This document shows, piece after piece, positions 1 through 64,000 of a stretch of DNA of 64,000 bases (its first letter is position 1; every line of letters begins with the position of its first letter). The stretch comes from Thermacetogenium phaeum DSM 12270 (GTDB lineage: Bacteria; Bacillota; DSM-12270; Thermacetogeniales; Thermacetogeniaceae), in contig NC_018870.1 of assembly GCF_000305935.1 (NCBI RefSeq), positions 141,942 through 205,941 of the forward strand. Reading direction: 5' to 3'. Below the pieces are notes generated by a model. That model searched no databases and had not been told where the DNA came from. It saw only the letters and a list, made by a program, of their open reading frames with translations. Position numbers and translations under genes: made by a program.

Positions 1-197
1 TAACCCTTAATAACAAACAGACTGGGGAGAGTTGGACGACGAAATCTGATGACTTTGGGGACTTTTGGTTCAAGCGCTTAAAATCCGGCCAGTATTCACT
101 GGACATTAAGATGAGCGGATATAAACCCATCCAAATCAGCGATATCGCCGTGGATAAAAGCGTTAACCTCGGCAGTCTATCCCTTGAGCGGGAGTAG
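1..197 (+). CDS. C-terminal end of transhydroxylase-like iron-sulfur subunit (partial)
   Basis: An open frame enters from the left edge and stops at TAG 195-197. The last 60 or so residues include DDFGDFWFKRLKSGQYSLDI and end ...KSVNLGSLSLERE. This matches the C-terminal beta-sandwich (carboxypeptidase-regulatory-like) tail found on the ferredoxin-like small subunits of pyrogallol transhydroxylase-type molybdopterin oxidoreductases. The Fe-S part lies outside the window, so the call rests on the tail alone. A terminator follows at once, so it is the last gene of its operon. A related molybdopterin oxidoreductase operon lies at 25680-27797. Confidence 0.55.
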   Translation, partial: TLNNKQTGESWTTKSDDFGDFWFKRLKSGQYSLDIKMSGYKPIQISDIAVDKSVNLGSLSLERE

Positions 198-265
198 AAT
201 TTGCTACGTAACCATTGATATAAAACTGTTATGGTACTTAAATAAAGGCTGCTTATGCTGCATGT

Positions 266-306
266 GCTGGTGGCAGCAGCTGCGGCTTCTGCCACCAGCA
301 GTTTTT
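266..306 (+). terminator. Rho-independent terminator
   Basis: A perfect 11-bp stem (GCTGGTGGCAG with CTGCCACCAGC), a 12-nt loop and AGTTTTT lie 69 bases after the stop of the Fe-S subunit and just before the MFS gene. Confidence 0.85.
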
Positions 307-351
307 ATAACTCGGATAGAATTTGCGGAAGATTCGACAGGGGGTGTTATT

Positions 352-1533
352 GTGAAAAGAAAGGCCTGGGCAGTAATGTGGGTCGCTTACCTCGCCGGGG
401 TGGCCATAGCTTTGAACCAGTTTAAAGTCCCCCCGGTTATGCAGGTATTGCTCGATAGCTTACAAGTGAGCATGGCAACTGGCGGTTGGCTGATGTCTGT
501 TTTTTCTGTGGCGGGTGTAATGTTTGCGCTTCCCGCTGCTTTCCTTTTAGGTCGAGTTGGCCCCAAAGCGAGCGGACTTGTAGCTCTGGGGTGCACCATC
601 GTAGGTTCTGTCATAGGTGCTTTAGCTCAGGGAGCAGGTGTGCTGTTGGTCGGAAGGATTATTGAGGGTATAGGATTGGCTCTGATTGCAGTCGTGGCCC
701 CGGCGGTCATCAGTATGTGGTTTGAGCCTCAAGAAAGAGGGCTGCCGATGGGCATCTGGTCATCTTGGGTGCCGGTGGCAACTTTTGTTATGTATAACAT
801 AGCCGATGCAATACAAAAATCTTTTGGCTGGCAGGGAATCTGGTGGTTAGGGACCGCAGTAGCCTTAGTTGCATTTGTAGCGTACGCAGCGGTAGTTGAT
901 GTGCCTGATAAAGGGGCAGCCGGAGAAGAGAAACAGAAAGGGGCGCCTGTTTCGATGGGTGAAGGGCTGTTAAGCCTTAATACTTGGCTGTTGGCACTTG
1001 CCTTCTGTGGTTTTAACTTCGCTTTAATCGGATATAGCACCTGGGCGCCGTCTTACCTGAGTGAATTCCCAGGAGTAGGGACAGCAGCGGCCAATTTCTA
1101 TGCTAGTTTGCCTTCCCTTGTGCTTATACCTGGGGGGATATTTGCCGGTTGGGTGCTCGATCGCACGAGGAACCGTAAGGCAGTTTTAACAATAGCTTTG
1201 GCTGCGGTCACTGTTGTGCTTATTTGGTGCTTTAAGTTAGATACTTTTATTGTTGTTCCCTACATGATTGGTATTGGCTTAATTTCGAGCTTCGTTCCTA
1301 GCAGCACCTTTACATTGGCACCTGAGACAGCTCCGCGCCCTGAACTGGCTGGGGTGGCTTTAGGAGTAGTAAGTATAGGTCAGAACTTTGGTATGCTCGT
1401 GGGGCCGCCGGTAATTGCCAAAGCTGCAGCTGGTGGAGCATGGGTTATGGGGACTTATCCGGTAGTTATAGGGTGTGCGGTGGCAATAGTGGCTGCTTTG
1501 TTAATGAGGATTAGAGCTGGAGCGTCTGCATAA
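352..1533 (+). CDS. MFS transporter, organic-anion/nitrate-type
   Basis: A 393-residue integral membrane protein of the major facilitator superfamily, with about 12 hydrophobic segments and a charged central loop (around residues 190-200, PDKGAAGEEKQKG). The frame is open further upstream, but that part runs through the terminator. GTG 352 is chosen because AGGGGGTG lies 6-13 bases upstream. The family moves small solutes across the cytoplasmic membrane with a proton or counter-ion. The substrate cannot be read from sequence; its place beside a transhydroxylase-like operon suggests the aromatic or organic substrate or product of that enzyme (inference). Confidence 0.8.
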   Translation: MKRKAWAVMWVAYLAGVAIALNQFKVPPVMQVLLDSLQVSMATGGWLMSVFSVAGVMFALPAAFLLGRVGPKASGLVALGCTIVGSVIGALAQGAGVLLVGRIIEGIGLALIAVVAPAVISMWFEPQERGLPMGIWSSWVPVATFVMYNIADAIQKSFGWQGIWWLGTAVALVAFVAYAAVVDVPDKGAAGEEKQKGAPVSMGEGLLSLNTWLLALAFCGFNFALIGYSTWAPSYLSEFPGVGTAAANFYASLPSLVLIPGGIFAGWVLDRTRNRKAVLTIALAAVTVVLIWCFKLDTFIVVPYMIGIGLISSFVPSSTFTLAPETAPRPELAGVALGVVSIGQNFGMLVGPPVIAKAAAGGAWVMGTYPVVIGCAVAIVAALLMRIRAGASA

Positions 1534-1581
1534 TAATTTTTTTGGATAGATATTTTTAAATAGCTTCTCCTTAAATTACCT

Positions 1582-1635
1582 GGCAGTGGGAAAATGAGTT
1601 CTTTTGTTTCATGCATTTATCAATTTTCCACTGCC
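1582..1635 (+). terminator. Imperfect hairpin after MFS gene
   Basis: GGCAGTGGgAAAAT at 1582-1595 pairs with ATTTTCCACTGCC at 1623-1635 with one bulge. No clear T-run follows, so terminator function is uncertain. The rest of 1534-1922 is AT-rich with no supported gene. Confidence 0.4.
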
Positions 1636-1922
1636 AGTGTTCATCAATGTATAAGTTAAGGATTGGAATGTGTCATAATTCAAGTTTAATTGGGGTTTGC
1701 TGATGGCGCTTCATTGTGTTTTGAATCCTTTTGCGTCATCAATGGTTTATTTCAGAAAGGTTTTATATGCTGCACGATTGCCTTTTCATGAAAGTGAGAA
1801 GGGATGATGTAAAATATGATGTAATAATATGATGGAGTAAAAAGAAATAAAAAGATGAATAAGATTTTTAGAAACAAATTCAATAAGATCAATACAGCAC
1901 AAATGGAAAGGAGCGATTGCTT

Positions 1923-2075
1923 ATGTGCTTTCGGCCACCACAAGTAAAAAAGAGAGTTAGGTGTCCTAAATGCGGATTCTTAACTAATGAGGGGGATAAA
2001 AAGTGTAGCAAGTGTGGAGCTGAAATAACACAGAAGAAAACTGATAATAAAGGAAAAACCGATGATAAAAAGTAA
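1923..2075 (+). CDS. 50-residue MCFRPP-type zinc-ribbon protein
   Basis: A very small protein starting MCFRPP, followed by a four-cysteine ribbon CPKCG...CSKCG (residues 14-32) and a Lys/Asp-rich tail. The four cysteines should bind one zinc (or an Fe-S centre). AAAGGAG lies 9 bases before the ATG and a strong hairpin follows, so it looks like a real single gene. A close relative with the same MCFRPP start sits at 27654, directly after another molybdopterin oxidoreductase operon. The association suggests a role with these enzymes (maturation, targeting or redox partner), but no function is known to me. Confidence 0.7.
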   Translation: MCFRPPQVKKRVRCPKCGFLTNEGDKKCSKCGAEITQKKTDNKGKTDDKK

Positions 2076-2098
2076 ATAAAGTATGGTGTGGCTAGTTT

Positions 2099-2142
2099 CT
2101 GGGGGCACTAGAAGCCATTATAAAGGATTAAAGTGCCCCCAG
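2099..2142 (+). terminator. Perfect 11-bp hairpin after zinc-ribbon gene
   Basis: CTGGGGGCACT at 2099-2109 pairs with AGTGCCCCCAG at 2132-2142. There is no T-run. Its place just after the zinc-ribbon stop suggests a terminator or an mRNA 3'-end protecting structure; a matching hairpin follows the second zinc-ribbon gene. Confidence 0.5.
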
Positions 2143-2224
2143 AGCTCTCTCTGCCTACAGTATACCCACCTGTTTCCAACTGAAATGTGATTGCATCCTT
2201 TACTGCCTTTGTTGTTTCTATCAG

Positions 2225-3363
2225 ACCGGAGTTCGACAGTTAGCCAGCAGAGGAGCACATGGGCGCGGATGCGGTCTTCCAGGCGGTGGTAGACCGGGCG
2301 CAGCTCCAACCGGGACTTAAGGGTACGAAAGGCGTCTTCCACCAGCAGCAGCTGTTTGTAGCCCAGGGCGACATCTTCGGCGGAGAGGGTGTCGTCCGAG
2401 GTGCGCAGCAGGTATTTGCCGTCGAGTTTTTCTTCTTCCCTGATCTTGGCCCGGTCGATCTTCGGCAGGCTGCGGGAGTCCACCTTCAGGTAGCGGCCGT
2501 AGACCGGGTGGGCCATGAGTTCGCAGACTGCTTTGGCATGGGTTTTGATAAGGGGAAGCTGTTCCTCCAGTTCCTTGATAATTTTTTCCCGCCTGGCTTT
2601 GTCCCGGGCAGCCTCTTCGGGGTTGCGCACCAGGATGTAGCGCTCCCTGGCCTCGCCGTTTCCGACGACGATCTCCTTGACTTCCAGGTTGTCCCGCACC
2701 GTCTGGTAGCGGCCTCCCCGCTTTAAGGCTTGCACGGTATTTTCCTTGCCGCTGCGCAGCTTCTCCCCGGCTATGTAGTGGCCGCCCGCCCGCTGCAGAC
2801 AGCGCAGGTTGTCTTCGGAGTTGAACCCCCGGTCCAGCACGGTGATGACCCGGCCCAGCTTCCAGCCTATGAGGTCCTTCTTTACCTGTTCGACCACAGA
2901 GATGTCGGCGGTGTTGCCCGGCCATACCCAGCAGCGCACCGGGATGCCGTCCCTGGTGACGGCCAGGCCGATCACGGCCTGCGGCAGGTCCGGTCGGTGG
3001 TCCTTGGAGTGCCCCCGGCGCCGCAGTCCACCATCCCCATCTTCGTCCTCGATCTCAAAGTAGGTGGAGGTGGTGTCGAAGTAAAGGATGTCTACTTCCA
3101 GGTTGAGCAGGTTGGCCACGGAGTAATAAACCTGCTTCTGCAGTTCGGCTTCGTTCTCCAGAAGAAAGTTCATCGCCCGGTAGAGCTGCTGCAGGGGTAT
3201 TTCCTCTACGCCCGGGATCACCACGTCCTCTTTCACCCATTCTTCCACTCCGCGCTTGGACATGGGGTCAAGGGCGCGGTTCGCTGCCATGGCAAAGATG
3301 GCTCTTTCTACCGGGGTTTTGTACTGCCGCTTCTTGGGCGGCTCGGCTGCTTTTGCATCGCGG
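2225..3363 (-). pseudogene. IS1634-family transposase remnant
   Basis: The minus-strand frame carries the IS4-superfamily DDE core of IS1634-type transposases: DTTSTYFE (first Asp), VLDRGFNSEDN (second Asp) and the late EDAFRTLKSRLELRP block (Glu). Homology begins without a start codon, around KKRQYKTPVERAIFAM at about 3300-3350, so the N-terminal hundred or so residues are missing. It ends abruptly after HVLLCWLTVEL near 2225, where unrelated sequence continues the frame. It is cut at both ends and almost certainly inactive. Confidence 0.8.
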
Positions 3364-3374
3364 ACCGTTCCCCA

Positions 3375-3715
3375 GGAAAGAAGTAGAGGAAATGTTGATT
3401 GCTCTGGTACGAGAAGGGGCAGCGGATGAAGAATCGATCCGGAAGCCCGGCAGTTCGGGGGTTACCACCGAGGGTCAGGACAGCCCTCTTGGAGCGGGAT
3501 GTATCCTGTGCGGGCTCTGCGTTAGGATTTGCGAGAAAATTGGTAAGAGCCGCCTTACTTTTTTGGGGAGAGGGAAAAACCTGCGGGTAGGGCTGGTTCC
3601 AGGAGGCAGCGAGGAAGTTGGTTGTGGGCGCTGCAGAGCATGCCGGCGTATCTGCCCTACTGGATTTATTGCTCCGGATGCCCGACATGCCTTTACGGCC
3701 AGTTTGTACAGGTAA
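3375..3715 (+). pseudogene. Fragment of HoxU/HydB-type 4Fe-4S subunit
   Basis: Two cysteine clusters, CILCGLCVRIC and CGRCRACRRICP, frame a stretch with GRGKNLRV. This is the pattern of the two ferredoxin-like clusters of diaphorase/hydrogenase small subunits (HoxU, NuoG N-terminus). The N-terminal 2Fe-2S part is missing and the frame runs out of the transposase remnant without a proper ribosome site, so it is a leftover of a deleted hydrogenase or formate-dehydrogenase operon. It may express no product. Confidence 0.5.
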
Positions 3716-3752
3716 CGGAGACCTTTAACTTTACCCATTCTGATACTGTATT

Positions 3753-3816
3753 TTTATTTTGAAACGGGATGCTTAAAGCCGGGTTTCATGAGCTCTGTTT
3801 TTCTCAACCTTTTGAG
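3753..3816 (+). repeat. 60-bp repeat, copy A (possible enhancer or terminator)
   Basis: The block TTTTGAAACGGG...TTTCATGAGC...CTGTTTTT-CAACCTTTTG is shared with 4391-4460. It contains TGAAAC and GTTTCA half-sites in inverted orientation, followed by a T-run. Copy A ends about 15 bases before the sigma-54 promoter at 3829. It could be the upstream site for a sigma-54 activator, or simply a duplicated terminator. Confidence 0.5.
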
Positions 3817-3828
3817 ATGTTGTCTGTC

Positions 3829-3843
3829 TGGCATGGATTTTGC
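3829..3843 (+). promoter_or_regulatory. Sigma-54 promoter before PPOX gene
   Basis: TGGCATGGATTTTGC carries the GG and GC dinucleotides exactly 10 bases apart, as in the -24/-12 consensus TGGCAC-N5-TTGC. Transcription would start near 3855, some 70 bases before the PPOX start codon. Confidence 0.65.
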
Positions 3844-3923
3844 TTTGAACCTGGTCGAACAACTAAAAAGAGTGACGCGAACAGCGTTAACCTGTTACTT
3901 ATACTACAAGGGGGTGATTTCGA

Positions 3924-4328
3924 ATGCCTAAAATTACCGAGGAAATAAAAGAAGTAGCATCTAAAACCAGGGGATGGGCACTGGCAACTGCAACCAAAGA
4001 TGGAATACCGAATGTTGTTGCCGTCGCTTTTGGTAAATTGATCTCTGAAAGTCAGATTTTGCTGGTGGATGTTTTTATGAAGAAGACCAGGGCAAATATT
4101 GAAGCTAACCCCAATGTGGCAGTTGCCGTATGGGACATGGAAACGCTCAAAGGCTACCAGTTTAAAGGGACAGCGCACTTTGAGACATCCGGTGAGATTT
4201 TTGATGAAGGAGTCCAGATTGTAAAATCGACGATGCCGCAGCTAACTCCCAAAGCAGCGCTGATCGTTGACGTATTGCAGATTTACAATCTCACCCCGGG
4301 CGCTGAGGCAGGCAAGGAGATGGCGTGA
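3924..4328 (+). CDS. Pyridoxamine-5'-phosphate-oxidase-like flavin-binding protein
   Basis: A 134-residue protein of the PPOX split-barrel fold. The conserved start WALATATKDGIPNVVAV, the middle KTRANIEANPNVAVAVWD and the later GYQFKGTAHFETSG are typical of the small FMN-binding members. A good ribosome site (AAGGGGGTGA) precedes the ATG. The family binds FMN or F420 in the cytoplasm, and some reduce or sense small molecules; the real substrate is unknown. It stands alone between a sigma-54 promoter and a terminator, so it is probably switched on by the sigma-54 activator together with the Moco operon downstream. Confidence 0.8.
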   Translation: MPKITEEIKEVASKTRGWALATATKDGIPNVVAVAFGKLISESQILLVDVFMKKTRANIEANPNVAVAVWDMETLKGYQFKGTAHFETSGEIFDEGVQIVKSTMPQLTPKAALIVDVLQIYNLTPGAEAGKEMA

Positions 4329-4390
4329 CGCAAGCCGGGCCACCTGACGGGTATGGTTCGCTGCTGGAAACAGATGGATGAATATCAGGA

Positions 4391-4460
4391 CTATTTTATT
4401 TTGAAACGGGACGCTTGAACCGAATTTCATGAGCGCCCTGTTTTTTTTCAACCTTTTGGC
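4391..4460 (+). repeat. 60-bp repeat, copy B, with terminator
   Basis: Same block as 3753-3816. Here GGGACGCT...AGCGCCC plus eight Ts makes a good terminator for the PPOX gene. The downstream TTGGCTATCTTATCTTGC resembles the sigma-54 site but the GG-GC spacing is 12, so that site should be dead. Confidence 0.6.
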
Positions 4461-4743
4461 CGGTTGGCTATCTTATCTTGCAGTAAATCAATGGTGTAGC
4501 CCGCTCTCTCTGCATGTCAATAACTGGTTATTAGGATTAAGAAATCTATATTTTAAAAATATTTCCTAATGATATGGTAGGGTGCGGAAGATGGGGTCTA
4601 AAATCTTGGGTCCATTATATCGTAACTGCTTCCTCTACAAATTTGAAACTTTAGAATACCATTTTGAGACCGTGTTGGATGGAAACCTGCAAAAGGAATT
4701 TAAAAAATCCGATAAATAAGCACTTTTTGAGATGGCTGTTTTT

Positions 4744-4758
4744 TGGCATAGATCTTGC
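4744..4758 (+). promoter_or_regulatory. Sigma-54 promoter of the mobA operon leader
   Basis: TGGCATAGATCTTGC has GG and GC 10 bases apart and differs from the site at 3829 at only two positions. Both are preceded by TTTTGAGATG-like sequence. Transcription from about 4770 would run straight into the Moco-type riboswitch at 4812. Confidence 0.65.
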
Positions 4759-4811
4759 GATAAGTTTTTTGCGCAAACATATGAAAGTACTGAAAATTGA
4801 ATAGGATATTT

Positions 4812-4981
4812 TCTACGAGCCCGCTTTCCTAAGGCAGTGCTATGGGGGCGAGGCCTGGGGCTTAAGACCCCACAGGGTTGTAGGAGAAATCTTGCAGCCT
4901 CCCTGTTATGGAAAGTAGAAAAATAGGTTTTAAATGTGCTCCTGCATATTTTTCTACCTCCATACAGGCGCACATTTTTTA
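4812..4981 (+). promoter_or_regulatory. Moco/Tuco-type riboswitch with terminator
   Basis: The aptamer (about 4812-4920) begins CGAGCCCGC, contains CCTGGGG...CCCCACAGGG and ends with GCCTCCCTG-TATGGAAAG, the hallmark 3' block of the Moco RNA motif. A GAAA-loop hairpin (TGTAGGA/TCTTGCA) varies by wobble pairs from the second copy at 8590. A terminator follows: AATGTGC-CCTG (4933-4944) with CAGGCGCACATT (4965-4976) and a T-run. TATGGAAAGTAGAAAAATA can instead pair with TATTTTTCTACCTCCATA inside the terminator as an anti-terminator. The ligand-bound aptamer would hide that strand and stop transcription of mobA. Relative to the E. coli moaA RNA, the part between CCTGG and CAGGG is short, which may point to the tungsten variant. 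Confidence 0.85.
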
Positions 4982-5069
4982 TTGCTCTGAGGGATAAAAG
5001 ATGCGTCCGGTGACTTGGCCGGTATTCTAACGGATTCTAATGGGTAGTTGAGCTGAGAGGAGCTGTCAA

Positions 5070-5687
5070 ATGGAAGCAAGCGGGATAATCCTGGCCGGCG
5101 GCTGCAGTTCGCGTATGGGCACGGACAAGTCTCTCATGGTGTACGAACGGCAAACGCTGATAGAGCGGACTGTGAATGAGCTGCGGAAGGTCGTGAATGA
5201 AATCGTTATAGCCAGCAACAACACCTCTAAATACAGCATTCCCGGGGTCGTTGAGGTTCCGGACCTTTACCCCGGTATGGGGCCGCTGGCCGGGATCCAC
5301 GCCGGGCTGAAGCGGGTCAAACACCAATACGCTTTCGTTATCGGCTGTGATATGCCCCTGTTTAAGGCAGAACTGGCGAAATATCTTTTAGAAATCTGCC
5401 CCGGTTACGATGTGGTTGTTCCTCAAATAGATGGTTATGGTGAACCTCTTTGCGCGGTTTATTCAAAAGGCTGTATCGAACCTATTGAAAACTGCTTGAA
5501 GGCTGGATTGAGAACAGTAATTATGTTCTACCCTCAGGTCCGCGTTTTAACGGTGGGGAGGGATGAGATCGAAAGAATCGGCAACCCCGAGGAGTTGTTC
5601 TACAATTTGAATACCCCCGAGGATTACTGGTCGCTCATGATGCGGCAGAATACGGATGGATCTCTGGAAGATAACCGAAAATGTTGA
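5070..5687 (+). CDS. mobA: Molybdenum cofactor guanylyltransferase MobA (copy 1)
   Basis: A 205-residue cytoplasmic nucleotidyltransferase. It carries the GTP-binding loop LAGGCSSRMGTDKSLM near residues 8-22 and the metal-site block IGCDMPLF near residue 92, as in MobA/CofC-type enzymes. The reaction joins GMP to Mo- or W-molybdopterin to give the guanine dinucleotide form used by DMSO-reductase-family enzymes. AGAGGAGCTGTCAA provides the ribosome site. It is the first gene of an operon with mobB, a molybdopterin-binding protein and moeA, behind a Moco riboswitch and a sigma-54 promoter. A second copy lies at 31045. Confidence 0.93.
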   Translation: MEASGIILAGGCSSRMGTDKSLMVYERQTLIERTVNELRKVVNEIVIASNNTSKYSIPGVVEVPDLYPGMGPLAGIHAGLKRVKHQYAFVIGCDMPLFKAELAKYLLEICPGYDVVVPQIDGYGEPLCAVYSKGCIEPIENCLKAGLRTVIMFYPQVRVLTVGRDEIERIGNPEELFYNLNTPEDYWSLMMRQNTDGSLEDNRKC

Positions 5688-5712
5688 ATAATAATCAGGA
5701 GGGTTAGGCGCA

Positions 5713-6222
5713 GTGAAAAAAGATAAACCGGTAATTTCCATTGTGGGTAAGTCTGGTGCAGGTAAAACAACGCTGTTGGAAAAGGTTATCAAGAGGCTGA
5801 AGGAAGATGGAATTAGGGTGGCTGCCATCAAGCACGATGCCCATCGATTCGATATGGATAAGCCGGGAAAGGACACCTGGAGGATGGCCCAGGCAGGGGC
5901 CGATGTGGTGGTGATCTCCTCCTCTGAAAAGATGGCCATGATCGAAAAAGTTTCAAAGGAAAAGAGCCTTGATGAAATTGTTGCAATGCTTCCCGGGGTA
6001 GATATCGTGCTTACCGAAGGCTATAAGAGCGGCGACAAGCCGAAGATCGAGGTCTACAGATCGGAAGTGCATAAAGAGCGGCTCTGCTCCCCCGACGAAC
6101 TGCTGGCGATTGTCAGCGATGTGGTCTGGGATGACCTCGATGTTCCGCAATATCAACTGGATGATATCGACGGGGTTGTTAATGAAATCAGGCGGTATAT
6201 CGCAGCTTACGATAGCAATTAA
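5713..6222 (+). CDS. mobB: Molybdopterin-guanine dinucleotide biosynthesis GTPase MobB (copy 1)
   Basis: A 169-residue P-loop protein with Walker A GKSGAGKTTL at residues 12-21, followed by KVIKRLKEDG and IKHDAHRFDMDKPGKDTWRM, both typical of MobB. A later VLTEGYKSGDKPKIEVYR block is also conserved. It binds GTP and helps MobA attach GMP to the cofactor. The start is GTG 5713 with AGGAGGG upstream. The protein is nearly identical to the copy at 31674, and the DNA is also very alike over the first 200 bases, which points to a fairly recent duplication or gene conversion. Confidence 0.93.
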   Translation: MKKDKPVISIVGKSGAGKTTLLEKVIKRLKEDGIRVAAIKHDAHRFDMDKPGKDTWRMAQAGADVVVISSSEKMAMIEKVSKEKSLDEIVAMLPGVDIVLTEGYKSGDKPKIEVYRSEVHKERLCSPDELLAIVSDVVWDDLDVPQYQLDDIDGVVNEIRRYIAAYDSN

Positions 6223-6253
6223 TGAGCCTTTTACCCAAAAGGGGGTTCAGAAA

Positions 6254-7279
6254 ATGAAGACGGTAAGGGTTGAAGAATCGGTAGGAATGGTATTGTGCCA
6301 TGACATCACGAAGATCGTTCCTGGTGAATTCAAAGGCAGGGCATTCAAGAAAGGGCACATTATCCGGCCTGAAGATGTTCCCATGCTTTTGAGTTTGGGA
6401 AAAGATCGAATCTACGTGTGGGATACGAAGAACGGTGATGAAGTGCACGAAGATGAAGCGGGGATGCGGTTGGCACAGGCTGTAAGAGGGGAAGGAGTCT
6501 CTTTAACTGAACCTGCCGAGGGTAAGGTTCATCTGGTGGCTGAACATGATGGTATGTGTAATATTGATGAAGATCTGCTGTTTCAGATCAATTTGATCGA
6601 CGATATGGTGATTGCAACCAGAAACAACAACAGACCTGTTAAAAAAGGGGATGTGGTGGCAGGAGTACGTGTCGTTCCCTTGATGATAGAAAACGAAAAA
6701 TTAAGACAAGCTGAGGAAATAGCAAGAGGGAAGAAAGTTATTTCTGTGCTGCCGTTCAGGAAGTATCGGGTAGGCATGGTTATAACCGGTAATGAGGTTT
6801 ATTACGGGCGCATCAAAGATCGTTTCTCCCCGGTAATAAAAAAGAAGGTTGAAGATTATGGTAGTGAAGTGATTAGTCAGGTAATAGTGCCGGACGATGC
6901 GGAACGAATAGCTGCCGCTGTCAGAGAAATGATTTCCCGGGGAGCAAACCTGATTATGACATCCGGCGGCATGTCGGTCGATCCAGATGATGTTACTCCT
7001 AAAGGCATCAAACAGACAGGAGCAAAAATTGTCTCCTATGGTGCCCCCGTTTTACCGGGTGCCATGATGCTTGTGGCCTATTTAGATGAGATACCAATTA
7101 TGGGATTGCCAGGATGCGTGATGTATTATAAGACCACTATCTTTGATCTGCTCCTCCCACTGGTTATGAGCGGACAGAAGATTACCCGCTCGATGATAGC
7201 CAGACTTGGTTTAGGAGGGCTCTGTTTGAACTGTGAGAGCTGTCGGTATCCGCAATGTTCTTTTGGGACCGGCTTTTAG
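6254..7279 (+). CDS. MoeA-like molybdopterin-binding protein with cysteine-rich tail
   Basis: A 341-residue protein. The second half is a MoaB/MoeA-type molybdopterin-binding domain with VGMVITGNEVYYG, MTSGGMSVDPDDVTPKGI and IMGLPGCVMYYKTTIFD. The first half resembles the short beta-rich entry domain seen in clostridial molybdopterin-binding proteins. It lacks the full four-domain MoeA layout, and true moeA follows 12 bases later. The C-terminus ends LCLNCESCRYPQCSFGTGF, with four cysteines that could hold a metal. The ATG at 6254 has only a weak AAAGGGGG site, but the frame starts cleanly at MKTVRVEESVGMVLCHDIT. It probably binds or carries the cofactor or its precursor. Confidence 0.8.
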   Translation: MKTVRVEESVGMVLCHDITKIVPGEFKGRAFKKGHIIRPEDVPMLLSLGKDRIYVWDTKNGDEVHEDEAGMRLAQAVRGEGVSLTEPAEGKVHLVAEHDGMCNIDEDLLFQINLIDDMVIATRNNNRPVKKGDVVAGVRVVPLMIENEKLRQAEEIARGKKVISVLPFRKYRVGMVITGNEVYYGRIKDRFSPVIKKKVEDYGSEVISQVIVPDDAERIAAAVREMISRGANLIMTSGGMSVDPDDVTPKGIKQTGAKIVSYGAPVLPGAMMLVAYLDEIPIMGLPGCVMYYKTTIFDLLLPLVMSGQKITRSMIARLGLGGLCLNCESCRYPQCSFGTGF

Positions 7280-7291
7280 GAGGAGAAGACG

Positions 7292-8548
7292 ATGAGATTG
7301 AATGTTTCGTTAGAAGAGGCTCAGGAAATAGTGCTTGGCATGCTCAGACCCATAGAGAGAGAAGCCATCCTTCATCTGCCCGATTCCTTAGGCCGGGTGC
7401 TCAGCCGAGATATCAAAGCCCCTTTTAATGTTCCTGCTTTTGACAAATCTCCTCTTGATGGATACGCTGTCCGCGCTGAAGACACCAAAATGGCGGCGTC
7501 TGACAACCCCGTAATTTTGCACGTCATCGAAGAGGTGCCGGCAGGCAGTGTTCCGACGAAAAGGGTGGAGCCGGGCTCTGCGATAAGAATTATGACCGGC
7601 GCTCCAATTCCCGAAGGAGCAGACGTTGTTGTCCGGTTTGAAGATGTCGAGGAAGCGGCAGATACGATCAAAGTGAGCCAACCTTTGGCTTCAGGGGCCA
7701 ACATCATCCCGGCAGGGGATGATGTTGCGGAGGGGGAGGTAGTTGCGAGCACTGGTACCCGACTCAATGCCCCTCTTATCGGCATGTTGGCTTCTCTAGG
7801 TATTAGCAGTGTACCTGTTTATCAAAGGGTGAGGGTGGCGATCATTAATACGGGTAATGAACTTCTGGATCCAAGTGAAAAATGGCTGCCCGGCAAGATC
7901 TATAACAGCAATCGCTATCTTCTTGAGGCAAGGTGCAAGGAGTTGGGGGCAGAACCCGTTTATCTCGATAGCGTTCCCGATGAAGAGACGGCTGTTGCCG
8001 AATCTCTCCAAGGAGCGCTGGAAGTGGCAGATCTGGTGATCACTACCGGGGGCGCCTCGGTTGGCCAGTATGATGTGGTTAAGAACGCTATAAATGCGGT
8101 CGGAGCCGAAATCTTATTCTGGAAAATTGCCCTAAAACCCGGTATGCCTACTGCTGTTGCCAGAAAAGATGGGAAAGTTATCTTTTCCCTGTCGGGAAAC
8201 CCGGCTGCGGCGATGATAACGTTTGATTTGCTCGCTGTGCCGGCTTTGAAGAAGTTGTCGGGCATGAAAGAGGTGCTTCCGCCGACAATAACCGGCATTC
8301 TGGTTAATGCTTTTCAAAAGCGCAGTCCGCAGCGGCGCATGTTAAGGGCAAAGTGGAAAAAGCAGAATGGGAGCGACCTGATAGAGCTTACGGGTAAGCA
8401 GAGCAACGATGTTTTGAAATCTCTGGTAGAATGCAACATCTTGATCGATGTCCCTGCGGGAACTCCCTCACTGGCTGTCGGGCAGCATGTTTCTGCATAT
8501 GTAGTTGGCAACTTGACCGATTCCCTTGTTGGGGAATTGAAGTGCTAG
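7292..8548 (+). CDS. moeA: Molybdopterin molybdenumtransferase MoeA (copy 1)
   Basis: A 418-residue MoeA of normal length. It shows the early DKSPLDGYAVRAEDT, the IRIMTGAPIPEGADVVVRFED block, the catalytic molybdopterin-binding GNELLDP...TTGGASVGQYD region and the SLSGNPAAAMITFD stretch. The enzyme inserts molybdate or tungstate into adenylylated molybdopterin in the cytoplasm. AGGAGGAG lies ahead of the ATG. It closes the first cofactor operon. A paralogue of roughly two-thirds identity by eye lies at 32298; one copy could serve tungsten and the other molybdenum (inference). Confidence 0.93.
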   Translation: MRLNVSLEEAQEIVLGMLRPIEREAILHLPDSLGRVLSRDIKAPFNVPAFDKSPLDGYAVRAEDTKMAASDNPVILHVIEEVPAGSVPTKRVEPGSAIRIMTGAPIPEGADVVVRFEDVEEAADTIKVSQPLASGANIIPAGDDVAEGEVVASTGTRLNAPLIGMLASLGISSVPVYQRVRVAIINTGNELLDPSEKWLPGKIYNSNRYLLEARCKELGAEPVYLDSVPDEETAVAESLQGALEVADLVITTGGASVGQYDVVKNAINAVGAEILFWKIALKPGMPTAVARKDGKVIFSLSGNPAAAMITFDLLAVPALKKLSGMKEVLPPTITGILVNAFQKRSPQRRMLRAKWKKQNGSDLIELTGKQSNDVLKSLVECNILIDVPAGTPSLAVGQHVSAYVVGNLTDSLVGELKC

Positions 8549-8589
8549 ATTAATAACGAACAAGCGATATGTTTCTAATTAAATAAAAC

Positions 8590-8749
8590 TCCGAGCCCGC
8601 CTTCCTAAGGCAGATGCTACGGGGGCGTGGCCTGGGGCTTACGACCCCACAGGGTTGTAGGAGAAATCCTACAGCCTCCCTGTATGGAAAGGAGGAGATG
8701 CTCAGGCATGTTTCTGTGGCCACTTTCCATACAGGAACATGCCTTTTTT
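8590..8749 (+). promoter_or_regulatory. Second Moco/Tuco-type riboswitch with terminator
   Basis: It has the same layout as the copy at 4812: CCGAGCCCGCC, CCTGGGG...CCCCACAGGG, a GAAA-capped hairpin TGTAGGA/TCCTACA, then GCCTCCCTGTATGGAAAGG. The terminator is AGGCATGTTTCTGT (8704-8717) with ACAGGAACATGCCT (8731-8744) and a T-run. CCTGTATGGAAAG (8679-8691) is a perfect 13-nt complement of CTTTCCATACAGG (8723-8735) in the terminator's 3' arm. The anti-terminator and the aptamer therefore share a strand, which predicts an OFF switch. It controls the XdhC/FmdE/metal-transport operon. Confidence 0.88.
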
Positions 8750-8796
8750 GTTGGTTTCAAGATTATTCAAATGGTTATGAGGGGGTAATTCAAAGG

Positions 8797-9588
8797 ATGG
8801 AGCCGGAAATGATGCACCTTTTAGCTGAAAAGGTAGAAAAGAATGAAGAGGCTGCTCTTATTACGGTGATTACTTCAAACAGATGGCACTGCAGGCTGGG
8901 CGCCATGATGCTTGTGGATAAAAACGGCGTCGTACTGGGCGGTAGTATAGGAGGAGGACAGCTTGAGAAAAAGGCGATTAAAGAGGCTCAAACATGCATA
9001 GAAAGGGGGGTTTCCCGGAAAGTGCTTCTGACTGAAGAGGGAGAATCGGTGGAAATATTTATCAATGCCTTCTGTTACTTTGACAAACTGATAATTGTAG
9101 GGTCGGGGAGCGTTGCTTTAAATATTTATAAAGTTGCGATGGTTCTGGGCTACAGAATAACTGTTGTGGATAACAGGACGGAGACGCTAACAGAGGATAG
9201 ATTTCCTGGAGCCGATAAGCTGCTTCTTGGGGATATAGTCGAAAATCTCAGTTCGTGTGACATTGATGAGAATACATCTATCGTAATAGCCACCCACCAT
9301 CACAAATTCGATGAGCCGGCGTTGAAGGCGGTTATTCACTCTCCGGCCAGATACATAGGAATCCTAAGCAACAGACGTAAGGCCGCGTCCTATTTCGATA
9401 ATCTTAGGGCTCAAGGTATTCCGGACAACCTGCTGAATAGGGTGTATACCCCAATAGGCCTTGACCTTGGTGGCAGAAAGACCCCTGAAATAGCTGTTGC
9501 TGTAATGGCAGAAGTCCTGGCCGTCAAATACGGGCGCAGCGGAGGGTTTTGCAGAGACATCATAAAGGAGGGGCGAATTAATGACTGA
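8797..9588 (+). CDS. XdhC/CoxF-family molybdoenzyme maturation protein
   Basis: A 263-residue protein. The N-terminal XdhC domain has RLGAMMLVDKNGVVLGGSIGGGQLE, and the C-terminal Rossmann-type domain has LIIVGSGSVALNIYKVAMVLGY plus TIGLDLGGRKTPEIAVAVMAE-like sequence. Family members load (sulfurated) molybdenum cofactor into xanthine-dehydrogenase-type enzymes and protect it. ATG 8797 was chosen because GAGGGGGT lies upstream; the frame extending further back only reads through the riboswitch. It overlaps the next gene by 8 bases. No apo-enzyme partner (xdh or cox genes) is in the window. Confidence 0.8.
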   Translation: MEPEMMHLLAEKVEKNEEAALITVITSNRWHCRLGAMMLVDKNGVVLGGSIGGGQLEKKAIKEAQTCIERGVSRKVLLTEEGESVEIFINAFCYFDKLIIVGSGSVALNIYKVAMVLGYRITVVDNRTETLTEDRFPGADKLLLGDIVENLSSCDIDENTSIVIATHHHKFDEPALKAVIHSPARYIGILSNRRKAASYFDNLRAQGIPDNLLNRVYTPIGLDLGGRKTPEIAVAVMAEVLAVKYGRSGGFCRDIIKEGRIND

Positions 9589-10129
9589 TTGTTTTGAGCA
9601 GGATCTTAAAGTTGCCCGTGACTTTCATGGGGGTATCTGTACCGGTATTGTGTTCGGGGTGAGGATCGCCCGGGCGGGATTAAACTATCTTGGCATTAAA
9701 GACCCTTTAAAAAATAAAGACTTTATAGTTTTTGTTGAGGCCGACCGCTGTATTGCCGATGCAGTTTACGCAGTTACCAGATGCTCGCTCGGACGAAGAC
9801 GGCTAAAATGGGTTGATTATGGGAAAATGGCTGCATCATTTGTAGATATCGAGAGCAATAAAGGCGTCAGGATTGTGGTTAACACAAAGCGGCGGGCTCC
9901 AGAAGGGGCGGATATGGTTGCTTTCTGGGGTTCAATACCCGACGAAGAACTGCTCAAAATTGAGCCTATAGTTGTTAAGTTAAAAAAGGAGGATCTTCCT
10001 GGAAAACCCTTGCGGAGGGTAATGTGCGAGGAATGCGGCGAGTTTGTAATGGATGGAAGAGATGTGCTTGTCGATGGCCGGATATTGTGCAAGGCGTGCG
10101 CTAATGGAGCTTATTACGAAAGAATCTGA
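9581..10129 (+). CDS. FmdE/FwdE-type protein
   Basis: A 182-residue protein with an FmdE domain: FHGGICTGIVFGVRIARAGL near residues 15-34, then a YAVTRCSLGRRRLKWVDYGK stretch, and a C-terminal zinc-ribbon (CEECGEFV...CKACA). FmdE genes were first seen beside molybdenum formylmethanofuran dehydrogenase. In bacteria they occur near molybdenum/tungsten uptake and cofactor genes, but the exact role is not settled. It overlaps xdhC by 8 bases and sits just ahead of a DUF364 gene and a metal-type ABC transporter. A metal-handling or cofactor-handling role is likely. Confidence 0.78.
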   Translation: MTDCFEQDLKVARDFHGGICTGIVFGVRIARAGLNYLGIKDPLKNKDFIVFVEADRCIADAVYAVTRCSLGRRRLKWVDYGKMAASFVDIESNKGVRIVVNTKRRAPEGADMVAFWGSIPDEELLKIEPIVVKLKKEDLPGKPLRRVMCEECGEFVMDGRDVLVDGRILCKACANGAYYERI

Positions 10130-10137
10130 GGAGAGCG

Positions 10138-10893
10138 GTGATAAGGATGTGGAAGATCTATGACGACCTGATCAATGCGATACCTGAGGACCTTACCGTA
10201 AAAGAATGCCTGGTGGGACTACACTGGACGCTCGTTCGCTCTGAAAGAGGTGTGGGCGCCGCTATGACGCTGAAAGGAGGCAGAGCAGAGTCTGAACTCA
10301 CAGGGATTGTCGGGATGCCCCTAAAAAAACTTGCTTCTCATGTTAAGTCGTGGAATATGGTGCAGGCCTCTGTGGGGCAGGCAGCGATAAACTCGGCATT
10401 TAATGTCTATGACAATCTGGCGGCTATTACAGGTCTGGATGCCAGAAAGCTGGGGAGCAATGATGATAACAACGCCTTCAGGCAGTTCCTTCCGGAATTG
10501 AAGGGCAAGAAGGTTGCGGTCATCGGGCATTTTCCGCACATTGATTTCCTGAATGATGTATGCCATCTCTCGATTTTGGAAAGAAAGCCGCAGGGCAGCG
10601 ACTATCCGGATCCGGCGTGTGAGTACATTCTTCCGTATCAGGACTTTGTTTTTATAACTGGCACTGCTTTCACCAACAAAACCATGCCAAGGCTACTTGA
10701 GCTTTCGAAAAATGCCAAGGTTGTCGTCGTTGGTCCCAGCGTTCCGATAACGCCGATTCTTTTTAAATATGGTGTAGATGCGATTGCGGGGATGATCGTT
10801 AGAGATGAGGCAGTATTTTGGAAGTGTGCTCAAGAAGGGGGTAAAATGAACATTTTCAAGCAGGGTGGACAAATGGTATGCATACGCAGTTAG
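10138..10893 (+). CDS. DUF364-type putative heavy-metal chelation protein
   Basis: A 251-residue protein of the DUF364/putative heavy-metal chelation family. The N-terminal half carries VGLHWTLVRSERGVGAAMTL. The C-terminal Rossmann-like half carries KVAVIGHFPHID, LPYQDFVFITGTAFTNKTMP and the closing VVVGPSVPITPILFKYGVDAIAGM. The start could be GTG 10138 (AGGAG four bases upstream) or ATG 10147; GTG is used here. It overlaps the FecCD permease. The setting implies metal (molybdate/tungstate or iron) binding after uptake, but this is not proven. Confidence 0.78.
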   Translation: MIRMWKIYDDLINAIPEDLTVKECLVGLHWTLVRSERGVGAAMTLKGGRAESELTGIVGMPLKKLASHVKSWNMVQASVGQAAINSAFNVYDNLAAITGLDARKLGSNDDNNAFRQFLPELKGKKVAVIGHFPHIDFLNDVCHLSILERKPQGSDYPDPACEYILPYQDFVFITGTAFTNKTMPRLLELSKNAKVVVVGPSVPITPILFKYGVDAIAGMIVRDEAVFWKCAQEGGKMNIFKQGGQMVCIRS

Positions 10894-11939
10894 TTCACAG
10901 AAGTGCAGTTTGCCCACGCCGCCTGAAGGCTTCCGCGAAGCTCATACTTGCCTTGTTGCTCGTAACAGTCTTTGTTTTTTCAATTGTTGTCGGGCGGTAT
11001 CCGATAACTATACCCGAGCTGTTGTCGACAGTATATTCTTACTTTTTTGGCAGTAGCATGGGGCACTCGGAGAACCTGGAAACCGTGATATTTAACGTCA
11101 GATTGCCGCGGGTTATAACGGCAATGGTGGTAGGGGCTGCTCTTTCGATAGCCGGAGCTTCATACCAGGGTATGTTCAAAAATCCGCTTGTGTCTCCGGA
11201 TATCCTGGGGGCATCTGCTGGTGCCGGATTTGGTGCCGCTTTAGCCATTTTGTTTTCATTATCAGTGTTTATGATCCAGCTTAGTGCATTTGTATGGGGA
11301 GCGTTAGCTGTAATGCTGGTGTATTTAATAAATACAAAGCTTATAAATACAAAGCTCAACTATGAGCCTACGCTGGGTCTGGTCTTAAGCGGCATACTTA
11401 TCAGTTCACTTTTTTCTTCTGGTACCGCTGCAATTAAGTATATTGCTGATGCAAATGATAAATTGCCCGAAATCACCTTTTGGTTGATGGGTAGTTTGTC
11501 AGCTGTAGATAAAAGAGACCTCTTAAATATTATATTTCCGATGGTTGCAGGGTTTTTGCTGCTCTTTCTTGTCAGGTGGCGCATAAATATTCTTGCCTTT
11601 GGCGAAGAGGAGGCACGTGCTTTAGGAATTAACACGCAAAGGTTGAGAATGATTATTATATTGGGCTCTACCTTAATAACTGCTGCTTCTGTTTCGGTAT
11701 CTGGCATGATCGGATGGGTCGGTCTGGTTATTCCCCATCTGGCTCGAGCTGTTGCAGGCCCTAACTATGAAACGCTTATTCCGGTGACGTTTATTATAGG
11801 GGCTTCTTATCTCTTGTTGGTTGACGATCTGGCTCGCTGTCTGGGCGCTGTAGAAGTGCCGTTGGGAATATTAACATCATTATTAGGAGTTCCTGTATTT
11901 CTAATAGTTCTTAGAAAAAACATAGCGGGGTGGAGGTAA
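10878..11939 (+). CDS. FecCD/BtuC-type ABC permease
   Basis: A 353-residue polytopic membrane protein with about ten hydrophobic spans. It has RLPRVITAMVVGAALSIAGA and NPLVSPDILGASAGAGFGAA near the start, and GWVGLVIPHLARAVAGPNYETLIP in the coupling region, all hallmarks of the iron-siderophore/cobalamin/MolB permease family. With the ATPase (11939) and binding protein (12764) it makes a complete importer. The surrounding genes and the Moco riboswitch favour molybdate or tungstate (MolBC-like) as cargo over iron or B12; this is inference. Confidence 0.87.
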   Translation: MHTQLVHRSAVCPRRLKASAKLILALLLVTVFVFSIVVGRYPITIPELLSTVYSYFFGSSMGHSENLETVIFNVRLPRVITAMVVGAALSIAGASYQGMFKNPLVSPDILGASAGAGFGAALAILFSLSVFMIQLSAFVWGALAVMLVYLINTKLINTKLNYEPTLGLVLSGILISSLFSSGTAAIKYIADANDKLPEITFWLMGSLSAVDKRDLLNIIFPMVAGFLLLFLVRWRINILAFGEEEARALGINTQRLRMIIILGSTLITAASVSVSGMIGWVGLVIPHLARAVAGPNYETLIPVTFIIGASYLLLVDDLARCLGAVEVPLGILTSLLGVPVFLIVLRKNIAGWR

Positions 11940-12733
11940 TGCTGGAGGTAAGAAATATAAATTATCGTTACGGAAGAAATGAGGTGCTTCACAATGTTTC
12001 TTTTAAAGTTGAACAGGGCGAGTTTGTATGCGTCCTAGGGCCAAATGGTTCAGGAAAGACTACGCTTCTTAAAAATATACTCGGCCTGCTAACTCCCGAT
12101 ACCGGTACCGTTCTTATAGAGGGAGAGGATGTCCGGAAAATGCCCCCCTCAAAGCTGGCAAAGATAATTGGGTATATTCCTCAAGCGCATACGCCGCCCT
12201 TTCCCTTTCGGGTTTTCGATGTTGTTCTCATGGGTAGAGCACCCTATCTGACGAGCCTATCCGTACCAAGTGATGAGGATGAAAGAATAGCGTATGAATC
12301 GCTGGAAGAGCTCAACATCACGCGGCTGAAAGACAAACCTTATACCGAAATAAGCGGCGGAGAGAGGCAGCTTGTCCTTATTGCGAGGGCTTTAGCGCAA
12401 AAGCCCAAGATTCTTGTCATGGATGAGCCTGCTGCCAGCCTTGATTTCGGAAACCAGAGCTTATTTCTTGAATATATGCGAACTATTTGCGATAAAGGCA
12501 TGAGCATTCTGATGGTGACCCATGATCCCCATCATGCGCTTTTTTGCGCTGATAAGGTGGTAATGCTGAAAAACGGAAGAATTGTGAAGATGGGACCTCC
12601 CCAAACAACGATTGAAGGAGACACGATGAGGGAGATCTATAGAACAGATGTAAGAGTGGCCAGAATCAAGCTCTCCGAGAAGAGAACGATAACTGTCTGC
12701 GTGCCCGTACCCAGTCTTTTGAAGACCTGCTAA
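11939..12733 (+). CDS. ABC transporter ATP-binding protein, FecE/BtuD-type
   Basis: A 264-residue ATPase with Walker A GPNGSGKTTL, signature ISGGERQLVLIARALAQ, Walker B ILVMDEPAASLD and the switch histidine in MVTHDPHHA. ATG 11939 overlaps the permease stop (TAATG). A GTG nine bases upstream is in frame but has a poorer ribosome site. It supplies energy for the FecCD-type permease. Confidence 0.88.
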   Translation: MLEVRNINYRYGRNEVLHNVSFKVEQGEFVCVLGPNGSGKTTLLKNILGLLTPDTGTVLIEGEDVRKMPPSKLAKIIGYIPQAHTPPFPFRVFDVVLMGRAPYLTSLSVPSDEDERIAYESLEELNITRLKDKPYTEISGGERQLVLIARALAQKPKILVMDEPAASLDFGNQSLFLEYMRTICDKGMSILMVTHDPHHALFCADKVVMLKNGRIVKMGPPQTTIEGDTMREIYRTDVRVARIKLSEKRTITVCVPVPSLLKTC

Positions 12734-12763
12734 AATACACCTGTTTCGATTGGAGGGATAGAA

Positions 12764-13891
12764 GTGATCCGCTTGAACAGAATTAAGAATTTTATGGTAA
12801 CAGCCTTGGTGTTTGTTCTGTTGTGTTCGCTGGTAACTGGTTGCGGTTCCAGAGAGATAAGCGAGAAGAATACCGGAAGTGTAGAGACCTCCCAACAGCG
12901 GTCTGGGGAGAGGGTGATAACCGACCATGCTGGAAGAACTGTGAAAATTCCGGCAGAGGTAGATAAGGTTTATTTCACAAGCCCTATCGCTCAAATTATG
13001 GTGTATACCCTCGCACCCGAGAAGATGGCTGGGTGGACAATGCAGCTGACGGATAAGATGAAAAAGTATATCCCTCCCCAATACCAGGAGCTGCCGTATC
13101 TCGGTGGTCAGCAAATGAGCGCAAAGCTAAATATCGAAGAAATACTGAGGGTAAAACCTGATGTCATATTTTCAGTAGGACCCGACCCCATCAGCGATAC
13201 AACTAAAAGCGAGGCCGACAAACTCCAGCAGCAGCTAAACATTCCGGTAGTTGTTGTGGACGGGGATATAAATAGTACTGAAAAGGCATATGCATTTTTG
13301 GGACAGATTCTGGGAGTTGAGGATAGGGCAAAAAAACTTATAGATTATTGTAACCGGACAATGAAGGATGTTGTCGAAAAGACCAAATCCATACCCAAAG
13401 AAAAAAGAGTGAGGGTATATTATGCCGAAGGCCCCGAAGGACTTGCCACTGAACCCAAGGGATCAAGCCACGCCATACTGCTGGATATCGTGAATGCTGA
13501 AAATGTTGCTGAAGTTCAGCAAAAAGGTGGGAGCGGAATGAGCAATGTGTCTTTGGAACAGGTTTTGAAATGGAACCCCGATGTAATTCTGACATGGAGT
13601 ACCGACCGTGGAGGTGCCTGTAACAAAATACTTACGAGTCCCGACTGGAAGAATATTAAAGCAGTAAAAAACGGAAAAGTATATGAAATACCCAATTATC
13701 CTTTTAACTGGTTTGACCGGCCGCCTTCAGTGAACAGGTTCCTGGGTCTGAAATGGCTTGCTGCCATTTTGTATCCGGATGTTTATCAGGTGAACCTTGT
13801 AAAAGAGGTTAAAGAATTTTATAAGCTTTTCTATCATGTGGATTTAACAGATGATGATGTCAAAGAGCTCCTTAAGGATGCCGGATTCTGA
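12764..13891 (+). CDS. Substrate-binding lipoprotein, BtuF/FepB/MolA-type
   Basis: A 375-residue lipoprotein. The signal peptide ends in the lipobox LVTGC (Cys about residue 27), so it would be anchored outside the membrane. The body is a periplasmic-binding fold with VITDHAGRTVKIPAEVDKV, IEEILRVKPDVIFSVGPDP and VYEIPNYPFNWFDRPPSVNR. It pairs with the two ABC genes before it. The GTG start has GGAGGGA upstream. Homologues bind iron chelates, B12, molybdate or tungstate; context favours an oxyanion. The stop codon abuts the left side of a large structured RNA. Confidence 0.85.
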   Translation: MIRLNRIKNFMVTALVFVLLCSLVTGCGSREISEKNTGSVETSQQRSGERVITDHAGRTVKIPAEVDKVYFTSPIAQIMVYTLAPEKMAGWTMQLTDKMKKYIPPQYQELPYLGGQQMSAKLNIEEILRVKPDVIFSVGPDPISDTTKSEADKLQQQLNIPVVVVDGDINSTEKAYAFLGQILGVEDRAKKLIDYCNRTMKDVVEKTKSIPKEKRVRVYYAEGPEGLATEPKGSSHAILLDIVNAENVAEVQQKGGSGMSNVSLEQVLKWNPDVILTWSTDRGGACNKILTSPDWKNIKAVKNGKVYEIPNYPFNWFDRPPSVNRFLGLKWLAAILYPDVYQVNLVKEVKEFYKLFYHVDLTDDDVKELLKDAGF

Positions 13892-13894
13892 TTT

Positions 13895-14191
13895 GACTGC
13901 AGACCACCCATGCCGCTAGCGGCGGCACCAACAGAGCATGAAAATACCCGACGGGTCTACCGGCGAGCGACCTATGGAAGGCCGGGTAACAGGACAGGCG
14001 AAGCGAGGATGACAGGTCGGGATGCGAGTACAGACACCTGAAGAGTTTCGATGGAATGGATTCGCTGCGAGGCCAAACGCTGCAATTGGCAGAAGCAATT
14101 CGCAACTTGTTACGCAGCATTCCAGAGCTGTCCCGAAGCGAGCCGTAGTCCTGTCCGGCCTGGAATCGGGAGTCGAGCGGTAGACCGGCGG
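13895..14191 (+). ncRNA. Large structured RNA, HEARO/omega-RNA-like
   Basis: No gene fits this 300-base gap. The sequence instead folds as nested long-range helices: GGTCTACCG (13954-13962) with CGGTAGACC (14178-14186), GGCC (13980-13983) with GGCC (14157-14160), GGACAGG (13992-13998) with CCTGTCC (14150-14156), TCGGGA (14017-14022) with TCCCGA (14131-14136), and TGGAATG (14052-14058) with CATTCCA (14118-14124). Local hairpins include GCCGCTAGCGGC and ACCCGACGGGT. It ends just before GTGA. HEARO RNAs (the omega-RNA of IscB elements) are of similar size and insert next to ATGA or GTGA. No iscB gene follows, so this would be an ORF-less copy. The family name is tentative; the structure is clear. 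Confidence 0.6.
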
Positions 14192-14252
14192 GTGAACTTG
14201 ACGTATTTTCAGGGCAGATTGCTTAGTTGAAAATTGAAGGAGGAGAAATGAG

Positions 14253-15233
14253 ATGGAGGATCTTTATGGAAGAAGAATCGATTACCTGCGTGTCTCGGTA
14301 ACCGACCGCTGCAACCTGAGGTGCATCTACTGCATGCCGCCGGAAGGGGTAAAGCCCAAGGAACATAACGATATCATTCGTTTCGAAGAGATCTTAGTAG
14401 CAGCGGAGGTGGCTCTGGAGCTGGGTATTAACCGCTTCCGGTTGACAGGTGGCGAGCCCTTAGTCAGAAAGGGGATTATCCCGTTCATCGGCGCTTTATC
14501 TATGCTGCCCGGAATAGAAGATGTATCTCTTACCACTAACGGAATTTTGCTTTCCCAAATGGCTGGACAGTTAAAGGAGGCGGGGATCCGACGGATCAAC
14601 ATTAGCCTTGATACCATGAACCAAAAGACTTATCGGGAGCTTACCAGAGGGGGAGACTTAAGGGCTGTCTGGGAGGGGATAGAGAAAGCCCTGGAAATCG
14701 GATTTGATCCTGTAAAGATCAACATAGTAGCCCTAAGGGGTATAAACGACGAAGAGTGGGTGGATTTTGCCCGCCTCACTATGGACAAGCCTTTACACAT
14801 TCGCTTCATCGAGCTCATGCCCATCGGCGCAGGCTGGCAAATGGCGAGAGAGAACTACGCCTCCTGCCGGCAGGTTAGGGGGGTGATAGAAAGAGAGCTG
14901 GGCGAACTCACCCCGGTCATTGACGTCGAGGGAAACGGCCCTGCCGAATATCAGCGATTGCCGGGAGCGGTTGGTACGATCGGCTTCATCCATGCCGTCA
15001 GCGAGCACTTCTGCGGGAGCTGCAACAGACTGCGCCTTACAGCAGATGGTAAACTGCGGCCCTGCCTTTTTGACCGAAGGGAGATCGACCTGAAAGGAGC
15101 AATCCGGAGAGGAGCGGGCGGAGAAGAACTGCAACGGCTATTTAGAAAGGCCGTGCAACTTAAGGCGGCAAACTACCAGATGGCTGCGCGAGCTGGCAAA
15201 GGTGGGCGGTCGATGGTCCAAATAGGGGGATAA
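14253..15233 (+). CDS. moaA: GTP 3',8-cyclase MoaA
   Basis: A 326-residue radical-SAM enzyme. The N-terminal cluster CNLRCIYC (around residues 23-30) is followed by FRLTGGEPLVRKG. A C-terminal 4Fe-4S motif CGSCNRLRLTADGKLRPCLF and a final Gly-Gly match true MoaA. It converts GTP to the cyclic intermediate of precursor Z, the first step of the pterin part of the cofactor. AAGGAGGAG precedes the ATG. GC is higher than in the flanking transporter genes. The partner moaC lies 4 kb downstream. Confidence 0.95.
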   Translation: MEDLYGRRIDYLRVSVTDRCNLRCIYCMPPEGVKPKEHNDIIRFEEILVAAEVALELGINRFRLTGGEPLVRKGIIPFIGALSMLPGIEDVSLTTNGILLSQMAGQLKEAGIRRINISLDTMNQKTYRELTRGGDLRAVWEGIEKALEIGFDPVKINIVALRGINDEEWVDFARLTMDKPLHIRFIELMPIGAGWQMARENYASCRQVRGVIERELGELTPVIDVEGNGPAEYQRLPGAVGTIGFIHAVSEHFCGSCNRLRLTADGKLRPCLFDRREIDLKGAIRRGAGGEELQRLFRKAVQLKAANYQMAARAGKGGRSMVQIGG

Positions 15234-15267
15234 ATCACGAAACGCATGAGCAGGGGGATTTTAAACG

Positions 15268-15999
15268 ATGAGTTTTTTAAATGAAATTAAGCAACGCTTT
15301 GTTGAACATCTGAGGAACGAGGGTGTATCACTAAATGAAGTTGCCGAAGTGATAAGCTCGCGACCTTTAACTCCAGAGGAAGCTATCGGGAGACCGGAAC
15401 GAGACGATTTTCCTCTTCTGAAAGGGAAGGAATTTATGATCGAGGCGAGATTCAGGGGGTGCAGCGGTCAGGCCTTTACCGATATGCCGAGGAGCTTTAC
15501 CGCAACGCTCGGAGAAATACTATCTCTGTCAACTGACCGCAACGATCACAGAGCAATCTTGATAGCGTCCTTGAATGCGGTGATGAGGTATTTAAACCGA
15601 ATAGAAAAAACGATCCACTGCCGCGATGAAGAACCGCGGTTGTGTGCTGAACGGTTGGTTGAGTACGTGTGGACACGATTTGGGAACCCGCGGATAGCAT
15701 TTATCGGCTTACAACCGGCTATGGTTTCTGCCTTGGCGAAACATTTCAGGCTTAGGGTCACCGATTTAGATCCGGAGAACGTAGGTCAAGTAAAGGGTGG
15801 GGTGAAGATAGAAGACGTTAGCGCTACCCGGGAGGTGCTCGAGTGGAGTGACGTTGTGTTGGCTACAGGAACGACAGCCGTAAATGACACATTGTCCTCG
15901 ATAGTGGGTAGCGAGAAGCCGGTAGTTTTTTACGGTGTTACCATTAGCAGCATAGCCTATTTAGCTGGGTTGGAAAGGTTCTGTCCGTTTGGTCATTAA
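15268..15999 (+). CDS. DUF364-like Rossmann-type protein
   Basis: A 243-residue protein with a helical N-terminus and a C-terminal Rossmann-like half containing RIAFIGLQPAMVSALAKHF, VTDLDPENVG, VVLATGTTAVNDTL and KPVVFYGVTISSIAYLAG. The C-terminal pattern resembles the DUF364 heavy-metal-chelation proteins (compare 10138) but is more distant. A middle segment FRGCSGQAFTDMPRSFTATL looks conserved. It sits between moaA and a molybdate/tungstate transporter, so a metal-related role is likely. I cannot assign a reaction. Confidence 0.6.
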   Translation: MSFLNEIKQRFVEHLRNEGVSLNEVAEVISSRPLTPEEAIGRPERDDFPLLKGKEFMIEARFRGCSGQAFTDMPRSFTATLGEILSLSTDRNDHRAILIASLNAVMRYLNRIEKTIHCRDEEPRLCAERLVEYVWTRFGNPRIAFIGLQPAMVSALAKHFRLRVTDLDPENVGQVKGGVKIEDVSATREVLEWSDVVLATGTTAVNDTLSSIVGSEKPVVFYGVTISSIAYLAGLERFCPFGH

Positions 16000-16032
16000 A
16001 CAAAAGGGCCTATAAGGAGGCAGCGAGGGAAA

Positions 16033-16842
16033 ATGAGAACGGCAAATTTAATCCGTAAAACCGGATTTCTGTTTACAGTAATACTGGTTGGAGTGCTATT
16101 CGTCTCGGGGTGCAGCGGTAAGACGGCGGCGGAAATGAAACCCCGAGAACCAAAGTCTCTCTTAGTATACTGCAGCGCGGGATTAAAGGATCCGGTGGAA
16201 GAGATCTGCCAGGCCTTTAAAAGTCACTACGAGGGGCTTGACATCAATTACAGCATCGCTGGTTCAGCCCAGCTTAATAGCCAGATCCTGTTAACGCAGA
16301 AAGGCGATGTTTACGCAGTCAGCGATGAAGAGGAACTAAAGCCGCTGCAGGACAAAGGATTGGTAGCGTGGGAGAGAAGTTTAGTCTACCATACACCTGT
16401 TTTGGCAGTACCTAAGGGGAATCCTGGCGGTATTAACAAGTTATCAGATCTGACAAGGCAAGGAGTACGTGTAGCTCTGGGGGACGCTGGTGCGGTGCCA
16501 ATTGGTAAAATAGCGGACAAAATGTTGGAGGAAAACGGAATTTTGGAAGCGGTAAATAAGAACGTGGTTGTAAGGACGGCAACAGTAAATGAGTTGCTGG
16601 TTTACTTAAGCTCGCGGCAGGTTGATGCAGCTATTGTTTGGGAAGAAAACTGCAGGAGCGCCAAAGGTACAGTTGAGGTAATCAAAATCCCCGAGCTGGA
16701 AGAGTACGTCAAAATAACGAAGGCTGTTGTGCTCAGCTGCTCACAGGAGAACGAACTTGCAAGAGAGCTTGCCGAATTTATGGGTTCGCCTCAAGCAATG
16801 GAGATCTGGGAAAAGTATGGTTACAGACCGGTCGCCAGCTAG
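16033..16842 (+). CDS. Molybdate/tungstate-binding lipoprotein, ModA/WtpA-type
   Basis: A 269-residue lipoprotein with lipobox LFVSGC (Cys about 27). The body is of the ModA class: LLVYCSAGLKDPVEEICQAF, SIAGSAQLNSQIL, DVYAVSDEEEL and the late VDAAIVWEENC. It captures the oxyanion outside the cell and passes it to the permease at 16854. AAGGAGGCAGCGAGG precedes the ATG. Whether it prefers tungstate or molybdate cannot be told from sequence. Confidence 0.87.
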   Translation: MRTANLIRKTGFLFTVILVGVLFVSGCSGKTAAEMKPREPKSLLVYCSAGLKDPVEEICQAFKSHYEGLDINYSIAGSAQLNSQILLTQKGDVYAVSDEEELKPLQDKGLVAWERSLVYHTPVLAVPKGNPGGINKLSDLTRQGVRVALGDAGAVPIGKIADKMLEENGILEAVNKNVVVRTATVNELLVYLSSRQVDAAIVWEENCRSAKGTVEVIKIPELEEYVKITKAVVLSCSQENELARELAEFMGSPQAMEIWEKYGYRPVAS

Positions 16843-16853
16843 GAGGTGGCGCC

Positions 16854-17651
16854 GTGAGGGACCAATTGACCAAATTCTTTAACTTCGTGATTACAGGTGC
16901 TTTGCTGTGTTTGATAGTGGTTTCCGTGGGAGCGGTGCTGATAAGGGGATTGCCGCAGCTCATCGATCACACGAGAAATTCCGAACTGCTATTTGCGCTT
17001 AAGCTCAGCCTTTTGACGTCAGTGGTGTCTACTTTTATGTGTTTATTGGTAGCCATACCAGTTGCATATACACTTACACGCTACCGATTTCCGGGTCAGG
17101 GAGTAATAGCCAGTATCATCAGAATTCCCTTAACTATGCCTCCTATTGTTAGTGGGGTTTGCCTTCTGCTTTTTTTGGGAACAACGGTCTTCGGAGAGGC
17201 TCTATCTCGAATAGGAATAAATTTTATTTTCACCGTCCCTGGCATAATTATGGCCCAGTTCTTTGTGAATGTGCCTTCGCTAATTACGGTGCTGAAGGCG
17301 GCAATTGAAAATATCGACGTCCGCTTAGATTACGTAGCCAGAACGTTGGGGTGCAGCGCCCTCGAGGCCTTTTTAAGGGTCGACCTGCCGCTCATGCGCA
17401 AAAACATAGTTGCCGGACTGGTTCTGACCTGGGGTAAGGCTTTGGGTGAGTTTGGAGCGGTGCTTATGGTGGCCGGGGCTACAAAATTTCGAACTGAAAC
17501 ACTTCCCACATCAATCTATCTCAATATGGCTACTGGGGATATGAGTGCTGTTATGGCGTCTACCAGTATACTGATTCTGATTGGTATTGCGGCTTTGGTA
17601 GCATTTGAGCTTCTAGCAATAGAAAATTGGGAGAGGACTCGGGTGCTATGA
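16854..17651 (+). CDS. Molybdate/tungstate ABC permease, ModB-type
   Basis: A 265-residue membrane protein with five to six spans and the binding-protein-dependent transport loop RTLGCSALEAFLRVDLPL followed by GKALGEFGAVLMVAGA, both characteristic of ModB/WtpB/CysT permeases. The start is GTG 16854, with AGGAGGTG upstream, 11 bases after the binding protein's stop. It forms the channel of the importer with 16033 and 17656. Confidence 0.88.
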   Translation: MRDQLTKFFNFVITGALLCLIVVSVGAVLIRGLPQLIDHTRNSELLFALKLSLLTSVVSTFMCLLVAIPVAYTLTRYRFPGQGVIASIIRIPLTMPPIVSGVCLLLFLGTTVFGEALSRIGINFIFTVPGIIMAQFFVNVPSLITVLKAAIENIDVRLDYVARTLGCSALEAFLRVDLPLMRKNIVAGLVLTWGKALGEFGAVLMVAGATKFRTETLPTSIYLNMATGDMSAVMASTSILILIGIAALVAFELLAIENWERTRVL

Positions 17652-17655
17652 GAAA

Positions 17656-18723
17656 ATGATGCGGATGAATGCAGGTTATCTTAGACTGTGTGGTATCAGC
17701 AGGAAGATAGGAAATTTTGAACTCCGCAATATTTCGTTAGGCGTAGAAAGAGGAGAGTATTTTGTTATTCTCGGACCTTCAGGAGCAGGGAAGACGCTGC
17801 TTTTGGAAACCATTGCCGGCTTGCAGCGGGTAGATGAGGGTGAAACATGGATTGGAGAAATCAACATAACCCATTGGCCGCCGGAAAAAAGGCAGTTTGG
17901 TTTTGTGTATCAAGATTGTGCCCTGTTTCCACACCTGAATGTAAAGGACAACATTGCGTTTGGCTTAAAAGTTAGAAGGTTGTACTCCCGCATTGTACAG
18001 AAAGAACTGGATGATATAGTGGATTTATTGGGCATTTCTCATCTACTTGAGCGGTACCCTGCTACTCTGAGTGGTGGGGAGAAGCAACGAGTAGCTCTAG
18101 CCCGCGCCTTGGTGATGAAACCCCGAGTGCTTTTACTTGATGAGCCGCTTTCGGCTCTGGATGTGCCAATGAGGGAGGCGCTGCGCGACGAACTGAAACG
18201 TCTGCATCGGTTGACGGGGATGCTTATGATTCATGTAACTCACGATTTCACAGAGGCTATGTTATTAGCAGACCGGGCGGCAGTTATCGTTGATGGGGCA
18301 TTAGCTCAAGTGGGGTATCCGGATGAGATCTTCAACCGGCCGCAGTCAAGAGCAGTAGCCGAATTTGTGGGAACACAGAATGTTTTTCAGAGTAAAGTGA
18401 TTAATCAGAATGGAAAAAAGTTCGTGCAGTTTGGGAAAAGTCAATTGGCTGTAGAAACAGACTTAGAGGGAACAGTTAACTTCTCTTTCAGACCGGAAGA
18501 TGTTGTGTTATCTTCTAGCCGGCATCCCGTTAATTGTTTGCGAGGTGTTGTTGATTTTATAGCGCGGCAGGGGTTGTTTACTAGGGTAGTGGTAGAGGTG
18601 GAAGGAGTTGGGGTGGTGGCTTTACTGGCCTCAAACAATGGTAGCATGTATGCTCTTAACCCGGGAACTCCTGTATTTTGCGTTATCCCCCCGGAGGTAA
18701 TAAACGTTTTTCCTGATAAGTGA
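17656..18723 (+). CDS. Molybdate/tungstate ABC ATPase, ModC-type
   Basis: A 355-residue ATPase: Walker A GPSGAGKTLL, signature LSGGEKQRVALARALV, Walker B VLLLDEPLSALD, H-loop MIHVTHDF. A C-terminal part from about residue 235 (NVFQSKVINQNG...FRPEDVVLSS) is a TOBE-like regulatory domain, which in ModC and WtpC senses the oxyanion. It begins a few bases after the permease stop. Several in-frame ATGs exist; the first is used, and none has a strong ribosome site, suggesting translational coupling. Confidence 0.87.
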   Translation: MMRMNAGYLRLCGISRKIGNFELRNISLGVERGEYFVILGPSGAGKTLLLETIAGLQRVDEGETWIGEINITHWPPEKRQFGFVYQDCALFPHLNVKDNIAFGLKVRRLYSRIVQKELDDIVDLLGISHLLERYPATLSGGEKQRVALARALVMKPRVLLLDEPLSALDVPMREALRDELKRLHRLTGMLMIHVTHDFTEAMLLADRAAVIVDGALAQVGYPDEIFNRPQSRAVAEFVGTQNVFQSKVINQNGKKFVQFGKSQLAVETDLEGTVNFSFRPEDVVLSSSRHPVNCLRGVVDFIARQGLFTRVVVEVEGVGVVALLASNNGSMYALNPGTPVFCVIPPEVINVFPDK

Positions 18724-18824
18724 TAAAGTGCGGGCGCGAGCCAGGGCTTCGTTCGTCTGTCGGCAGAGGCAGTGGGTGACGGTGGGTATTCGCTCTTAAT
18801 TCGTGCGGCTTTCAGACACTCCGG

Positions 18825-19133
18825 GTGAGAATTCCTTCTCCTGCGAGGTCTGGGAGGCGACTATGGGCCTCCGCCGCTTTTTTGGCGAACCCTGCGCTGT
18901 TCGATAATCATTTTCAATATATAGCGCCAAATCTTGAGGATCTTAGAAAGGGGAGATTAAGCCCTGCACTGGAAGATCACTCACGGTATCGAGTAAACAC
19001 TCCTGTAATTCGCGACCTGGAGAGGTTCAGCGATGATGTTTACGGCGCCTGGCTGAGCCTGGATATATTTTTCAAACCGGCCAGCTACCGCCAGGCAACA
19101 GGGCGCACGCTGCCGGGCGGGGGATGGCCTTGA
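18825..19133 (+). other. Open frame of unknown status ahead of moaC
   Basis: The 18724-19148 gap holds a frame open to a TGA just before moaC. Its last 70 codons (…RYRVNTPVIRDLERFSDD…LDIFFKPASYRQATG) look protein-like in composition, but there is no convincing ribosome site and I recognise no family. A GGAGGC...GCCTCC hairpin with a T-run near 18854-18881 falls inside the first part. It may be the 3' remnant of a lost gene. Confidence 0.25.
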
Positions 19134-19148
19134 TAGGAGGCTGAAAGA

Positions 19149-19646
19149 ATGGCAGACCTTACCCACTTCAACAGGGAAGGGCGAGCCCGCATGGTCGAAG
19201 TAGGAGAAAAACCGACCACCACCAGAGAAGCCGTAGCCCGGGGCACGGTTTTCATGCAACCCGAAACCCTTGAACTCATCAAAAGCGGAGGCATCGCCAA
19301 AGGAGACGTCCTGGGAGTCGCCCAGATAGCCGGCATCATGGGAGCCAAACGCACATCTATACTCATCCCCATGTGCCACCCACTCTTCCTCAGCGGCATT
19401 GACCTCAACTTTCGGGCCGACCCGGAGCGCAGCGCCGTAGAGATCGAAGCCCGGGTTAGATGCCAGGGAAAAACCGGAGTAGAAATGGAAGCTCTGACCG
19501 CCGTAAGCATAGCCGCCCTCACCATCTACGACATGTGCAAAGCCGTAGACCGCGGCATGGCCATCGGAGAAATCCGGTTAATAGAAAAAACCGGGGGCAA
19601 AAGCGGAACCTACAGAAGGGAAGGGGAGAAAGAATGGGAAGAATAG
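19149..19646 (+). CDS. moaC: Cyclic pyranopterin monophosphate synthase MoaC
   Basis: A 165-residue protein with every MoaC landmark: [36 protein letters not shown], and [20 protein letters not shown] followed by KAVDRGM. It makes cyclic pyranopterin monophosphate from the MoaA product. AGGAGG precedes the ATG. It overlaps the MOSC gene by 13 bases, and GC is higher than in the island average, as for moaA. Confidence 0.95.
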
Positions 19647-20095
19647 TAGCCGTATGCACCAGCCGGAACACCGGAGAGCGCAAAAAGAACATCGGCCGGG
19701 GAACCCTGATCGCCGGACACGGGCTTGAAGGGGATGCCCATGCCGGCCCCTGGCACCGGCAGGTCAGCCTCCTGGCCATAGAAAGCATCCGGAAAATGCA
19801 AAACAAAGGCCTTGACGTAGGGCCCGGTGACTTTGCCGAAAATATCACAACAGAAGGGATTGAAATCGCTGCCCTTCCTCTTGGAACAAAACTGCGGCTG
19901 GGGAAAGAAGCCATAGGGGAAGTCACCCAGATCGGAAAAGAATGCCACAGTCGATGTGCCATCTATCACCAGGCCGGGGACTGCGTCATGCCCAGGGAAG
20001 GGGTCTTCATCAGGGTACTCCAGGGAGGTCCCATCGAAGTCGGAGACGAGATCGAGATCATCGAAACACCCCAAAAGGAAGTGACGGAAAAATGA
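19634..20095 (+). CDS. MOSC-domain protein
   Basis: A 153-residue stand-alone MOSC domain (as in the C-terminus of MoCo sulfurase): [50 protein letters not shown] and a conserved cysteine in [16 protein letters not shown] proteins bind or sulfurate the cofactor or carry sulfur to it. It overlaps moaC by 13 bases and moaB by 4, so the three are translationally coupled. Confidence 0.88.
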
Positions 20096-20604
20096 AGGTG
20101 GCCATTCTCACAGCCAGCGACAAAGGGTACCGGGGAGAGCGGGAAGACCGCAGTGCCCAGGTCATCAAAGAGATGCTGGTTTCCCTCGGTGCGGAAGTCA
20201 TCGCCTACGACATCGTACCAGATGAAAAGGAACAGCTGATAGCCAAACTGCTCGAATATACCGACCAAAAGCGGGCTGACCTCATCCTCACCACAGGGGG
20301 CACCGGACTCGCACCGCGGGATGTCACCCCCGAAGCCACCCTGGCCGTAATCGAGCGGGAAATCCCCGGCATAGCCGAGGCCATGCGGGCAGAGGGGCTC
20401 AAGCACACCCCTCACGCCATGCTCTCCCGGGCGGTGGCCGGGAGCCGGGGGAGAACCCTGATCATCAACCTGCCGGGCAGCCCACGCGCTGTGAGGGAGA
20501 ATCTCAGGGTTATTATTCCTGTCTTACCCCATGCTCTGGAGACCATTCAGGGAAGAGGGAATGAGTGCGCCAGGATGCGTCACGAGGAAGAGGTGGAGGG
20601 GTAG
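20092..20604 (+). CDS. Molybdopterin adenylyltransferase MoaB/Mog
   Basis: A 170-residue MoaB/Mog protein: VAILTASDKGYRGEREDRS, LILTTGGTGLAPRDVTPEAT and INLPGSPRAVRENL. It adenylylates molybdopterin before MoeA inserts the metal. ATGA overlap with the MOSC gene. The end is slightly extended (GNECARMRHEEEVEG) past the usual terminus. MoaD, MoaE and MoeB, which are needed for the dithiolene step, are not in this window. Confidence 0.9.
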   Translation: MKVAILTASDKGYRGEREDRSAQVIKEMLVSLGAEVIAYDIVPDEKEQLIAKLLEYTDQKRADLILTTGGTGLAPRDVTPEATLAVIEREIPGIAEAMRAEGLKHTPHAMLSRAVAGSRGRTLIINLPGSPRAVRENLRVIIPVLPHALETIQGRGNECARMRHEEEVEG

Positions 20605-20666
20605 GCCGTGGCGGCATGATGGTCTGCGGATTAATAAATGATTGTCGATGGTTATGGAGGGATTGA

Positions 20667-21281
20667 ATGAAGAAAATCGACGTTCTGAAATATGATCAGA
20701 TTGCTAGAGAAGTATTCGCTCCTGTATACCCGCTTATTGCAGAACAGATTGTACAAAATACCGGTATAAAAGAGGGGATCTGCCTGGATATCGGCAGCGG
20801 CGGAGGATATCTGGCCATTGCTTTAGCAAAAATTACCGATTTAGATTTCTATCTACTAGATTGTTCTCAAGAATTTCTCGCCATTGCCAGCAAAAATATT
20901 GCCGATCACGGGCTGAACGGTAGAGCAAAAACACTGCACGGTGATGTACATCAAATACCTTTGGATGATTGCTCTATCAACCTAGTCGTGAGTAGGGGGT
21001 CATACCGCTTCTGGAATGATCAAAGAAAGGCATTCGAAGAGATTTATAGAGTGCTCGCTCCTGGGGGAATGGGTTATGTCGGAGGGGGGCTTGGCTCTTC
21101 TGAAATTAAAGAGCGAATTTTCAAAGAGATGCGTGTGAAATATAGTGAGTGGTGCGATCTGATGGAGGGGCGAAGAAAAAATAACGTTCAAACTCTTAAT
21201 GAAAACTTACGGAAAGCAGGGATATTGACTTACGAAATAAACAGAGACGATACCGGGCTGTGGATTAAAATAATAAAATAA
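20667..21281 (+). CDS. Class I SAM-dependent methyltransferase
   Basis: A 204-residue methyltransferase of the Methyltransf_11 type. Motif I is LDIGSGGGYLAIALA, the acidic loop is LLDCSQEFLA, and the later VVSRGSYRFWND and IYRVLAPGGMGYVGGG are typical. The substrate is unknown. TGGAGGG precedes the ATG. It lies between moaB and fdhD, and similar methyltransferases often accompany molybdoenzyme clusters; the link is only contextual. Confidence 0.8.
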   Translation: MKKIDVLKYDQIAREVFAPVYPLIAEQIVQNTGIKEGICLDIGSGGGYLAIALAKITDLDFYLLDCSQEFLAIASKNIADHGLNGRAKTLHGDVHQIPLDDCSINLVVSRGSYRFWNDQRKAFEEIYRVLAPGGMGYVGGGLGSSEIKERIFKEMRVKYSEWCDLMEGRRKNNVQTLNENLRKAGILTYEINRDDTGLWIKIIK

Positions 21282-21329
21282 TCGAGGTATAGCTGCTGGT
21301 CCGGTAAGGCGAAAGAGGAGCGTCGATGC

Positions 21330-21977
21330 ATGTCATTTGATCTTACCCAAAGGGTTTCGATACTCCATGTTAAAAGCGGGGTTAGAGCACTCGTTGAGGA
21401 TACTTTAGTCTCAGAGCATTATCTCACACTTTTTATCAACGGCAGGAAGCGGGTGACTTTTTCTTGTCTCCCAGAGTATTTAGAAGAAATGATATTGGGT
21501 TATTTGCTCAGCGAAGGAGTTGTGGAAAAGACGTCAGATGTGGAGAAATTAAATTTTTCTGAAGATGGGCATAAAGTGGATGTTTCAATAAAAAACGGTG
21601 TGCAATTACCGATTGAAAGTAACTTTGATTGCGGTAGGCAACTTGCAAACTTTGATGCTGTCGTTCAAGAGGCAGGCCTAAAAAGTCTGGAGGGAGCTCC
21701 ATCTTTCTCTGTTAGTAAAATCTTAAGTTATTATGAGCGTTTCATTGAACAGTCACATCTGTATAAAAAGACGAGAGCCGTGCATAATTCAGCTCTATGT
21801 AATGAGGGTGGGATTTTATTTGCAGCTAAAGACATCAGCCGTCATAACGCCATAGATAAGGTCATTGGCATGGCGCACAAAAAGGGGATAGCGTTGTCGG
21901 GCACCTGCATTCTCACCAGCGGAAGAGTGCCGTTGGATATAGCGCAATTCCCTGAACTTCGCCAGAGTCGAGATTGA
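21330..21977 (+). pseudogene. Truncated FdhD sulfurtransferase gene
   Basis: The first 205 residues match the intact FdhD at 30109 (LEEMILGYLLSEGVVEK, KKTRAVHNSALCNEGG, RHNAIDKVIGMAHKKG, LTSGRVP). After TSGRVPLDIA the frame leaves the family, reads QFPELRQSRD and stops, so the last 60 or so residues are lost. FdhD passes sulfur from a cysteine desulfurase to the cofactor of formate dehydrogenase. The paired cysteines near residue 150 of normal FdhD appear here as one (ALCNEGG). This copy is probably inactive. Confidence 0.85.
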
Positions 21978-22065
21978 CGGCAGGGCTTACTACATTAAAA
22001 CCAAAGGAGTTGATTTGAGCAATAAGATACTGCGCCTGCTGCGCATAAACAACCGAACAATGTGA
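21945..22065 (+). pseudogene. Unrecognised gene tail fused to broken fdhD
   Basis: In a second frame, from the break in fdhD, about 38 codons read NSLNFARVEIDGRAYYIKTK followed by GVDLSNKILRLLRINNRTM and a TGA. The composition looks like the true C-terminus of another protein. I do not recognise it. A TAG lies just upstream in that frame, which places the junction near 21945. Confidence 0.35.
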
Positions 22066-22210
22066 TAGCTGCTGATGATTTCCATGATTAGGTAATGTAG
22101 TGGAAAAATGCACGCTTTTTAAAAAACTTTTTCAGGTTTCATGCGGGTTTGAACAGGGTCATCTGATAAACTATACCGATTGACATCCGTGATCGGTTTA
22201 CCAGCTAATG

Positions 22211-23541
22211 TTATTCAGTGCCATTAAATTCCTGGGAATTAGCCGCTTTCACCCAAGGTGATAATAGCCGCTTACGGCTGACGTTAGGGTCGACCCCTTC
22301 GCACATAAAGAAGCAGATAGCCAAAAAGGGATCATCTTCAACTTCGGCAACATCAAGCACACGGTTCAGCAAAAAGGGAGCGGCAGAATAAAACGTCTCA
22401 GCCCAGCGCAGATGTGTAAAGCGCTCGCTCTTCTCCGGAACCAGAAGCCGCATGTGGTTCAATAACCGGTGGCTGACCACCAGGGTCAGCATGGCCACCA
22501 GCACCAGCGCCTCTACTACATCATCCTCTCCGCTTGAGATCACATCCAGCTTATAGAGGCGCTTCAGTTCTTTGAAAACCAGTTCAATGCTCCAGCGTGC
22601 CCTGTAAAGGAGTGCCACATCCTCTGCCGCAAGCTGATCCGGGGAGATGTTGGTGAGGTAGAGGTGATACTCCCTGGTTTCCTGGTTGAATACTCCCACT
22701 AGGCGGTAGGTCTCAACAGCCTTAGAGGATTTGCCCTTGTAAGATCTGCGGTTGAAGGAAACCTCGACCAGGACATCGAGCACATCCCGCCTCAAACGGG
22801 GGAGTACCTCCTTAAGCTTCTTACCGGCCAGGTCGATTGCCTGGCCTCTGTAGGTCCGCAATACCGACACGATGGTGGGGTTGGCTGTATTTTTGAACCG
22901 GCTCACGAAGTAGCCGCCGTTTCTTTTTATCCGGCTGAACAACTGATACTTGAAGAAACCCAGGTCGAAGAGGAGGATGTTGTCCTTTACCCAGGACCCG
23001 ATGCGTATGGTCTTGATATCGGCGGTCTTGCCGGGATAGATCCTGATGCTCTTTGTGTTGCCCGTGATCCCGAGCACGGTGTGTATCTTAAGCTCGGCTT
23101 TGCCCCTTGCCCCGGGGAACTGTTTGGCCAGCTTCTCGTGCAACCTTACGATTGTGCCATCTGCTATCACCAAATCCTTGAACCCTTTCAGTTTTTCCGA
23201 GAGCACGAGGCTGGTGTGACTGGCAAGTTCCGCTCTTGGTTCGCCAGGCACTCCTTCAAAAAGGCAACCAACCGCCTGTTGAAGCGCTCGTAAAAGGAGG
23301 ACGGAACGAGGGTCTCGGCTGATGCCGCCTCGTAAGCCCGCCTCAGCGAGGCGAGGGTGCGCTGCGCTCCAACTCCAAAACCGAGCACCAGGACCCAGAA
23401 CAGGATCACCGGGTCGATCTTCCGGTTGCGCTTCACGCAGCCGACTTTGGCTGCCGTAGCCCTCAGCCACTCCGGAGGGAACATTTTGTTCATTACTTTT
23501 TCAATCTCATGCGGTTCGATCTTACCGGGAAGTGGAATCAA
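22211..23541 (-). pseudogene. IS4-family transposase, frameshifted
   Basis: Two overlapping minus-strand frames together make one transposase. The first (23541 to about 23215) holds the N-terminal PEWLRATAAKVGCVKRNRKI and SSFYERFNRRLVAFLKECLA. The second holds the DDE part with VIADGTIVRLHEKLAKQFPG, ILLFDLGFFKYQLFSRI and the YRARWSIELVFKELKRLYKL block (Glu). The frame changes near 23215-23240. This may be a mutation or, less likely, programmed frameshifting. Clear terminal repeats were not found by eye. The IS separates broken fdhD from the sigma-54 regulator. Confidence 0.8.
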
Positions 23542-23721
23542 TGTTGAACCTCCTCTAAATTATTAGTTTGGAGGAGAATTCCACACAGGGAGGGGCCCTT
23601 TCCTCTTTTTTTAAACAACAATTTTCATCAGTTATTTTACCAGGAATAATACACTATCTTTGGTGGTTTATGGTATATTTCGGGCTTAACCGAACACGAA
23701 TGTACCGATTGAAGAAGTTAA

Positions 23722-25677
23722 TCACAGTTCAATTTTATAGTCCTTTAATTTTTTGTAGAGAGTGGTTCGTCCGATACCAAGAATTTCTGCAGCTTTTGCC
23801 GTGTTTTTTTTGGTAAGGCGCATGGCTTTAATGATTGCATCTTTCTCCAATTCTGCAATACTGAGGAGCTCTCTTCTATTTTCCGGACTTTTTTCTTCAC
23901 AAATTATCTCCAATGGTAAATCATTGGCAGTAATTGTTTTACCGTTACACATATAGACAGCATGTACTATTGCATTTTCCAACTGCCTGATATTACCCGG
24001 CCAATGATATGTGGAGATCACCTTGCGGGCATCTGCTCCAATTTCAGGTGGTTTTTTGCCAATCTTTTGGCACGTTGTTTCTACAAAATATTTTGCCAGT
24101 ATAAGCGCGTCGTTTCCTCTTTGTCTTAACGGAGGAATCTCGATTTTAAGTACTGCCAAACGATAATACAAATCTTCTCGGAATTGCCGTTTTCTTATCA
24201 GTTCAAGTAAATCTTTATTAGTTGCTGCAATAATCCTGACGTTGACAGGAATGTATTTTGTTCCACCGATACGCATCACTTGTCGTTCTTCTAAAACACG
24301 CAGCAAAACCGGCTGAAGCTCAATAGGCATGTCTCCGATTTCATCTAAAAAAAGCGTCCCGCCGTTAGCCAATTCAAACTTCCCAGGACGGCCTTTTCTA
24401 TCAGCACCGGTAAAAGCCCCTCCTTCATAACCAAACAATTCACTCTCAATTAAATTGCGAGGCATGGAGGCGCAATTAACAGCCACGAAAGGACCATCAG
24501 GACAATAACTATTATGTATCGCCTGAGCAAAAAGCTCTTTGCCAGTACCGCTCTCTCCTATAAGCAATATATTAGTATTTGTTAAAGCAACTTGTTTAGC
24601 GAAACTTATGGCTCGCCTTATTTCTTCACTTTCACCAATAATATCATCAAAAGCAAAATAAGCCTTCGTACCGCCACGTTTCGCAATAATCTTGTCCATT
24701 CGAGATACTTTTGTCATATAAATCACTGCACCTTGTCGACTTACCTTCTTATCATCCCAAATGTGATCAATGCTGATCAGGTACTTTTTGTCATGAGAAT
24801 CATAGCCTACTGACAATTCAAGATCGTGAACATTATAACCGTTCAATAAAGCGTCCCTAATGCTTGCATCTACACCAAAATATTTGGTGTAATGCTGGTT
24901 AATAGCATGGGTATCAGTAATACCTAGCATCTCCATTGCTTTCTTACTGATATGGGTGATCATTCCGTTGCCGTCCAAAGTTACAAAGCCTTGCTCGGCA
25001 ACTGATAAGGATTTCTCCAGCGTTTTATAAGCTGTTTCTAATTGCAAAGTCTTGCGTTGAATTTCATACTGCTTGGTAATCGCTTCCGCCATAGAAGTCA
25101 CCCATCCAAGCGTATGCGCGTAAATCTTTTGGGAGTTGTTAAGATCTCCGTAGTCCTGCATAACACTTAATGATCCAATAACTTCACCGTTACTATTCAA
25201 AATAGGCGCTGCTGAAGCAATATGATGTTCGTGAATCACCAAGTAATTATTAGGACCGATCAGTTGAACAGGTATCTTATGGATAATAGACAATATATTT
25301 GCATTTGTACCAATAAACTCCTCGCCGGCCGACAGAAATTTTATACTTCGTTTACGTTGGTTAATATATTTAAAAGCATTTTCATTGCCTGCGTTGTACA
25401 AAACTGTACCATACCTATCAGTTAGCCCCAAAATGTAATCAGATATCGTCAAAAAAGGCATGAACTTTTTAATAAATGGAACAGCCGTTTGGATTAAAAG
25501 CTTATTGTCATGAAAGGCTTTTTTAATTACATTTTCGTCCGGTGCCTTTTGGCTCTTAATATCAAATGGATTTACGCCATAATTCTTTGACCGGATCCAT
25601 GATTCGGCCACTTCCGGGCAAATGTCGGGGTTTTTTCTAGGGTCTTCATCTTCTTCAAAAAAGCGCCTTTTAGCCAT
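23722..25677 (-). CDS. Sigma-54-dependent transcriptional activator (GAF-PAS-AAA-Fis)
   Basis: A 651-residue enhancer-binding protein, AcoR-like in layout. It has an N-terminal [17 protein letters not shown] and GAF region, a PAS domain near residues 215-320, and an AAA+ domain with Walker A GESGTGKE, the sigma-54 contact loop GAFTGA and Walker [14 protein letters not shown]. It ends in a Fis-type helix-turn-helix, [19 protein letters not shown]. It should open promoters of the -24/-12 type, as seen at 3829 and 4744. The ATG has no ribosome site, and the gene begins right at a breakpoint with the truncated oxidoreductase, so its true 5' end and promoter may be lost. Confidence 0.85.
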
Positions 25678-25679
25678 TA

Positions 25680-27257
25680 ATGAAACGAGGTACGAAGCTG
25701 ATAGTTGTTGACCCTCGTGCCAACTGGTTGGCGACTAGAGCGGAACACCATCTGCAACTTCGCCCGGGAACGGATGGGGCCTTAGCCCTGGCCTTGCTTT
25801 ATGCTGTCATCAAAACCGATAAATACGACAAGCAATTTGTGGAAAAATGGTGCTATGGCTTTGACAAACTGGCGGAGAGAGTTGCCCAATATCCTCCCGA
25901 GTGGGCGGAAGAGATTACCGGCGTGCCTGCTGAAGATATCTATGCTGCTGCTGAGTGCCTTGTTCAAAAACCTTCCAGTGCCTGCACTGGTGTTGCCATT
26001 GACCAAAACCCCAATTGCATTCAGATTGCCCATGCGCTTTACAGTATTTTTGCTATCACGGGCAATTTGGACATCCCTGGTGGATTGTTTATGGGACAGC
26101 CGCAGTTTTTTGCCGGCGCTGCTGTAGATTCTAATGAAGACGAAGAAGAGTTTGAAGGTATCGGCTATCGTGAATTCCCTGCAATTCCCATGATAGTAAA
26201 CACTACACATCCCGATTGTACCTTGGAAGCTTTAGAAACCGGTAAACCGTATCCCATTAAATTTGCTTTTATCCAGAGCACAAATTTCCTTGCTTCTTCT
26301 ATAGTAGTCCAACCCAAGCGATGGTATGAAGCGATGCGAAAATTGGAATTTATAGTTGCGTCTGATATTTTTATGAATCCAACAATAATGGCTTTAGCAG
26401 ATCTGGTTTTGCCTGTTTCTACTTCCCTGGAGCACGATGGAATCGTTATGAATAGTATGGCTTCTCAACCAGGCCAGTTTGGTGCTCTCGTCAAAATCAT
26501 TGATGACTTTGGTGAAACCAAGAGCGATTTGGAAATTGTTCTTGATTTGTATCATCGCTTATATCCAGACAGCAATGATCCTAGATGGAAAGATCCAGAA
26601 AGCTATCTGACACATGACATGGTGCAAATACCCGGTATTGGTGTCACCTTCCCCGAACTTAAAGAGCGCGTAATAGGTCAATATGAGCTTGAATACCGTA
26701 AATACGAAAAAGGTCTGTTACGAGCGGATGGAAAACCTGGTTTCAATACCCCTACCGGTAAGATTGAATTGTATAGCACCATACTAGCGTCACTGAATGA
26801 AGATCCCCTACCTTATTATATCGAGCCCAAGTTCAGTGCGGTCTCAAGACCAGATATTGCCAAGGAATATCCATTGATTATGACTACCGGTGCCAGACGG
26901 TTTACCTATTTCCATTCAGAACATCGTCAGATTAGTAAATTGCGAGAAATCCACCCATGGCCAACGGCAGAAATCAATCCGAAAACGGCTGCGGAAAAAG
27001 GCATTACAGAAGGTTCTTGGATATATATTGAAAATCCTTGGGGAAAAGCAAAAGTTGTTGCTCACGTGACTCCGATTGTTAAAGAAAATGTTGTATCCGT
27101 GGATCACGGATGGTGGTATCCGGAAAGAGACCCAGAAAAACTTTTTGATGTTTGGGAACCCAGCATTAATAGTTTAATTCCACACAAGGAAATTGGCAAA
27201 CTTGGTTTTGGTACGCATTATAAGTGTATGCCGTGTAAAATTTACAGAGCTGAATAG
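25680..27257 (+). pseudogene. Molybdopterin oxidoreductase catalytic subunit, N-terminally truncated
   Basis: A 525-residue frame matching the C-terminal two-thirds of a DMSO-reductase-family enzyme. [20 protein letters not shown] followed by QLRPGTDGALALAL is the middle of the cofactor-binding region. NFLASSIVV, LVLPVSTSLEHDG and the C-terminal MGD-binding GARRFTYFHSEHRQ all follow normally. The 4Fe-4S and first MGD domains (about 150-200 residues) are absent, and there is no ribosome site at the ATG. Downstream genes for the Fe-S partner and the zinc-ribbon protein are intact. Similar enzymes act as transhydroxylases, acetylene hydratases or formate/polysulfide-type reductases; the substrate is unclear. 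Confidence 0.8.
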
Positions 27258-27281
27258 CGCAGGGAATAGGAGGGAATGAAG

Positions 27282-27620
27282 ATGGCACAATATGGTTTGC
27301 TGATCGATAATGAATACTGTACCGGGTGCCGCAGTTGTGAAGTTGCTTGTAAAAATGAGAACGATCTGCCCTTAGGGCAATGGGGCATTAAAGTGCTAGA
27401 ACTTGGCCCGTGGAAGCTGATGGATGGCAAGCACTGGGAGTTTCGTTATATACCAGTTCCTACTTCATATTGTAATCTCTGCCAGCATAGAGTAGCTAAA
27501 GGAGAGCAACCTTCTTGTGTTTTACACTGTCTTGCTAGTGCCATTGAATATGGCCCAGTGGAAGAGCTTGCTGCAAAGTTGGAGGCTAAAGGAAAAAAGG
27601 CATCGATTTTCATACCTTAA
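27282..27620 (+). CDS. Small 4Fe-4S electron-transfer subunit
   Basis: A 112-residue ferredoxin-like subunit. The clusters are CTGCRSCEVACKNEND near residue 15 and a CNLCQHRV...CVLHC set near residues 65-85, giving two cubane sites at most. It is far shorter than typical DmsB-type subunits (about 190-280 residues) and lacks the beta-sandwich tail seen at 1-197, but ends with a proper stop. ATG 27282 is preferred because AGGAGG lies eight bases upstream; ATG 27276 is too close. It would serve the oxidoreductase just upstream. Confidence 0.8.
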   Translation: MAQYGLLIDNEYCTGCRSCEVACKNENDLPLGQWGIKVLELGPWKLMDGKHWEFRYIPVPTSYCNLCQHRVAKGEQPSCVLHCLASAIEYGPVEELAAKLEAKGKKASIFIP

Positions 27621-27653
27621 TTTATAGTGTAATGGGTTTTAGGAGGGATAGAT

Positions 27654-27797
27654 ATGTGTTTTCGGCCTCCAAGGGTTAACAAGTCAGTAAAATGCCCTGA
27701 ATGTGGAGCCATTAATCCTGCCACTGCAAAAAACTGTATAAAATGTAAGGCCAGTTTGGATTCAAAGGACAAAAAAAAATCAAAAGAAAAAGAGTGA
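27654..27797 (+). CDS. 47-residue MCFRPP-type zinc-ribbon protein
   Basis: Starts MCFRPPRVNKSVKCPECG, then CIKCKASL and a Lys/Asp-rich tail, nearly the same design as the protein at 1923. AGGAGGG lies 8 bases before the ATG. It follows the Fe-S subunit by 33 bases and is followed by a hairpin. Twofold occurrence in the same place argues for a genuine accessory protein of these molybdoenzyme operons. Function unknown. Confidence 0.75.
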   Translation: MCFRPPRVNKSVKCPECGAINPATAKNCIKCKASLDSKDKKKSKEKE

Positions 27798-27811
27798 GAG
27801 TGACATTTGCT

Positions 27812-27843
27812 AGAGCACCTGATACGGTTGGTTCAGGTGCTCT
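27812..27843 (+). terminator. Hairpin after zinc-ribbon gene
   Basis: AGAGCACCTGA pairs perfectly with TCAGGTGCTCT over 11 bp, followed by TAGTTTA. It ends the oxidoreductase operon. Confidence 0.65.
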
Positions 27844-27881
27844 TAGTTTACCGGTGTTCGACGGTCAGATCGTATCTACCG

Positions 27882-28060
27882 AGAATGAGGCCTGAAAGGA
27901 ATAATAATAAAAAACTGTTTAATCCAAGTCTCATTTTGAAACCATTGCTGTGGACTGAGCCGGTATCTGCAGACTATCGCCGACGTTATCTGGGTTTAGT
28001 GGTGCTGTACCCTTGGGGGATTTTACCGTCAGAATGGCATGATATTTGCTATATGATTTC
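27882..28060 (+). pseudogene. Unrecognised fragment cut by IS1182 element
   Basis: An open frame from ATG 27882 reads RPERNNNKKLFNPSLILKPL and LVVLYPWGILPSEWHDICYM, then runs into the left end of the IS. No family recognised. It may be the start of a gene interrupted by the insertion. Confidence 0.3.
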
Positions 28061-29993
28061 GCTGCAAAAACCCCCCAAAAACACCTTGTAAATCGACATT
28101 AGAAGGAGGAAATCTTTCCATAACAACGAATCATAGAGATATAGCAAAAAACAAGAAGCAATAGTAATCAAAATTTAATTTTAGGGTGACAGGTCATGTT
28201 CAGAGAGAATAAATCACATTTGCAAACAGAACTATTCAATACCACTACCTTAATGCACCCCAGAACAATAGCGCAGTTAAAGAAGAGTTGGGCGCCTATC
28301 TACTATGAACACGTTTTTTGCCGGATAGACGAAAAGAAGTTTGCGCACCTTTATTGCGAGAATAACGGCAGCCCCAATAAACCGGTGAACATCCTCCTTT
28401 CCCTGGAATTTATCAAGCACCTTTACGACTATACCGACGAGCAACTTTTGGAGCAATATTACTTTAATTACCAGATAGCCTATGCCTTGGGCCAACGTAA
28501 CCTGGGCGAACTCTATATCTGCGAAAGGACCCTCTATGACTTCCGCCGGCGGCTCTACGAATATACCATCCAGCACCCCGAAGAAGAGGACCTGATATTT
28601 CAGCAATTTCAGGGGCTCCTAGAGCACTTTCTTGCCATAACCAAAATCAAGACGAATGAACAGCGGATGGATTCCACCGCTATCATGCCCAATATCAAAC
28701 GCGCCGGCAGGTTGTCCTTAGCCTTTGACGTTTTAAAAAAAGGAGTAGCGGCATGCCCCCAGGAGCTGTTGCCGGAAAAGCTCCAAAAGGTTTTAGAGCC
28801 GGCCTTTAAAACTGAGGTCCTCTATCGCTCCCGCAGCCAGGACGTCCAGGCCAGGCTAGAAAAGATAGTGGAATTGCAAGAAGAGCTTCTGGCTTTAACC
28901 TCCAACCTGCCGGAAATCCAAGCCAAGCCGGAGATAAAACTCGTCCAGCGCTTTATTGATGAACAAACCACCTATGACCCGGAACAAAAGAAGAGGATTG
29001 TCAAAGAAAACAAAGACATCCGCCCCGACTCCTTACAATCGGCCTACGACCAGGACGCCACCTTTCGCAAGAAAGGGAATAAAGAGCAGGTGGGTTACGT
29101 CTGCAACCTCACCGAGACCTGTAGCGAAGAAAATGACGTCCAGTTCATTACTGACTATGTGCTGGAAAAGAATACTAAAGCCGATGTCGAGATGGCTGCC
29201 GAGCGCCTACCCAAAATAAAAGAGCGCACTGGCGTAACGGACCTCTACACCGATGGCGGCTATTACGGCGAAGACCTCCACCGTAAGGCCGAAGCAGAAC
29301 TGAATGTAAAGATGCACTATACCAATCTAACCGGGCGGCAACCGGAGGCAGGTAAAATACCCCTGACTGCTTTTAAAATCGAAAACCGGCAAAAGGTCTT
29401 AGCCTGCCCGCAACAGCAGACCCCTACCCATACCTTTTATGACGAAGCCAAGCGCAAGATTACAGCCTGGTTTGACCCCCAAATTTGTCGGGAGTGCCCC
29501 CTCCACGAACAGTGCCCGGTGAAGATCCAGAAGAAAAAAGCCTTGTTGCAATTTAATCAAAGCGCTCTTTTAGCAGCAGAAACCCGCCAAGAAATGGCCG
29601 ATAGCCAATGCCGGCGGGAAAATACCAGCAAACGGGCAGCCATCGAAGGAACTGTCTCGGCCATAAAACGCGGTCACGGTGCCCAAAAGCTAACCGTAAG
29701 GGGTCAAATAAAGAGTGCTTTGGTAATGGGCTTTAAATGTATTGCTCACAACTTTCAACAGCTGAAGAACTGGTTTCACATTAAACGCAAAGAGGCTAGG
29801 GAAATATCTGTTAAACCCAAAATATCTTTGCCAGGGGTTGGTGTCCCTATCTAATGGAATAACCAGGAAAAACGGAGTGGAACAATAGTTTTAGGCACAC
29901 TGTAATGCGCTATATCACCTATAAAATACCATTTTTTGTTGTCAAAGAGCTTTTGTGTACTTGTATGGGTTAGTTGTTTTGGGGTTTTTGCAC
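28061..29993 (+). mobile_element. IS1182-family insertion sequence
   Basis: The ends carry inverted repeats: CTGCAAAAACCCCCC-AAAAC near 28062 and, at the right, TTTTGGGGTTTTTGCAC near 29978-29993. Between them is one transposase gene with a leader of about 130 bases. It looks intact and probably split the region between the zinc-ribbon gene and the second fdhD. Confidence 0.75.
28196..29854 (+). CDS. IS1182-family transposase
   Basis: A 552-residue transposase. The N-terminal domain has LLSLEFIKHLYDYTDEQLLEQ and CERTLYDFRRRL. The catalytic domain has RMDSTAIMPNI (first Asp), VTDLYTDGGYYGEDLHRKAE (second Asp) and RAAIEGTVSAIKRGHG (Glu), with a cysteine cluster CRECPLHEQCP between. The length is normal and there are no frameshifts, so it is probably active. 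Confidence 0.9.
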   Translation: MFRENKSHLQTELFNTTTLMHPRTIAQLKKSWAPIYYEHVFCRIDEKKFAHLYCENNGSPNKPVNILLSLEFIKHLYDYTDEQLLEQYYFNYQIAYALGQRNLGELYICERTLYDFRRRLYEYTIQHPEEEDLIFQQFQGLLEHFLAITKIKTNEQRMDSTAIMPNIKRAGRLSLAFDVLKKGVAACPQELLPEKLQKVLEPAFKTEVLYRSRSQDVQARLEKIVELQEELLALTSNLPEIQAKPEIKLVQRFIDEQTTYDPEQKKRIVKENKDIRPDSLQSAYDQDATFRKKGNKEQVGYVCNLTETCSEENDVQFITDYVLEKNTKADVEMAAERLPKIKERTGVTDLYTDGGYYGEDLHRKAEAELNVKMHYTNLTGRQPEAGKIPLTAFKIENRQKVLACPQQQTPTHTFYDEAKRKITAWFDPQICRECPLHEQCPVKIQKKKALLQFNQSALLAAETRQEMADSQCRRENTSKRAAIEGTVSAIKRGHGAQKLTVRGQIKSALVMGFKCIAHNFQQLKNWFHIKRKEAREISVKPKISLPGVGVPI

Positions 29994-30108
29994 CAGAATC
30001 GCTATATTACTTTTTTTAAAACCAATATTCCCAACAATCCAGGGTAACGAGTATCAAAATGGGAAAGGGTTTGTTGATGGAGAAAATTTCGGAGGAGCGT
30101 CGATCATT

Positions 30109-30897
30109 TTGTTTGATTTGACCAAAAAAGTTTCAATAGTGTATATCAGTGATGGATTTAAAACTGTGATTGAGGATACTGTAGTGTGCGAGCATTACCT
30201 TACACTTTTAATAGACGGCAAGAAACGAGCGACCTTTTCTTGTACCCCAGAGTATTTAGAAGAAATGATATTAGGCTATTTGCTCACCGAAGGAATTGTG
30301 GAAAAGATAGAGGATGTAGAAAAAGTGGCTTTTTCTCAAGATGGGCATGAGGTAGATGTGTCAATTAGAAAAGGCATGCAATTACCGATAACGGGAGAGA
30401 GCAACCTGGATAACAGAAGACAACATCCAAACTATAGAAGAACAGCCTTCCAGCAGCCGGGGCTAAAAAGAACGGATTGCTCTATATCTTTTTCCATTTC
30501 AGAGATATTAAGAAATTTTGAACGTTTTATTGAGAAAGCTCAGATGTATAAAAAGACGAGAGCGGTTCACAGTTCAGCTTTATGTAATGAGGATGGGATT
30601 ATATTTGTCATTAATGATATCGGTCGCCATAACGCCATTGATAAGGTAATCGGAATGGCGCAAAAAAAGCGAATAGCATTGTCGGGAACCTATATTGTGA
30701 CCAGCGGGAGAGTGCCGACAGAGATAGCGAGAAAAGTGATAAAGGGCGGTATACCCATGCTGGTTGCCCGGTCGGTTGCCACGTATGAAGCTATAGAGCT
30801 GGCAAGGCGGTATGACCTGATTTTGGTCGGTGGGCTTGGGTATGGACAAATCAAGGTATACAATGGCGGTCAGCACTTAGTAGACGAAAAACTTTAA
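30109..30897 (+). CDS. fdhD: FdhD, sulfurtransferase for formate dehydrogenase
   Basis: A 262-residue FdhD. Key blocks are LEEMILGYLLTEGIVEK, KKTRAVHSSALCNEDG, IGRHNAIDKVIGMAQ, TSGRVPTEIARKVIKGG and the C-terminal VARSVATYEAIELARRYDL. It hands sulfur to the Mo/W cofactor of formate dehydrogenase. GGAGGAG lies upstream of a TTG at 30109; no ATG is available at that place. It heads the second fdhD-mobA-mobB-moeA set. The other copy (21330) is truncated, so this is the only working one seen. Confidence 0.9.
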   Translation: MFDLTKKVSIVYISDGFKTVIEDTVVCEHYLTLLIDGKKRATFSCTPEYLEEMILGYLLTEGIVEKIEDVEKVAFSQDGHEVDVSIRKGMQLPITGESNLDNRRQHPNYRRTAFQQPGLKRTDCSISFSISEILRNFERFIEKAQMYKKTRAVHSSALCNEDGIIFVINDIGRHNAIDKVIGMAQKKRIALSGTYIVTSGRVPTEIARKVIKGGIPMLVARSVATYEAIELARRYDLILVGGLGYGQIKVYNGGQHLVDEKL

Positions 30898-31044
30898 TGT
30901 TTGACTCTTTGGCCTCGCTATTTTAGGGTCTTCGGCAGTAGGCTTCAATGCCAGTCATCTGGTGCGGATATTGGAACATTGATTTAATTAATATGCCGGT
31001 TTAGCCGGCTGTTGGCCGGTATTCGGCCTGGGGGGAATGCATTA

Positions 31045-31677
31045 ATGAAGGCGAGCGGAATAATCCTGGCCGGTGGAAGCAGCTCGCGCATGGGAAGGGA
31101 TAAGTCTCTCATGGTATACAACCAACAAACGCTGATAGAACGGACTGTGAATGAGCTGCGGAAGGTCGTGGATGAAATAGTTATAGCCAGCAACAACACC
31201 TCTAAATACAGCATTCCCGGGGTTATTGAGGTTCCGGACCTTTACCCCGGAATGGGGCCACTGGCCGGGATCCATGCCGGACTGAAGCAGATCAAGCACC
31301 GATATGCCTTTGTCATCAGCTGTGACATGCCGCTTTTTAGGGCCGAACTGGCGAAATATCTTTTAGAACTCAGCCCCGGCTACGATGTGGTTGTTCCTCA
31401 AATAAACGATTACTTGGAACCACTTTGTGCAGTTTACTCGAAGGAATGTCTGGAGCCGATTGAAAGTTGTTTAAAGGCGGGGGTGAGAAAAATTATCTTA
31501 TTTTTTCCCCAGGTCAGGGTGTTAACGATAGGGCGTAGAGAAATCGAAAACATTGGTAATCCCGAAGAGCTGTTCTACAATCTGAACACACCCGAAGATT
31601 ACAGGCTGCTGCTGGAGCGCCGACAGAGCCGACAGAAGGGGCAAGAAGAACATTGCGATGAGGGGGTATCAAATTGA
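31045..31677 (+). CDS. mobA: Molybdenum cofactor guanylyltransferase MobA (copy 2)
   Basis: A 210-residue MobA with LAGGSSSRMGRDKSLM and ISCDMPLF. Residues 20-110 are almost the same as copy 1, and the C-terminal part is more diverged. GGGGGAATGC lies ahead of ATG 31045. The stop overlaps the TTG of mobB. The function is as for copy 1, but there is no riboswitch in front. Confidence 0.92.
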   Translation: MKASGIILAGGSSSRMGRDKSLMVYNQQTLIERTVNELRKVVDEIVIASNNTSKYSIPGVIEVPDLYPGMGPLAGIHAGLKQIKHRYAFVISCDMPLFRAELAKYLLELSPGYDVVVPQINDYLEPLCAVYSKECLEPIESCLKAGVRKIILFFPQVRVLTIGRREIENIGNPEELFYNLNTPEDYRLLLERRQSRQKGQEEHCDEGVSN

Positions 31678-32183
31678 AAAACTGTAAGCCGGTAATCTCT
31701 ATTGTGGGTAAGTCTGGTGCAGGTAAAACAACGCTGCTGGAAAAGGTTATCAAAAGGCTGAAGGAAGATGGAATTAGGGTTGCTGCCATCAAGCACGACG
31801 CCCATCGATTCGATATGGATAAGCCGGGAAAGGACACCTGGAGGATGGCTCAGACAGGGGCTGATGTGGTGGTAATCTCTTCGTCGGAAAAAATGGCCAT
31901 GATCGAAAAGGTTCCCCGGGAAAAGAGCCTTGATGAAATTATTGAGATGCTTCCCGATGTAGACATTGTGCTAACCGAAGGCTATAAGAGTGGCGACAAG
32001 CCGAAGATCGAGGTCTTCAGGTCGGAAGTGCATAAAGAGCGGCTCTGCTCCCCCGAGGAGCTTATCGCCATCGTCAGCGATGTGGAGTGGGACGATCTCG
32101 AAGTCCCCCGTTATCATCTCGACGACATCGACGGGGTAGCAGGAGAAATAAAAAAGTACATCGAAGCTTACGCTAACAGCTAA
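31674..32183 (+). CDS. mobB: MobB GTPase (copy 2)
   Basis: A 169-residue MobB with GKSGAGKTTL at residues 12-21 and the same KHDAHRFDMDKPGKDTWRMA block as copy 1. It starts at TTG 31674, inside the mobA stop, with GAGGGGGT upstream. Long stretches are identical in DNA with 5740-5880, so exchange between copies is likely. Confidence 0.92.
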   Translation: MKNCKPVISIVGKSGAGKTTLLEKVIKRLKEDGIRVAAIKHDAHRFDMDKPGKDTWRMAQTGADVVVISSSEKMAMIEKVPREKSLDEIIEMLPDVDIVLTEGYKSGDKPKIEVFRSEVHKERLCSPEELIAIVSDVEWDDLEVPRYHLDDIDGVAGEIKKYIEAYANS

Positions 32184-32297
32184 GAAAATTCCTGCTATCT
32201 CCACTTTATCCAAACCGGTTGCGGCCGCTTTTACCCGCACGGCGCCGTTTTCGTTGCCGGGATTGTTCCTCGGAGGGGGGTCTTGAGGAGGATTAAA

Positions 32298-33542
32298 TTG
32301 AAGATTAATGTTTCTCTGGAAGAAGCTCAGGAACTGGTTTTGAGCATGGTCAACCCTGTGGGCGAAACCGTCGTCTCCCTGCCCGCTGCTTTGGGGCGCG
32401 TCATCAGCCGGGATCTCATAGCCCCTTTTAGCGAACCTTCCTTTGATAAGTCAGCATTTGACGGTTATGCGGTCCGGGCCGGGGACACTAGATCGGCGTC
32501 TTCTGCCTCCCCGGTGGTTTTGCAGGTCATCGAGGAAGTCTCTGCAGGAAGTGTGCCTGTGAAAAAGGTTGTCCCCGGATGTGCGATAAGGATTATGACG
32601 GGGGCACCCCTTCCTGAAGGGGCGGATGCGGTGGTGCCCTTTGAAGATGTTGAGGAAGCTTTGGGTTCGATCGTAATAAGACGGCCTCTGGCTGCGGGGA
32701 GCGGGGTTATCCCAACGGGCAATGATGTGCTGGAAGGTGAAGTCATTGCCCGCCGCGGAAGGCGGGTTAATGCGCTGTTGATAGGTGTCCTGGCTTCTCT
32801 CGGCATTACCAGGGTGCCGGTCTATGATCAGGTGAGAGTGGCGATCATCAATACCGGAAGCGAGCTTCTCGATCCGTCCGAAAAGCGGCAGTTGGGCAAG
32901 ATTTATGTCAGCAATCGCTATCTCCTTGAAGCTCGGTGCAGGGAGGTGGGGGCGGAACCGGTATACCTGGAGGGGGTTCCGGACGAAAAAGGAGCCATAG
33001 CCGGTTCTTTGAAGAAGGCGCTGGAAAAGGCCGATCTGGTAATCACCACCGGGGGAACATCGGCCGGCCGTTATGACGTCATTAAGGAGGCTTTATCAAT
33101 AATCGGAGCCCAGATCCTTTTCTCGAGGGTTGCCATAAAACCCGGCAAATCGGTCATCGCCTCCCATAAAGACGAGAAGATAATCCTCTCGCTTGCGGGC
33201 AATCCGACCGCTGCCATGGTAACGTTTGATTTAGTAGCTGTTCCGGCAATAAAAAGGATGTCCGGTCTGGAAGACCCCTTGCTGCCGGTGGTTACCGGGA
33301 TCCTGGCCGGCGGCTTCCCCAGCACCAGCCCCCGGCGGCGGCTGTTGATGGCCAGGTGGAAGAGGCAGAACGGGCTTGGCCTGATAGAGCTTGCAGGAAA
33401 GCAAGGCAATGTCTTAAAGTCCTCGATAGACTGTAACCTCTTAGTCGATGTGCCTGCAGGCAGCCCACCGCTGGCTGCAGGACAGTCGGTTGCTGCGTTT
33501 GTGGTTGGAAATCTCAATGATTCCCTATCGGAGGACGAATGA
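32298..33542 (+). CDS. moeA: MoeA molybdopterin molybdenumtransferase (copy 2)
   Basis: A 414-residue MoeA with the full set of motifs: DKSAFDGYAVRAGDT, IRIMTGAPLPEGADAVVPFED, NTGSELLDP, TTGGTSAGRYDVIKEA and SLAGNPTAAMVTFD. TTG 32298 is chosen since GAGGAGG lies seven bases upstream and the next residues (KINVSLEEAQE) align with copy 1. A TTG at 32283 is also in frame. It is richer in GC than copy 1, and there is no separate molybdopterin-binding gene between mobB and moeA here. Confidence 0.92.
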   Translation: MKINVSLEEAQELVLSMVNPVGETVVSLPAALGRVISRDLIAPFSEPSFDKSAFDGYAVRAGDTRSASSASPVVLQVIEEVSAGSVPVKKVVPGCAIRIMTGAPLPEGADAVVPFEDVEEALGSIVIRRPLAAGSGVIPTGNDVLEGEVIARRGRRVNALLIGVLASLGITRVPVYDQVRVAIINTGSELLDPSEKRQLGKIYVSNRYLLEARCREVGAEPVYLEGVPDEKGAIAGSLKKALEKADLVITTGGTSAGRYDVIKEALSIIGAQILFSRVAIKPGKSVIASHKDEKIILSLAGNPTAAMVTFDLVAVPAIKRMSGLEDPLLPVVTGILAGGFPSTSPRRRLLMARWKRQNGLGLIELAGKQGNVLKSSIDCNLLVDVPAGSPPLAAGQSVAAFVVGNLNDSLSEDE

Positions 33543-33550
33543 AAGCACGA

Positions 33551-33629
33551 GCTCTTAAGGCCCGGTTGGGACCCACTTACATCGACCTCTGTAAGCCATA
33601 AACAAAAGGGAAGAGTAAGGCTTAAGAGC
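33551..33629. terminator. Inverted repeat between convergent genes
   Basis: GCTCTTAAG (33551-33559) and CTTAAGAGC (33621-33629) are perfect complements flanking a 61-base loop. They lie between moeA and the convergent minus-strand zinc-finger gene. The role is uncertain. Confidence 0.3.
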
Positions 33630-33873
33630 GGTGATCCAGGCTGATCCGGTCAAAGTATCTCTTGAGCGAGGCGATGTCCTCTTCATTGGCGATCCGCTCT
33701 TTTTTTCTTTTGTTATTCGGATTTTGGATTTTCCTTAAGCATTTTGGGCAATAGAAAAAGCGGGCTGTCTTGTACTCCATGCTCTCAAACCAACTCCAAC
33801 CGCAGGAATCGCAGTCCACCCGGAACCACTGTATCTGAAACCCCTTTTGACCGTTTAGTTCGACATCGTTCAT
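33622..33873 (-). CDS. Small zinc-ribbon protein, unknown
   Basis: An 83-residue protein with CDSCGWSWFESMEYKTARFF and CPKCLRKIQNP, a four-cysteine zinc-ribbon, then a lysine-rich helical tail. GGAGGTAG precedes the ATG. It transcribes towards moeA. It might be a regulator or an accessory factor; no family is recognised. Confidence 0.6.
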   Translation of the reverse strand: MNDVELNGQKGFQIQWFRVDCDSCGWSWFESMEYKTARFFYCPKCLRKIQNPNNKRKKERIANEEDIASLKRYFDRISLDHRS

Positions 33874-34106
33874 CTTTCTCTACCTCCATCCTTTGCCCTG
33901 AAAGGGTTAATCCATTAAAGTTTATATTCTCGGTGATTGTCGGTTCTTTCACCTTTCTCCGAAAGATATTTTCTTACTTTTTAATCCCTTTGTAAACCCG
34001 GAAGCAATTTCCAGGAAACGGTGGCAGCCTGGCAGCCGGAACCGGCTTTCCGGTGAAAGGAAAAGAAAAACCGGCCTTTCCCGGTGACAACCGACCGTAA
34101 AAAGGA

Positions 34107-34134
34107 TTGACAACCGGCCGCTGTATGTTAATCT
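34107..34134 (+). promoter_or_regulatory. Sigma-A promoter of the GntR gene
   Basis: TTGACA (34107-34112), a 16-base spacer and TAATCT (34129-34134) lie 59 bases before the GntR start. The dyad-like TTGTATGAACATGATTTAA just after could be its own operator. The 33874-34106 gap also holds short CCGGT-rich inverted repeats but no gene. Confidence 0.6.
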
Positions 34135-34192
34135 AGTTGTATGAACATGATTTAAAATGGGACAGAGTTGATTAAGTCAACGGGTGCTGCTT

Positions 34193-34951
34193 ATGGTTCA
34201 AGAAGACATGATAATTGATAAGCATTCGGTAATCCCAATTTACTATCAGTTATTTAAATACTTTGAGAAGCGGATCCGCAGCGGCGACTTCAAGCCTGGA
34301 GATGCCCTCCCAACGGAGATGGAGATAGCCGAGCGTTTCGGAATCAGCCGCATGACCGTGCGCAGGGCTATCGCGGAGCTGGCCAATCTGGGCATGGTCT
34401 ACACCCAGAAGGGAAAGGGAACCTTTGTTGCCAGGCCGAAGCTGGACAACGTCGTCTTCAACCTGGACAACTTTTACGATGAGGTCAGGCAGAAAGGGCT
34501 GGAGTGCCGGACCAAGCTCCTGGAGGCGAGGATAATCAAAGCGGACCCGTTGACGGCCAAGAGGCTGCAGATAGATGTCAACACCAGGTGCCTCTTCTTC
34601 CGCTTTGTGATCACGGCGGATGAAGAGCCGCTGGCATACGAAACCAAGTACACCATCTACGCAAAGCAAAAGCCCATCCTGGAATCGGAATTAAAGGATT
34701 CATCTCTCTCCCGGCTGGCTGCCGTTCACAGCGACAGCACGCCAGTCAGTTCCAAAAAGGTTTTGATGGCATCCCAAACGACCGAGGAGGAATCGGAGAT
34801 CCTGGGTGTTGCCTGCAATACCCCCGTCATTTTGGTGGTGCAAACCGTCTATGATCAGAACAAAAAGCCCATAGCCTGGGGGAAGACGCTCTACAGAGGA
34901 GACCGGTACAAGCTGACCATCTATGATGGTTGGTTGAGTGGGGATGAGTAA
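34193..34951 (+). CDS. GntR-family regulator with UTRA domain
   Basis: A 252-residue HutC-type regulator. The winged helix is at residues 10-75 (IPIYYQLFKYFEKRIRSGDF, MEIAERFGISRMTVRRAIAE, KGKGTFVARP). A UTRA ligand domain follows from about 95 (FRFVITADEEPLAYETKYTI) to the end. It probably senses a small methylated compound or intermediate and controls the corrinoid/methyltransferase genes that follow. The start is ambiguous between GTG 34184, ATG 34193 and ATG 34208; none has a strong ribosome site. Confidence 0.83.
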   Translation: MVQEDMIIDKHSVIPIYYQLFKYFEKRIRSGDFKPGDALPTEMEIAERFGISRMTVRRAIAELANLGMVYTQKGKGTFVARPKLDNVVFNLDNFYDEVRQKGLECRTKLLEARIIKADPLTAKRLQIDVNTRCLFFRFVITADEEPLAYETKYTIYAKQKPILESELKDSSLSRLAAVHSDSTPVSSKKVLMASQTTEEESEILGVACNTPVILVVQTVYDQNKKPIAWGKTLYRGDRYKLTIYDGWLSGDE

Positions 34952-34973
34952 AATATAAGGGGGTAGACCGGGG

Positions 34974-35651
34974 GTGCATAATTTGGCGATCGACAAGGAT
35001 GAGCTGGTGATGGCCATGGCCAACCTCGAAGAGGAAAGGGTCCTCGATCTGGTGCGAAGGGAGATCGAGGCCGGTAAGAGCGCTTTCTCCATAGTCGAAC
35101 AGTGCAGGCGAGGGGTGGAGGTCGTCGGCAAGAGGTACAGTGAGGGCTCCTATTATCTCTCCGATTTGATTATGTCGGAGGCCATCTTAAAAGAGGTCAT
35201 GGAGATGATCGAGCCCTACTTCCCCCAAAACACCATGGAAACAAACGGCATCAAGGTTGTTATGGGTACAATCGAGGGGGATATTCATGACCTGGGGAAG
35301 AACATCGTCATTTATCTTCTCAAGTCGATAGGCTTTCAGGTTTACGATCTCGGCGTGGACGTTAAGCCGGAAAAATTCATCCACGCCTTGAAAGAAACGG
35401 GTGCCTCCATCCTGGGCGTTTGCGTTCTGCTGACCTTCTGCATCGGCTACGTCAGGAAGCTGGTCGACCTTCTGGAGGAGTGCGGGCTGAGGGACAAGGT
35501 CACCGTTGTTCTGGGAGGCTACCCCGTAGATGCCCTGGTGAAGGAGTACACCGGTGTTGACTACTACGCCAACGACGCTGTGAAAGCGATGGAGATTTTT
35601 CGGGGCTTTATACCCGAAGAGAAAAAGGAAAGTTGGCCGTTTAGGGCTTGA
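34974..35651 (+). CDS. Corrinoid-binding methyltransferase protein (MtaC/MttC-type)
   Basis: A 225-residue protein with an N-terminal four-helix cap (LVRREIEAGKSAFSIVEQCR, YYLSDLIMSEAILKEVM) and a C-terminal B12 domain with the base-off motif GDIHDLGKNIVI (the His is the lower cobalt ligand). It carries a methyl group between a substrate methyltransferase and a methyl-H4folate methyltransferase. It lies 22 bases after the GntR gene. GTG 34974 has AAGGGGGT upstream. The substrate is unknown. Confidence 0.88.
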   Translation: MHNLAIDKDELVMAMANLEEERVLDLVRREIEAGKSAFSIVEQCRRGVEVVGKRYSEGSYYLSDLIMSEAILKEVMEMIEPYFPQNTMETNGIKVVMGTIEGDIHDLGKNIVIYLLKSIGFQVYDLGVDVKPEKFIHALKETGASILGVCVLLTFCIGYVRKLVDLLEECGLRDKVTVVLGGYPVDALVKEYTGVDYYANDAVKAMEIFRGFIPEEKKESWPFRA

Positions 35652-36066
35652 GGCCGGTATGCTATCCGGTATCCGGTTCCGGCCGCTACTTAACGAACAA
35701 GAAGGAGTAAGGGAGTAAGAGGGAGATAAATGGATGTTTCTGGAGAAATTATCTTGATTTTAATATTTGTATATACATAAGTATAATAATATAATTTTAC
35801 ATATAGGACAATCCGTCGACGCCGGCGGCACTGGGAGAGGAACAAAGGCAAAAGAATCATTACCGGTATCCTTGGATTGCGCGGTGGAATAACAGAGCTG
35901 CCCGGCCCTCAATTGTTACTCTCTTCTGAGCGCTTTTTATGCTGTCGTTATGGTAAACATGTAAAGTATGACTTGAAAAGTATATAGAAGGATTTGTGTT
36001 CGGGCCGGGCGGAAATTTTTTGCGTGGAAAACTGCCGGTAACACGGCCGTGAGGGGGTTGAAACTC
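35652..36066 (+). other. AT-rich intergenic region
   Basis: The stretch around 35755-35810 (TTAATATTTGTATATACATA and on) is strikingly AT-rich amid GC-rich DNA and could carry a promoter for the methyltransferase gene. No gene, riboswitch or strong terminator was recognised. Confidence 0.35.
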
Positions 36067-36855
36067 TTGTTAATCATCGGGGAGAAGCTCAACAGCACGA
36101 TTCCTAAAGTGCGGGAGGCCATTTGCAACAAGGATAAGGAGTACATCCAGGAGCTCGCCCGGAAGCAGGTGGAGGCTGGCGCCGACTACCTGGACGTAAA
36201 CACCGCAATGGAGAATGAAGTGGAGGACATGCAGTGGGTTGTGGAGTGCATCCAGGAGGTTGTGGACGCACCGCTGTGCATCGACAGCACGAATCCGGCT
36301 GCCGTCAAAAGGGGGCTGGAGGTGTGCAAGACCCGGCCGATGATCAACTCCATCACCATGGAGAGGGACCGCCTGGAGGGCATTCTGCCGCTGGCAGTGG
36401 AATACAAATGCCCTCTGATAGCTTTAACCTCCGACGAAAAGGGCATACCCAAAACTGTTGACGAAAGGATGCGGATCACGGAACAGCTGGTAGAGGTGCT
36501 CGTGAAAAACAATTACAACCTGGAAGACCTCTACGTCGACCCGCTGGTGCTGCCGCTTGCCGTCAACAGCAGCAACGCTTCCATCTTTTTTCAGAGCCTG
36601 ACCGGGATCAAAGAAAAATTCCACCTGAAAACAGTTTCCGGCCTCAGCAACGTCTCCCATTCCCTCCCGCTGAGGCGGCTCATCAACAGGTACTTTCTGG
36701 TGATCTGCATGAGCTGCGGCATGGACGCCGCCATTCTGGATCCCCTCGACAAGAAAATCATGACGGCGGTTACGGCGGCCGACCTGCTGCTGGATAAGGA
36801 CCGCTTTGCCCGGAAGTATCTCCAGGCGTACCGGGCGGGAGCGCTGGAGGATTAA
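36067..36855 (+). CDS. Methyl-tetrahydrofolate:corrinoid methyltransferase
   Basis: A 262-residue pterin-binding (DHPS-like TIM barrel) enzyme: IIGEKLNSTIPKVREAI, GADYLDVNTAMENEVEDMQW, LCIDSTNPAAVKRGLE and a C-terminal GLSNVSHSLPLRRLIN. These match the AcsE/MtvA-type methyltransferases. It moves the methyl group between the corrinoid protein and H4folate. The start is taken as TTG 36067, with GAGGGGGT nine bases upstream, giving MLIIGEK; a GTG 18 bases further up is in frame. Confidence 0.88.
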   Translation: MLIIGEKLNSTIPKVREAICNKDKEYIQELARKQVEAGADYLDVNTAMENEVEDMQWVVECIQEVVDAPLCIDSTNPAAVKRGLEVCKTRPMINSITMERDRLEGILPLAVEYKCPLIALTSDEKGIPKTVDERMRITEQLVEVLVKNNYNLEDLYVDPLVLPLAVNSSNASIFFQSLTGIKEKFHLKTVSGLSNVSHSLPLRRLINRYFLVICMSCGMDAAILDPLDKKIMTAVTAADLLLDKDRFARKYLQAYRAGALED

Positions 36856-36904
36856 AAGAAAAGGCCGGGATTGAACGGACTGCGCGGCGCTCTCGTGCGC
36901 ACGA

Positions 36905-36939
36905 AACAGGGGTAGGCTTGTTAAAAGCCTGCCCCTGTT
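36905..36939 (+). terminator. Hairpin after methyltransferase gene
   Basis: AACAGGGGTAGGCTT pairs with AAGCCTGCCCCTGTT over 15 positions with one G-T pair. It lacks a long T-run (AACTGTTTG follows). The following GC-rich gap to 37144 has no gene. Confidence 0.65.
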
Positions 36940-37144
36940 AACTGTTTGCGGCGGTTATGGAATCGGGGGGGACCGGCGGTAAGCCTGCAGCCGGTATCGG
37001 TTGCCCCGTATTTAAATCCGGTTCGGTAGGCCGGTACGGTGCCTGGAAAAATGGATCCCCCGTGCCGCCGCTGCCGCTTTCCGATCTTACCCGGCAAGGG
37101 CAGGGCGCCGGGGAAAGGGAGCTGCGCCCGGCGTTCTCACGGCC

Positions 37145-38218
37145 TCACAGCACCACGATCAGCCCGCTCTCGTGATCGTAGTCAACCTTCGCTCCCATGT
37201 TCTCCATGACGAAGCGCAGGGGCACCAGTGTGCGGCCCTTCTCGATGACGGCGGGCACGTCCAGTTTGACGTTTCTGCCGTTGACTGTGGCGTTGAGGCT
37301 GCCGATGGTGAGGGTGATGTTGACGTCCCCGTTGACGATGGTCACCTGTTTGTTTTTCCCGTTCCACTCGACGTTACCACCCAGGGCCTCGGCGAGCCCC
37401 CGCACGGGTACCAGCGTCCGGCCATTTCTGATCACCGGCTCGACACCGCCGAAGTCGGGACGCTTCCCGCGCACGTAGACCCTGATCTTCTTCTCCCACT
37501 TTTCCCTGTAGAGGTGCTTCAGGTGCTTGTAGACCTCCTCGCTGTCCGGAGCAGTCTCGGCTGCCAGTTCCAGCGCCCCGGCAGCCCTCCGGTAGCAGCC
37601 CATGAGGGAGTAGATCCGGGCGGCGTCCTGGTAGATGTTCAGCCGCACCCGGTTGTTCATCTCGTACCGGTAGGTCAGGCGCACCAGTTCGTCGGTGAGG
37701 AGCACCAGGGCCTCTGCGGCCTTCTCTTTTTCGGCGAGGATCTCTTGGTACCTCCAGGTGAAGTGATAGAGCTTCCTCACCACGGCGGAAAGCCGGGCGG
37801 CGTTTTTCTCTCCGGTACCTTCTATCTGCCGCACCAGGGCGGCGAAGTTCGTCCCGTAAACCTTCCCCCCGACGGTTTCCTTTATGGCCTCATCCAGATA
37901 AATCGCCTGGGCGACGGCCTTTTCCAGGCCCCTCTGCTCCGGCTCCGGCCCGCCCTCTTCATCGGGGTTGCCGGCTATATCCGGCGCCGGGTGCTCTTCT
38001 TCCAGAGCGGACAGGGGGCGCCTGGTTTCCGGACCGGCGTCTCTCAGGGTGACTTCCAGTTCATCCTCGTCCATTTCCTCCAGCAGGTCGACGTCCAGTT
38101 CCTTATTGACGTTCCCGTAGGCCTTCCCTCCGTCCGGTGGGGCAGCGGCCGCCCCGGTGAGGCACAGGGAAAGCACCAGAATCAGGGATAGCGTTACGGA
38201 AATGACCTTTCTTTTCAA
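37145..38218 (-). CDS. Secreted stalk-domain (copper-amine-oxidase-like) protein
   Basis: A 357-residue exported protein. A signal peptide (MKRKVISVTLSLILVLSLCL...AAAA) is followed by an acidic, low-complexity region and a helical repeat-like region (residues 100-235). Two copper-amine-oxidase N-terminal-like repeats close it: RNGRTLVPVRGLAEALGGNV near 265 and EKGRTLVPLRFVMENMGAKV near 325. The stalk domain binds envelope polymers or surfaces in clostridia, with no oxidase activity. It is the third gene of a minus-strand set with 38539 and 39096, though a 320-base gap with no gene separates it. Confidence 0.85.
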   Translation of the reverse strand: MKRKVISVTLSLILVLSLCLTGAAAAPPDGGKAYGNVNKELDVDLLEEMDEDELEVTLRDAGPETRRPLSALEEEHPAPDIAGNPDEEGGPEPEQRGLEKAVAQAIYLDEAIKETVGGKVYGTNFAALVRQIEGTGEKNAARLSAVVRKLYHFTWRYQEILAEKEKAAEALVLLTDELVRLTYRYEMNNRVRLNIYQDAARIYSLMGCYRRAAGALELAAETAPDSEEVYKHLKHLYREKWEKKIRVYVRGKRPDFGGVEPVIRNGRTLVPVRGLAEALGGNVEWNGKNKQVTIVNGDVNITLTIGSLNATVNGRNVKLDVPAVIEKGRTLVPLRFVMENMGAKVDYDHESGLIVVL

Positions 38219-38538
38219 GAGATAAACCTCCTTCCTTTTACTTCCGGCTGCCGGCCTTCCCCAGGGGAGTGACCCGGCAGCTCCGTTATGGGCACTCTTC
38301 TACTCCATAAGCGCCTTCTGCTCCGACAGGGGAGGGAAGCTTCCGGACGGGTCAGAAGCCCGCCATTTGGAGCGCTGAGCCTGCTCATGAGAGGTCTTCC
38401 GGCCTTTATTGCTCCGCGTATTACCGGAACGGCAGGTATGCTGCCCGGAGCGCTCCGGTCAAGAAAGGGACCGGGCTGATCGCGCCTGCTCCGGGGGGAA
38501 GGCTGAAGCCGCCAGCGAGGTGTCCCCCGGGCGTTTCT

Positions 38539-39093
38539 TCAGGCGCTTTTCAGCGTTTTTTCCAGCTCCTCCAGCTGCCGGAGGGTCCCCTTCAGCACGG
38601 CGTTTCTCTGCTGCTGGATGTTTATGATCCTGTCCATTTCCCTAATGCAGCCCTCGGCGTTCCGCATTTTTTTGTGCGACCGCAGCCGGGACATCACCTG
38701 CCCGACGGACAGTTCTTCCGAACTGAGGGAGGTTCTGCTCTGCCGGAGCAGGGCGGTTGCCTGCCTGATGCACTCCATCTGTTCTTGAGTGAGGGGGGTT
38801 CCCTGCAGGCGCAGCTGCTGGATTTCCCTTTTTACGTCTAGGCTCTTTTGCCTGACCTGGGCCTTGAGGCGGTTCGTCTCCCCTTCATTGTGGATAATGC
38901 TTCCGATCCTCTTCGGCGTCGTCTGGCAGAATGATTGCCACCAGCTTTTGCCGTTGGAGGTGTTCTGGGACTGGACCTGCTTTTGGTTCTTCTCCCCGGC
39001 CCTGACGGCAAAGCCGTGCCCCGCATAGGCAGTTCCTGCCCCTACCAGAACGGCGGCGGCGAGCAGAAGCGGGATGAACTTCTTTCTGAGCAC
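38539..39093 (-). CDS. Secreted helical protein, unknown
   Basis: A 184-residue protein with an N-terminal signal peptide (RKKFIPLLLAAAVLVGAGTAYA) and a mainly alpha-helical, probably coiled body (LKAQVRQKSLDVKREIQQLR, ECIRQATALLRQSRTSLSSE). No domain is recognised. It begins 2 bases after the lipoprotein gene stop, so it is co-transcribed with it. It probably acts on the outer face of the membrane. Confidence 0.65.
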   Translation of the reverse strand: MLRKKFIPLLLAAAVLVGAGTAYAGHGFAVRAGEKNQKQVQSQNTSNGKSWWQSFCQTTPKRIGSIIHNEGETNRLKAQVRQKSLDVKREIQQLRLQGTPLTQEQMECIRQATALLRQSRTSLSSEELSVGQVMSRLRSHKKMRNAEGCIREMDRIINIQQQRNAVLKGTLRQLEELEKTLKSA

Positions 39094-39095
39094 TT

Positions 39096-39458
39096 TTACC
39101 CCTCCTCCAGTTCTCCGGTGTCCACGGCATCCAGGGCGTCCAGCGCCCTGATCAGGGCGTCCAGTTCCCGGTCGACCTCCTTCAGCATCTCGTCGGCCTC
39201 CTCACCCGATCCCCTGTTGTTGCTTTTGATGACGATTTCCTCTTGCTTTTCCTCTTTCTTCTCCGCAGCCCCGCCGGGGTTATCCGCTGCCCCCGGGCTC
39301 CCCGCGCTCTCGTCCGTCTGCACCGCTGACGGGGGGCTGCCGCCGGGGCCGGCATCATCCCCCCGCAGCCCGCAAGCAGCGCCCGAAACCAGCAGGCAGG
39401 CGAGGGCAATTCCCGGCAGGAATTTCAGGAATTTATTCCAATAAACTCTCTCGCTCAA
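39096..39458 (-). CDS. Small lipoprotein, unknown
   Basis: A 120-residue predicted lipoprotein: hydrophobic N-terminus and lipobox VSGAAC near residue 29. It is followed by a Gly/Pro/Ser-rich linker, then an acidic helix (ADEMLKEVDRELDALIRALD). The start is TTG 39458 with GAGGTGAT upstream. It is first in an operon with the helical secreted protein and has a clear promoter at 39544-39573. Function unknown. Confidence 0.6.
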   Translation of the reverse strand: MSERVYWNKFLKFLPGIALACLLVSGAACGLRGDDAGPGGSPPSAVQTDESAGSPGAADNPGGAAEKKEEKQEEIVIKSNNRGSGEEADEMLKEVDRELDALIRALDALDAVDTGELEEG

Positions 39459-39543
39459 AGGGCATCACCTCGTCGGAGGCGCCTTAACCTCTCATATGCG
39501 ATCCCCCCTTTCCGAGGGGATCGTAATTGAGGATCGTCAACAG

Positions 39544-39573
39544 CTTATATGAAAAATGTAAAGAGAATGTCAA
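39544..39573 (-). promoter_or_regulatory. Sigma-A promoter of the secreted-protein operon
   Basis: On the minus strand TTGACA (39573-39568), an 18-base spacer and TATAAG (39549-39544). A GATCCCC/GGGGATC hairpin lies in the leader (about 39500-39523). The 39574-39856 part holds no supported gene. Confidence 0.6.
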
Positions 39574-39856
39574 TTCTTACCGGACCGGCGCAGCTCGGGC
39601 ACGGCAGCAGCCGTTTTTTTGAAGCCGGAACGCCGCCTCCGGAGCTGCCCGGCCGGCCGGTGACGCTCCGGACGGACCTCTTGACCGCCGCCGGCAGGCC
39701 TCCGTTTGTCTGCCCCGGCACCTGCGGGACTTGCGAACGCAAGGCCTTCCGTCCGGGCGACCATTTTGGGAAAGGGGTAAGCGTCCCTGCCCGCTTCGGC
39801 GTGCCCGGTGCCGGCAAGACGGCAGCCCCAAAGCTCCGCGGCCGGTATCTCCTGCC

Positions 39857-41278
39857 TTAAGTCTCAATCCCGGGCAGCTCGACGGAGATTTCCGTCCCCC
39901 GTCCCGGTTCGCTCCAGGCAGAGACTCTTCCCCCGTGCAGCTCCGCCAGCTCTTTGACGATGGCCAGGCCGAGGCCGCTGCCCCCTGCGGAAGCGTCCCC
40001 GGCTCTCGACCCGCGCTGGAACTTTTCGAAAATGCGCTGAAGTTCCTCCTGGGGGATGCCGGTTCCGTTGTCCCGCACGGTGAGCACCACCTGGCCCCCC
40101 TGGCGGCTGATGATGACCAGGATCTCCCCATCTTCGCCGGTGTACTTCACGGCGTTGCTGAGCAGGTTGAGGAGTATCTGGCGGAGGCGGTCGCGGTCCC
40201 CCGACACCATTACCCGACCGGAGCCTGGATGGGGTTCGACCGCGATCTTCCTCCTTCCGGCCAGGAGCCGAAACTCCGCCGCGGCCTCCCCGGCCACCTC
40301 CAGGAGGTCCACCGGGGAGCGCCGCAGGCGGATGCTTCCCGCCCGGAGCCTGGCCAGTTCCAGCAGGTCGCTGACGAGCCTGGTGAGCCGCTCGCTCTCC
40401 GCCCCGGCCAGCCGCAGGTACTTCTTCTGTTCCTCCGGGGGGATGATCCCGTCCAGGATGGCCTGGATGAAGCCCCTGATGGAGGTGAGGGGGGTGCGCA
40501 GCTCGTGGGAGATGGTGGCGATAAACTCCTGGCGCGACCGCTCCAGATCCCGGAGCCTCTTTCTCATGAAGTCGAAGGAGGCGGCAAGCTGCCCGATCTC
40601 GTCATCCCCCGATGCCCGGATTTCCTTGTCGAAGTCCCCCTGCGCCAGAGCTGCGGCCGCCTCCGTGATCTCCACTACCGGTCTGGAGAGGCGGCGGGAG
40701 GTCAGATAGATCACCGCTCCCCCCGCCAGCAGGGCGAAGAGGGCGGCGCCCCAGATGATGCCGTAAACCCGGAAGAGCGTCCTGTTGACCTGATCGATGG
40801 GGGAGAAGAGGAGCACCATCCCGGACACCTCGCCTCCGCTCTTCACCGGCATTCCCACGAACACCACGTAGGTGTTGAGGCCGGGAGAGAAGTGCTTCTT
40901 TCTGATTACCGTCTCCCCTGCCAGGATCCTCTTGGCGTCGGCCAAAAGAGGGGCTTCCTTGACCCCCCTTCCCCCTTCGGCGCTGAGAAGCTTCCGGGCG
41001 CTGTCGCCCTGGTAAATAAAAAGGCGCGCTCCGGTGGCGGCGCCGAGGGCATCCACCATCTGGTTGAGTTCGCCGCGGGTGATCCGGCCGGCGCTGCAGG
41101 AGAGAACCCCGGCTGCCGCCTCCCTCCCGGCGGCCAGGAGCTGCTGCTGCTCTTGCCGGAAGATGAAGTCGTTGAAGAAGCGGGTAAGCATGACCGCCAG
41201 CACCCCGACGATCAGGACGACGATGGTGAGATAGGTAAAGAGCAGCTTCTGAAAGATGCTCCTGGACAACTGCAACAC
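39857..41278 (-). CDS. Sensor histidine kinase
   Basis: A 473-residue membrane kinase. Two transmembrane spans (about 13-35 and 165-190) enclose an extracytoplasmic sensor domain. A HAMP segment follows, then the HisKA motif FIATISHELRTPLTSIRGF (His about 255) and the ATPase motifs VRDNGTGIPQEELQRIFEKF and GSGLGLAIVKELAELHGG. It pairs with the response regulator at 41421. Signal unknown, but envelope genes lie close by downstream. Confidence 0.9.
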   Translation of the reverse strand: MLQLSRSIFQKLLFTYLTIVVLIVGVLAVMLTRFFNDFIFRQEQQQLLAAGREAAAGVLSCSAGRITRGELNQMVDALGAATGARLFIYQGDSARKLLSAEGGRGVKEAPLLADAKRILAGETVIRKKHFSPGLNTYVVFVGMPVKSGGEVSGMVLLFSPIDQVNRTLFRVYGIIWGAALFALLAGGAVIYLTSRRLSRPVVEITEAAAALAQGDFDKEIRASGDDEIGQLAASFDFMRKRLRDLERSRQEFIATISHELRTPLTSIRGFIQAILDGIIPPEEQKKYLRLAGAESERLTRLVSDLLELARLRAGSIRLRRSPVDLLEVAGEAAAEFRLLAGRRKIAVEPHPGSGRVMVSGDRDRLRQILLNLLSNAVKYTGEDGEILVIISRQGGQVVLTVRDNGTGIPQEELQRIFEKFQRGSRAGDASAGGSGLGLAIVKELAELHGGRVSAWSEPGRGTEISVELPGIET

Positions 41279-41420
41279 TCCTGTTCGGTTTCAGGAATTG
41301 CCGGAGTTGAACCCGGCGGCAGCAGCGTTAAAAGGAAGTGCCTTCATAATCGGCCTTGGCGGCGGGCTTTTCCTCAGAAGCCGCTTTGCCATTATTCGCC
41401 GCCGGCAATCGACAGGGGCT

Positions 41421-42101
41421 TTAAGCCTCGAACTTGTAGCCGATGCCGTAGATCGTCCGGATCCGCCAACCGGCAGGGGGCTTCAGCTTTTCCCGCAGCT
41501 TTTTCACGTGCATGTCCACGGTGCGGGTCGTCCCGGGGTAGTCGTACCCCCAGACCTCTTCCAGGATCCTGTCCCTGGAGAGGACGATATTTTTATTGCG
41601 GATCATGAACTCCAGCAGCTGGAACTCCTTCGGCGTCAGCACCACCTGCTTCCCGCCGCAGGTCACTTCATAGCTCCTGCTGTTGAGGCGCAGGTTCCCG
41701 GCGGTGAAAACGCTTCCCGCAGAGCCGTCGCCGCTCACTTTCCTCAGGCGTGCCCGCACCCGGGCGGCCACCTCCCCGGGGTCGAAGGGCTTGACCACGT
41801 AGTCGTCCGCTCCCAGGTCGAGGCCGGCGATCTTGTCCTCACTGGCGTCCCTGGCGGTGAGCATGATGATGGGCACGTCGCTCTCCTGCCTGATCAGGCG
41901 GCAGACCTCCCAGCCGCTGATCACCGGCAGCATGAGGTCGAGGATGACCAGATCAGGTTTGCCCTTCCGAAAGGCCTCCAGGGCGGCGCTCCCGTCGTGG
42001 GCAAAGAAGAGGCTGTACCCCTCCCGGCGCAGGTAGAGCTCCAAAAGGGCGCAGATATTCCGGTCGTCGTCAACGATGAGGATCTTTTCCTTTCTTTCCA
42101 T
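41421..42101 (-). CDS. OmpR/PhoB-family response regulator
   Basis: A 226-residue two-domain regulator. The receiver has the acid pair IVDDDRN, phospho-acceptor VILDLMLPVISGW and the switch Lys in KPFDPGE. The winged-helix DNA-binding domain follows with LTPKEFQLLEFMIRNKN and VDMHVKKLREKL. The start is ATG 42101, with GGGGCGGGAA upstream. It is transcribed before the kinase, with a 142-base spacer lacking any other gene. Confidence 0.9.
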   Translation of the reverse strand: MERKEKILIVDDDRNICALLELYLRREGYSLFFAHDGSAALEAFRKGKPDLVILDLMLPVISGWEVCRLIRQESDVPIIMLTARDASEDKIAGLDLGADDYVVKPFDPGEVAARVRARLRKVSGDGSAGSVFTAGNLRLNSRSYEVTCGGKQVVLTPKEFQLLEFMIRNKNIVLSRDRILEEVWGYDYPGTTRTVDMHVKKLREKLKPPAGWRIRTIYGIGYKFEA

Positions 42102-42779
42102 CTGTTCCCGCCCCTTTCTCCGCCAGCAGGTCTCCGATGGGCTGTGGTTGGCTTTCAACAGTTCGCCTCAACGGTTTGCTCTCAAGGACGCCGGCCGAAA
42201 GCCGGCCGTTCTCGCACTTCCGTCGGGCAGAGCCGGGTGAGGCCCGGCGCATTTCCGCCGGCGTTCGGCCGGGTCGCCGATCGACAGAGGGAATTTGCCG
42301 GGAGAACGGCTGCTCCGCCGGCGGGCAACTGCCGCCGGGAGGACCGTCCGGCCGGTCGGGAAAGGCAGCGCCGGCAGGTGTGCCTGCGGTAGGGCCGCCT
42401 CCTCCGCCGGCCTTTCACCGGCAGAGAGCCTTTAAGGAATAATTCGCAGCTAAGAGGCCGTTCTCCTTTCTTTCTTTTTACTTGCCTTGTCCTTCATCCG
42501 GCGGCACCGTTCCCCCTCCTCTCCGTGGGAGCGAAGCCCTCGGCGGCGTCAACCCCACACCCCCTCCGGCCCGCCGGGAGGGGCGGCGGATGGTGGGCGT
42601 AGGAACACCTCCCGGTCAGCCCCCCTACCTGCAATGTGCATCGGTTAATTGTGGTAGAATAACAGAGAGCAGTCCCGCTACCGGGCGGAAGCCGGGCGGC
42701 GGGAGATGCCGCTCCGGGAGGCCGGAGGCCTTAATAAAGCGATGCGAAACAGGATCTTACGGGATATGGATACGGGACG
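42102..42779 (+). other. GC-rich intergenic region
   Basis: No supported gene. It holds several GCCGGC-type short palindromes and a possible -10 element TAGAAT near 42655, upstream of the terpene-synthase-like gene. Confidence 0.4.
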
Positions 42780-43874
42780 GTGAAAGGAATGGCGAGCGAT
42801 CGGCACCGCCGCAGCAGCCTGGCGGAGGAGGCGAAGAAGATCGCCCTGCTTACCCGTTTCGTCACCCGGGTTTTCCCGGGGGTGGAAAGGGAATTGGGGC
42901 GCTGGCGCCGCTTTCTCGACCGGGCGGGGGATGAAGAGCTGCGCTCGCAGGGGCTGGCCAGCATCGAAAAGAAGAAGTTTCACTGCCTGGGCGGAGCTGT
43001 CTATGCCCTGATGGAGGGGGCGCACAGGGACACCTTAAGATTCATCGTGGCCTTTCAGACCATCAGCGATTACCTGGACAACCTCTGCGACCGCACCGGC
43101 TGCCTGGAGGCAGCGGCCTTCCGCAGGTTGCACAGGGCGTTTACGGACGCCCTCGAACCGGAGGGTGGAACCTCCGGCTACTACGACCTCTTTCCCTTCA
43201 AGGATGACGGGGGCTATCTGGATGCCCTGGTGGCCGAATGCCGCCGGGTGCTGAGGCGGCTTCCCTCTTACCCCGTCGTCAAGGATGCCGCCCTGCGCCT
43301 GGCGTCACTCTACTGCGACCTGCAGACCTACAAGCACACCCACGCCGCGCTGCGGGAGAAGTACCTGGAGGAATGGTTTGCCGCCCACCGGGACGGCTGC
43401 GGCGACCTGGACTGGTGGGAGTTTGCGGCGGCTACCGGTTCCACCCTGGGCATCTTCGCTCTGGTGGCCGCTGCCGGCAGGGAGGGTCTCGACCCGGCGG
43501 CGGCCGGGGAAATAGCCGCCGGCTACTTTCCCTGGATCTGCGGGCTGCACATCCTGCTGGACTATCTGATTGACCAGGAGGAGGACCGGCGGGAAGGTGA
43601 CCTCAACTTCGTCTTCTACTACCCGGATGCCGAAAGGGGTGTGCAGCGCCTCTCCTTCTTCCTCCGGAACGCCCTGGAGCGGGCATCCGGGCTCCCCGAC
43701 CCCCTCTTCCACGTAACGGTGGTGCGGGGGCTTCCGGCCTTTTACCTTTCCGACCCCAAAGTACGGGACCAGGGGCTGGAAGAGGCCGCCTACAGGATCC
43801 TGGAGGCGGGAGGGGAGGAGGCCCTGCGGCTGTACCGCGCCTGCTGCGGCCTGCGCCGGCAGGGGAAGATCTAG
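42780..43874 (+). CDS. DUF2600-type tetraprenyl-beta-curcumene synthase-like protein
   Basis: A 364-residue protein of the YtpB/DUF2600 family: FPGVERELGRWRRFLDRAGD, FIVAFQTISDYLDNLCDR (the DYLDN acidic site is at about residue 100), YKHTHAALREKYLEEW and LHILLDYLIDQEEDRREGDL (second acidic site). In Bacillus this family cyclises tetraprenyl (C35) diphosphate to tetraprenyl-beta-curcumene. It is convergent with, and overlaps by 4 bases, a polyprenyl diphosphate synthase that could supply the substrate. GTG 42780 is used, but ATG 42789 is possible. Confidence 0.85.
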   Translation: MKGMASDRHRRSSLAEEAKKIALLTRFVTRVFPGVERELGRWRRFLDRAGDEELRSQGLASIEKKKFHCLGGAVYALMEGAHRDTLRFIVAFQTISDYLDNLCDRTGCLEAAAFRRLHRAFTDALEPEGGTSGYYDLFPFKDDGGYLDALVAECRRVLRRLPSYPVVKDAALRLASLYCDLQTYKHTHAALREKYLEEWFAAHRDGCGDLDWWEFAAATGSTLGIFALVAAAGREGLDPAAAGEIAAGYFPWICGLHILLDYLIDQEEDRREGDLNFVFYYPDAERGVQRLSFFLRNALERASGLPDPLFHVTVVRGLPAFYLSDPKVRDQGLEEAAYRILEAGGEEALRLYRACCGLRRQGKI

Positions 43875-44854
43875 CTCTTCCTGGTGGTTACCAGTTCGGC
43901 GATCCTCTCGAAGGCGGCGCGCACCGGGCCCGGCGGGAAGGAGGCCAGGCAGGCCAGGGCCCTTTCCTGAAACTCCCGGGCCTTCATGTAGGCGCGCTTG
44001 AGGGCGGCGGTTTCCAGAGCCGCCTTTTTGATGTAGGCGAAGTCGGCGGGTGTGCACCTGCGCCCGGCGATGATCTCCCTGATGCTCCCCCCGCATTGCG
44101 GGTTCTGCAGGAGGTAGATCACCGGAAGGGTGAGGATGCCCTGGATGAGGTCGCAGCCGGCGGGTTTGCCGATGGTTTGTTCGTCTGCCGAAAAGTCCAG
44201 TAAGTCGTCCACGATCTGAAAGGCCAGGCCGAGGTTGCGCCCGAATTCCTTCCGGGCGTGCACCACCTCCGGCGGAGCCCCGCCGACCTCTGCTCCCGCC
44301 CCGCAGCAGGCTGCTACCAGGGAGGCGGTCTTCTTGTAAATGCGGGAGAGGTAGTCCTCTTCCGTCTGGGTGTGGTCGAAGAGGGTGGCCATTTCTTCGA
44401 TTGCCCCTTCGCACATCGCCTCGATGGCCTCCACCATCAGCGGAAGCGCCCTCCAGGTGCGCCTGCCCGAGAGGAGGGAGAAGGCCCTGGCAAAGAGGTA
44501 ATCCCCGGCGAGGACGGCGGTCTGGTTTCCCCTGGTGGAGTTGATGGTGGGGAGACCGCGCCTTTTTCCGGCGTTGTCGATGATGTCGTCGTGGATTAAA
44601 GATGCCGTATGAATCAGTTCCGCCGCTACCGCCACGTCGACTAGCGGCTCCCAGTCCTGCTGCTCCTTCCATCCTGAAAGGAGAACCAGGAGGGGGCGCA
44701 GCCTTTTTCCGCCCGCTTCGATAATCCGGGCTGCCAGCCCGCCCAGGGTTTTGTTGTGCCCGGCGGTGATCTCGAGGATTTGGCGCTCCACTTTTTGAAG
44801 AACGGGGGAGAGATTCAGTTCCTGCTGCCAGACTAGAGAGGTCATGATTGACAC
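43871..44854 (-). CDS. Polyprenyl diphosphate synthase (heptaprenyl-type)
   Basis: A 327-residue trans-prenyltransferase. The first aspartate-rich motif is LIHDDIIDNAGKRRGLPTIN (about residue 85) and the second is FQIVDDLLDFSADEQTIGKP (about 210); GGKRLRPLL is the diphosphate-binding site. It makes a long-chain prenyl diphosphate, probably for menaquinone side chains, cell-wall carriers or the cyclase next door. Chain length cannot be read safely from sequence. It is on the opposite strand to the cyclase, ends overlapping. Confidence 0.9.
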   Translation of the reverse strand: MSIMTSLVWQQELNLSPVLQKVERQILEITAGHNKTLGGLAARIIEAGGKRLRPLLVLLSGWKEQQDWEPLVDVAVAAELIHTASLIHDDIIDNAGKRRGLPTINSTRGNQTAVLAGDYLFARAFSLLSGRRTWRALPLMVEAIEAMCEGAIEEMATLFDHTQTEEDYLSRIYKKTASLVAACCGAGAEVGGAPPEVVHARKEFGRNLGLAFQIVDDLLDFSADEQTIGKPAGCDLIQGILTLPVIYLLQNPQCGGSIREIIAGRRCTPADFAYIKKAALETAALKRAYMKAREFQERALACLASFPPGPVRAAFERIAELVTTRKS

Positions 44855-45112
44855 CTGCCGTAAGTGGATGTGAATTTATTATTCCCTGCCGGGGGCGGTT
44901 TTCCTCATTGCCGGCCGCCTCGAAAGCCCGGCGGCAGGGACATCCGTGCCTGGGTAAATACTGGATCAGAAGCTTAAAAAACACCCCTCCCCGGAGGGTT
45001 TTAAGTCCGAAGCCCTTCCCTTAGAGGGGGGTAGGCGCATCAAAGCGGCTTCACCGTGCAGCACAGGGCCTGCCGCAGGGTTTCCCGCGAGCCCTGCCGG
45101 GGAAGAAAAGCT

Positions 45113-46072
45113 TTACGGGCTCTCCGGAACGTAGATGCTGCGCCCCAGGTGGCGGTCGTAGCCCGTCCAGTGACCCTCCCTCCGCCCGGCCTTGATGACC
45201 TGCTCCACCTGGTTTAAGCGGGCGGACATCAAGTCGGCGTGGTGCAGGGCGACCGCCTCCAGGGTGTGGGGCTCCTCCACCGCCCCCCACTCCTTCTGCC
45301 CGTGGTGCGAGAGGATCAGGTGCCTGAGGTGCAGCTCCAGCCTCCCGGGGAGGCCGCCGATCTGGGCGATTCTGTCCCGCACGAAGTCGTGCCCCAGAAT
45401 GACGTGCCCGCCCAGCAGGCGGCCGGCCTCGGTGCGCCGGAAGGTCAGGGCTTCCTGGTCGTATTCCCAGAGCTTGCCGATGTCATGCAGGCAGGCTCCG
45501 GTGAGCAGAAGGTCGCGGTCGATCATCTCCCCCTGGACCCGGCAGACCTGCTCGCAGTAAGCCAGCACCTCCAGGGTGTGCTCCAGCAGCCCTCCCCCGT
45601 AGGCGTGATGAATGGTGCGGGCGGCGGTGGCCCGACCGAAGCCGTCCAGGAAGTCGGGGGTGAAAATGTTTTTGAGCAGTGCTTTAAGGGGTGGGGTTGA
45701 TACCTTCTCCAGCTCCAGCGTGAACTGCCGGAGCATCTGGGGGATGTCCTTTTCGGTGACCGGGCGGAAGTCGTTGAGGTCCACCTCTTCCTTCTTCACC
45801 CTGGTGCAGGTTTCCAGGTTGATCTGCAGCCCGTTGAACTCGGTGACGACGCCGTGGATGATGACGATGTCCCCGGGGCTGATGGAGCGGTAGAGGTCCT
45901 CCGCCAGCGCGGGATCCCAGACGCGCCCCTCCACCTTGCCGGTGCGGTCCCCCAGCAGGAGCTTTAAGAAGTTGGCGCCGCTCTTGGTCTTGGCAAGACT
46001 GACGTCGAAAATGCCGAAATACGTCGCTACCTCCGCACCAGGCTGCAGGGTCTTCACCCACTGCGTCTTCAC
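45113..46072 (-). CDS. YhaM-type 3'-5' exoribonuclease (OB-HD)
   Basis: A 319-residue protein. An N-terminal OB-fold nucleic-acid-binding domain (LKLLLGDRTGKVEGRVWD, ISPGDIVIIHGVVTEFNG) is followed by an HD phosphohydrolase domain with AYGGGLLEHTLEVLAYCE, CLHDIGKLWEYD and LRHLILSHHGQKEWGAVEEP. This is the layout of YhaM/CBF1 ribonucleases, which degrade RNA and single-stranded DNA 3' to 5'. GTG 46072 was picked since GAGGGGG lies seven bases upstream; the frame is open further back. Confidence 0.88.
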   Translation of the reverse strand: MKTQWVKTLQPGAEVATYFGIFDVSLAKTKSGANFLKLLLGDRTGKVEGRVWDPALAEDLYRSISPGDIVIIHGVVTEFNGLQINLETCTRVKKEEVDLNDFRPVTEKDIPQMLRQFTLELEKVSTPPLKALLKNIFTPDFLDGFGRATAARTIHHAYGGGLLEHTLEVLAYCEQVCRVQGEMIDRDLLLTGACLHDIGKLWEYDQEALTFRRTEAGRLLGGHVILGHDFVRDRIAQIGGLPGRLELHLRHLILSHHGQKEWGAVEEPHTLEAVALHHADLMSARLNQVEQVIKAGRREGHWTGYDRHLGRSIYVPESP

Positions 46073-46542
46073 CCACCATCCCCCTCTCCCGGTCTTGAAA
46101 GCCGATGCTGCGGGCCCCTTGGGGATTTTTTGTTCCTCTCTTGGTGCCGCCGGTGGCGGCATGGCGGTCTTCTAAGAAAAGCCGCCTCGTTCCCGGCTGC
46201 GCTCTCCTTTCGTTCCGCTCCGGCTCCGCCGGAAGATGAATTCCTTTCCGGAAAAGCTTCCGGGGCTTTACTTCTGAGTCTTTTCAGACGTCGGCCGGCT
46301 TCTAACTTTTAGCCGAAAAGCGGAAAACGCCGGAGGCCCTCAGCGTCGTCAGATTGGAGCCCGTTACCTTTGATTATATTTAGATTATAACAGATGTCGG
46401 TCCGGAAAACAGTTTAGTCCTTGTGAATCTTCTGAGGGCGAAAATTGTTGAAAAAGTGCAGAGAAGCTCCCCGATTTGCAGTATAATTTTAAGAAACTGC
46501 ACAGGTATGAGCATAAAACTTCGGGCAATGGGGGGTGAAACT

Positions 46543-47829
46543 GTGGCAGTGATGATGAACAAAACGAGGGAAGCGCTGAACCGGGAACTTCTGGACCTGG
46601 TTCTGCAGGAAAAGGGCCTGGAAGCTCTGGTAGCCTCCCTGGGGCGGTTTCTCGAGAGGCCGGTCTTGATGCTGGACGGGGACTTCAATCCGCTGGCCTC
46701 CTCGGATAAAGAGGCCATCTTCAAAGCGGGGGAGATCAAAACCGGACTGCTGGAGAATTATCCGTCCACCGCCGGCCGGAGCCGGGTTGTCGTCGCAGCG
46801 GACGGGGAGCCGCTTCCCCTCTTGCTGCAGCCGGTCCGGGCGGGTGCAGAACTCTTTGGATTCCTCTGCCTTCTGGAAGAAGAGGGCGCCCTCTGCCCTC
46901 CGGATGAGGAGGCGGTGGAGCAGGCGGCGCTGGTGGCGGCGCTGGACTTTCAAAAGCGCCGGGCTGTCGAGGAGATCGAGCGCCGCTATTTGAACGACTT
47001 CGTCAGGGACCTGCTGGAGGGGAGGATCGAAACGAGGGCCACCGCTCTGCACAGGGGGAACATCTACAAGTGGGACGTCACCAGGCCGCAGGTCTTGTTC
47101 GCCATCAAACTCGTGACGCCTTCGGGATATGGAATTGCTCATCCCAGCATCGCAGGGAGGATGCAGTATCTCCACAGGCTGGAAAGCAGAATCAGGAGCG
47201 TGATGCTGGAGCACTCCAAAAACGACTACCTGGTGGCGCACATGGGGGACGTCAACGTCATGCTCCTCGTTCCGGAAGCGGACTCCCCCGCTTCCGTCAA
47301 ACAGGAGTGCCTTAATATCGCCGGGCGCCTCATCCCTCAGCTGCAGAAGGGCATTGACGAGCAGGAGCTGATCGTCAAGATCGGCATCTCCAGGGTCTGC
47401 CGCGACTATTCCGAACTCCCCGACGCCTTCCGGGAGGCCCTGGAGGCCATCCAGATGAACGTGGAGATGAACTCCTCCGGTGCGGTCGTCCACTACGACG
47501 ACTTAGGTATGAGCAGGCTGCTGATGCGCGTTGAGGATACCAGGGAGCTGGAAAAGTACTGCGAGGAGCACTTAGGGGACCTGATTAGATATGATGAGAG
47601 CTGCGGTACGGAGCTTTTAAAGACCCTGATCGCGGTGATCGAAGCGGACGGCAACCTCAGGCAGGCTTCAGAGAAGCTGTACATCCACTACAACACCCTG
47701 CGCTACCGGCTGCGCCGGATAAAGGAGCTGGCGGGAATCGACTTCAGCTGCTGGCAGAAGGTGGCCAGGGTGGTGGTGGCGATTCAGGTCTACCGCATCC
47801 TCCGGGCGAGGAAGAAGATCGCCCAGTAA
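46543..47829 (+). CDS. PucR/CdaR-family transcriptional regulator
   Basis: A 428-residue regulator. The N-terminal 150 residues resemble a GAF-like sensory region. A middle GGDEF-like PucR region includes MLLVPEADSPASVKQECLNI and VKIGISRVCRDYSELPDAFR. The C-terminal helix-turn-helix is LYIHYNTLRYRLRRIKELAG. GTG 46543 has GGGGGGTGAA upstream. An inverted repeat GCAGT/ACTGC spans TATAAT near 46480-46502, so it may control itself. Effector unknown. Confidence 0.85.
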   Translation: MAVMMNKTREALNRELLDLVLQEKGLEALVASLGRFLERPVLMLDGDFNPLASSDKEAIFKAGEIKTGLLENYPSTAGRSRVVVAADGEPLPLLLQPVRAGAELFGFLCLLEEEGALCPPDEEAVEQAALVAALDFQKRRAVEEIERRYLNDFVRDLLEGRIETRATALHRGNIYKWDVTRPQVLFAIKLVTPSGYGIAHPSIAGRMQYLHRLESRIRSVMLEHSKNDYLVAHMGDVNVMLLVPEADSPASVKQECLNIAGRLIPQLQKGIDEQELIVKIGISRVCRDYSELPDAFREALEAIQMNVEMNSSGAVVHYDDLGMSRLLMRVEDTRELEKYCEEHLGDLIRYDESCGTELLKTLIAVIEADGNLRQASEKLYIHYNTLRYRLRRIKELAGIDFSCWQKVARVVVAIQVYRILRARKKIAQ

Positions 47830-47988
47830 GGGCCGGATTCTTTTCCACTCTTCCTGCCCGTTTGTCAGGCGGCAATAAAAGCTGCCCTTTTAAATGGCAC
47901 TTCTTAACAAGGACAAAGGGAGTTGTTAGTGATAAAATCTTAAGACAAGCAGCCGGCTCCGGGCCGGCGGTGTGAATTAGGCCCCCCC

Positions 47989-48083
47989 GTTGGGAGACGA
48001 ACAAAGTAAGGGGATGGTTTGCCATCTCTTTAGCTCTGTCCCCATCCCTTGGTAGTTTGACAGACGCTCTTTCGTCTCCCAAC
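47989..48083 (+). ncRNA. Candidate structured RNA with switching hairpins
   Basis: GTTGGGAGACGA (47989-48000) closes with TCGTCTCCCAAC (48072-48083). Inside, AAGGGGATGG can pair either with the near CCATCTCTTT or with the far CCCATCCCTT, giving two exclusive hairpins. ATTTTTAAA follows. It lies in a 420-base gap after the PucR-type gene. No known class recognised. Confidence 0.4.
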
Positions 48084-48248
48084 ATCTATTTTTAAATCCG
48101 GATCTTTTTTAATCCCGAGATCGAACCTTACGATTTGCGCCTGAAGATACACTTTCCGGGCGGCCTCGGAAGCCCTGCGGCAAGACAGCAGCAGGAGCGG
48201 GGCGGTGCGGCCGCAGCCCCATAAGCTTAAAAAATTAACGAAAGGGTG

Positions 48249-48431
48249 ATGGCAGTGGAAGACAGGGAACTGGCGAGAATACTGGAAGAAGTATCCGAAG
48301 AGATGGAGCTCATGAAGCAGCGCCTTCTCTGGAAAATCACCTGTCACAGGAAGCGCCGGGAAGCCGGGAGCGATGAAAACGACGGGAGGCCGCCCGAAAA
48401 ACGCGAATGGAGCTTTTTCAGCCTCGATTAG
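48249..48431 (+). CDS. 60-residue hypothetical helical protein
   Basis: A small protein with an acidic-basic helical N-terminus (VEDRELARILEEVSEEMELM) and a charged tail ending WSFFSLD. GAAAGGGTG precedes the start; GTG 48246 or ATG 48249 are both possible. No family recognised and it might not be expressed. Confidence 0.4.
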   Translation: MAVEDRELARILEEVSEEMELMKQRLLWKITCHRKRREAGSDENDGRPPEKREWSFFSLD

Positions 48432-48502
48432 CTGAGAGGTGGAGCCGAATACGGTTTCTGCTTCGCCCAAACCTAAAAGTAATCTGAACGTAAGAAAAGA
48501 AG

Positions 48503-48575
48503 AAGAGGCCTCAATATGCGGCCGTCCTTGCGGATGGCCAAGTCCCCCCCTACAGAACATGAGGCCTCTTTGTTT
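48503..48575 (+). terminator. Long-loop hairpin terminator
   Basis: AAGAGGCCTCA (48503-48513) pairs perfectly with TGAGGCCTCTT (48560-48570), then TGTTTATT. The 46-base loop contains its own weak hairpin. Confidence 0.55.
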
Positions 48576-48589
48576 ATTGTTCGCCACGT

Positions 48590-48787
48590 GTGCGCACCGA
48601 ATTCTACTATCCGCGGGTCGCCACGAGAACGAATTACGAAACTTGGGAGGCAGCCGGGGGCAAGGACACCTGGACAAAGGCCGAGGAGGAAGCGAGAAAG
48701 ATCCTGGAGAACCACCGGCCGCAGCGGCTGCCGGATGACGTCGTCGCCAGGATCATGGAAATGGAACCGGGAATAATCGCTGTTTAG
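48590..48787 (+). pseudogene. 3' stub of MttB-type methyltransferase
   Basis: The 65 residues read FYYPRVATRTNYETWEAAGG and KILENHRPQRLPDDVVARIM, matching the last 60 residues of trimethylamine/glycine-betaine methyltransferases (MttB/MtgB family; about 480 residues when complete). The rest of the gene is absent: just upstream is a terminator. It is a deletion remnant of the substrate methyltransferase missing from the corrinoid set at 34974-36855. Confidence 0.65.
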
Positions 48788-48809
48788 TAAGAGTTTTTGA
48801 CCGGATGAT

Positions 48810-48853
48810 GCCGGGGCGGGGCCGTTGGAGCGCCTCCTGCCCCGGCCTTATTT
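48810..48853 (+). terminator. Terminator after MttB stub
   Basis: GCCGGGGC (48810-48817) pairs with GCCCCGGC (48839-48846), followed by CTTATTT. Confidence 0.65.
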
Positions 48854-48913
48854 CAACAGGCGCTATGGGTTTGATTCCCCAACAGTCCGAACCGAAAAAA
48901 CCTCCCAAAGTGT

Positions 48914-48942
48914 TTGACAGGCGGCCGGCCGTCGGTTATAAT
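48914..48942 (+). promoter_or_regulatory. Consensus sigma-A promoter of tRNA-Gly
   Basis: TTGACA, exactly 17 bases, TATAAT: a perfect vegetative promoter 13 bases before the tRNA. Confidence 0.92.
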
Positions 48943-48954
48943 TATGGTACACAG

Positions 48955-49029
48955 GCGGGAGTAGCTCAGTGGTAGAGCACCGGCTTCCCAAGCCGGGTGT
49001 CGCGGGTTCGAATCCCGTTTCCCGCTCCA
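48955..49029 (+). tRNA. tRNA-Gly (anticodon CCC)
   Basis: A complete 75-nt cloverleaf including a genome-encoded CCA. The acceptor GCGGGAG pairs with TTCCCGC, the anticodon loop TTCCCAA sits on a CCGGC/GCCGG stem, and the T-arm is GCGGG-TTCGAAT-CCCGT. Confidence 0.95.
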
Positions 49030-49049
49030 TATTTTTGAATACGGTGCGG

Positions 49050-49082
49050 CCCTCCCGGAAGAGGTTTCGGGAGGCTTTTTAT
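49050..49082 (+). terminator. Terminator of tRNA-Gly
   Basis: CCTCCCG (49051-49057) and CGGGAGG (49068-49074) form a stem followed by CTTTTTATTT. Confidence 0.85.
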
Positions 49083-49114
49083 TTGCGCCGAAAGGCGAAG
49101 GGTAGATCTTACCA

Positions 49115-49540
49115 TCAACGGGGGTTTTTTCTTAGCGGCACCTCGGGTAAGCGGATGAAACCGGCGGCATCAAAATGACCGTCAAAAGCGGCTGCCTCGT
49201 TAATTCCCAGGCGGCGCATGAGAGCAAAGCTGGTGCAGTCTGTAAAACTGAAATTTTGATCGCCGTACTTAAGGAAAAGCGACCATGCTGTTTCTTCATC
49301 ATCGGCGTTCAGGCGTATCAGAGTACAGATCTTGCTCTCCCGCAGGTGTTTCCCGTATTTAACGGCTACGTGGTGGCCGAAGTCATACCGCAGGATAGTC
49401 ATTAATTCGTCAAAAACGAAGTTAGAAGTTACAAGGGTAGCAGATATATGGTTGAGAAAAGCTGCTGCCTCCTGGTGATGGGGGTCACCGGCAAAGGCAT
49501 GGGCGTACCAAAAGCTTGTATCTACAAATATCTGTCGCAT
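49115..49540 (-). CDS. PIN-domain toxin, VapC-type
   Basis: A 141-residue PIN ribonuclease: N-terminal FVDTSFWYA (first Asp), the glutamate in FVFDELMTILR, and the C-terminal FTDCTSFALMRRLG plus AAFDGHFDAAGF (acidic residues). Metal-dependent RNA cleavage is expected. Its partner, the ribbon-helix-helix antitoxin, is directly upstream with a 6-base gap. Confidence 0.85.
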   Translation of the reverse strand: MRQIFVDTSFWYAHAFAGDPHHQEAAAFLNHISATLVTSNFVFDELMTILRYDFGHHVAVKYGKHLRESKICTLIRLNADDEETAWSLFLKYGDQNFSFTDCTSFALMRRLGINEAAAFDGHFDAAGFIRLPEVPLRKNPR

Positions 49541-49546
49541 TTTACC

Positions 49547-49774
49547 TCACGCCTTATAGAGGCGTTCGTCAATTGTTTCACTACCCAGGTCTTTTTCCGG
49601 CGTCGCCTGGGCTATCCCGGCAGCTTCCAGCAGAGGGTCTTTGCCGGAGGTTTTGCTGATCTGGCTGGAGATCATCTCCCTCAAAATAGCCGATACCGAC
49701 TTCCCCTGTCGTCCGGCAATTGCCCGCAGGACCTCGTACTGCCATTCTTCTACTACGACCTGCATTCTACGCAT
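49547..49774 (-). CDS. Ribbon-helix-helix antitoxin
   Basis: A 75-residue CopG-type protein: the beta strand MRRMQVVVEEWQYEVLRAIA, then the helix pair GKSVSAILREMISSQI, and a flexible acidic tail that should wrap the toxin. It heads the pair; TAAGGAGCG lies before the ATG. Two 12-base repeats upstream (49796-49821) look like its operator. Confidence 0.75.
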   Translation of the reverse strand: MRRMQVVVEEWQYEVLRAIAGRQGKSVSAILREMISSQISKTSGKDPLLEAAGIAQATPEKDLGSETIDERLYKA

Positions 49775-49795
49775 GTCCGTCGCTCCTTACAGTAA

Positions 49796-49821
49796 ATTAC
49801 ACATTCATTATTACACATTCA
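49796..49821 (-). promoter_or_regulatory. Direct-repeat operator of the antitoxin
   Basis: ATTACACATTCA occurs at 49796-49807 and again at 49810-49821, about 22 bases ahead of the antitoxin start, as expected for autoregulation by a ribbon-helix-helix protein. Confidence 0.5.
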
Positions 49822-50072
49822 GCCATTATTAGTCAATAACGAATAACGAAAATCAGAAACTCCGCACCTAAACCCTCAAGCCCTTACGGTGCAAGAAAGG
49901 CGAGGGCCCTCCGAACCCGCCCCGAAGGCCGCCGCTGCCGGCAAAAACGGAAGGTGAAGGCCCTTGTAAAAACTCTCTATTACCCCAGCAGGATTTTGCC
50001 CACAGAAAAGCTAAATCTTCTCCATGAGGGCATACTATGTAAGGGTTGAAATGCGTCTTGAGGAGGGAAAAA

Positions 50073-50300
50073 ATGGCCCGCTTCATTGTCTACCTTGAAC
50101 CAGCCGAGGAAGGAGGCTATATCGCTTCTGTGCCGGCATTACCTGGTTGCGTCACCCAGGGGGAAACGAAGGAAGAGGCTTTGGCTATGGCTGAAGACGC
50201 CATCAGGGGGTATATCGAGAGCTTGAAAAAACATGGAGAGCCGCTCCCTTTTGGCTTTGAGAAAGCGGAAGTAGAGACTATCACAGTTGATGTGGCCTAA
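50073..50300 (+). CDS. hicB: HicB-type antitoxin
   Basis: A 75-residue partial RNase H-like HicB domain: FIVYLEPAEEGGYIASVPAL and PGCVTQGETKEEALAMAEDA. GAGGAGGG precedes the ATG at 50073. It ends 2 bases before hicA. No DNA-binding domain is fused at the C-terminus, so it is the short type. The gap upstream (49822-50072) contains only GC-rich sequence. Confidence 0.85.
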   Translation: MARFIVYLEPAEEGGYIASVPALPGCVTQGETKEEALAMAEDAIRGYIESLKKHGEPLPFGFEKAEVETITVDVA

Positions 50301-50302
50301 AC

Positions 50303-50530
50303 ATGGGAAAGCCACCTGTTCTTAAAGCGAGGGAAGTCATTGCCGCCCTGCAAAAACTGGGCTTTGAGGTTGACCGTGCGACTGGCAGTCATTACATTCT
50401 CCGCCACCCAGACGGCAGGAGGACTGTCGTTCCTTATCACGGTAACAGGGACATAAAGCAGGGGGTTTTGAGGTCTATCTTAAGGCAGGCCGGACTAACC
50501 GTTGACGAGTTTAAAAGCCTTCTCACTTGA
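50303..50530 (+). CDS. hicA: HicA-type mRNA interferase toxin
   Basis: A 75-residue double-stranded-RNA-binding-like toxin: REVIAALQKLGFEVDRATGS, then HYILRHPDGRRTVVPYHGNR with the active His in GSHYIL, and IKQGVLRSILRQAGLT. It cuts mRNA when free and is neutralised by the HicB just upstream. Confidence 0.88.
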   Translation: MGKPPVLKAREVIAALQKLGFEVDRATGSHYILRHPDGRRTVVPYHGNRDIKQGVLRSILRQAGLTVDEFKSLLT

Positions 50531-50579
50531 GCAGGAATTTGCGAAACTGGCGGGCCCGGTCAGGGCGATCTCCTCAAAG

Positions 50580-51056
50580 TCAATCCAGTCCCCGTCCGCT
50601 TCGATGATTCGGACCGTTTTTCAGCCACCGGACCTTCACCATCCCGTCTTCCTCCGGTTTCTTGAACTCCATATCCCCGGTGACGAGATAGGCCTGTTTG
50701 CTCCGGGCGAGGGCTACCGCGAAGGCATCTGCATAGGAGAGCGGATATTTCGCCTTCACTTCGCCGGCGCTCAAAATGTCCTCCTGGGAGGGAAGCACCA
50801 GCCGCACCGGCCACTCTTTGATCATTTCCACAATACTGCGTGCGGTATCATGCCCGTTTCGCCTCTGCACTATGCAGAAAACCTCGCCGAGATTGATCCA
50901 GGAAAAATAAAGGAGCGCCCTGCCGCTTTTTCCTGCCTGCAGGAGCGAGGCCACTTCATCCGCACAGAATTCATCCCTCAAATAGCTTAAAACTGCGTAA
51001 GTATCGAGTGTGTAGCGCTCGACAGCCGGATCAGCGGTTCTGGAACTCTTTTTCAT
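50580..51056 (-). CDS. PIN-domain toxin, VapC-type
   Basis: A 158-residue PIN protein: YTLDTYAVLSYLRDE (Asp), INLGEVFCIVQRRNG (Glu) and SYADAFAVALARSKQAYLVT followed by GDMEFK (Asp pair). It is longer than usual at both ends. The start overlaps the AbrB-type antitoxin by 26 bases, so the two are coupled. Confidence 0.85.
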   Translation of the reverse strand: MKKSSRTADPAVERYTLDTYAVLSYLRDEFCADEVASLLQAGKSGRALLYFSWINLGEVFCIVQRRNGHDTARSIVEMIKEWPVRLVLPSQEDILSAGEVKAKYPLSYADAFAVALARSKQAYLVTGDMEFKKPEEDGMVKVRWLKNGPNHRSGRGLD

Positions 51057-51282
51057 AGGACAGCTCTTCCTCTCTGTTTTGTCTGATCAGTTCATCCAGG
51101 GGGATGTCTTTCTGCAAAATTCCTCTGGCGGCGGCTACCGGATCGGGAGGCAGGATGTGCAGAACAAGCTTCCCATCGCTTTCGGTGAAGTACACCTTCG
51201 AATTCGGTTTGATGTTAAACTTATCCCTTAAGTGCTTGGGGATCACGACCTGCCCCCGTGGTGAAACCCGCGAAACGTTCAT
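51031..51282 (-). CDS. AbrB/MazE-type antitoxin
   Basis: An 83-residue protein with a SpoVT/AbrB swapped-hairpin domain: SRVSPRGQVVIPKHLRDKF and KVYFTESDGKLVLHIL. The C-terminal tail should bind the PIN toxin. ATG 51282 has GGAGTG upstream; the reading frame is open further back but AT-rich. The next 370 bases to 51655 show no gene. Confidence 0.8.
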   Translation of the reverse strand: MNVSRVSPRGQVVIPKHLRDKFNIKPNSKVYFTESDGKLVLHILPPDPVAAARGILQKDIPLDELIRQNREEELSYEKEFQNR

Positions 51283-51655
51283 ACCTTTCACTCCTATATC
51301 ATATTTATTATCATAAAGTCGTACTTTATCTTTGATTATATTACTGTTTATTTCGGAATGCAAAGAATAAATTTTTTCCGGGGCCGGGAACTTTTGGGGG
51401 GCTGATTACGTTCCCCGCTGCCCGCTTCTTGAACCGCTGTTCCTAGAGGTCCCGCCCATTACCACAGCTGCTGTCCGGACATCTCCTGCCGTTTTTCGCT
51501 CATTGCCTCGGGGTATTTACCCTACCTTTTGTATGAGTTTTTAGCCGCGGTAGAAAAGGATTTCCTGCCGCTGCGCAGAAGAATAATCGGCGGGAAGTTT
51601 GCTCCTCCCGCAGGCGAAGTTCGCCACATCAAAAATTCCGAAAAGGATGCCGCCT

Positions 51656-52825
51656 ATGCCCGATCTGGAAAAAATGCGCCGATTTCTGCAGCCCCGCAGC
51701 CTGAAGAGGGTCTTCGCCATCACCCTGGCCCTGCTTTTGCTGGCTGAAATCGCCACGCCATCCCTCCTGGCGGAATACTACCGGAGGCGCAGCCGGAGCT
51801 ACGTCTTCCACGAACGCCTGCCCCGCAGCTTTGAGAGAATACACCTGGACCTCCCCAGTGCCATCGATTACATCCGGCAGAATGAAGGACGCTACGACGT
51901 CAACGTCCTCTTCCTGGGGGATTCGGTGGCGTACGGGGCGGGTGCCGGGGAGCGGGAGAGCATCCCCGCCTACCTGGAGAAAGAACTGGCGGCCCGCCTG
52001 CCCGGCAGGAAAGTACGGGTCTGGAACCTGGCGGTACCAGGCAGCGAGCCCGGTGATCTCTACTGCCTGCTCCGCCGGGTGGAGGGACTCCGTCCCGACC
52101 TTGTGGTCGCCGACTTTAACATGATCTTCTACGGCAAGGCCAGCATCGAGGACCCCATCGCCTTCGACTGGCTCTACCTGGACGAGGGGCTGCCGGAGGA
52201 TGCGGCAAAGGCCGTCGACCGGATCTATCCCCGCCGGGGGAAAGAGCGCATCGGGGAGTTTTTCGCGCGCCACTGGCAGCTCTACGGGAAGAGGGAGGTT
52301 ATCAATGCCGTCCTCTTCGGCAGCCATCCCCGCAAGAAGCTGGAGGAGCTGGTCCGGGGATGCCTGAGCAGCATTGCACCGGCCGTGCTCCGTTCCGCAA
52401 CAACGGATGAGGCCGCCGGGGCGGAAAAGCCCTTCGAGGATGCGGAAGCCCGCCGCCGGCAGCGGGAGAGGGTGGCTTTCATGTACAGCCCGGCCCCCGT
52501 AGACCCGGCGACCAATGAGGCCTATCTTTTCACGAAGGAGATCCTGGAGCACCTGAACCGGAGCGGTCAGCGTGCCCTGGTCTTCATGACCGACCAGAAC
52601 GTCGAAATCCTGGGGGATCTCATCACCTGCGCTGCCTACGAGCATAACGTCCGGGTGGTGGACGGCCTGCTCCGCAGGGGACCGGTGCCTTACATCAGCT
52701 TTTACGGGAAGATCCCCTCCTGGATGTTCACCGACCACGTCCACCTGAATGCGGCAGGGAACAGACACGTTGCCGGAATACTGGCCGAACATCTGGCGCC
52801 GATGCTGGGAGGTGGGGAGAGTTGA
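51656..52825 (+). CDS. SGNH-hydrolase-like membrane-anchored protein
   Basis: A 389-residue protein with one N-terminal transmembrane helix (RVFAITLALLLLAEIATPSL) and an extracytoplasmic SGNH/GDSL domain: LFLGDSVAYGAGAG (Ser nucleophile at about residue 89), the oxyanion Gly/Asn region (VWNLAVPGSEPGD, VVADFNM) and the C-terminal Asp-His pair MFTDHVHLNAAGN. It overlaps the MBOAT gene by 4 bases. In Dlt- and Alg-type systems such a protein (DltD, AlgJ/AlgX) takes the acyl group from the MBOAT to the wall polymer. AAGGATG lies six bases before the chosen ATG. Confidence 0.83.
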   Translation: MPDLEKMRRFLQPRSLKRVFAITLALLLLAEIATPSLLAEYYRRRSRSYVFHERLPRSFERIHLDLPSAIDYIRQNEGRYDVNVLFLGDSVAYGAGAGERESIPAYLEKELAARLPGRKVRVWNLAVPGSEPGDLYCLLRRVEGLRPDLVVADFNMIFYGKASIEDPIAFDWLYLDEGLPEDAAKAVDRIYPRRGKERIGEFFARHWQLYGKREVINAVLFGSHPRKKLEELVRGCLSSIAPAVLRSATTDEAAGAEKPFEDAEARRRQRERVAFMYSPAPVDPATNEAYLFTKEILEHLNRSGQRALVFMTDQNVEILGDLITCAAYEHNVRVVDGLLRRGPVPYISFYGKIPSWMFTDHVHLNAAGNRHVAGILAEHLAPMLGGGES

Positions 52826-54108
52826 TCTTCACCACCGGAGTTTTCGCCATCTTCCTGGCGGTGGTCTTGCCTGTCTACTGGCTGCTGCCCTGCCGGTGGC
52901 GCAAGGGCTTCCTGACCGTAGCGGGGATGATCTTCTATTTCTACTCCTACCCCCTGCACCTGCTGCTGGTCCTGGTGATGACCGTTGTCACTTATTTAAT
53001 AGCACTGGGGATCCTGAGGGCACGGGAAACGGAAGAGGCGCTCCCTTCTGATGAGAATGGTTCGGGCAGCGATCTGCGAAGAGCGCCCGGAGCGGGGTGG
53101 CCGGCCCTCCGGGCGAAAATCCTGGCCGTCCTGGGGATCTGTCTTGCCGCCGGAGTGCTCGGCTACTTCAAGTACTGGAAGATGGTTGTGGCCACCCTGA
53201 ACGGAATCTCCCGGCACCTGCACCACGAGACGCTTTTCCCGCAGCCGGAGATTCTGGTTCCCCTGGCCATCTCCTTCTTCACCTTTGAATTCATCCACTT
53301 CCTGGCCGACGTCTACCTGGGCAAGATCCGCCGCCACCAGATGAACTTCCATGATTACCTGCTTTTCATCTTTTTCTTCCCCACCCTGGTGAGCGGCCCC
53401 ATCAAGCGCTACCAGGGCTTCCATGAGCAGTCGGAGGGGATGCCGGTTTTCCGGGTGGATGACCTGCTGGAAGGGGCGAAAAGAGTGATCCTCGGCCTGG
53501 CGCAGAAATTCATCCTGGCCGACACCGCCGGGCAGTTCACCGCAGCGCTGGCGACCCCGGAGCAGGCGGGGGCGGGCGCCCTCATCCTGGCCGTCTACGC
53601 CTATTCCTTGAAGATCTACTTTGACTTCGCCGGTTACTCCGACATGGCCATCGGCCTTGCCCGGATGCTGGGCTTCCGGGTGCCGGAGAACTTCGACAGG
53701 CCCTACTTTCAGCCGAACATCGGGGAGTTCTGGCGCCACTGGCACATGTCCCTCTCCTCCTGGATCCGGGACTACCTGTACATCCCGCTGGGCGGCAACC
53801 GCAGGGGCTTCGGGCGCACCCTCTTCAACCTGGTAACCGCCTTCGCCATCTGCGGCCTCTGGCACGGCTCCGCCTGGAACTTCGTGGCCTGGGGCCTCTG
53901 GCACGGCTTCGGCCTGGCGGGGTACCGCATCTGGCGGCGCTGCCTCGGGGACCGCATCCCCCGGGGAGGAGTTTTGCTGCGGGCGGTGAACGTTTTCATT
54001 ACCTTCCACTTCGTCACCGCCGGATGGATACTCTTTGCCTCCCCCTCGATCGGCAGCGCCCTGATCACCTTTCAGAAGATCATCGGGGCAATATGGCGGG
54101 TGCTTTGA
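52822..54108 (+). CDS. MBOAT-family O-acyltransferase
   Basis: A 428-residue polytopic MBOAT protein like DltB and AlgI. About 10-12 hydrophobic spans surround the signature FWRHWHMSLSSWIRDYLYIP and the catalytic histidine in CGLWHGSAWNFVAWGLWHG. PTLVSGPIKRYQGF and FDFAGYSDMAIGLARMLGF are also diagnostic. It should move an acyl group from the cytosolic side to the outside. The start is TTG 52822, overlapping the SGNH gene. No acyl-carrier or DltA-type activating enzyme is encoded beside it. Confidence 0.9.
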   Translation: MIFTTGVFAIFLAVVLPVYWLLPCRWRKGFLTVAGMIFYFYSYPLHLLLVLVMTVVTYLIALGILRARETEEALPSDENGSGSDLRRAPGAGWPALRAKILAVLGICLAAGVLGYFKYWKMVVATLNGISRHLHHETLFPQPEILVPLAISFFTFEFIHFLADVYLGKIRRHQMNFHDYLLFIFFFPTLVSGPIKRYQGFHEQSEGMPVFRVDDLLEGAKRVILGLAQKFILADTAGQFTAALATPEQAGAGALILAVYAYSLKIYFDFAGYSDMAIGLARMLGFRVPENFDRPYFQPNIGEFWRHWHMSLSSWIRDYLYIPLGGNRRGFGRTLFNLVTAFAICGLWHGSAWNFVAWGLWHGFGLAGYRIWRRCLGDRIPRGGVLLRAVNVFITFHFVTAGWILFASPSIGSALITFQKIIGAIWRVL

Positions 54109-54217
54109 GATGCGGGATGCCGGATGTGATGCCTCAGGATGCCGTAGCTTTCATCCAATGGCGCAGCCGTTTTCCGTTGGTGCAAGAGCATTTTTTAACT
54201 GTGAGGGAGGGAGATCT

Positions 54218-54352
54218 GTGCGCACCTTTATGAACTTTTTCATCGGCCTGGGGATCGATTTAGGATGGGGGTTTTTCCTCTTCTTCCTGATCGTCCTCTG
54301 TGTGTTATTCTCAACCGGAGTGGAGGCGCGGTTCATCTATACCGACTTTTAG
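54218..54352 (+). CDS. 44-residue membrane peptide, DltX-like
   Basis: A small protein with one membrane span (GWGFFLFFLIVLCVLFSTG) and the C-terminus ARFIYTDF. That ending matches the F-x-Y-x-x-F pattern at the end of DltX, whose tyrosine is thought to carry the acyl group through the MBOAT. The start is GTG 54218, with GAGGGAGG seven bases upstream. It lies 109 bases after the MBOAT stop on the same strand. Such short genes are usually missed by annotation. Identity with DltX is inferred from place, size, topology and the final motif. Confidence 0.7.
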   Translation: MRTFMNFFIGLGIDLGWGFFLFFLIVLCVLFSTGVEARFIYTDF

Positions 54353-54840
54353 GTTTCTCTTCAATAATTTCAACTGCGGCACAGAGTACTTGACGCTAGA
54401 TGGTATGCCAAACGGTGTTTACCATAAATCATGAATTGGTGACCTGTCACGCTGTAAAGCAGCCGGAATCCCAGTTTGAGGAGGCGGATGATAAAGTCGC
54501 GGCATTTACAGGGAGCTCAGCGACTAGTGGCATGGCTCCTGTTTCAAATCAACATTCCCGATAACAGACAGAGGGTGTTTAAGTCGGCGACTTTCATTGC
54601 TTGCTCAATATAATCGGTGAGCAAAGGAAATCATCTCAGTCTAACCCCCTATTCTTTCTTTTTTTGTGTAATACTTATATCAGATAATTAAAATCAGCGG
54701 TGCCCGGCATAACCTCACCCAAAATGTAATGGCGTTCACGTTATATATATCACATTCCTTCCGATTTCCCGTCGTTCGTAAAAAGCCCGCAAAAAAATTT
54801 TTTCGCGACCGGGAACTTTTTATAACCTTTTAGTGTCTAA
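54353..54840 (+). other. AT-rich intergenic region
   Basis: No supported gene between the membrane peptide and the S-layer-type leader. The region becomes AT-rich after 54600 (ATATATATCACATTCC near 54740) and probably contains the promoter for 55166. Confidence 0.4.
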
Positions 54841-54887
54841 TAAAACGTGAGAGTCGAGGAAGGCCCGTCCAGATGTAGCAGGAATTT

Positions 54888-54990
54888 GGCGGGAGATGTA
54901 GAATATACCTTTCTCGGCGGTTCCTGGTTAGAGCGCCGGCAGAGCGCCGCTGGCGGCGGGGCCTCAGGATCTCCCGCCGAAGCCGGGAAC
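54888..54990 (+). promoter_or_regulatory. Structured leader of the S-layer-type gene
   Basis: GGCGGGAGAT (54888-54897) is a perfect complement of ATCTCCCGCC (54969-54978). TCGGCGG (54914-54920) can pair with the overlapping CCGCCGA, and GGTTCCTGG (54919-54927) with CCGGGAAC (54983-54990). These pairings compete or form a pseudoknot around a GCCGC/GCGGC hairpin. It lies 175 bases upstream of the start codon. It could be an mRNA-stabilising leader. Confidence 0.45.
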
Positions 54991-55165
54991 ACTCACATTA
55001 AAGGAAACGCCAAATACGATACCAGAAAGGAAAGGAGGGATAAGGTGACCTGCAGGCCGACCACCTGCAAGGAAACTGTGAGGCAGAGCCTCAAAACACC
55101 TCAAGCCTGAGAACACCTCGACCAAATCAAATCTTTGAGGAGAAACTTTAAAGGAGGGAAACAGC

Positions 55166-57319
55166 TTGTTAAAGACACGCAAAAGATGGATCAGCCTGCT
55201 CGTAATGCTGGCCATGCTCGTGACTTTTGTGGTGCCGTTTGCAGGGCCGGCAAGCGCAGGTGCTGCATCGTATAATACCGTAACACAGGTTCCAAAATTT
55301 GATCCATCAACAGCAGGAACTATTACATCAGCAACTGTTCAAGTGAAGGTAGATCCGGCTGTTAGTGATATTTTGTCAAAAGCCTGGATTGAAGTGCTTG
55401 ATGCTAATGGAAAACAGTTAAACATTAGGAGTGTTGTTTATTCTTCAAGCTCAGGCATAGGACAGTATACGTTAACCGCATTAGACAGTAAGAAAGCTGA
55501 ATTGACATTTACACCAGATGGTAGTAAAGATAAAGCTACATTTAATTTTACTGTCGATTTTTATGGTAAAGATTGCGCTGCCGGTGACGTAAGTTTGAAT
55601 TTCTTCAATACGAGCGGACAACTTGAGGGTGGTAAAGTCGTTGTCGCCAGGGCTCTTGGTGGCCAGGTTGAACTCGCTCTTGTTGGGAGTGCACCCACCT
55701 TTGGCGTAGATACCTACGGAACCGTAACGATTCGGCTGACCCAAGCTGTCTCGGGTTCCTTGAAAAGAGGTACTGAATCTGTTAAGATCAAGTTACCGGC
55801 GGGATTCAAGTGGTCCAATCCAAGTCCAGGCAGCGGTGCTGTAACCGCCTCGGTTACGACCGATGAGCCACGCTTGCTTAAGGTTAATGTGAGCACGGAT
55901 ACAACAACCTATCCTTCAATTCCTAGCGTTGTTGACATTTCTGCGAGAGTGCAGGTTGACGATGAAGACGTGGCCAAGACTGGTGACGTTGTGGCAACCA
56001 TTGAAGGTGGCAATGATACGACCGTCACGCCGTCTGAGATAACCGTAGCGAAGTACGCTGAGTACGGTGTAAAGGTCAGTGTGGCTAGCGTTAAGACCCT
56101 CCTGTCGGGCATCTTGGATGAAAAAACCGACAAGATCACCATTGAAGAGCTCGTCGAGGACTCGCTGATCAATGGAAGAAAAGTCACAGTTGAGCTGCCC
56201 GATTGGGTCAAGATCAGGGATTGCATTGATCGTAGTTCGGATCTCACCAGTTATGCCACAAGCTTAACTTGGAGCGACAACAAGTTGACGTTCTATCCTT
56301 CGGGCGACAAAGGTGATACGAGGAAGTATGAATTTAAGCTGAAGCTCAGCATAGAAGCCGGTAGAGCAGGCGACATCGAGGCTGCGGTGAGCGGTGCTGG
56401 TGCGCCCGAGACCAAGGTCGTCGTGGCGAAGGCCGCGCCGGCGGTGAGCGGAACGGCTACGCCAACCGACGTTAAGATCGGCGTGCAGGCCCAGGCCGCG
56501 CCTGACCTGGTGATCACCGAAGCGGCGGGCGGCGCTATTAAGCAAGGTACAAATCGTAGCATTGCCATAATTCTGCCGTCGGGTGTCACCTTTGCTGCGA
56601 CGCCTACAGTTGAGGTAGTTTCTGGAGATCTTGAATTAAAGGCGGATCAGGCCCGGGTCACGGATGCGGTCTATACCAGCGATAACACTGTCACGTATGG
56701 TTCGAACCGCGTGTTCGAGGTGCCGGTTAAGAGCGAAAGCTTGAGGGCCAGCACAATTAAGATCTCGGGCATCAAGCTGACTCTCGACCGTACTGTGCCG
56801 GAGGGTGACCTGAAGGTTAAGATCGGCGGGTTAGCTGTAGTTGAGAATTATGGAACAGGTGACAACGAATTCCGTACCGACGCTGCTGCAGAGGTTGTCC
56901 TGGCCAAGTGCGTCACTCCGGCGCCGGGTGAGACCAAGGGTGTGGCAGTCTTCAAGATTGGCGAGAAGAAATACACCGTCAACGGACAGGAATTCGAGAT
57001 GGATGTTGCCCCGATAGCCGAGGCCGGTAGGACCTACCTGCCCGCACGGTTTGTGGCCAACGCCATGGGTGTGCCCGATGCCAACATCCTTTGGGATCAG
57101 GCCAGCAAGACCGTCACCGTCATCAGGGGCGAGCGTTTCGTCCAGATGAAGGTCGGCAGCAAGCAGATCCTTGTGAACGGTATTACCCTGAACATGGATG
57201 TCGCTCCGAAGGTGGTTCCGGGCCGTGTCCTGATTCCGTTCCGCTTCCTGGCACAGGCTCTCGGTGCAGAAGTGGTTTGGGATCCTGCCGACCCGAACAC
57301 CATCATCCTCAACTTCTAA
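55166..57319 (+). CDS. Large exported S-layer-type protein with stalk domain
   Basis: A 717-residue exported protein. The signal peptide (KRWISLLVMLAMLVTFVVPF...ASA) is followed by about 550 residues of repeated beta-sandwich character (LTQAVSGSLKRGTESVKIKL, VKSESLRASTIKISGIKLTL) and a C-terminal pair of copper-amine-oxidase-like repeats: EAGRTYLPARFVANAMGVPD near 620 and VPGRVLIPFRFLAQALGAEV near 690. The start is TTG with AAAGGAGGGAA upstream. A strong ribosome site, long leader and own terminator suit an abundant surface protein. Codon use in the first third is AT-richer than in the rest. Confidence 0.82.
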   Translation: MLKTRKRWISLLVMLAMLVTFVVPFAGPASAGAASYNTVTQVPKFDPSTAGTITSATVQVKVDPAVSDILSKAWIEVLDANGKQLNIRSVVYSSSSGIGQYTLTALDSKKAELTFTPDGSKDKATFNFTVDFYGKDCAAGDVSLNFFNTSGQLEGGKVVVARALGGQVELALVGSAPTFGVDTYGTVTIRLTQAVSGSLKRGTESVKIKLPAGFKWSNPSPGSGAVTASVTTDEPRLLKVNVSTDTTTYPSIPSVVDISARVQVDDEDVAKTGDVVATIEGGNDTTVTPSEITVAKYAEYGVKVSVASVKTLLSGILDEKTDKITIEELVEDSLINGRKVTVELPDWVKIRDCIDRSSDLTSYATSLTWSDNKLTFYPSGDKGDTRKYEFKLKLSIEAGRAGDIEAAVSGAGAPETKVVVAKAAPAVSGTATPTDVKIGVQAQAAPDLVITEAAGGAIKQGTNRSIAIILPSGVTFAATPTVEVVSGDLELKADQARVTDAVYTSDNTVTYGSNRVFEVPVKSESLRASTIKISGIKLTLDRTVPEGDLKVKIGGLAVVENYGTGDNEFRTDAAAEVVLAKCVTPAPGETKGVAVFKIGEKKYTVNGQEFEMDVAPIAEAGRTYLPARFVANAMGVPDANILWDQASKTVTVIRGERFVQMKVGSKQILVNGITLNMDVAPKVVPGRVLIPFRFLAQALGAEVVWDPADPNTIILNF

Positions 57320-57348
57320 CAGGTGATTGGCGGCAAGTTGTTAACTGC

Positions 57349-57392
57349 AAGGGCCCGGGTATCGACCCGGACCCTTGTTTTTGTTTTTAGAC
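57349..57392 (+). terminator. Terminator after S-layer-type gene
   Basis: AAGGGCCCGGGT pairs with ACCCGGACCCTT over 12 positions with one mismatch; TGTTTTTGTTTTT follows. Confidence 0.9.
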
Positions 57393-57557
57393 AGGTAAAA
57401 AAAGAATTCGGGTTATCTGTGAATCGTCTTCGCGCCCTGAAATCATGTTATCTGCCTCTATACCATCTGCGCCATCTCTTGACAATTTCTTGACGTGAAA
57501 GATATATTGGGATGGAGCAATATATACGGTGAGGTATTCAGAAGGGGGATGGCCGGT

Positions 57558-59138
57558 TTGTTAGTTAAAAAACCGCGCAGCATTATGCTTGCCTTGTTTC
57601 TTTTCCTTTGTTTCACCGCAGGGGCTGCCTTGCCTGTGTCCTGGGCGAAGGAGCCCGCGAGCCCGGAATTGAGTCTCAAGGAAGCCGTTCTTATGGCCTG
57701 GTCGAACAGTGAAGATGTAAAAGCGGCTGAACTGGGTGTTGAAAAGGCGGAGGAACAGCGCCAGGATGCCTCGCATTTTGTTGAGATGATACCGGCTTCT
57801 GGGCCCTCGGGAAATCCCAATGCTGCGATTATTTGGACGAACTTTCTCAAGGCCGACATCGCCTGGCAGATGGCTAAAAAGGACCTGCAGCAGAAAAAGG
57901 ACAACATTGTTGTTGATGTGTTTACCAAGTACTATACGGTGATCAACTGTCAGGATAAATTGAAAAAGGCAGAGGTTGATCTGGCCCGGGATGAGGAAGC
58001 TCTTCGGGTGGCAAGGGCCGGCTTCCGGGCGGGTACGGTCACCGGCGCTGCCGTCACCGGAGCCGAGGCCAGGGCCGAAGCATCCCGCAAGGCTCTGGAA
58101 GCCGCCAGGGCGGAGCTGGAAAAAGCTTATATATCCTTCAACAAAGTAGTCGGACTCTGGCCTGAAGACCGCCCGGTTCTCACAGACGCCCTCAGTTTTA
58201 CGCCGTTGGAGATAGACAGCCTGGACGCCGAGGCTGCGCGCGCCGTTGAGAACAGTAAGGACATCTGGAAGCTGAAACAGTTGGTTGCCATCGAGCAGCT
58301 GGACGTGGATTATCCATGGGGCATTGGATCGGGAGGGGTTTCCTATAAGTACTACGATGTGGAGAAGCCCGACGTGGATATTGCCGAGTTGAATGTTGCG
58401 GCGGCGGAGAGCGCCATTAAGGAAAAGGTGCGCACCCTGTATCAGGATATACGTGCCACAGAGGAGCAGTACAATGCCCTTCTTGCAGCAAAGCAGGCGG
58501 CTGAGGAGCAGTTGCGCGTGGCCAGGGCATTGTACGACTGCGGTATGACGACGCTGGAAAAACTTAAGGAGGCCGAGGCCGGATGCGCCGAAGTAGAGAA
58601 TAACATTGCCGGGCTTGTCTATAAACACGCCATTCAGGTGGCCAACTTCAACCTTTTGACCGGGCGGCCGGTTGTCAAAGGCATTTCAGACGAGGAGCTG
58701 GCCGCGGAACGGAAAGAGCAGGCCAAAAGGGATGAAAGTGAGAATACGGAACCGGAGCCTACAGTGGTCAGGTTTGTCATGGGTGAGAAGAGTTTCCGCG
58801 TTAATGACCGGGATGTCGAAATGGACGTCGCTCCCTACGCAATAGATGGGCGTGCATTTCTGCCGGTGCGGTATGCCGCACAGGCCTTGGGGATACCGGA
58901 TGAGAACATCACCTGGGACGGGAAGACCGGGATGGTCACCCTGGTGAAAGGTGACCGGAAGATTACCATGAAGGTAGGGAGCAGGGTGATGCTGGTGAAC
59001 ACCAGGGTTGTCGAGATGGACGTGGCACCTCAGGTGAAGGACGGGAGGGTCTTCCTGCCGGTGCGCTACCTGGGCGAGGCTCTGGGGGCCGAATTCAACT
59101 GGAACTACATCAGGCGCGAGGTCACCGTTACCATATAA
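57558..59138 (+). CDS. TolC-like outer-membrane-efflux domain fused to stalk domain
   Basis: About 526 residues. A signal peptide (KPRSIMLALFLFLCFTAGAA) leads into a TolC/OEP-type region of long coiled-coil helices (LSLKEAVLMAWSNSEDVKAA at the start, IDSLDAEAARAVENSKDIWK, ARALYDCGMTTLEKLKEAEA). Two copper-amine-oxidase-like repeats follow at the C-terminus (DGRAFLPVRYAAQALGIPDE and DGRVFLPVRYLGEALGAEFN). TolC repeats normally form outer-membrane channels, so the fusion is notable in a presumed single-membrane lineage. The start is uncertain: TTG 57558 has AGGGGG nine bases upstream; ATG 57549 directly abuts that site. Confidence 0.78.
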   Translation: MLVKKPRSIMLALFLFLCFTAGAALPVSWAKEPASPELSLKEAVLMAWSNSEDVKAAELGVEKAEEQRQDASHFVEMIPASGPSGNPNAAIIWTNFLKADIAWQMAKKDLQQKKDNIVVDVFTKYYTVINCQDKLKKAEVDLARDEEALRVARAGFRAGTVTGAAVTGAEARAEASRKALEAARAELEKAYISFNKVVGLWPEDRPVLTDALSFTPLEIDSLDAEAARAVENSKDIWKLKQLVAIEQLDVDYPWGIGSGGVSYKYYDVEKPDVDIAELNVAAAESAIKEKVRTLYQDIRATEEQYNALLAAKQAAEEQLRVARALYDCGMTTLEKLKEAEAGCAEVENNIAGLVYKHAIQVANFNLLTGRPVVKGISDEELAAERKEQAKRDESENTEPEPTVVRFVMGEKSFRVNDRDVEMDVAPYAIDGRAFLPVRYAAQALGIPDENITWDGKTGMVTLVKGDRKITMKVGSRVMLVNTRVVEMDVAPQVKDGRVFLPVRYLGEALGAEFNWNYIRREVTVTI

Positions 59139-59248
59139 AAAACGCAGCTGATGCTTTTCGAGTTCACCTGCCGGCACAAGATTTCCAGGAAGGTATTCTT
59201 CAAACCCGTGGATCGCTTTCGTGCTCATGGAGCTGAAGAACCGTTCCG

Positions 59249-59275
59249 CCCCGGCTGTCGCAGCCGGGTTTTTTG
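59249..59275 (+). terminator. Terminator after TolC-stalk gene
   Basis: CCCGGCTG-TCG-CAGCCGGG followed by six Ts. Confidence 0.9.
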
Positions 59276-59459
59276 TTTCAGCCGGACGTATCATGGTTTG
59301 CTCCCATGCCGCTTGTTCAACCGGGTTCGGGAGTAAGCGCAGGGATGCACCGGAACGCATTGTCAGATAAGTGATAGAAACCGCGTACCGCCTAGCAGCG
59401 TAAGAACTTTTTGCGTTGCATTTTTTGACATCTTGCAAACCGGCAGGAAATCAATCCCG

Positions 59460-59623
59460 AACTATCGAATAGCAGTTTATTTATGCGACAAAAGACGGTT
59501 GCCTGCGGGGGGATTTTTCGACCCGGCGGAGGCCGATCGGTTGAAGGAGAACTTAAAGGCCTTTTCCCCGCAGCTGCCGCCCGGTGTCGTCCAGAGCGGG
59601 GATTATCTTGATAAGCGGTGAGG
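59460..59623 (+). pseudogene. Possible gene tail ahead of prenyltransferase
   Basis: A frame reading GGFFDPAEADRLKENLKAFS and PPGVVQSGDYLDKR with GC-rich third positions ends at 59623, inside the leader of the next gene. There is no start or ribosome site. It may be the 3' end of a deleted gene; not recognised. Confidence 0.3.
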
Positions 59624-59635
59624 GAGGGGAAACTT

Positions 59636-60517
59636 TTGGACTACGTCCGGCTGCTTAGGCCGAAACAGTGGCTGAAGAACTTCTTCGTCTTTGCGGCGCT
59701 GGTGTTTTCCCGGAGCGCCTGCGACCCGGTTCTGCTGGGGCGGACGGCGGCGGCCTTCGCCGTCTTCTGCGCCCTCAGCAGCGGGGTCTACGTCCTCAAC
59801 GACATCTACGACCGGGAGCGCGACCGCCTGCACCCGGTGAAGAGGAACCGCCCCATAGCCTCCGGGAGGGTGCCGGTGGGGGCGGCCGGAACTTACGCCG
59901 CCCTGCTGCTCGCCGCCGGAGTAACGGGGGGCTTCCTGGTGAACGCGGAGCTGGGGCTGGTCGCCCTGACCTATGCCCTGCTCATGGCCGGCTATTCCCT
60001 CCGGCTCAAGGAGCTGGTGCTCCTGGACGTCTTCACCATCGCCGCCGGCTTTCTTTTGAGGGTGGTGGCGGGGGTGGCGGCAATCGGTGTCAGCCTCTCC
60101 CCCTGGCTCTTCCTCTGCACCCTCTTCCTCTCCCTCTTCCTGGCCCTGGGAAAGCGGCGCCACGAGCTTTTCCTCCTCTCGGAAGGGGCGGGGGAGCACC
60201 GCCCGGCCCTGGACGGGTACTCCCAGGCCTTTATCGATCAGATGATCTCCATCGCCACATCGGCCACCATCATCTCCTACTCCCTCTACACCTTCCTTGC
60301 CCCCACCTCCCGCCTGCTGATGGTGACGATCCCCTTCGTGCTCTACGGTCTCTTCCGCTATCTCTACGTGATCTACCGGACGGGCGGCGGGGGCGCCCCG
60401 GAGGACGTCCTGGTGGGGGACAGGCCGCTCCAGGCGGCGGTGCTCCTTTGGATCATCACCTGCTTCCTGATCCTCTACCTGGGGGAGGCGCCGGGTGTGC
60501 CGGTGCTGGCGCCGTAG
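59636..60517 (+). CDS. UbiA-family prenyltransferase, decaprenyl-phosphate phosphoribosyltransferase-like
   Basis: A 293-residue membrane enzyme with eight or nine spans. LLRPKQWLKNFFVFAALVFS opens it, the first aspartate motif is NDIYDRERDRLHPVKRNRPI, and YSLRLKELVLLDVFTIAAGF plus LGKRRHELFLLSEGAGEHRP follow. These match the DPPR-synthase branch of UbiA (mycobacterial Rv3806c-like), which transfers phosphoribose to a polyprenyl phosphate. The start is TTG 59636, with GGGAGGGG seven bases upstream. In clostridia the acceptor and product are not established. Confidence 0.85.
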   Translation: MDYVRLLRPKQWLKNFFVFAALVFSRSACDPVLLGRTAAAFAVFCALSSGVYVLNDIYDRERDRLHPVKRNRPIASGRVPVGAAGTYAALLLAAGVTGGFLVNAELGLVALTYALLMAGYSLRLKELVLLDVFTIAAGFLLRVVAGVAAIGVSLSPWLFLCTLFLSLFLALGKRRHELFLLSEGAGEHRPALDGYSQAFIDQMISIATSATIISYSLYTFLAPTSRLLMVTIPFVLYGLFRYLYVIYRTGGGGAPEDVLVGDRPLQAAVLLWIITCFLILYLGEAPGVPVLAP

Positions 60518-60650
60518 CCCCCGGCAGCCGGAGGCCCGGTGCCGGCAGTGATACATCCCGGAATGTCATGGACGAAGTATTGCCATTGACTGGCATAAAA
60601 TCATTGATAAAATGATAGTTAGGAAACGCAGCAGCAAAGGACATGGGGTT

Positions 60651-60926
60651 ATGATTGAGGCAAGCGGCCGTGTTACCGGCAAGGGGCAGGTACAGGTTCC
60701 CAAAAAGATCGGAGATTTTCTCGGCATCAAAAGCGGTGACGGGCTCGTCTTCCGGCTTTCTCCCCATCGTACGCTCACCGTCCACGTTCGAAAGGCCAGA
60801 AGGTTGTCTGAATTGGCCGGATGTTTGCCTCCGAAGCGCCCTTTCCCCGGCATCGCTGAGGAAGAGGATGCGGCCAGGCGTAAGTACGCCGGAAAAGCCG
60901 CCTGGATGCTGAAAAATGGGAACTGA
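60651..60926 (+). CDS. AbrB-type transition-state/antitoxin protein
   Basis: A 91-residue AbrB/SpoVT-fold protein: SGRVTGKGQVQVPKKIGDFL and GLVFRLSPHRTLTVHVRKAR. ATG 60651 gives MIEASGRVTGKGQV; a further ATG at 60612 is in frame. A PIN toxin would be expected next, but only a short open start (from the ATG near 60917) follows, so this is probably an orphan antitoxin. Confidence 0.65.
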   Translation: MIEASGRVTGKGQVQVPKKIGDFLGIKSGDGLVFRLSPHRTLTVHVRKARRLSELAGCLPPKRPFPGIAEEEDAARRKYAGKAAWMLKNGN

Positions 60927-61051
60927 CGTCTGTCTGGATAGATGCCAAGGCTTCCCGGGTTATGGAAATGGCTTGCCGGTGATAAACTAAGAGAAAAGCA
61001 CCGTGTAAAAAAGAGAATAAGGCTTGGATTGAAAACAAGGGGGGACGGAAA

Positions 61052-61285
61052 ATGAACAGGAGAAATTTGCTTAAGAGGATTACAATAGATAAAAATATTC
61101 TCTGTGGTAAGCCTGTTATTAGTGGAACGCGCATTTCTGTTGAATTAATTTTGGAAAAACTGGCGAATGGCCTGAGCGTAAAAGAAATTACGGAAGAATA
61201 TGGTATTCAGGAACAAGATGTAAGAGCAGCGTTAATTTATGCTCAGAAGACCATAGCCAATGAAGAAGTGTTTGAAGTTATATGA
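61052..61285 (+). CDS. DUF433-type antitoxin
   Basis: A 77-residue winged-helix DUF433 protein: ITIDKNILCGKPVISGTRIS, VELILEKLANGLSVKEITEE and YGIQEQDVRAALIYAQ. These are usually antitoxins paired with a DUF5615 PIN-like toxin. No toxin follows; instead a transposase fragment begins about 120 bases on. It is AT-rich compared with neighbours. Confidence 0.75.
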   Translation: MNRRNLLKRITIDKNILCGKPVISGTRISVELILEKLANGLSVKEITEEYGIQEQDVRAALIYAQKTIANEEVFEVI

Positions 61286-61439
61286 GCATGATCTGATTCA
61301 TCACTTTGGCATAAATTTTGTAGGATTCTTGCAAGATTTATGGAAAAAGATAAACAAATACAAAATAATACAAAGTTGCAAATTGCTTATGCTTTCCAGA
61401 GTAGGAAACCTAACTGCGCATGACAGCGCTCAAACACCA

Positions 61440-61966
61440 GTACGGGAAAGCGGCGGCACCTTTGCGCCTTGGTCAACGACAGGATCAGCTGGTGCCAAAT
61501 CTTTCGGATTCCCTGGAACAAGCCGGTGCCCCATCCCAGCAGTCTGTCCAAGATCCGGCAGCGGCTGGATGCTGACGGCAATGACCACATGGCCGAGTTA
61601 AACGCCCACCTGGTCCGCAAAGCACAGGAAGAAAGGCTCTTAAAGAGCAGAAACAAATTGCGGGTGGACACCACCGTCGTCGAGGCGAACATCCACCATC
61701 CCACCGATTCCGGATTGATTGCGGACACAGTGCGGGTGGTGACACGCCTGGTGAAACAGGCGCAGGCTGCCGTTGGTGAGGCGGGAACAGCTGTCCGTGA
61801 CCGCACGCGCAGCATCAAAAAACGGGTGCTGGCGATCGCCAAAGTACTGAAGCGGCGCACACAAGAGGCGGTTGGGGACGCTCGGGCCTTGGGCTTCCTG
61901 GGGAGCTGGGCGGGGCTGGGGTTGGGTCTGGTGCTGGCGCGGTGGGTCGGGGGTAAAGGATGCTGA
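61440..61966 (+). pseudogene. Transposase fragment, IS5/ISNCY-like
   Basis: The frame reads FRIPWNKPVPHPSSLSKIRQ, LRVDTTVVEANIHHPTDSGL and RDRTRSIKKRVLAIAKVLKR, typical of the N-terminal half of ISNCY/IS5-type transposases (first DDE Asp in RVDTTVVEA). The N-terminus is out of frame upstream and the C-terminal half is missing, replaced by GC-rich sequence (FLGSWAGLGLGLVLARWVGG). Confidence 0.7.
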
Positions 61967-62156
61967 AAGGCTTGGGAGAGCAACAGTTGGGTGTCACTTT
62001 CGGCACTCCTAGGGGATCAGCGCAAGGGGCCTCTGCCTCCCTCGGGGATAGCTACCGGCCGGGCGGAGGCCGAGTGAAAACAAAATCTTGGCGCAGCCCA
62101 ATGTTGATGCTAGAGTAATACTAAGTAACACACACCTTCCCTAATTTTCGGTCTGG

Positions 62157-62411
62157 ATGGTGATCGAAGTGCGGGAAACAGTCATTTGGACGGTCTCTCT
62201 GCCCCCTCAAATGGCGGAGAAGGCAGAGGCCCTAGCCAGAGTCGAAAACCGCTCCAAAAGCGAGCTCATCCGGGAAGCGCTACGCCAGTATATGGCCCTG
62301 CGGGAATGGGAGCAGATGCAGAGCAAGGCCTCCCTTAAGGCACAGGCCTTGGGAATAACGGACGAAAGCAAAGTGGAACAGATCATTGATGAGATGCGGC
62401 AGGGGCAATGA
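62157..62411 (+). CDS. Ribbon-helix-helix antitoxin
   Basis: An 84-residue protein: VIWTVSLPPQMAEKAEALAR (beta strand and helix) and ENRSKSELIREALRQYMALR (second helix). It is typical of VapB/CopG antitoxins. The stop overlaps the start of a PIN fragment (ATGA). Since the toxin is truncated, this pair is defunct or the antitoxin acts alone. Confidence 0.78.
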   Translation: MVIEVRETVIWTVSLPPQMAEKAEALARVENRSKSELIREALRQYMALREWEQMQSKASLKAQALGITDESKVEQIIDEMRQGQ

Positions 62412-62512
62412 AGGCAGTGCTGGACACGAACGTGCTGGTCTCCGCCCTCCTGTTCCCTGGCGGGGCCCCCGACCGGGTGTTCAGGGCCGCCTTGAGGACC
62501 GCCGGATGCTGA
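62408..62512 (+). pseudogene. Truncated PIN toxin
   Basis: 34 residues, MKAVLDTNVLVSALLFPGGA and PDRVFRAALRTAGC, are the perfect start of a VapC/PIN protein (Asp in LDTNVLVS), but a TGA ends it. A normal PIN protein has about 130 residues; the rest is not found downstream. Confidence 0.75.
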
Positions 62513-62664
62513 CCCGCATGTCCGGTGGTGTGAGAGGACGGGGGCTAGCCGCTCCCTCCTACTCGATGGCAGCTATAATCCCCCCTGCATGAGATAGTCT
62601 CGAAACATGGGCTCAATGAACTTATACAATCTTCGACCGCTCTTCTCGATGGTCGCTTTTTCAA

Positions 62665-62961
62665 TTAAAAAAGGCGTATCCCGGTTCTGTTTTCCAGGCA
62701 GGTGTCTATCAGAGACACCGCCAATTCCCGCCTGTCAGATATCCGGAAAAAATCTACCGAGGCGGTGTAGAACCCCTTCTGCTTCAGCCGCCTTATAACC
62801 TCATAAGCGATTGAGGTTTTCCCTATTCTGCGCGGCCCTGACAGCATCACGCTCTGGCCGTCAGCCAGTCTTGTCTGAACCGAGCTGATAAAATCTTCCC
62901 TGTCCACTATATCTCCTTCTGAAACGGGCCCTCCCCACCGGAAACAACCTTCCGGGCACAT
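62665..62961 (-). pseudogene. N-terminal fragment of an AAA/archaeal-type ATPase
   Basis: 98 residues carry DIVDREDFISSVQTRLADGQ, Walker A SGPRRIGKTSIAYEVIRRL and FYTASVDFFRISDRRELAVS. This is the start of the archaeal-ATPase/MNS family; the remaining C-terminal parts are missing. Confidence 0.65.
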
Positions 62962-63089
62962 TGAACCGCCTCCTTTTTATTACTTATCATGTAATATTTT
63001 ATGTAATAAGTGCAGCGGAAATTGCCGCTGAATTTTCTTTTGCCGGCCGAATGGATAGCTCATAATAACCTTCGTTCCTTCTGCCGTTT

Positions 63090-63300
63090 CCATGACTACT
63101 CAGTTTACCATAACGCCTGTTTGGAGACAGCGGCGAATGAGTGTGACGCTCTCTCCACCGCATCATGGGCTCTCCTCCCAGGACGAAACCCGTAACTGCT
63201 ATCCGAAAATTGCGGATCGATGCCTACTAGATCTTGACGCGGACGGTCTGCATCCCGATCCTCTACCTGGGGAGGCACCCTGTATGTCGGTACTGGCGCC
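63090..63300 (-). pseudogene. Group II intron reverse transcriptase fragment
   Basis: On the minus strand FSDSSYGFRPGRRAHDAVER is the core of RT domain 2a of group II intron proteins (FS-x-SYGFRPGR-x-AH-x-A). Upstream residues look frameshifted (PPQVEDRDADRPRQDLVGID), and the domain ends after ASHSFAAVSKQ. No catalytic YADD and no intron RNA ends were seen. The rest of 63000-63600 has no gene. Confidence 0.7.
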
Positions 63301-63602
63301 TGTCCGGGAACGCCGCGGTAAAAAAAGCCGTCCTGCGGAAGGATATGGCTGTTCTGATCACGAATAGCAACATTAGATAATAATACGCAGATATTATATT
63401 TCCCCAAGAAGTGCCAACGCCTCGGGACGTTCGCAAGCCTTGACCGGGGGGTGAGGTAGATGCGGTAAGTGCTTTGCCGTGGACCCTACTGAATTTTCTG
63501 GAGTTCGCCGGACGTGCCGCAGCTGGCGCCGGGCGCTTTCCGGCCGGTCCGGTGACGACTTCATAATTATGAAACATCTCTTCTAAGGAGTGGAGGTCGC
63601 TT

Positions 63603-64000
63603 CATGAGGGGTTCTCAAAAAAGCGTCAGAACTTTGTTGATTGCGGTCATTGTTGGGCTGACGGCCTTGATCTTTGCCGTGCTGGCGGGTTATACAGGCA
63701 GCAGTATCAGGTCTTACATCGTGGATGAGATCGGCAGGAGTTTGACCCTGCAGGCCGGAGAGGAAGCTCAGAAGCTCTACGGGCGTATTGTAGAGGTCGG
63801 CAAGTGTTCGGAGCTGCTGGCGTTGAATGTCGCCGCCGTCGGCTACCGGAATTCCGAGCAGCTGCTTTCCATAGCCAAAAAGTACGTCGAGGAGCATGAG
63901 CTTCTCTGCGGCAGCGGCATCTGGCTGGAACCGTACCTTTACGATGAAAACACGAAGTATTACGGGCCCTATATGTACAAGGACCCTTCCCAGGGCAAGG
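63603..64000 (+). CDS. Chemoreceptor-like protein with Cache domain (partial)
   Basis: A gene running off the right edge. A transmembrane helix near residues 10-33 (LLIAVIVGLTALIFAVLAGY) is followed by an extracytoplasmic region with a dCache-type pattern (SSIRSYIVDEIGRSLTLQAG, EEHELLCGSGIWLEPYLYDE, KYYGPYMYKDPSQ). This fits the sensor part of a methyl-accepting chemotaxis protein or a sensor kinase; the output domain is outside the window. GGAGTGGAGG precedes the ATG. Confidence 0.75.

What the first reader, a model, noticed from the sequence alone, without database searches (positions are those of the whole stretch)
13895..14191. HEARO/omega-RNA-like structured RNA between a metal-transport operon and moaA
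Five nested long-range helices plus local hairpins fill a 300-base gap with no protein. The right side runs into GTGA, a known insertion site for HEARO RNAs, the guide RNAs of IscB. There is no iscB gene next to it, so it may be an ORF-less guide RNA used by a nuclease elsewhere. Because it sits inside a cofactor cluster it may also have been taken over as a leader for moaA.
Basis: partly seen in the sequence, partly recalled or inferred. Interest (0 to 1): 0.62.

Follow-up and report, generated by a model that had tools for sequence, protein, structure and literature searches.

The report
IS110-ended mobile repeat carrying structured RNA
The 300-base gap before moaA holds one of several dozen copies of a small gene-less mobile element that shares its ends with RNA-guided IS110 insertion sequences in the same bacterium; inside is a conserved, folded RNA related to the orphan TwoAYGGAY family, so it is not a HEARO guide RNA, but it ties an RNA of unknown function to mobile DNA.

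Summary
The structured gap is real but is not HEARO/omega-RNA. The genome matches Thermacetogenium phaeum DSM 12270 (exact size). Window 13901-14217 is one of about 26 near-complete copies (83-95% identical) of a dispersed element, plus internally deleted copies and a sister type; the left-end module alone occurs 74 times (control 1). Its two ends are shared with two IS110-family insertion sequences of the genome (PF01548, PF02371; NCBIfam 'RNA-guided transposase'). The element and IS-A are inserted at the same base of CRISPR repeats, giving natural empty sites with an AG core. The element has no ORF and, unlike IS-A/IS-B, no donor guide of its own: best read as a non-autonomous element moved in trans. 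The interior is an RNA: 10 of 28 pairs show compensatory changes across genera (0-2 in slid controls). A model of it finds 24 of 398 Bacillota genomes, often multi-copy, and cross-matches Rfam TwoAYGGAY (RF01731); the sister type passes RF01731's cut-off. HEARO: no match; IscB: none found, but that control was silent. Function of the RNA is open. T. phaeum type-1 copies lie mostly upstream of co-oriented genes (20/22), moaA here. The GTGA is internal, not a boundary.

The parts
13901..14217 (+). whole non-autonomous element, core AG to core AG (type 1, about 318 nt family)
   Evidence: boundaries from alignment of about 25 genome copies and from CRISPR-repeat insertions
13901..13902 (+). left copy of the AG core dinucleotide
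   Evidence: AG conserved at the left edge in 30 of 35 solo sites; empty site CCTCATAG^GTACG in CRISPR repeats
13901..13947 (+). LE module shared with IS-A and IS-B: AGACCACCCATG-hairpin-ACCAACAGAG-CATGAAAATAC
   Evidence: 74 genome sites of its 16-mer at <=2 mismatches, 1 for the reversed control; same module at IS110 elements
13912..13926 (+). LE hairpin GCCGC-TAGCG-GCGGC
   Evidence: 97% of cells paired, 3 of 5 pairs with changes on both sides over 14 LE sequences, IS-A and IS-B included
13939..13947 (+). TGAAAATAC, left arm of the end-to-end helix
   Evidence: exactly complementary to 14203-14211
13954..13962 (+). H1 5' arm GGTCTACCG (pairs with 14178-14186)
   Evidence: replaced by unrelated but complementary arms in other genera: CCAGGCAAGC/GCTTGCCTGG, TGGATTCC/GGAATCCA
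13972..13981 (+). conserved CTATGGAAGG motif at the start of the core
   Evidence: invariant or nearly so in A2/A3; corresponds to the first positions of the RF01731 model in type 2
13979..13995 (+). H2 5' arm AGGCCGG-GTAAC-AGGAC (pairs with 14148-14161)
   Evidence: compensatory pairs in A3
13997..14025 (+). H3 5' arm GGC-GAAGCGAGGAT-GACAGGTCGGGATGC
   Evidence: pairs with 14117-14144; 5 pairs with compensatory change
14026..14102 (+). variable apical domain, with two consecutive AYGGA motifs GATGGAATGGATTC at 14050-14063; part of the segment missing in the internally deleted copies
   Evidence: alignment of copies; deleted copies lack query 121-222 = 14000-14101
14117..14144 (+). H3 3' arm GCATTCCAGAGCTGTCCCGAAGCGAGCC
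14148..14161 (+). H2 3' arm GTCCTGTCCGGCCT
14178..14186 (+). H1 3' arm CGGTAGACC
14203..14217 (+). RE GTATTTTCAGGGC-AG, right end with right core; CAGGGCAG equals the 8-nt donor-guide-like stretch of the IS-A leader
14253..15233 (+). downstream gene moaA (Radical_SAM + Mob_synth_C), 35 nt after the element
12764..13891 (+). upstream gene, periplasmic metal-chelate binding protein (Peripla_BP_2)
46136..46151 (-). a second LE motif in the window, from a decayed copy with little of the interior left
   Evidence: L086

Best explanation
It is a copy of a non-autonomous mobile element (MITE-like, without an ORF) bounded by the left and right ends of IS110-family insertion sequences. An IS110 recombinase made elsewhere in the genome (IS-A or IS-B), loaded with its own bridge-RNA-like leader RNA, would recognise the element's RE-AG-LE junction as donor and insert it at AG-containing targets. 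The interior is not that guide: it is a conserved folded RNA of the TwoAYGGAY superfamily, carried as cargo and, at this locus, probably transcribed as part of the metal-transport/moaA message. Shown by computation: multi-copy, exact ends, shared ends and shared insertion site with IS110, RNA-level covariation, kinship with RF01731. Inferred: mobilisation in trans, transcription. Unknown: the biochemical role of the RNA.
For: About 26 near-full copies at 83-95% identity in one genome, with sharp common ends and unrelated flanks. LE module present 74 times vs 1 in control. IS-A: LE AGACAATCATGTCACCTCCGGTGACACCAACAGAGGATGAAAAT, RE TAATTTTCAGGGCAG, with a transposase hitting PF01548 1.3e-38, PF02371 8e-23, NF033542 'IS110 family RNA-guided transposase' 1.3e-89, and IS621 and ISCro4 in the PDB; IS-B alike. 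Both IS-A and type-1 copies sit in CRISPR repeats at GTTTCAATTCCTCATAG^GTACGCTGAAAAC, a natural empty site. 13 of 48 mapped sites directly abut another element, RE-AG-LE. The IS-A and IS-B leaders hold 8-nt copies of their own RE+core that differ in step with it (CAGGGCAG / CAGGGTAG), as expected of a left donor guide. Donor ends alone with bridge RNA in trans recombine in the published systems (PMC11208160, PMC11187229). RNA core: 94% of cells paired, 10 of 28 pairs with double-sided change vs 0-2 when slid. R1 matches TwoAYGGAY loci over the same span, RF01731 matches an R1 locus, and the sister type 2 passes the RF01731 cut-off.
Against: No transposition was observed, and no closely related genome offers an exact empty site at this locus: six relatives have the upstream transporter genes without the element, but moaA does not follow there. 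Insertion sites are weakly conserved (G at -2 in 25/35, C/T at -1 in 31/35, core AG), looser than described for bridge-RNA-guided IS110 elements. The right donor guide could not be identified convincingly in IS-B. The window copy itself scores nothing against RF01731.
Confidence: 0.8

Rival explanations
1. HEARO/omega-RNA of an IscB/IsrB-type nuclease, here without its ORF.
For: Large nested structure, multi-copy, ORF-less, GTGA near the 3' side.
Against: No RF02033 match in the window at E<=10 or genome-wide; no PF14239 match (control silent); GTGA is internal and not conserved; ends are those of IS110 elements.
Confidence: 0.03
2. The interior is itself a bridge RNA: the element carries its own targeting RNA and only lacks the recombinase.
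For: Same ends as IS110 elements whose leaders are bridge-RNA-like; strongly structured; the interior of type 1 is conserved.
Against: No stretch equal to RE+core or complementary to core+LE beyond chance in most of 16 copies (four copies with RE ATGACAG have a 7-nt match that is part of the constant core), whereas IS-A (p 0.004) and IS-B (p 0.02) have one. Copies with the apical domain deleted and copies with almost no interior also exist. The same core occurs in Moorella-type genomes without IS110 ends.
Confidence: 0.08
3. A cis-regulatory leader domesticated for moaA, or a metabolite-binding RNA (riboswitch).
For: 35 nt upstream of moaA on the sense strand; 20 of 22 type-1 copies with a gene call of >=150 aa lie upstream of a co-oriented gene; true Moco riboswitches are nearby at 4801 and 8577.
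Against: Copies stand before many unrelated genes, in CRISPR arrays and next to each other; in other genomes downstream orientation is unbiased (17/36); type 2 shows no bias (6/13).
Confidence: 0.15
4. CsrA-binding (sponge) RNA spread by transposition (a statement about the cargo, compatible with the best explanation).
For: TwoAYGGAY has been proposed to bind CsrA (PMC4333381); the genome has csrA; type 1 keeps GATGGAATGGATTC and type 2 has GACAGGATGTC in a predicted hairpin.
Against: Only motif-level evidence; the AYGGAY hairpins of the Rfam model are replaced or degenerate here; no binding data.
Confidence: 0.2

Closest known systems
IS110 family insertion sequences (IS621, ISEc21 etc.) with bridge RNA / seekRNA
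   Same: Shared LE and RE sequences with two IS110 elements of this genome, AG core on both sides, same insertion point in CRISPR repeats.
   Different: No transposase gene, no donor-guide match in the interior; interior is an unrelated folded RNA; loose target choice.
MITEs of bacterial insertion sequences (e.g. MITECca01 of an IS982 element, PMC9769881)
   Same: Short, multi-copy, ORF-less, ends of a parent IS present in the genome.
   Different: No classical terminal inverted repeats; here only a 9-bp end-to-end complement plus an LE hairpin; and the interior is a conserved RNA, not a shrunken IS.
TwoAYGGAY RNA (Rfam RF01731, clan CL00106)
   Same: Type 2 passes the cut-off; type-1 model and RF01731 match the same loci; multi-copy in many Clostridia.
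   Different: Type 1 itself gives no RF01731 match; its two central AYGGAY hairpins are replaced by a longer H3 + apical domain.
HEARO / IscB omega-RNA (RF02033)
   Same: Large structured, multi-copy, sometimes ORF-less mobile-element RNA.
   Different: No model match, no IscB found, no GTGA/ATGA boundary.

Membership tests
HEARO (RF02033) | matches the covariance model | tested here: not met
   no match at E<=10 in the window or genome
HEARO (RF02033) | IscB/IsrB gene in the genome | tested here: inconclusive
   no PF14239 match, but the control genomes did not ring either
HEARO (RF02033) | 3' edge abuts ATGA/GTGA | tested here: not met
   the element continues about 22 nt past GTGA; GTGA varies among copies
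IS110-family element ends | LE and RE shared with an IS110 element | tested here: met
IS110-family element ends | core dinucleotide at both junctions, precise insertion | tested here: met
   CRISPR-repeat empty sites and 30 of 35 left AG
IS110-family element (autonomous) | DEDD/Transposase_20 protein inside | tested here: not met
   no such ORF within 13901-14217; it is in IS-A, IS-B
IS110-family element (autonomous) | own bridge RNA with donor guides | tested here: not met
MITE | ORF-less, multi-copy, parent IS in the genome | tested here: met
MITE | mobilisation in trans by the parent | not testable with these tools
   needs a transposition assay
TwoAYGGAY (RF01731) | score at or above the gathering cut-off | tested here: not met
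   window copy: no match at E<=10; type-2 copies: 46-49 bits vs cut-off 43
TwoAYGGAY (RF01731) superfamily | homology over the same span | tested here: met
   R1 hits at RF01731 loci, E 1.7e-8 to 3.4e-4; RF01731 hit at R1 locus L136, 49.6 bits
TwoAYGGAY (RF01731) | two hairpins with AYGGAY loops | tested here: inconclusive
   type 1 has GATGGAATGGATTC in the apical domain but not the two model hairpins

The most novel reading that the evidence does not exclude
TwoAYGGAY-superfamily RNAs are a mobile RNA module that travels inside several unrelated transposon shells: IS110 ends in Thermacetogenium and relatives; an inverted-repeat element (CAGACTGTAGACAAA...TTTGTCAACA), flanked on both sides by the same locus-specific hairpin, in another Clostridia lineage; and still other outer stems in Moorella-like genomes. 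The RNA would then be the unit that selection keeps, for the elements or for their hosts.
Probability: 0.35. Interest if true: 0.8.

Novelty: new variant of a known kind. Interest (0 to 1): 0.58.

Why it matters
TwoAYGGAY has been an orphan RNA since 2010. Finding it and a new relative inside IS110-ended elements, in many copies and with compensatory evolution, turns its unknown function into testable questions: which recombinase moves it, which protein binds it, and whether it protects or regulates the operons it lands in. It also gives a natural example of IS110 ends apparently used in trans on a small cargo, which the bridge/seek RNA papers read here show with built donors.

Tried and rejected
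HEARO, IscB. A decayed protein gene: only minus-strand ORFs of 60-82 aa, while compensatory changes follow the RNA pairing. IS200/IS605-type ends: considered because of the LE hairpin, dropped when IS110 transposases were found between the same ends. REP/RAYT: GTAG-like start plus hairpin, dropped for the same reason (from knowledge, not tested). Bridge RNA in the interior: tested and not supported. Clean empty site at this locus in relatives: transporter orthologues found, but moaA does not follow. Sigma-70 promoter or terminator in the region: none on the sense strand.

Full report
WHAT IS THERE. The stretch lies between a Peripla_BP_2 gene and moaA in a 2,939,057-base single-contig genome, the size published for Thermacetogenium phaeum DSM 12270 (PMC3551663). 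It folds well beyond chance (z -4.0). Searching its own genome shows that it is a dispersed repeat: about 26 near-complete copies at 83-95% identity, and about a dozen partial ones, several of which lack exactly the segment 121-222 of the query, roughly the inner part of the RNA. Aligning the copies with their flanks gives sharp ends: left nnAG-ACC..., right ...TATTTTCA(G/T)(G/A)(G/A)CAG. In the window these are 13901 and 14217.

THE ENDS. The left 45 bases form a module (short lead, hairpin, ACCAACAGAG, ATGAAAATA) that occurs 74 times at two or fewer mismatches to its 16-mer, against 1 for the reversed control. Reading those sites shows four kinds of filling between the same ends: type 1 (ours), type 2 (about 275 nt), minimal forms of about 60-110 nt, and full insertion sequences. 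The last, IS-A (three copies, one interrupted by another IS) and IS-B, encode IS110-family transposases. The LE hairpin is kept by double-sided changes between these elements and relatives in other genera. In CRISPR arrays, IS-A and type-1 copies are inserted at the same base of the repeat GTTTCAATTCCTCATAG^GTACGCTGAAAAC, which gives the empty site and an AG core on both sides, as in IS110 recombination. Of 48 mapped sites 13 abut another element directly. Over 35 solo sites the target is only loosely defined: AG core, G at -2, C/T at -1, T/A-rich around -10 to -7.

WHO MOVES IT. The IS-A and IS-B leaders contain an 8-nt copy of their own right end plus core, CAGGGCAG and CAGGGTAG, which change together. 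That is what a left donor guide of a bridge RNA should look like; the right donor guide is clear in neither (a 7-nt match in IS-A, none convincing in IS-B). The window element ends in CAGGGCAG, an exact match to the IS-A guide-like stretch. Published work shows that donor ends without transposase or RNA gene can be recombined with both supplied in trans (PMC11208160; PMC11187229). The interior of type 1 has no such guides beyond chance in most copies. I therefore infer mobilisation in trans; this was not observed.

THE INTERIOR. Diverged relatives were found in other genera of the family. Aligned, the core keeps 94% of cells paired over 28 pairs, 10 of them with changes on both sides, against 0-2 in slid versions; the outer helix H1 is replaced wholesale by other complementary arms. 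A covariance model of the core (R1) finds 24 of 398 Bacillota genomes in 13 genera, often in several copies; an exact pattern names Moorella, Desulfoscipio, Desulfofundulus, Pelotomaculum, Desulfovirgula and Syntrophomonadaceae MAGs among others, plus a few likely chance hits outside Bacillota. Type 2 passes the Rfam cut-off for TwoAYGGAY, and R1 and RF01731 recognise the same loci, so type 1 is best read as a new divergent branch of that superfamily. RF01731 itself is present in 51 of the 398 genomes, mostly multi-copy.

OTHER SHELLS. In G135 the five copies fetched share CAGACTGTAGACAAA-like ends (four clearly, one diverged), and each is flanked on both sides by the same locus-specific hairpin. 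This suggests, but does not prove, that the RNA has moved between element types.

ORIENTATION. In T. phaeum, type-1 copies with a clear gene call lie upstream of a co-oriented gene in 20 of 22 cases (p about 1e-4), type 2 in 6 of 13. In other genomes the bias is towards a co-oriented upstream gene instead (28 of 38, p 0.005) and absent downstream (17 of 36). Gene calls were crude, so this is a lead only: it fits an RNA that is made in the sense direction with neighbouring genes.

LIMITS. No expression data, no transposition data. The literature search covers open-licence papers only, so an earlier description of these repeats elsewhere cannot be excluded.

Noticed in passing
L105, L106, L023, L024 (genome about 2.440-2.464 Mb): Four IS110-type insertions (two IS-A, two identical type-1 elements) sit in CRISPR repeats at the same base, roughly 8 kb apart.
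   Followed up: partly
L289-L293 (genome G135): TwoAYGGAY copies lie in inverted-repeat elements flanked on both sides by near-identical locus-specific hairpins (terminator-like), as if a hairpin target had been duplicated on insertion.
   Followed up: partly
window 4801-4934 and 8577-8710: Two Molybdenum/Tungsten (Moco) riboswitches, 81 bits each, lead operons close to the element.
   Followed up: no
L082 866-985, L046 1-63: Moco riboswitch sequences also lie near a type-2 copy and near a type-1 relative in G010; possibly coincidence.
   Followed up: no
window 62497-62567: Group II intron match (RF00029, 41.6 bits) near the right end of the window.
   Followed up: no
L112-L119: A second IS110-family IS with eight copies and different ends; one copy interrupts IS-A in L106.
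   Followed up: no
L056 (G015), L063 (G004): Mosaic elements: a type-1 core nested in a type-2 shell, and a type-2-like insert in a type-1 shell, so layers of the RNA appear to be exchanged as modules.
   Followed up: partly
L049, L058, L064 (G020, another family): Minimal LE-RE elements with almost no interior also occur outside the host family.
   Followed up: no
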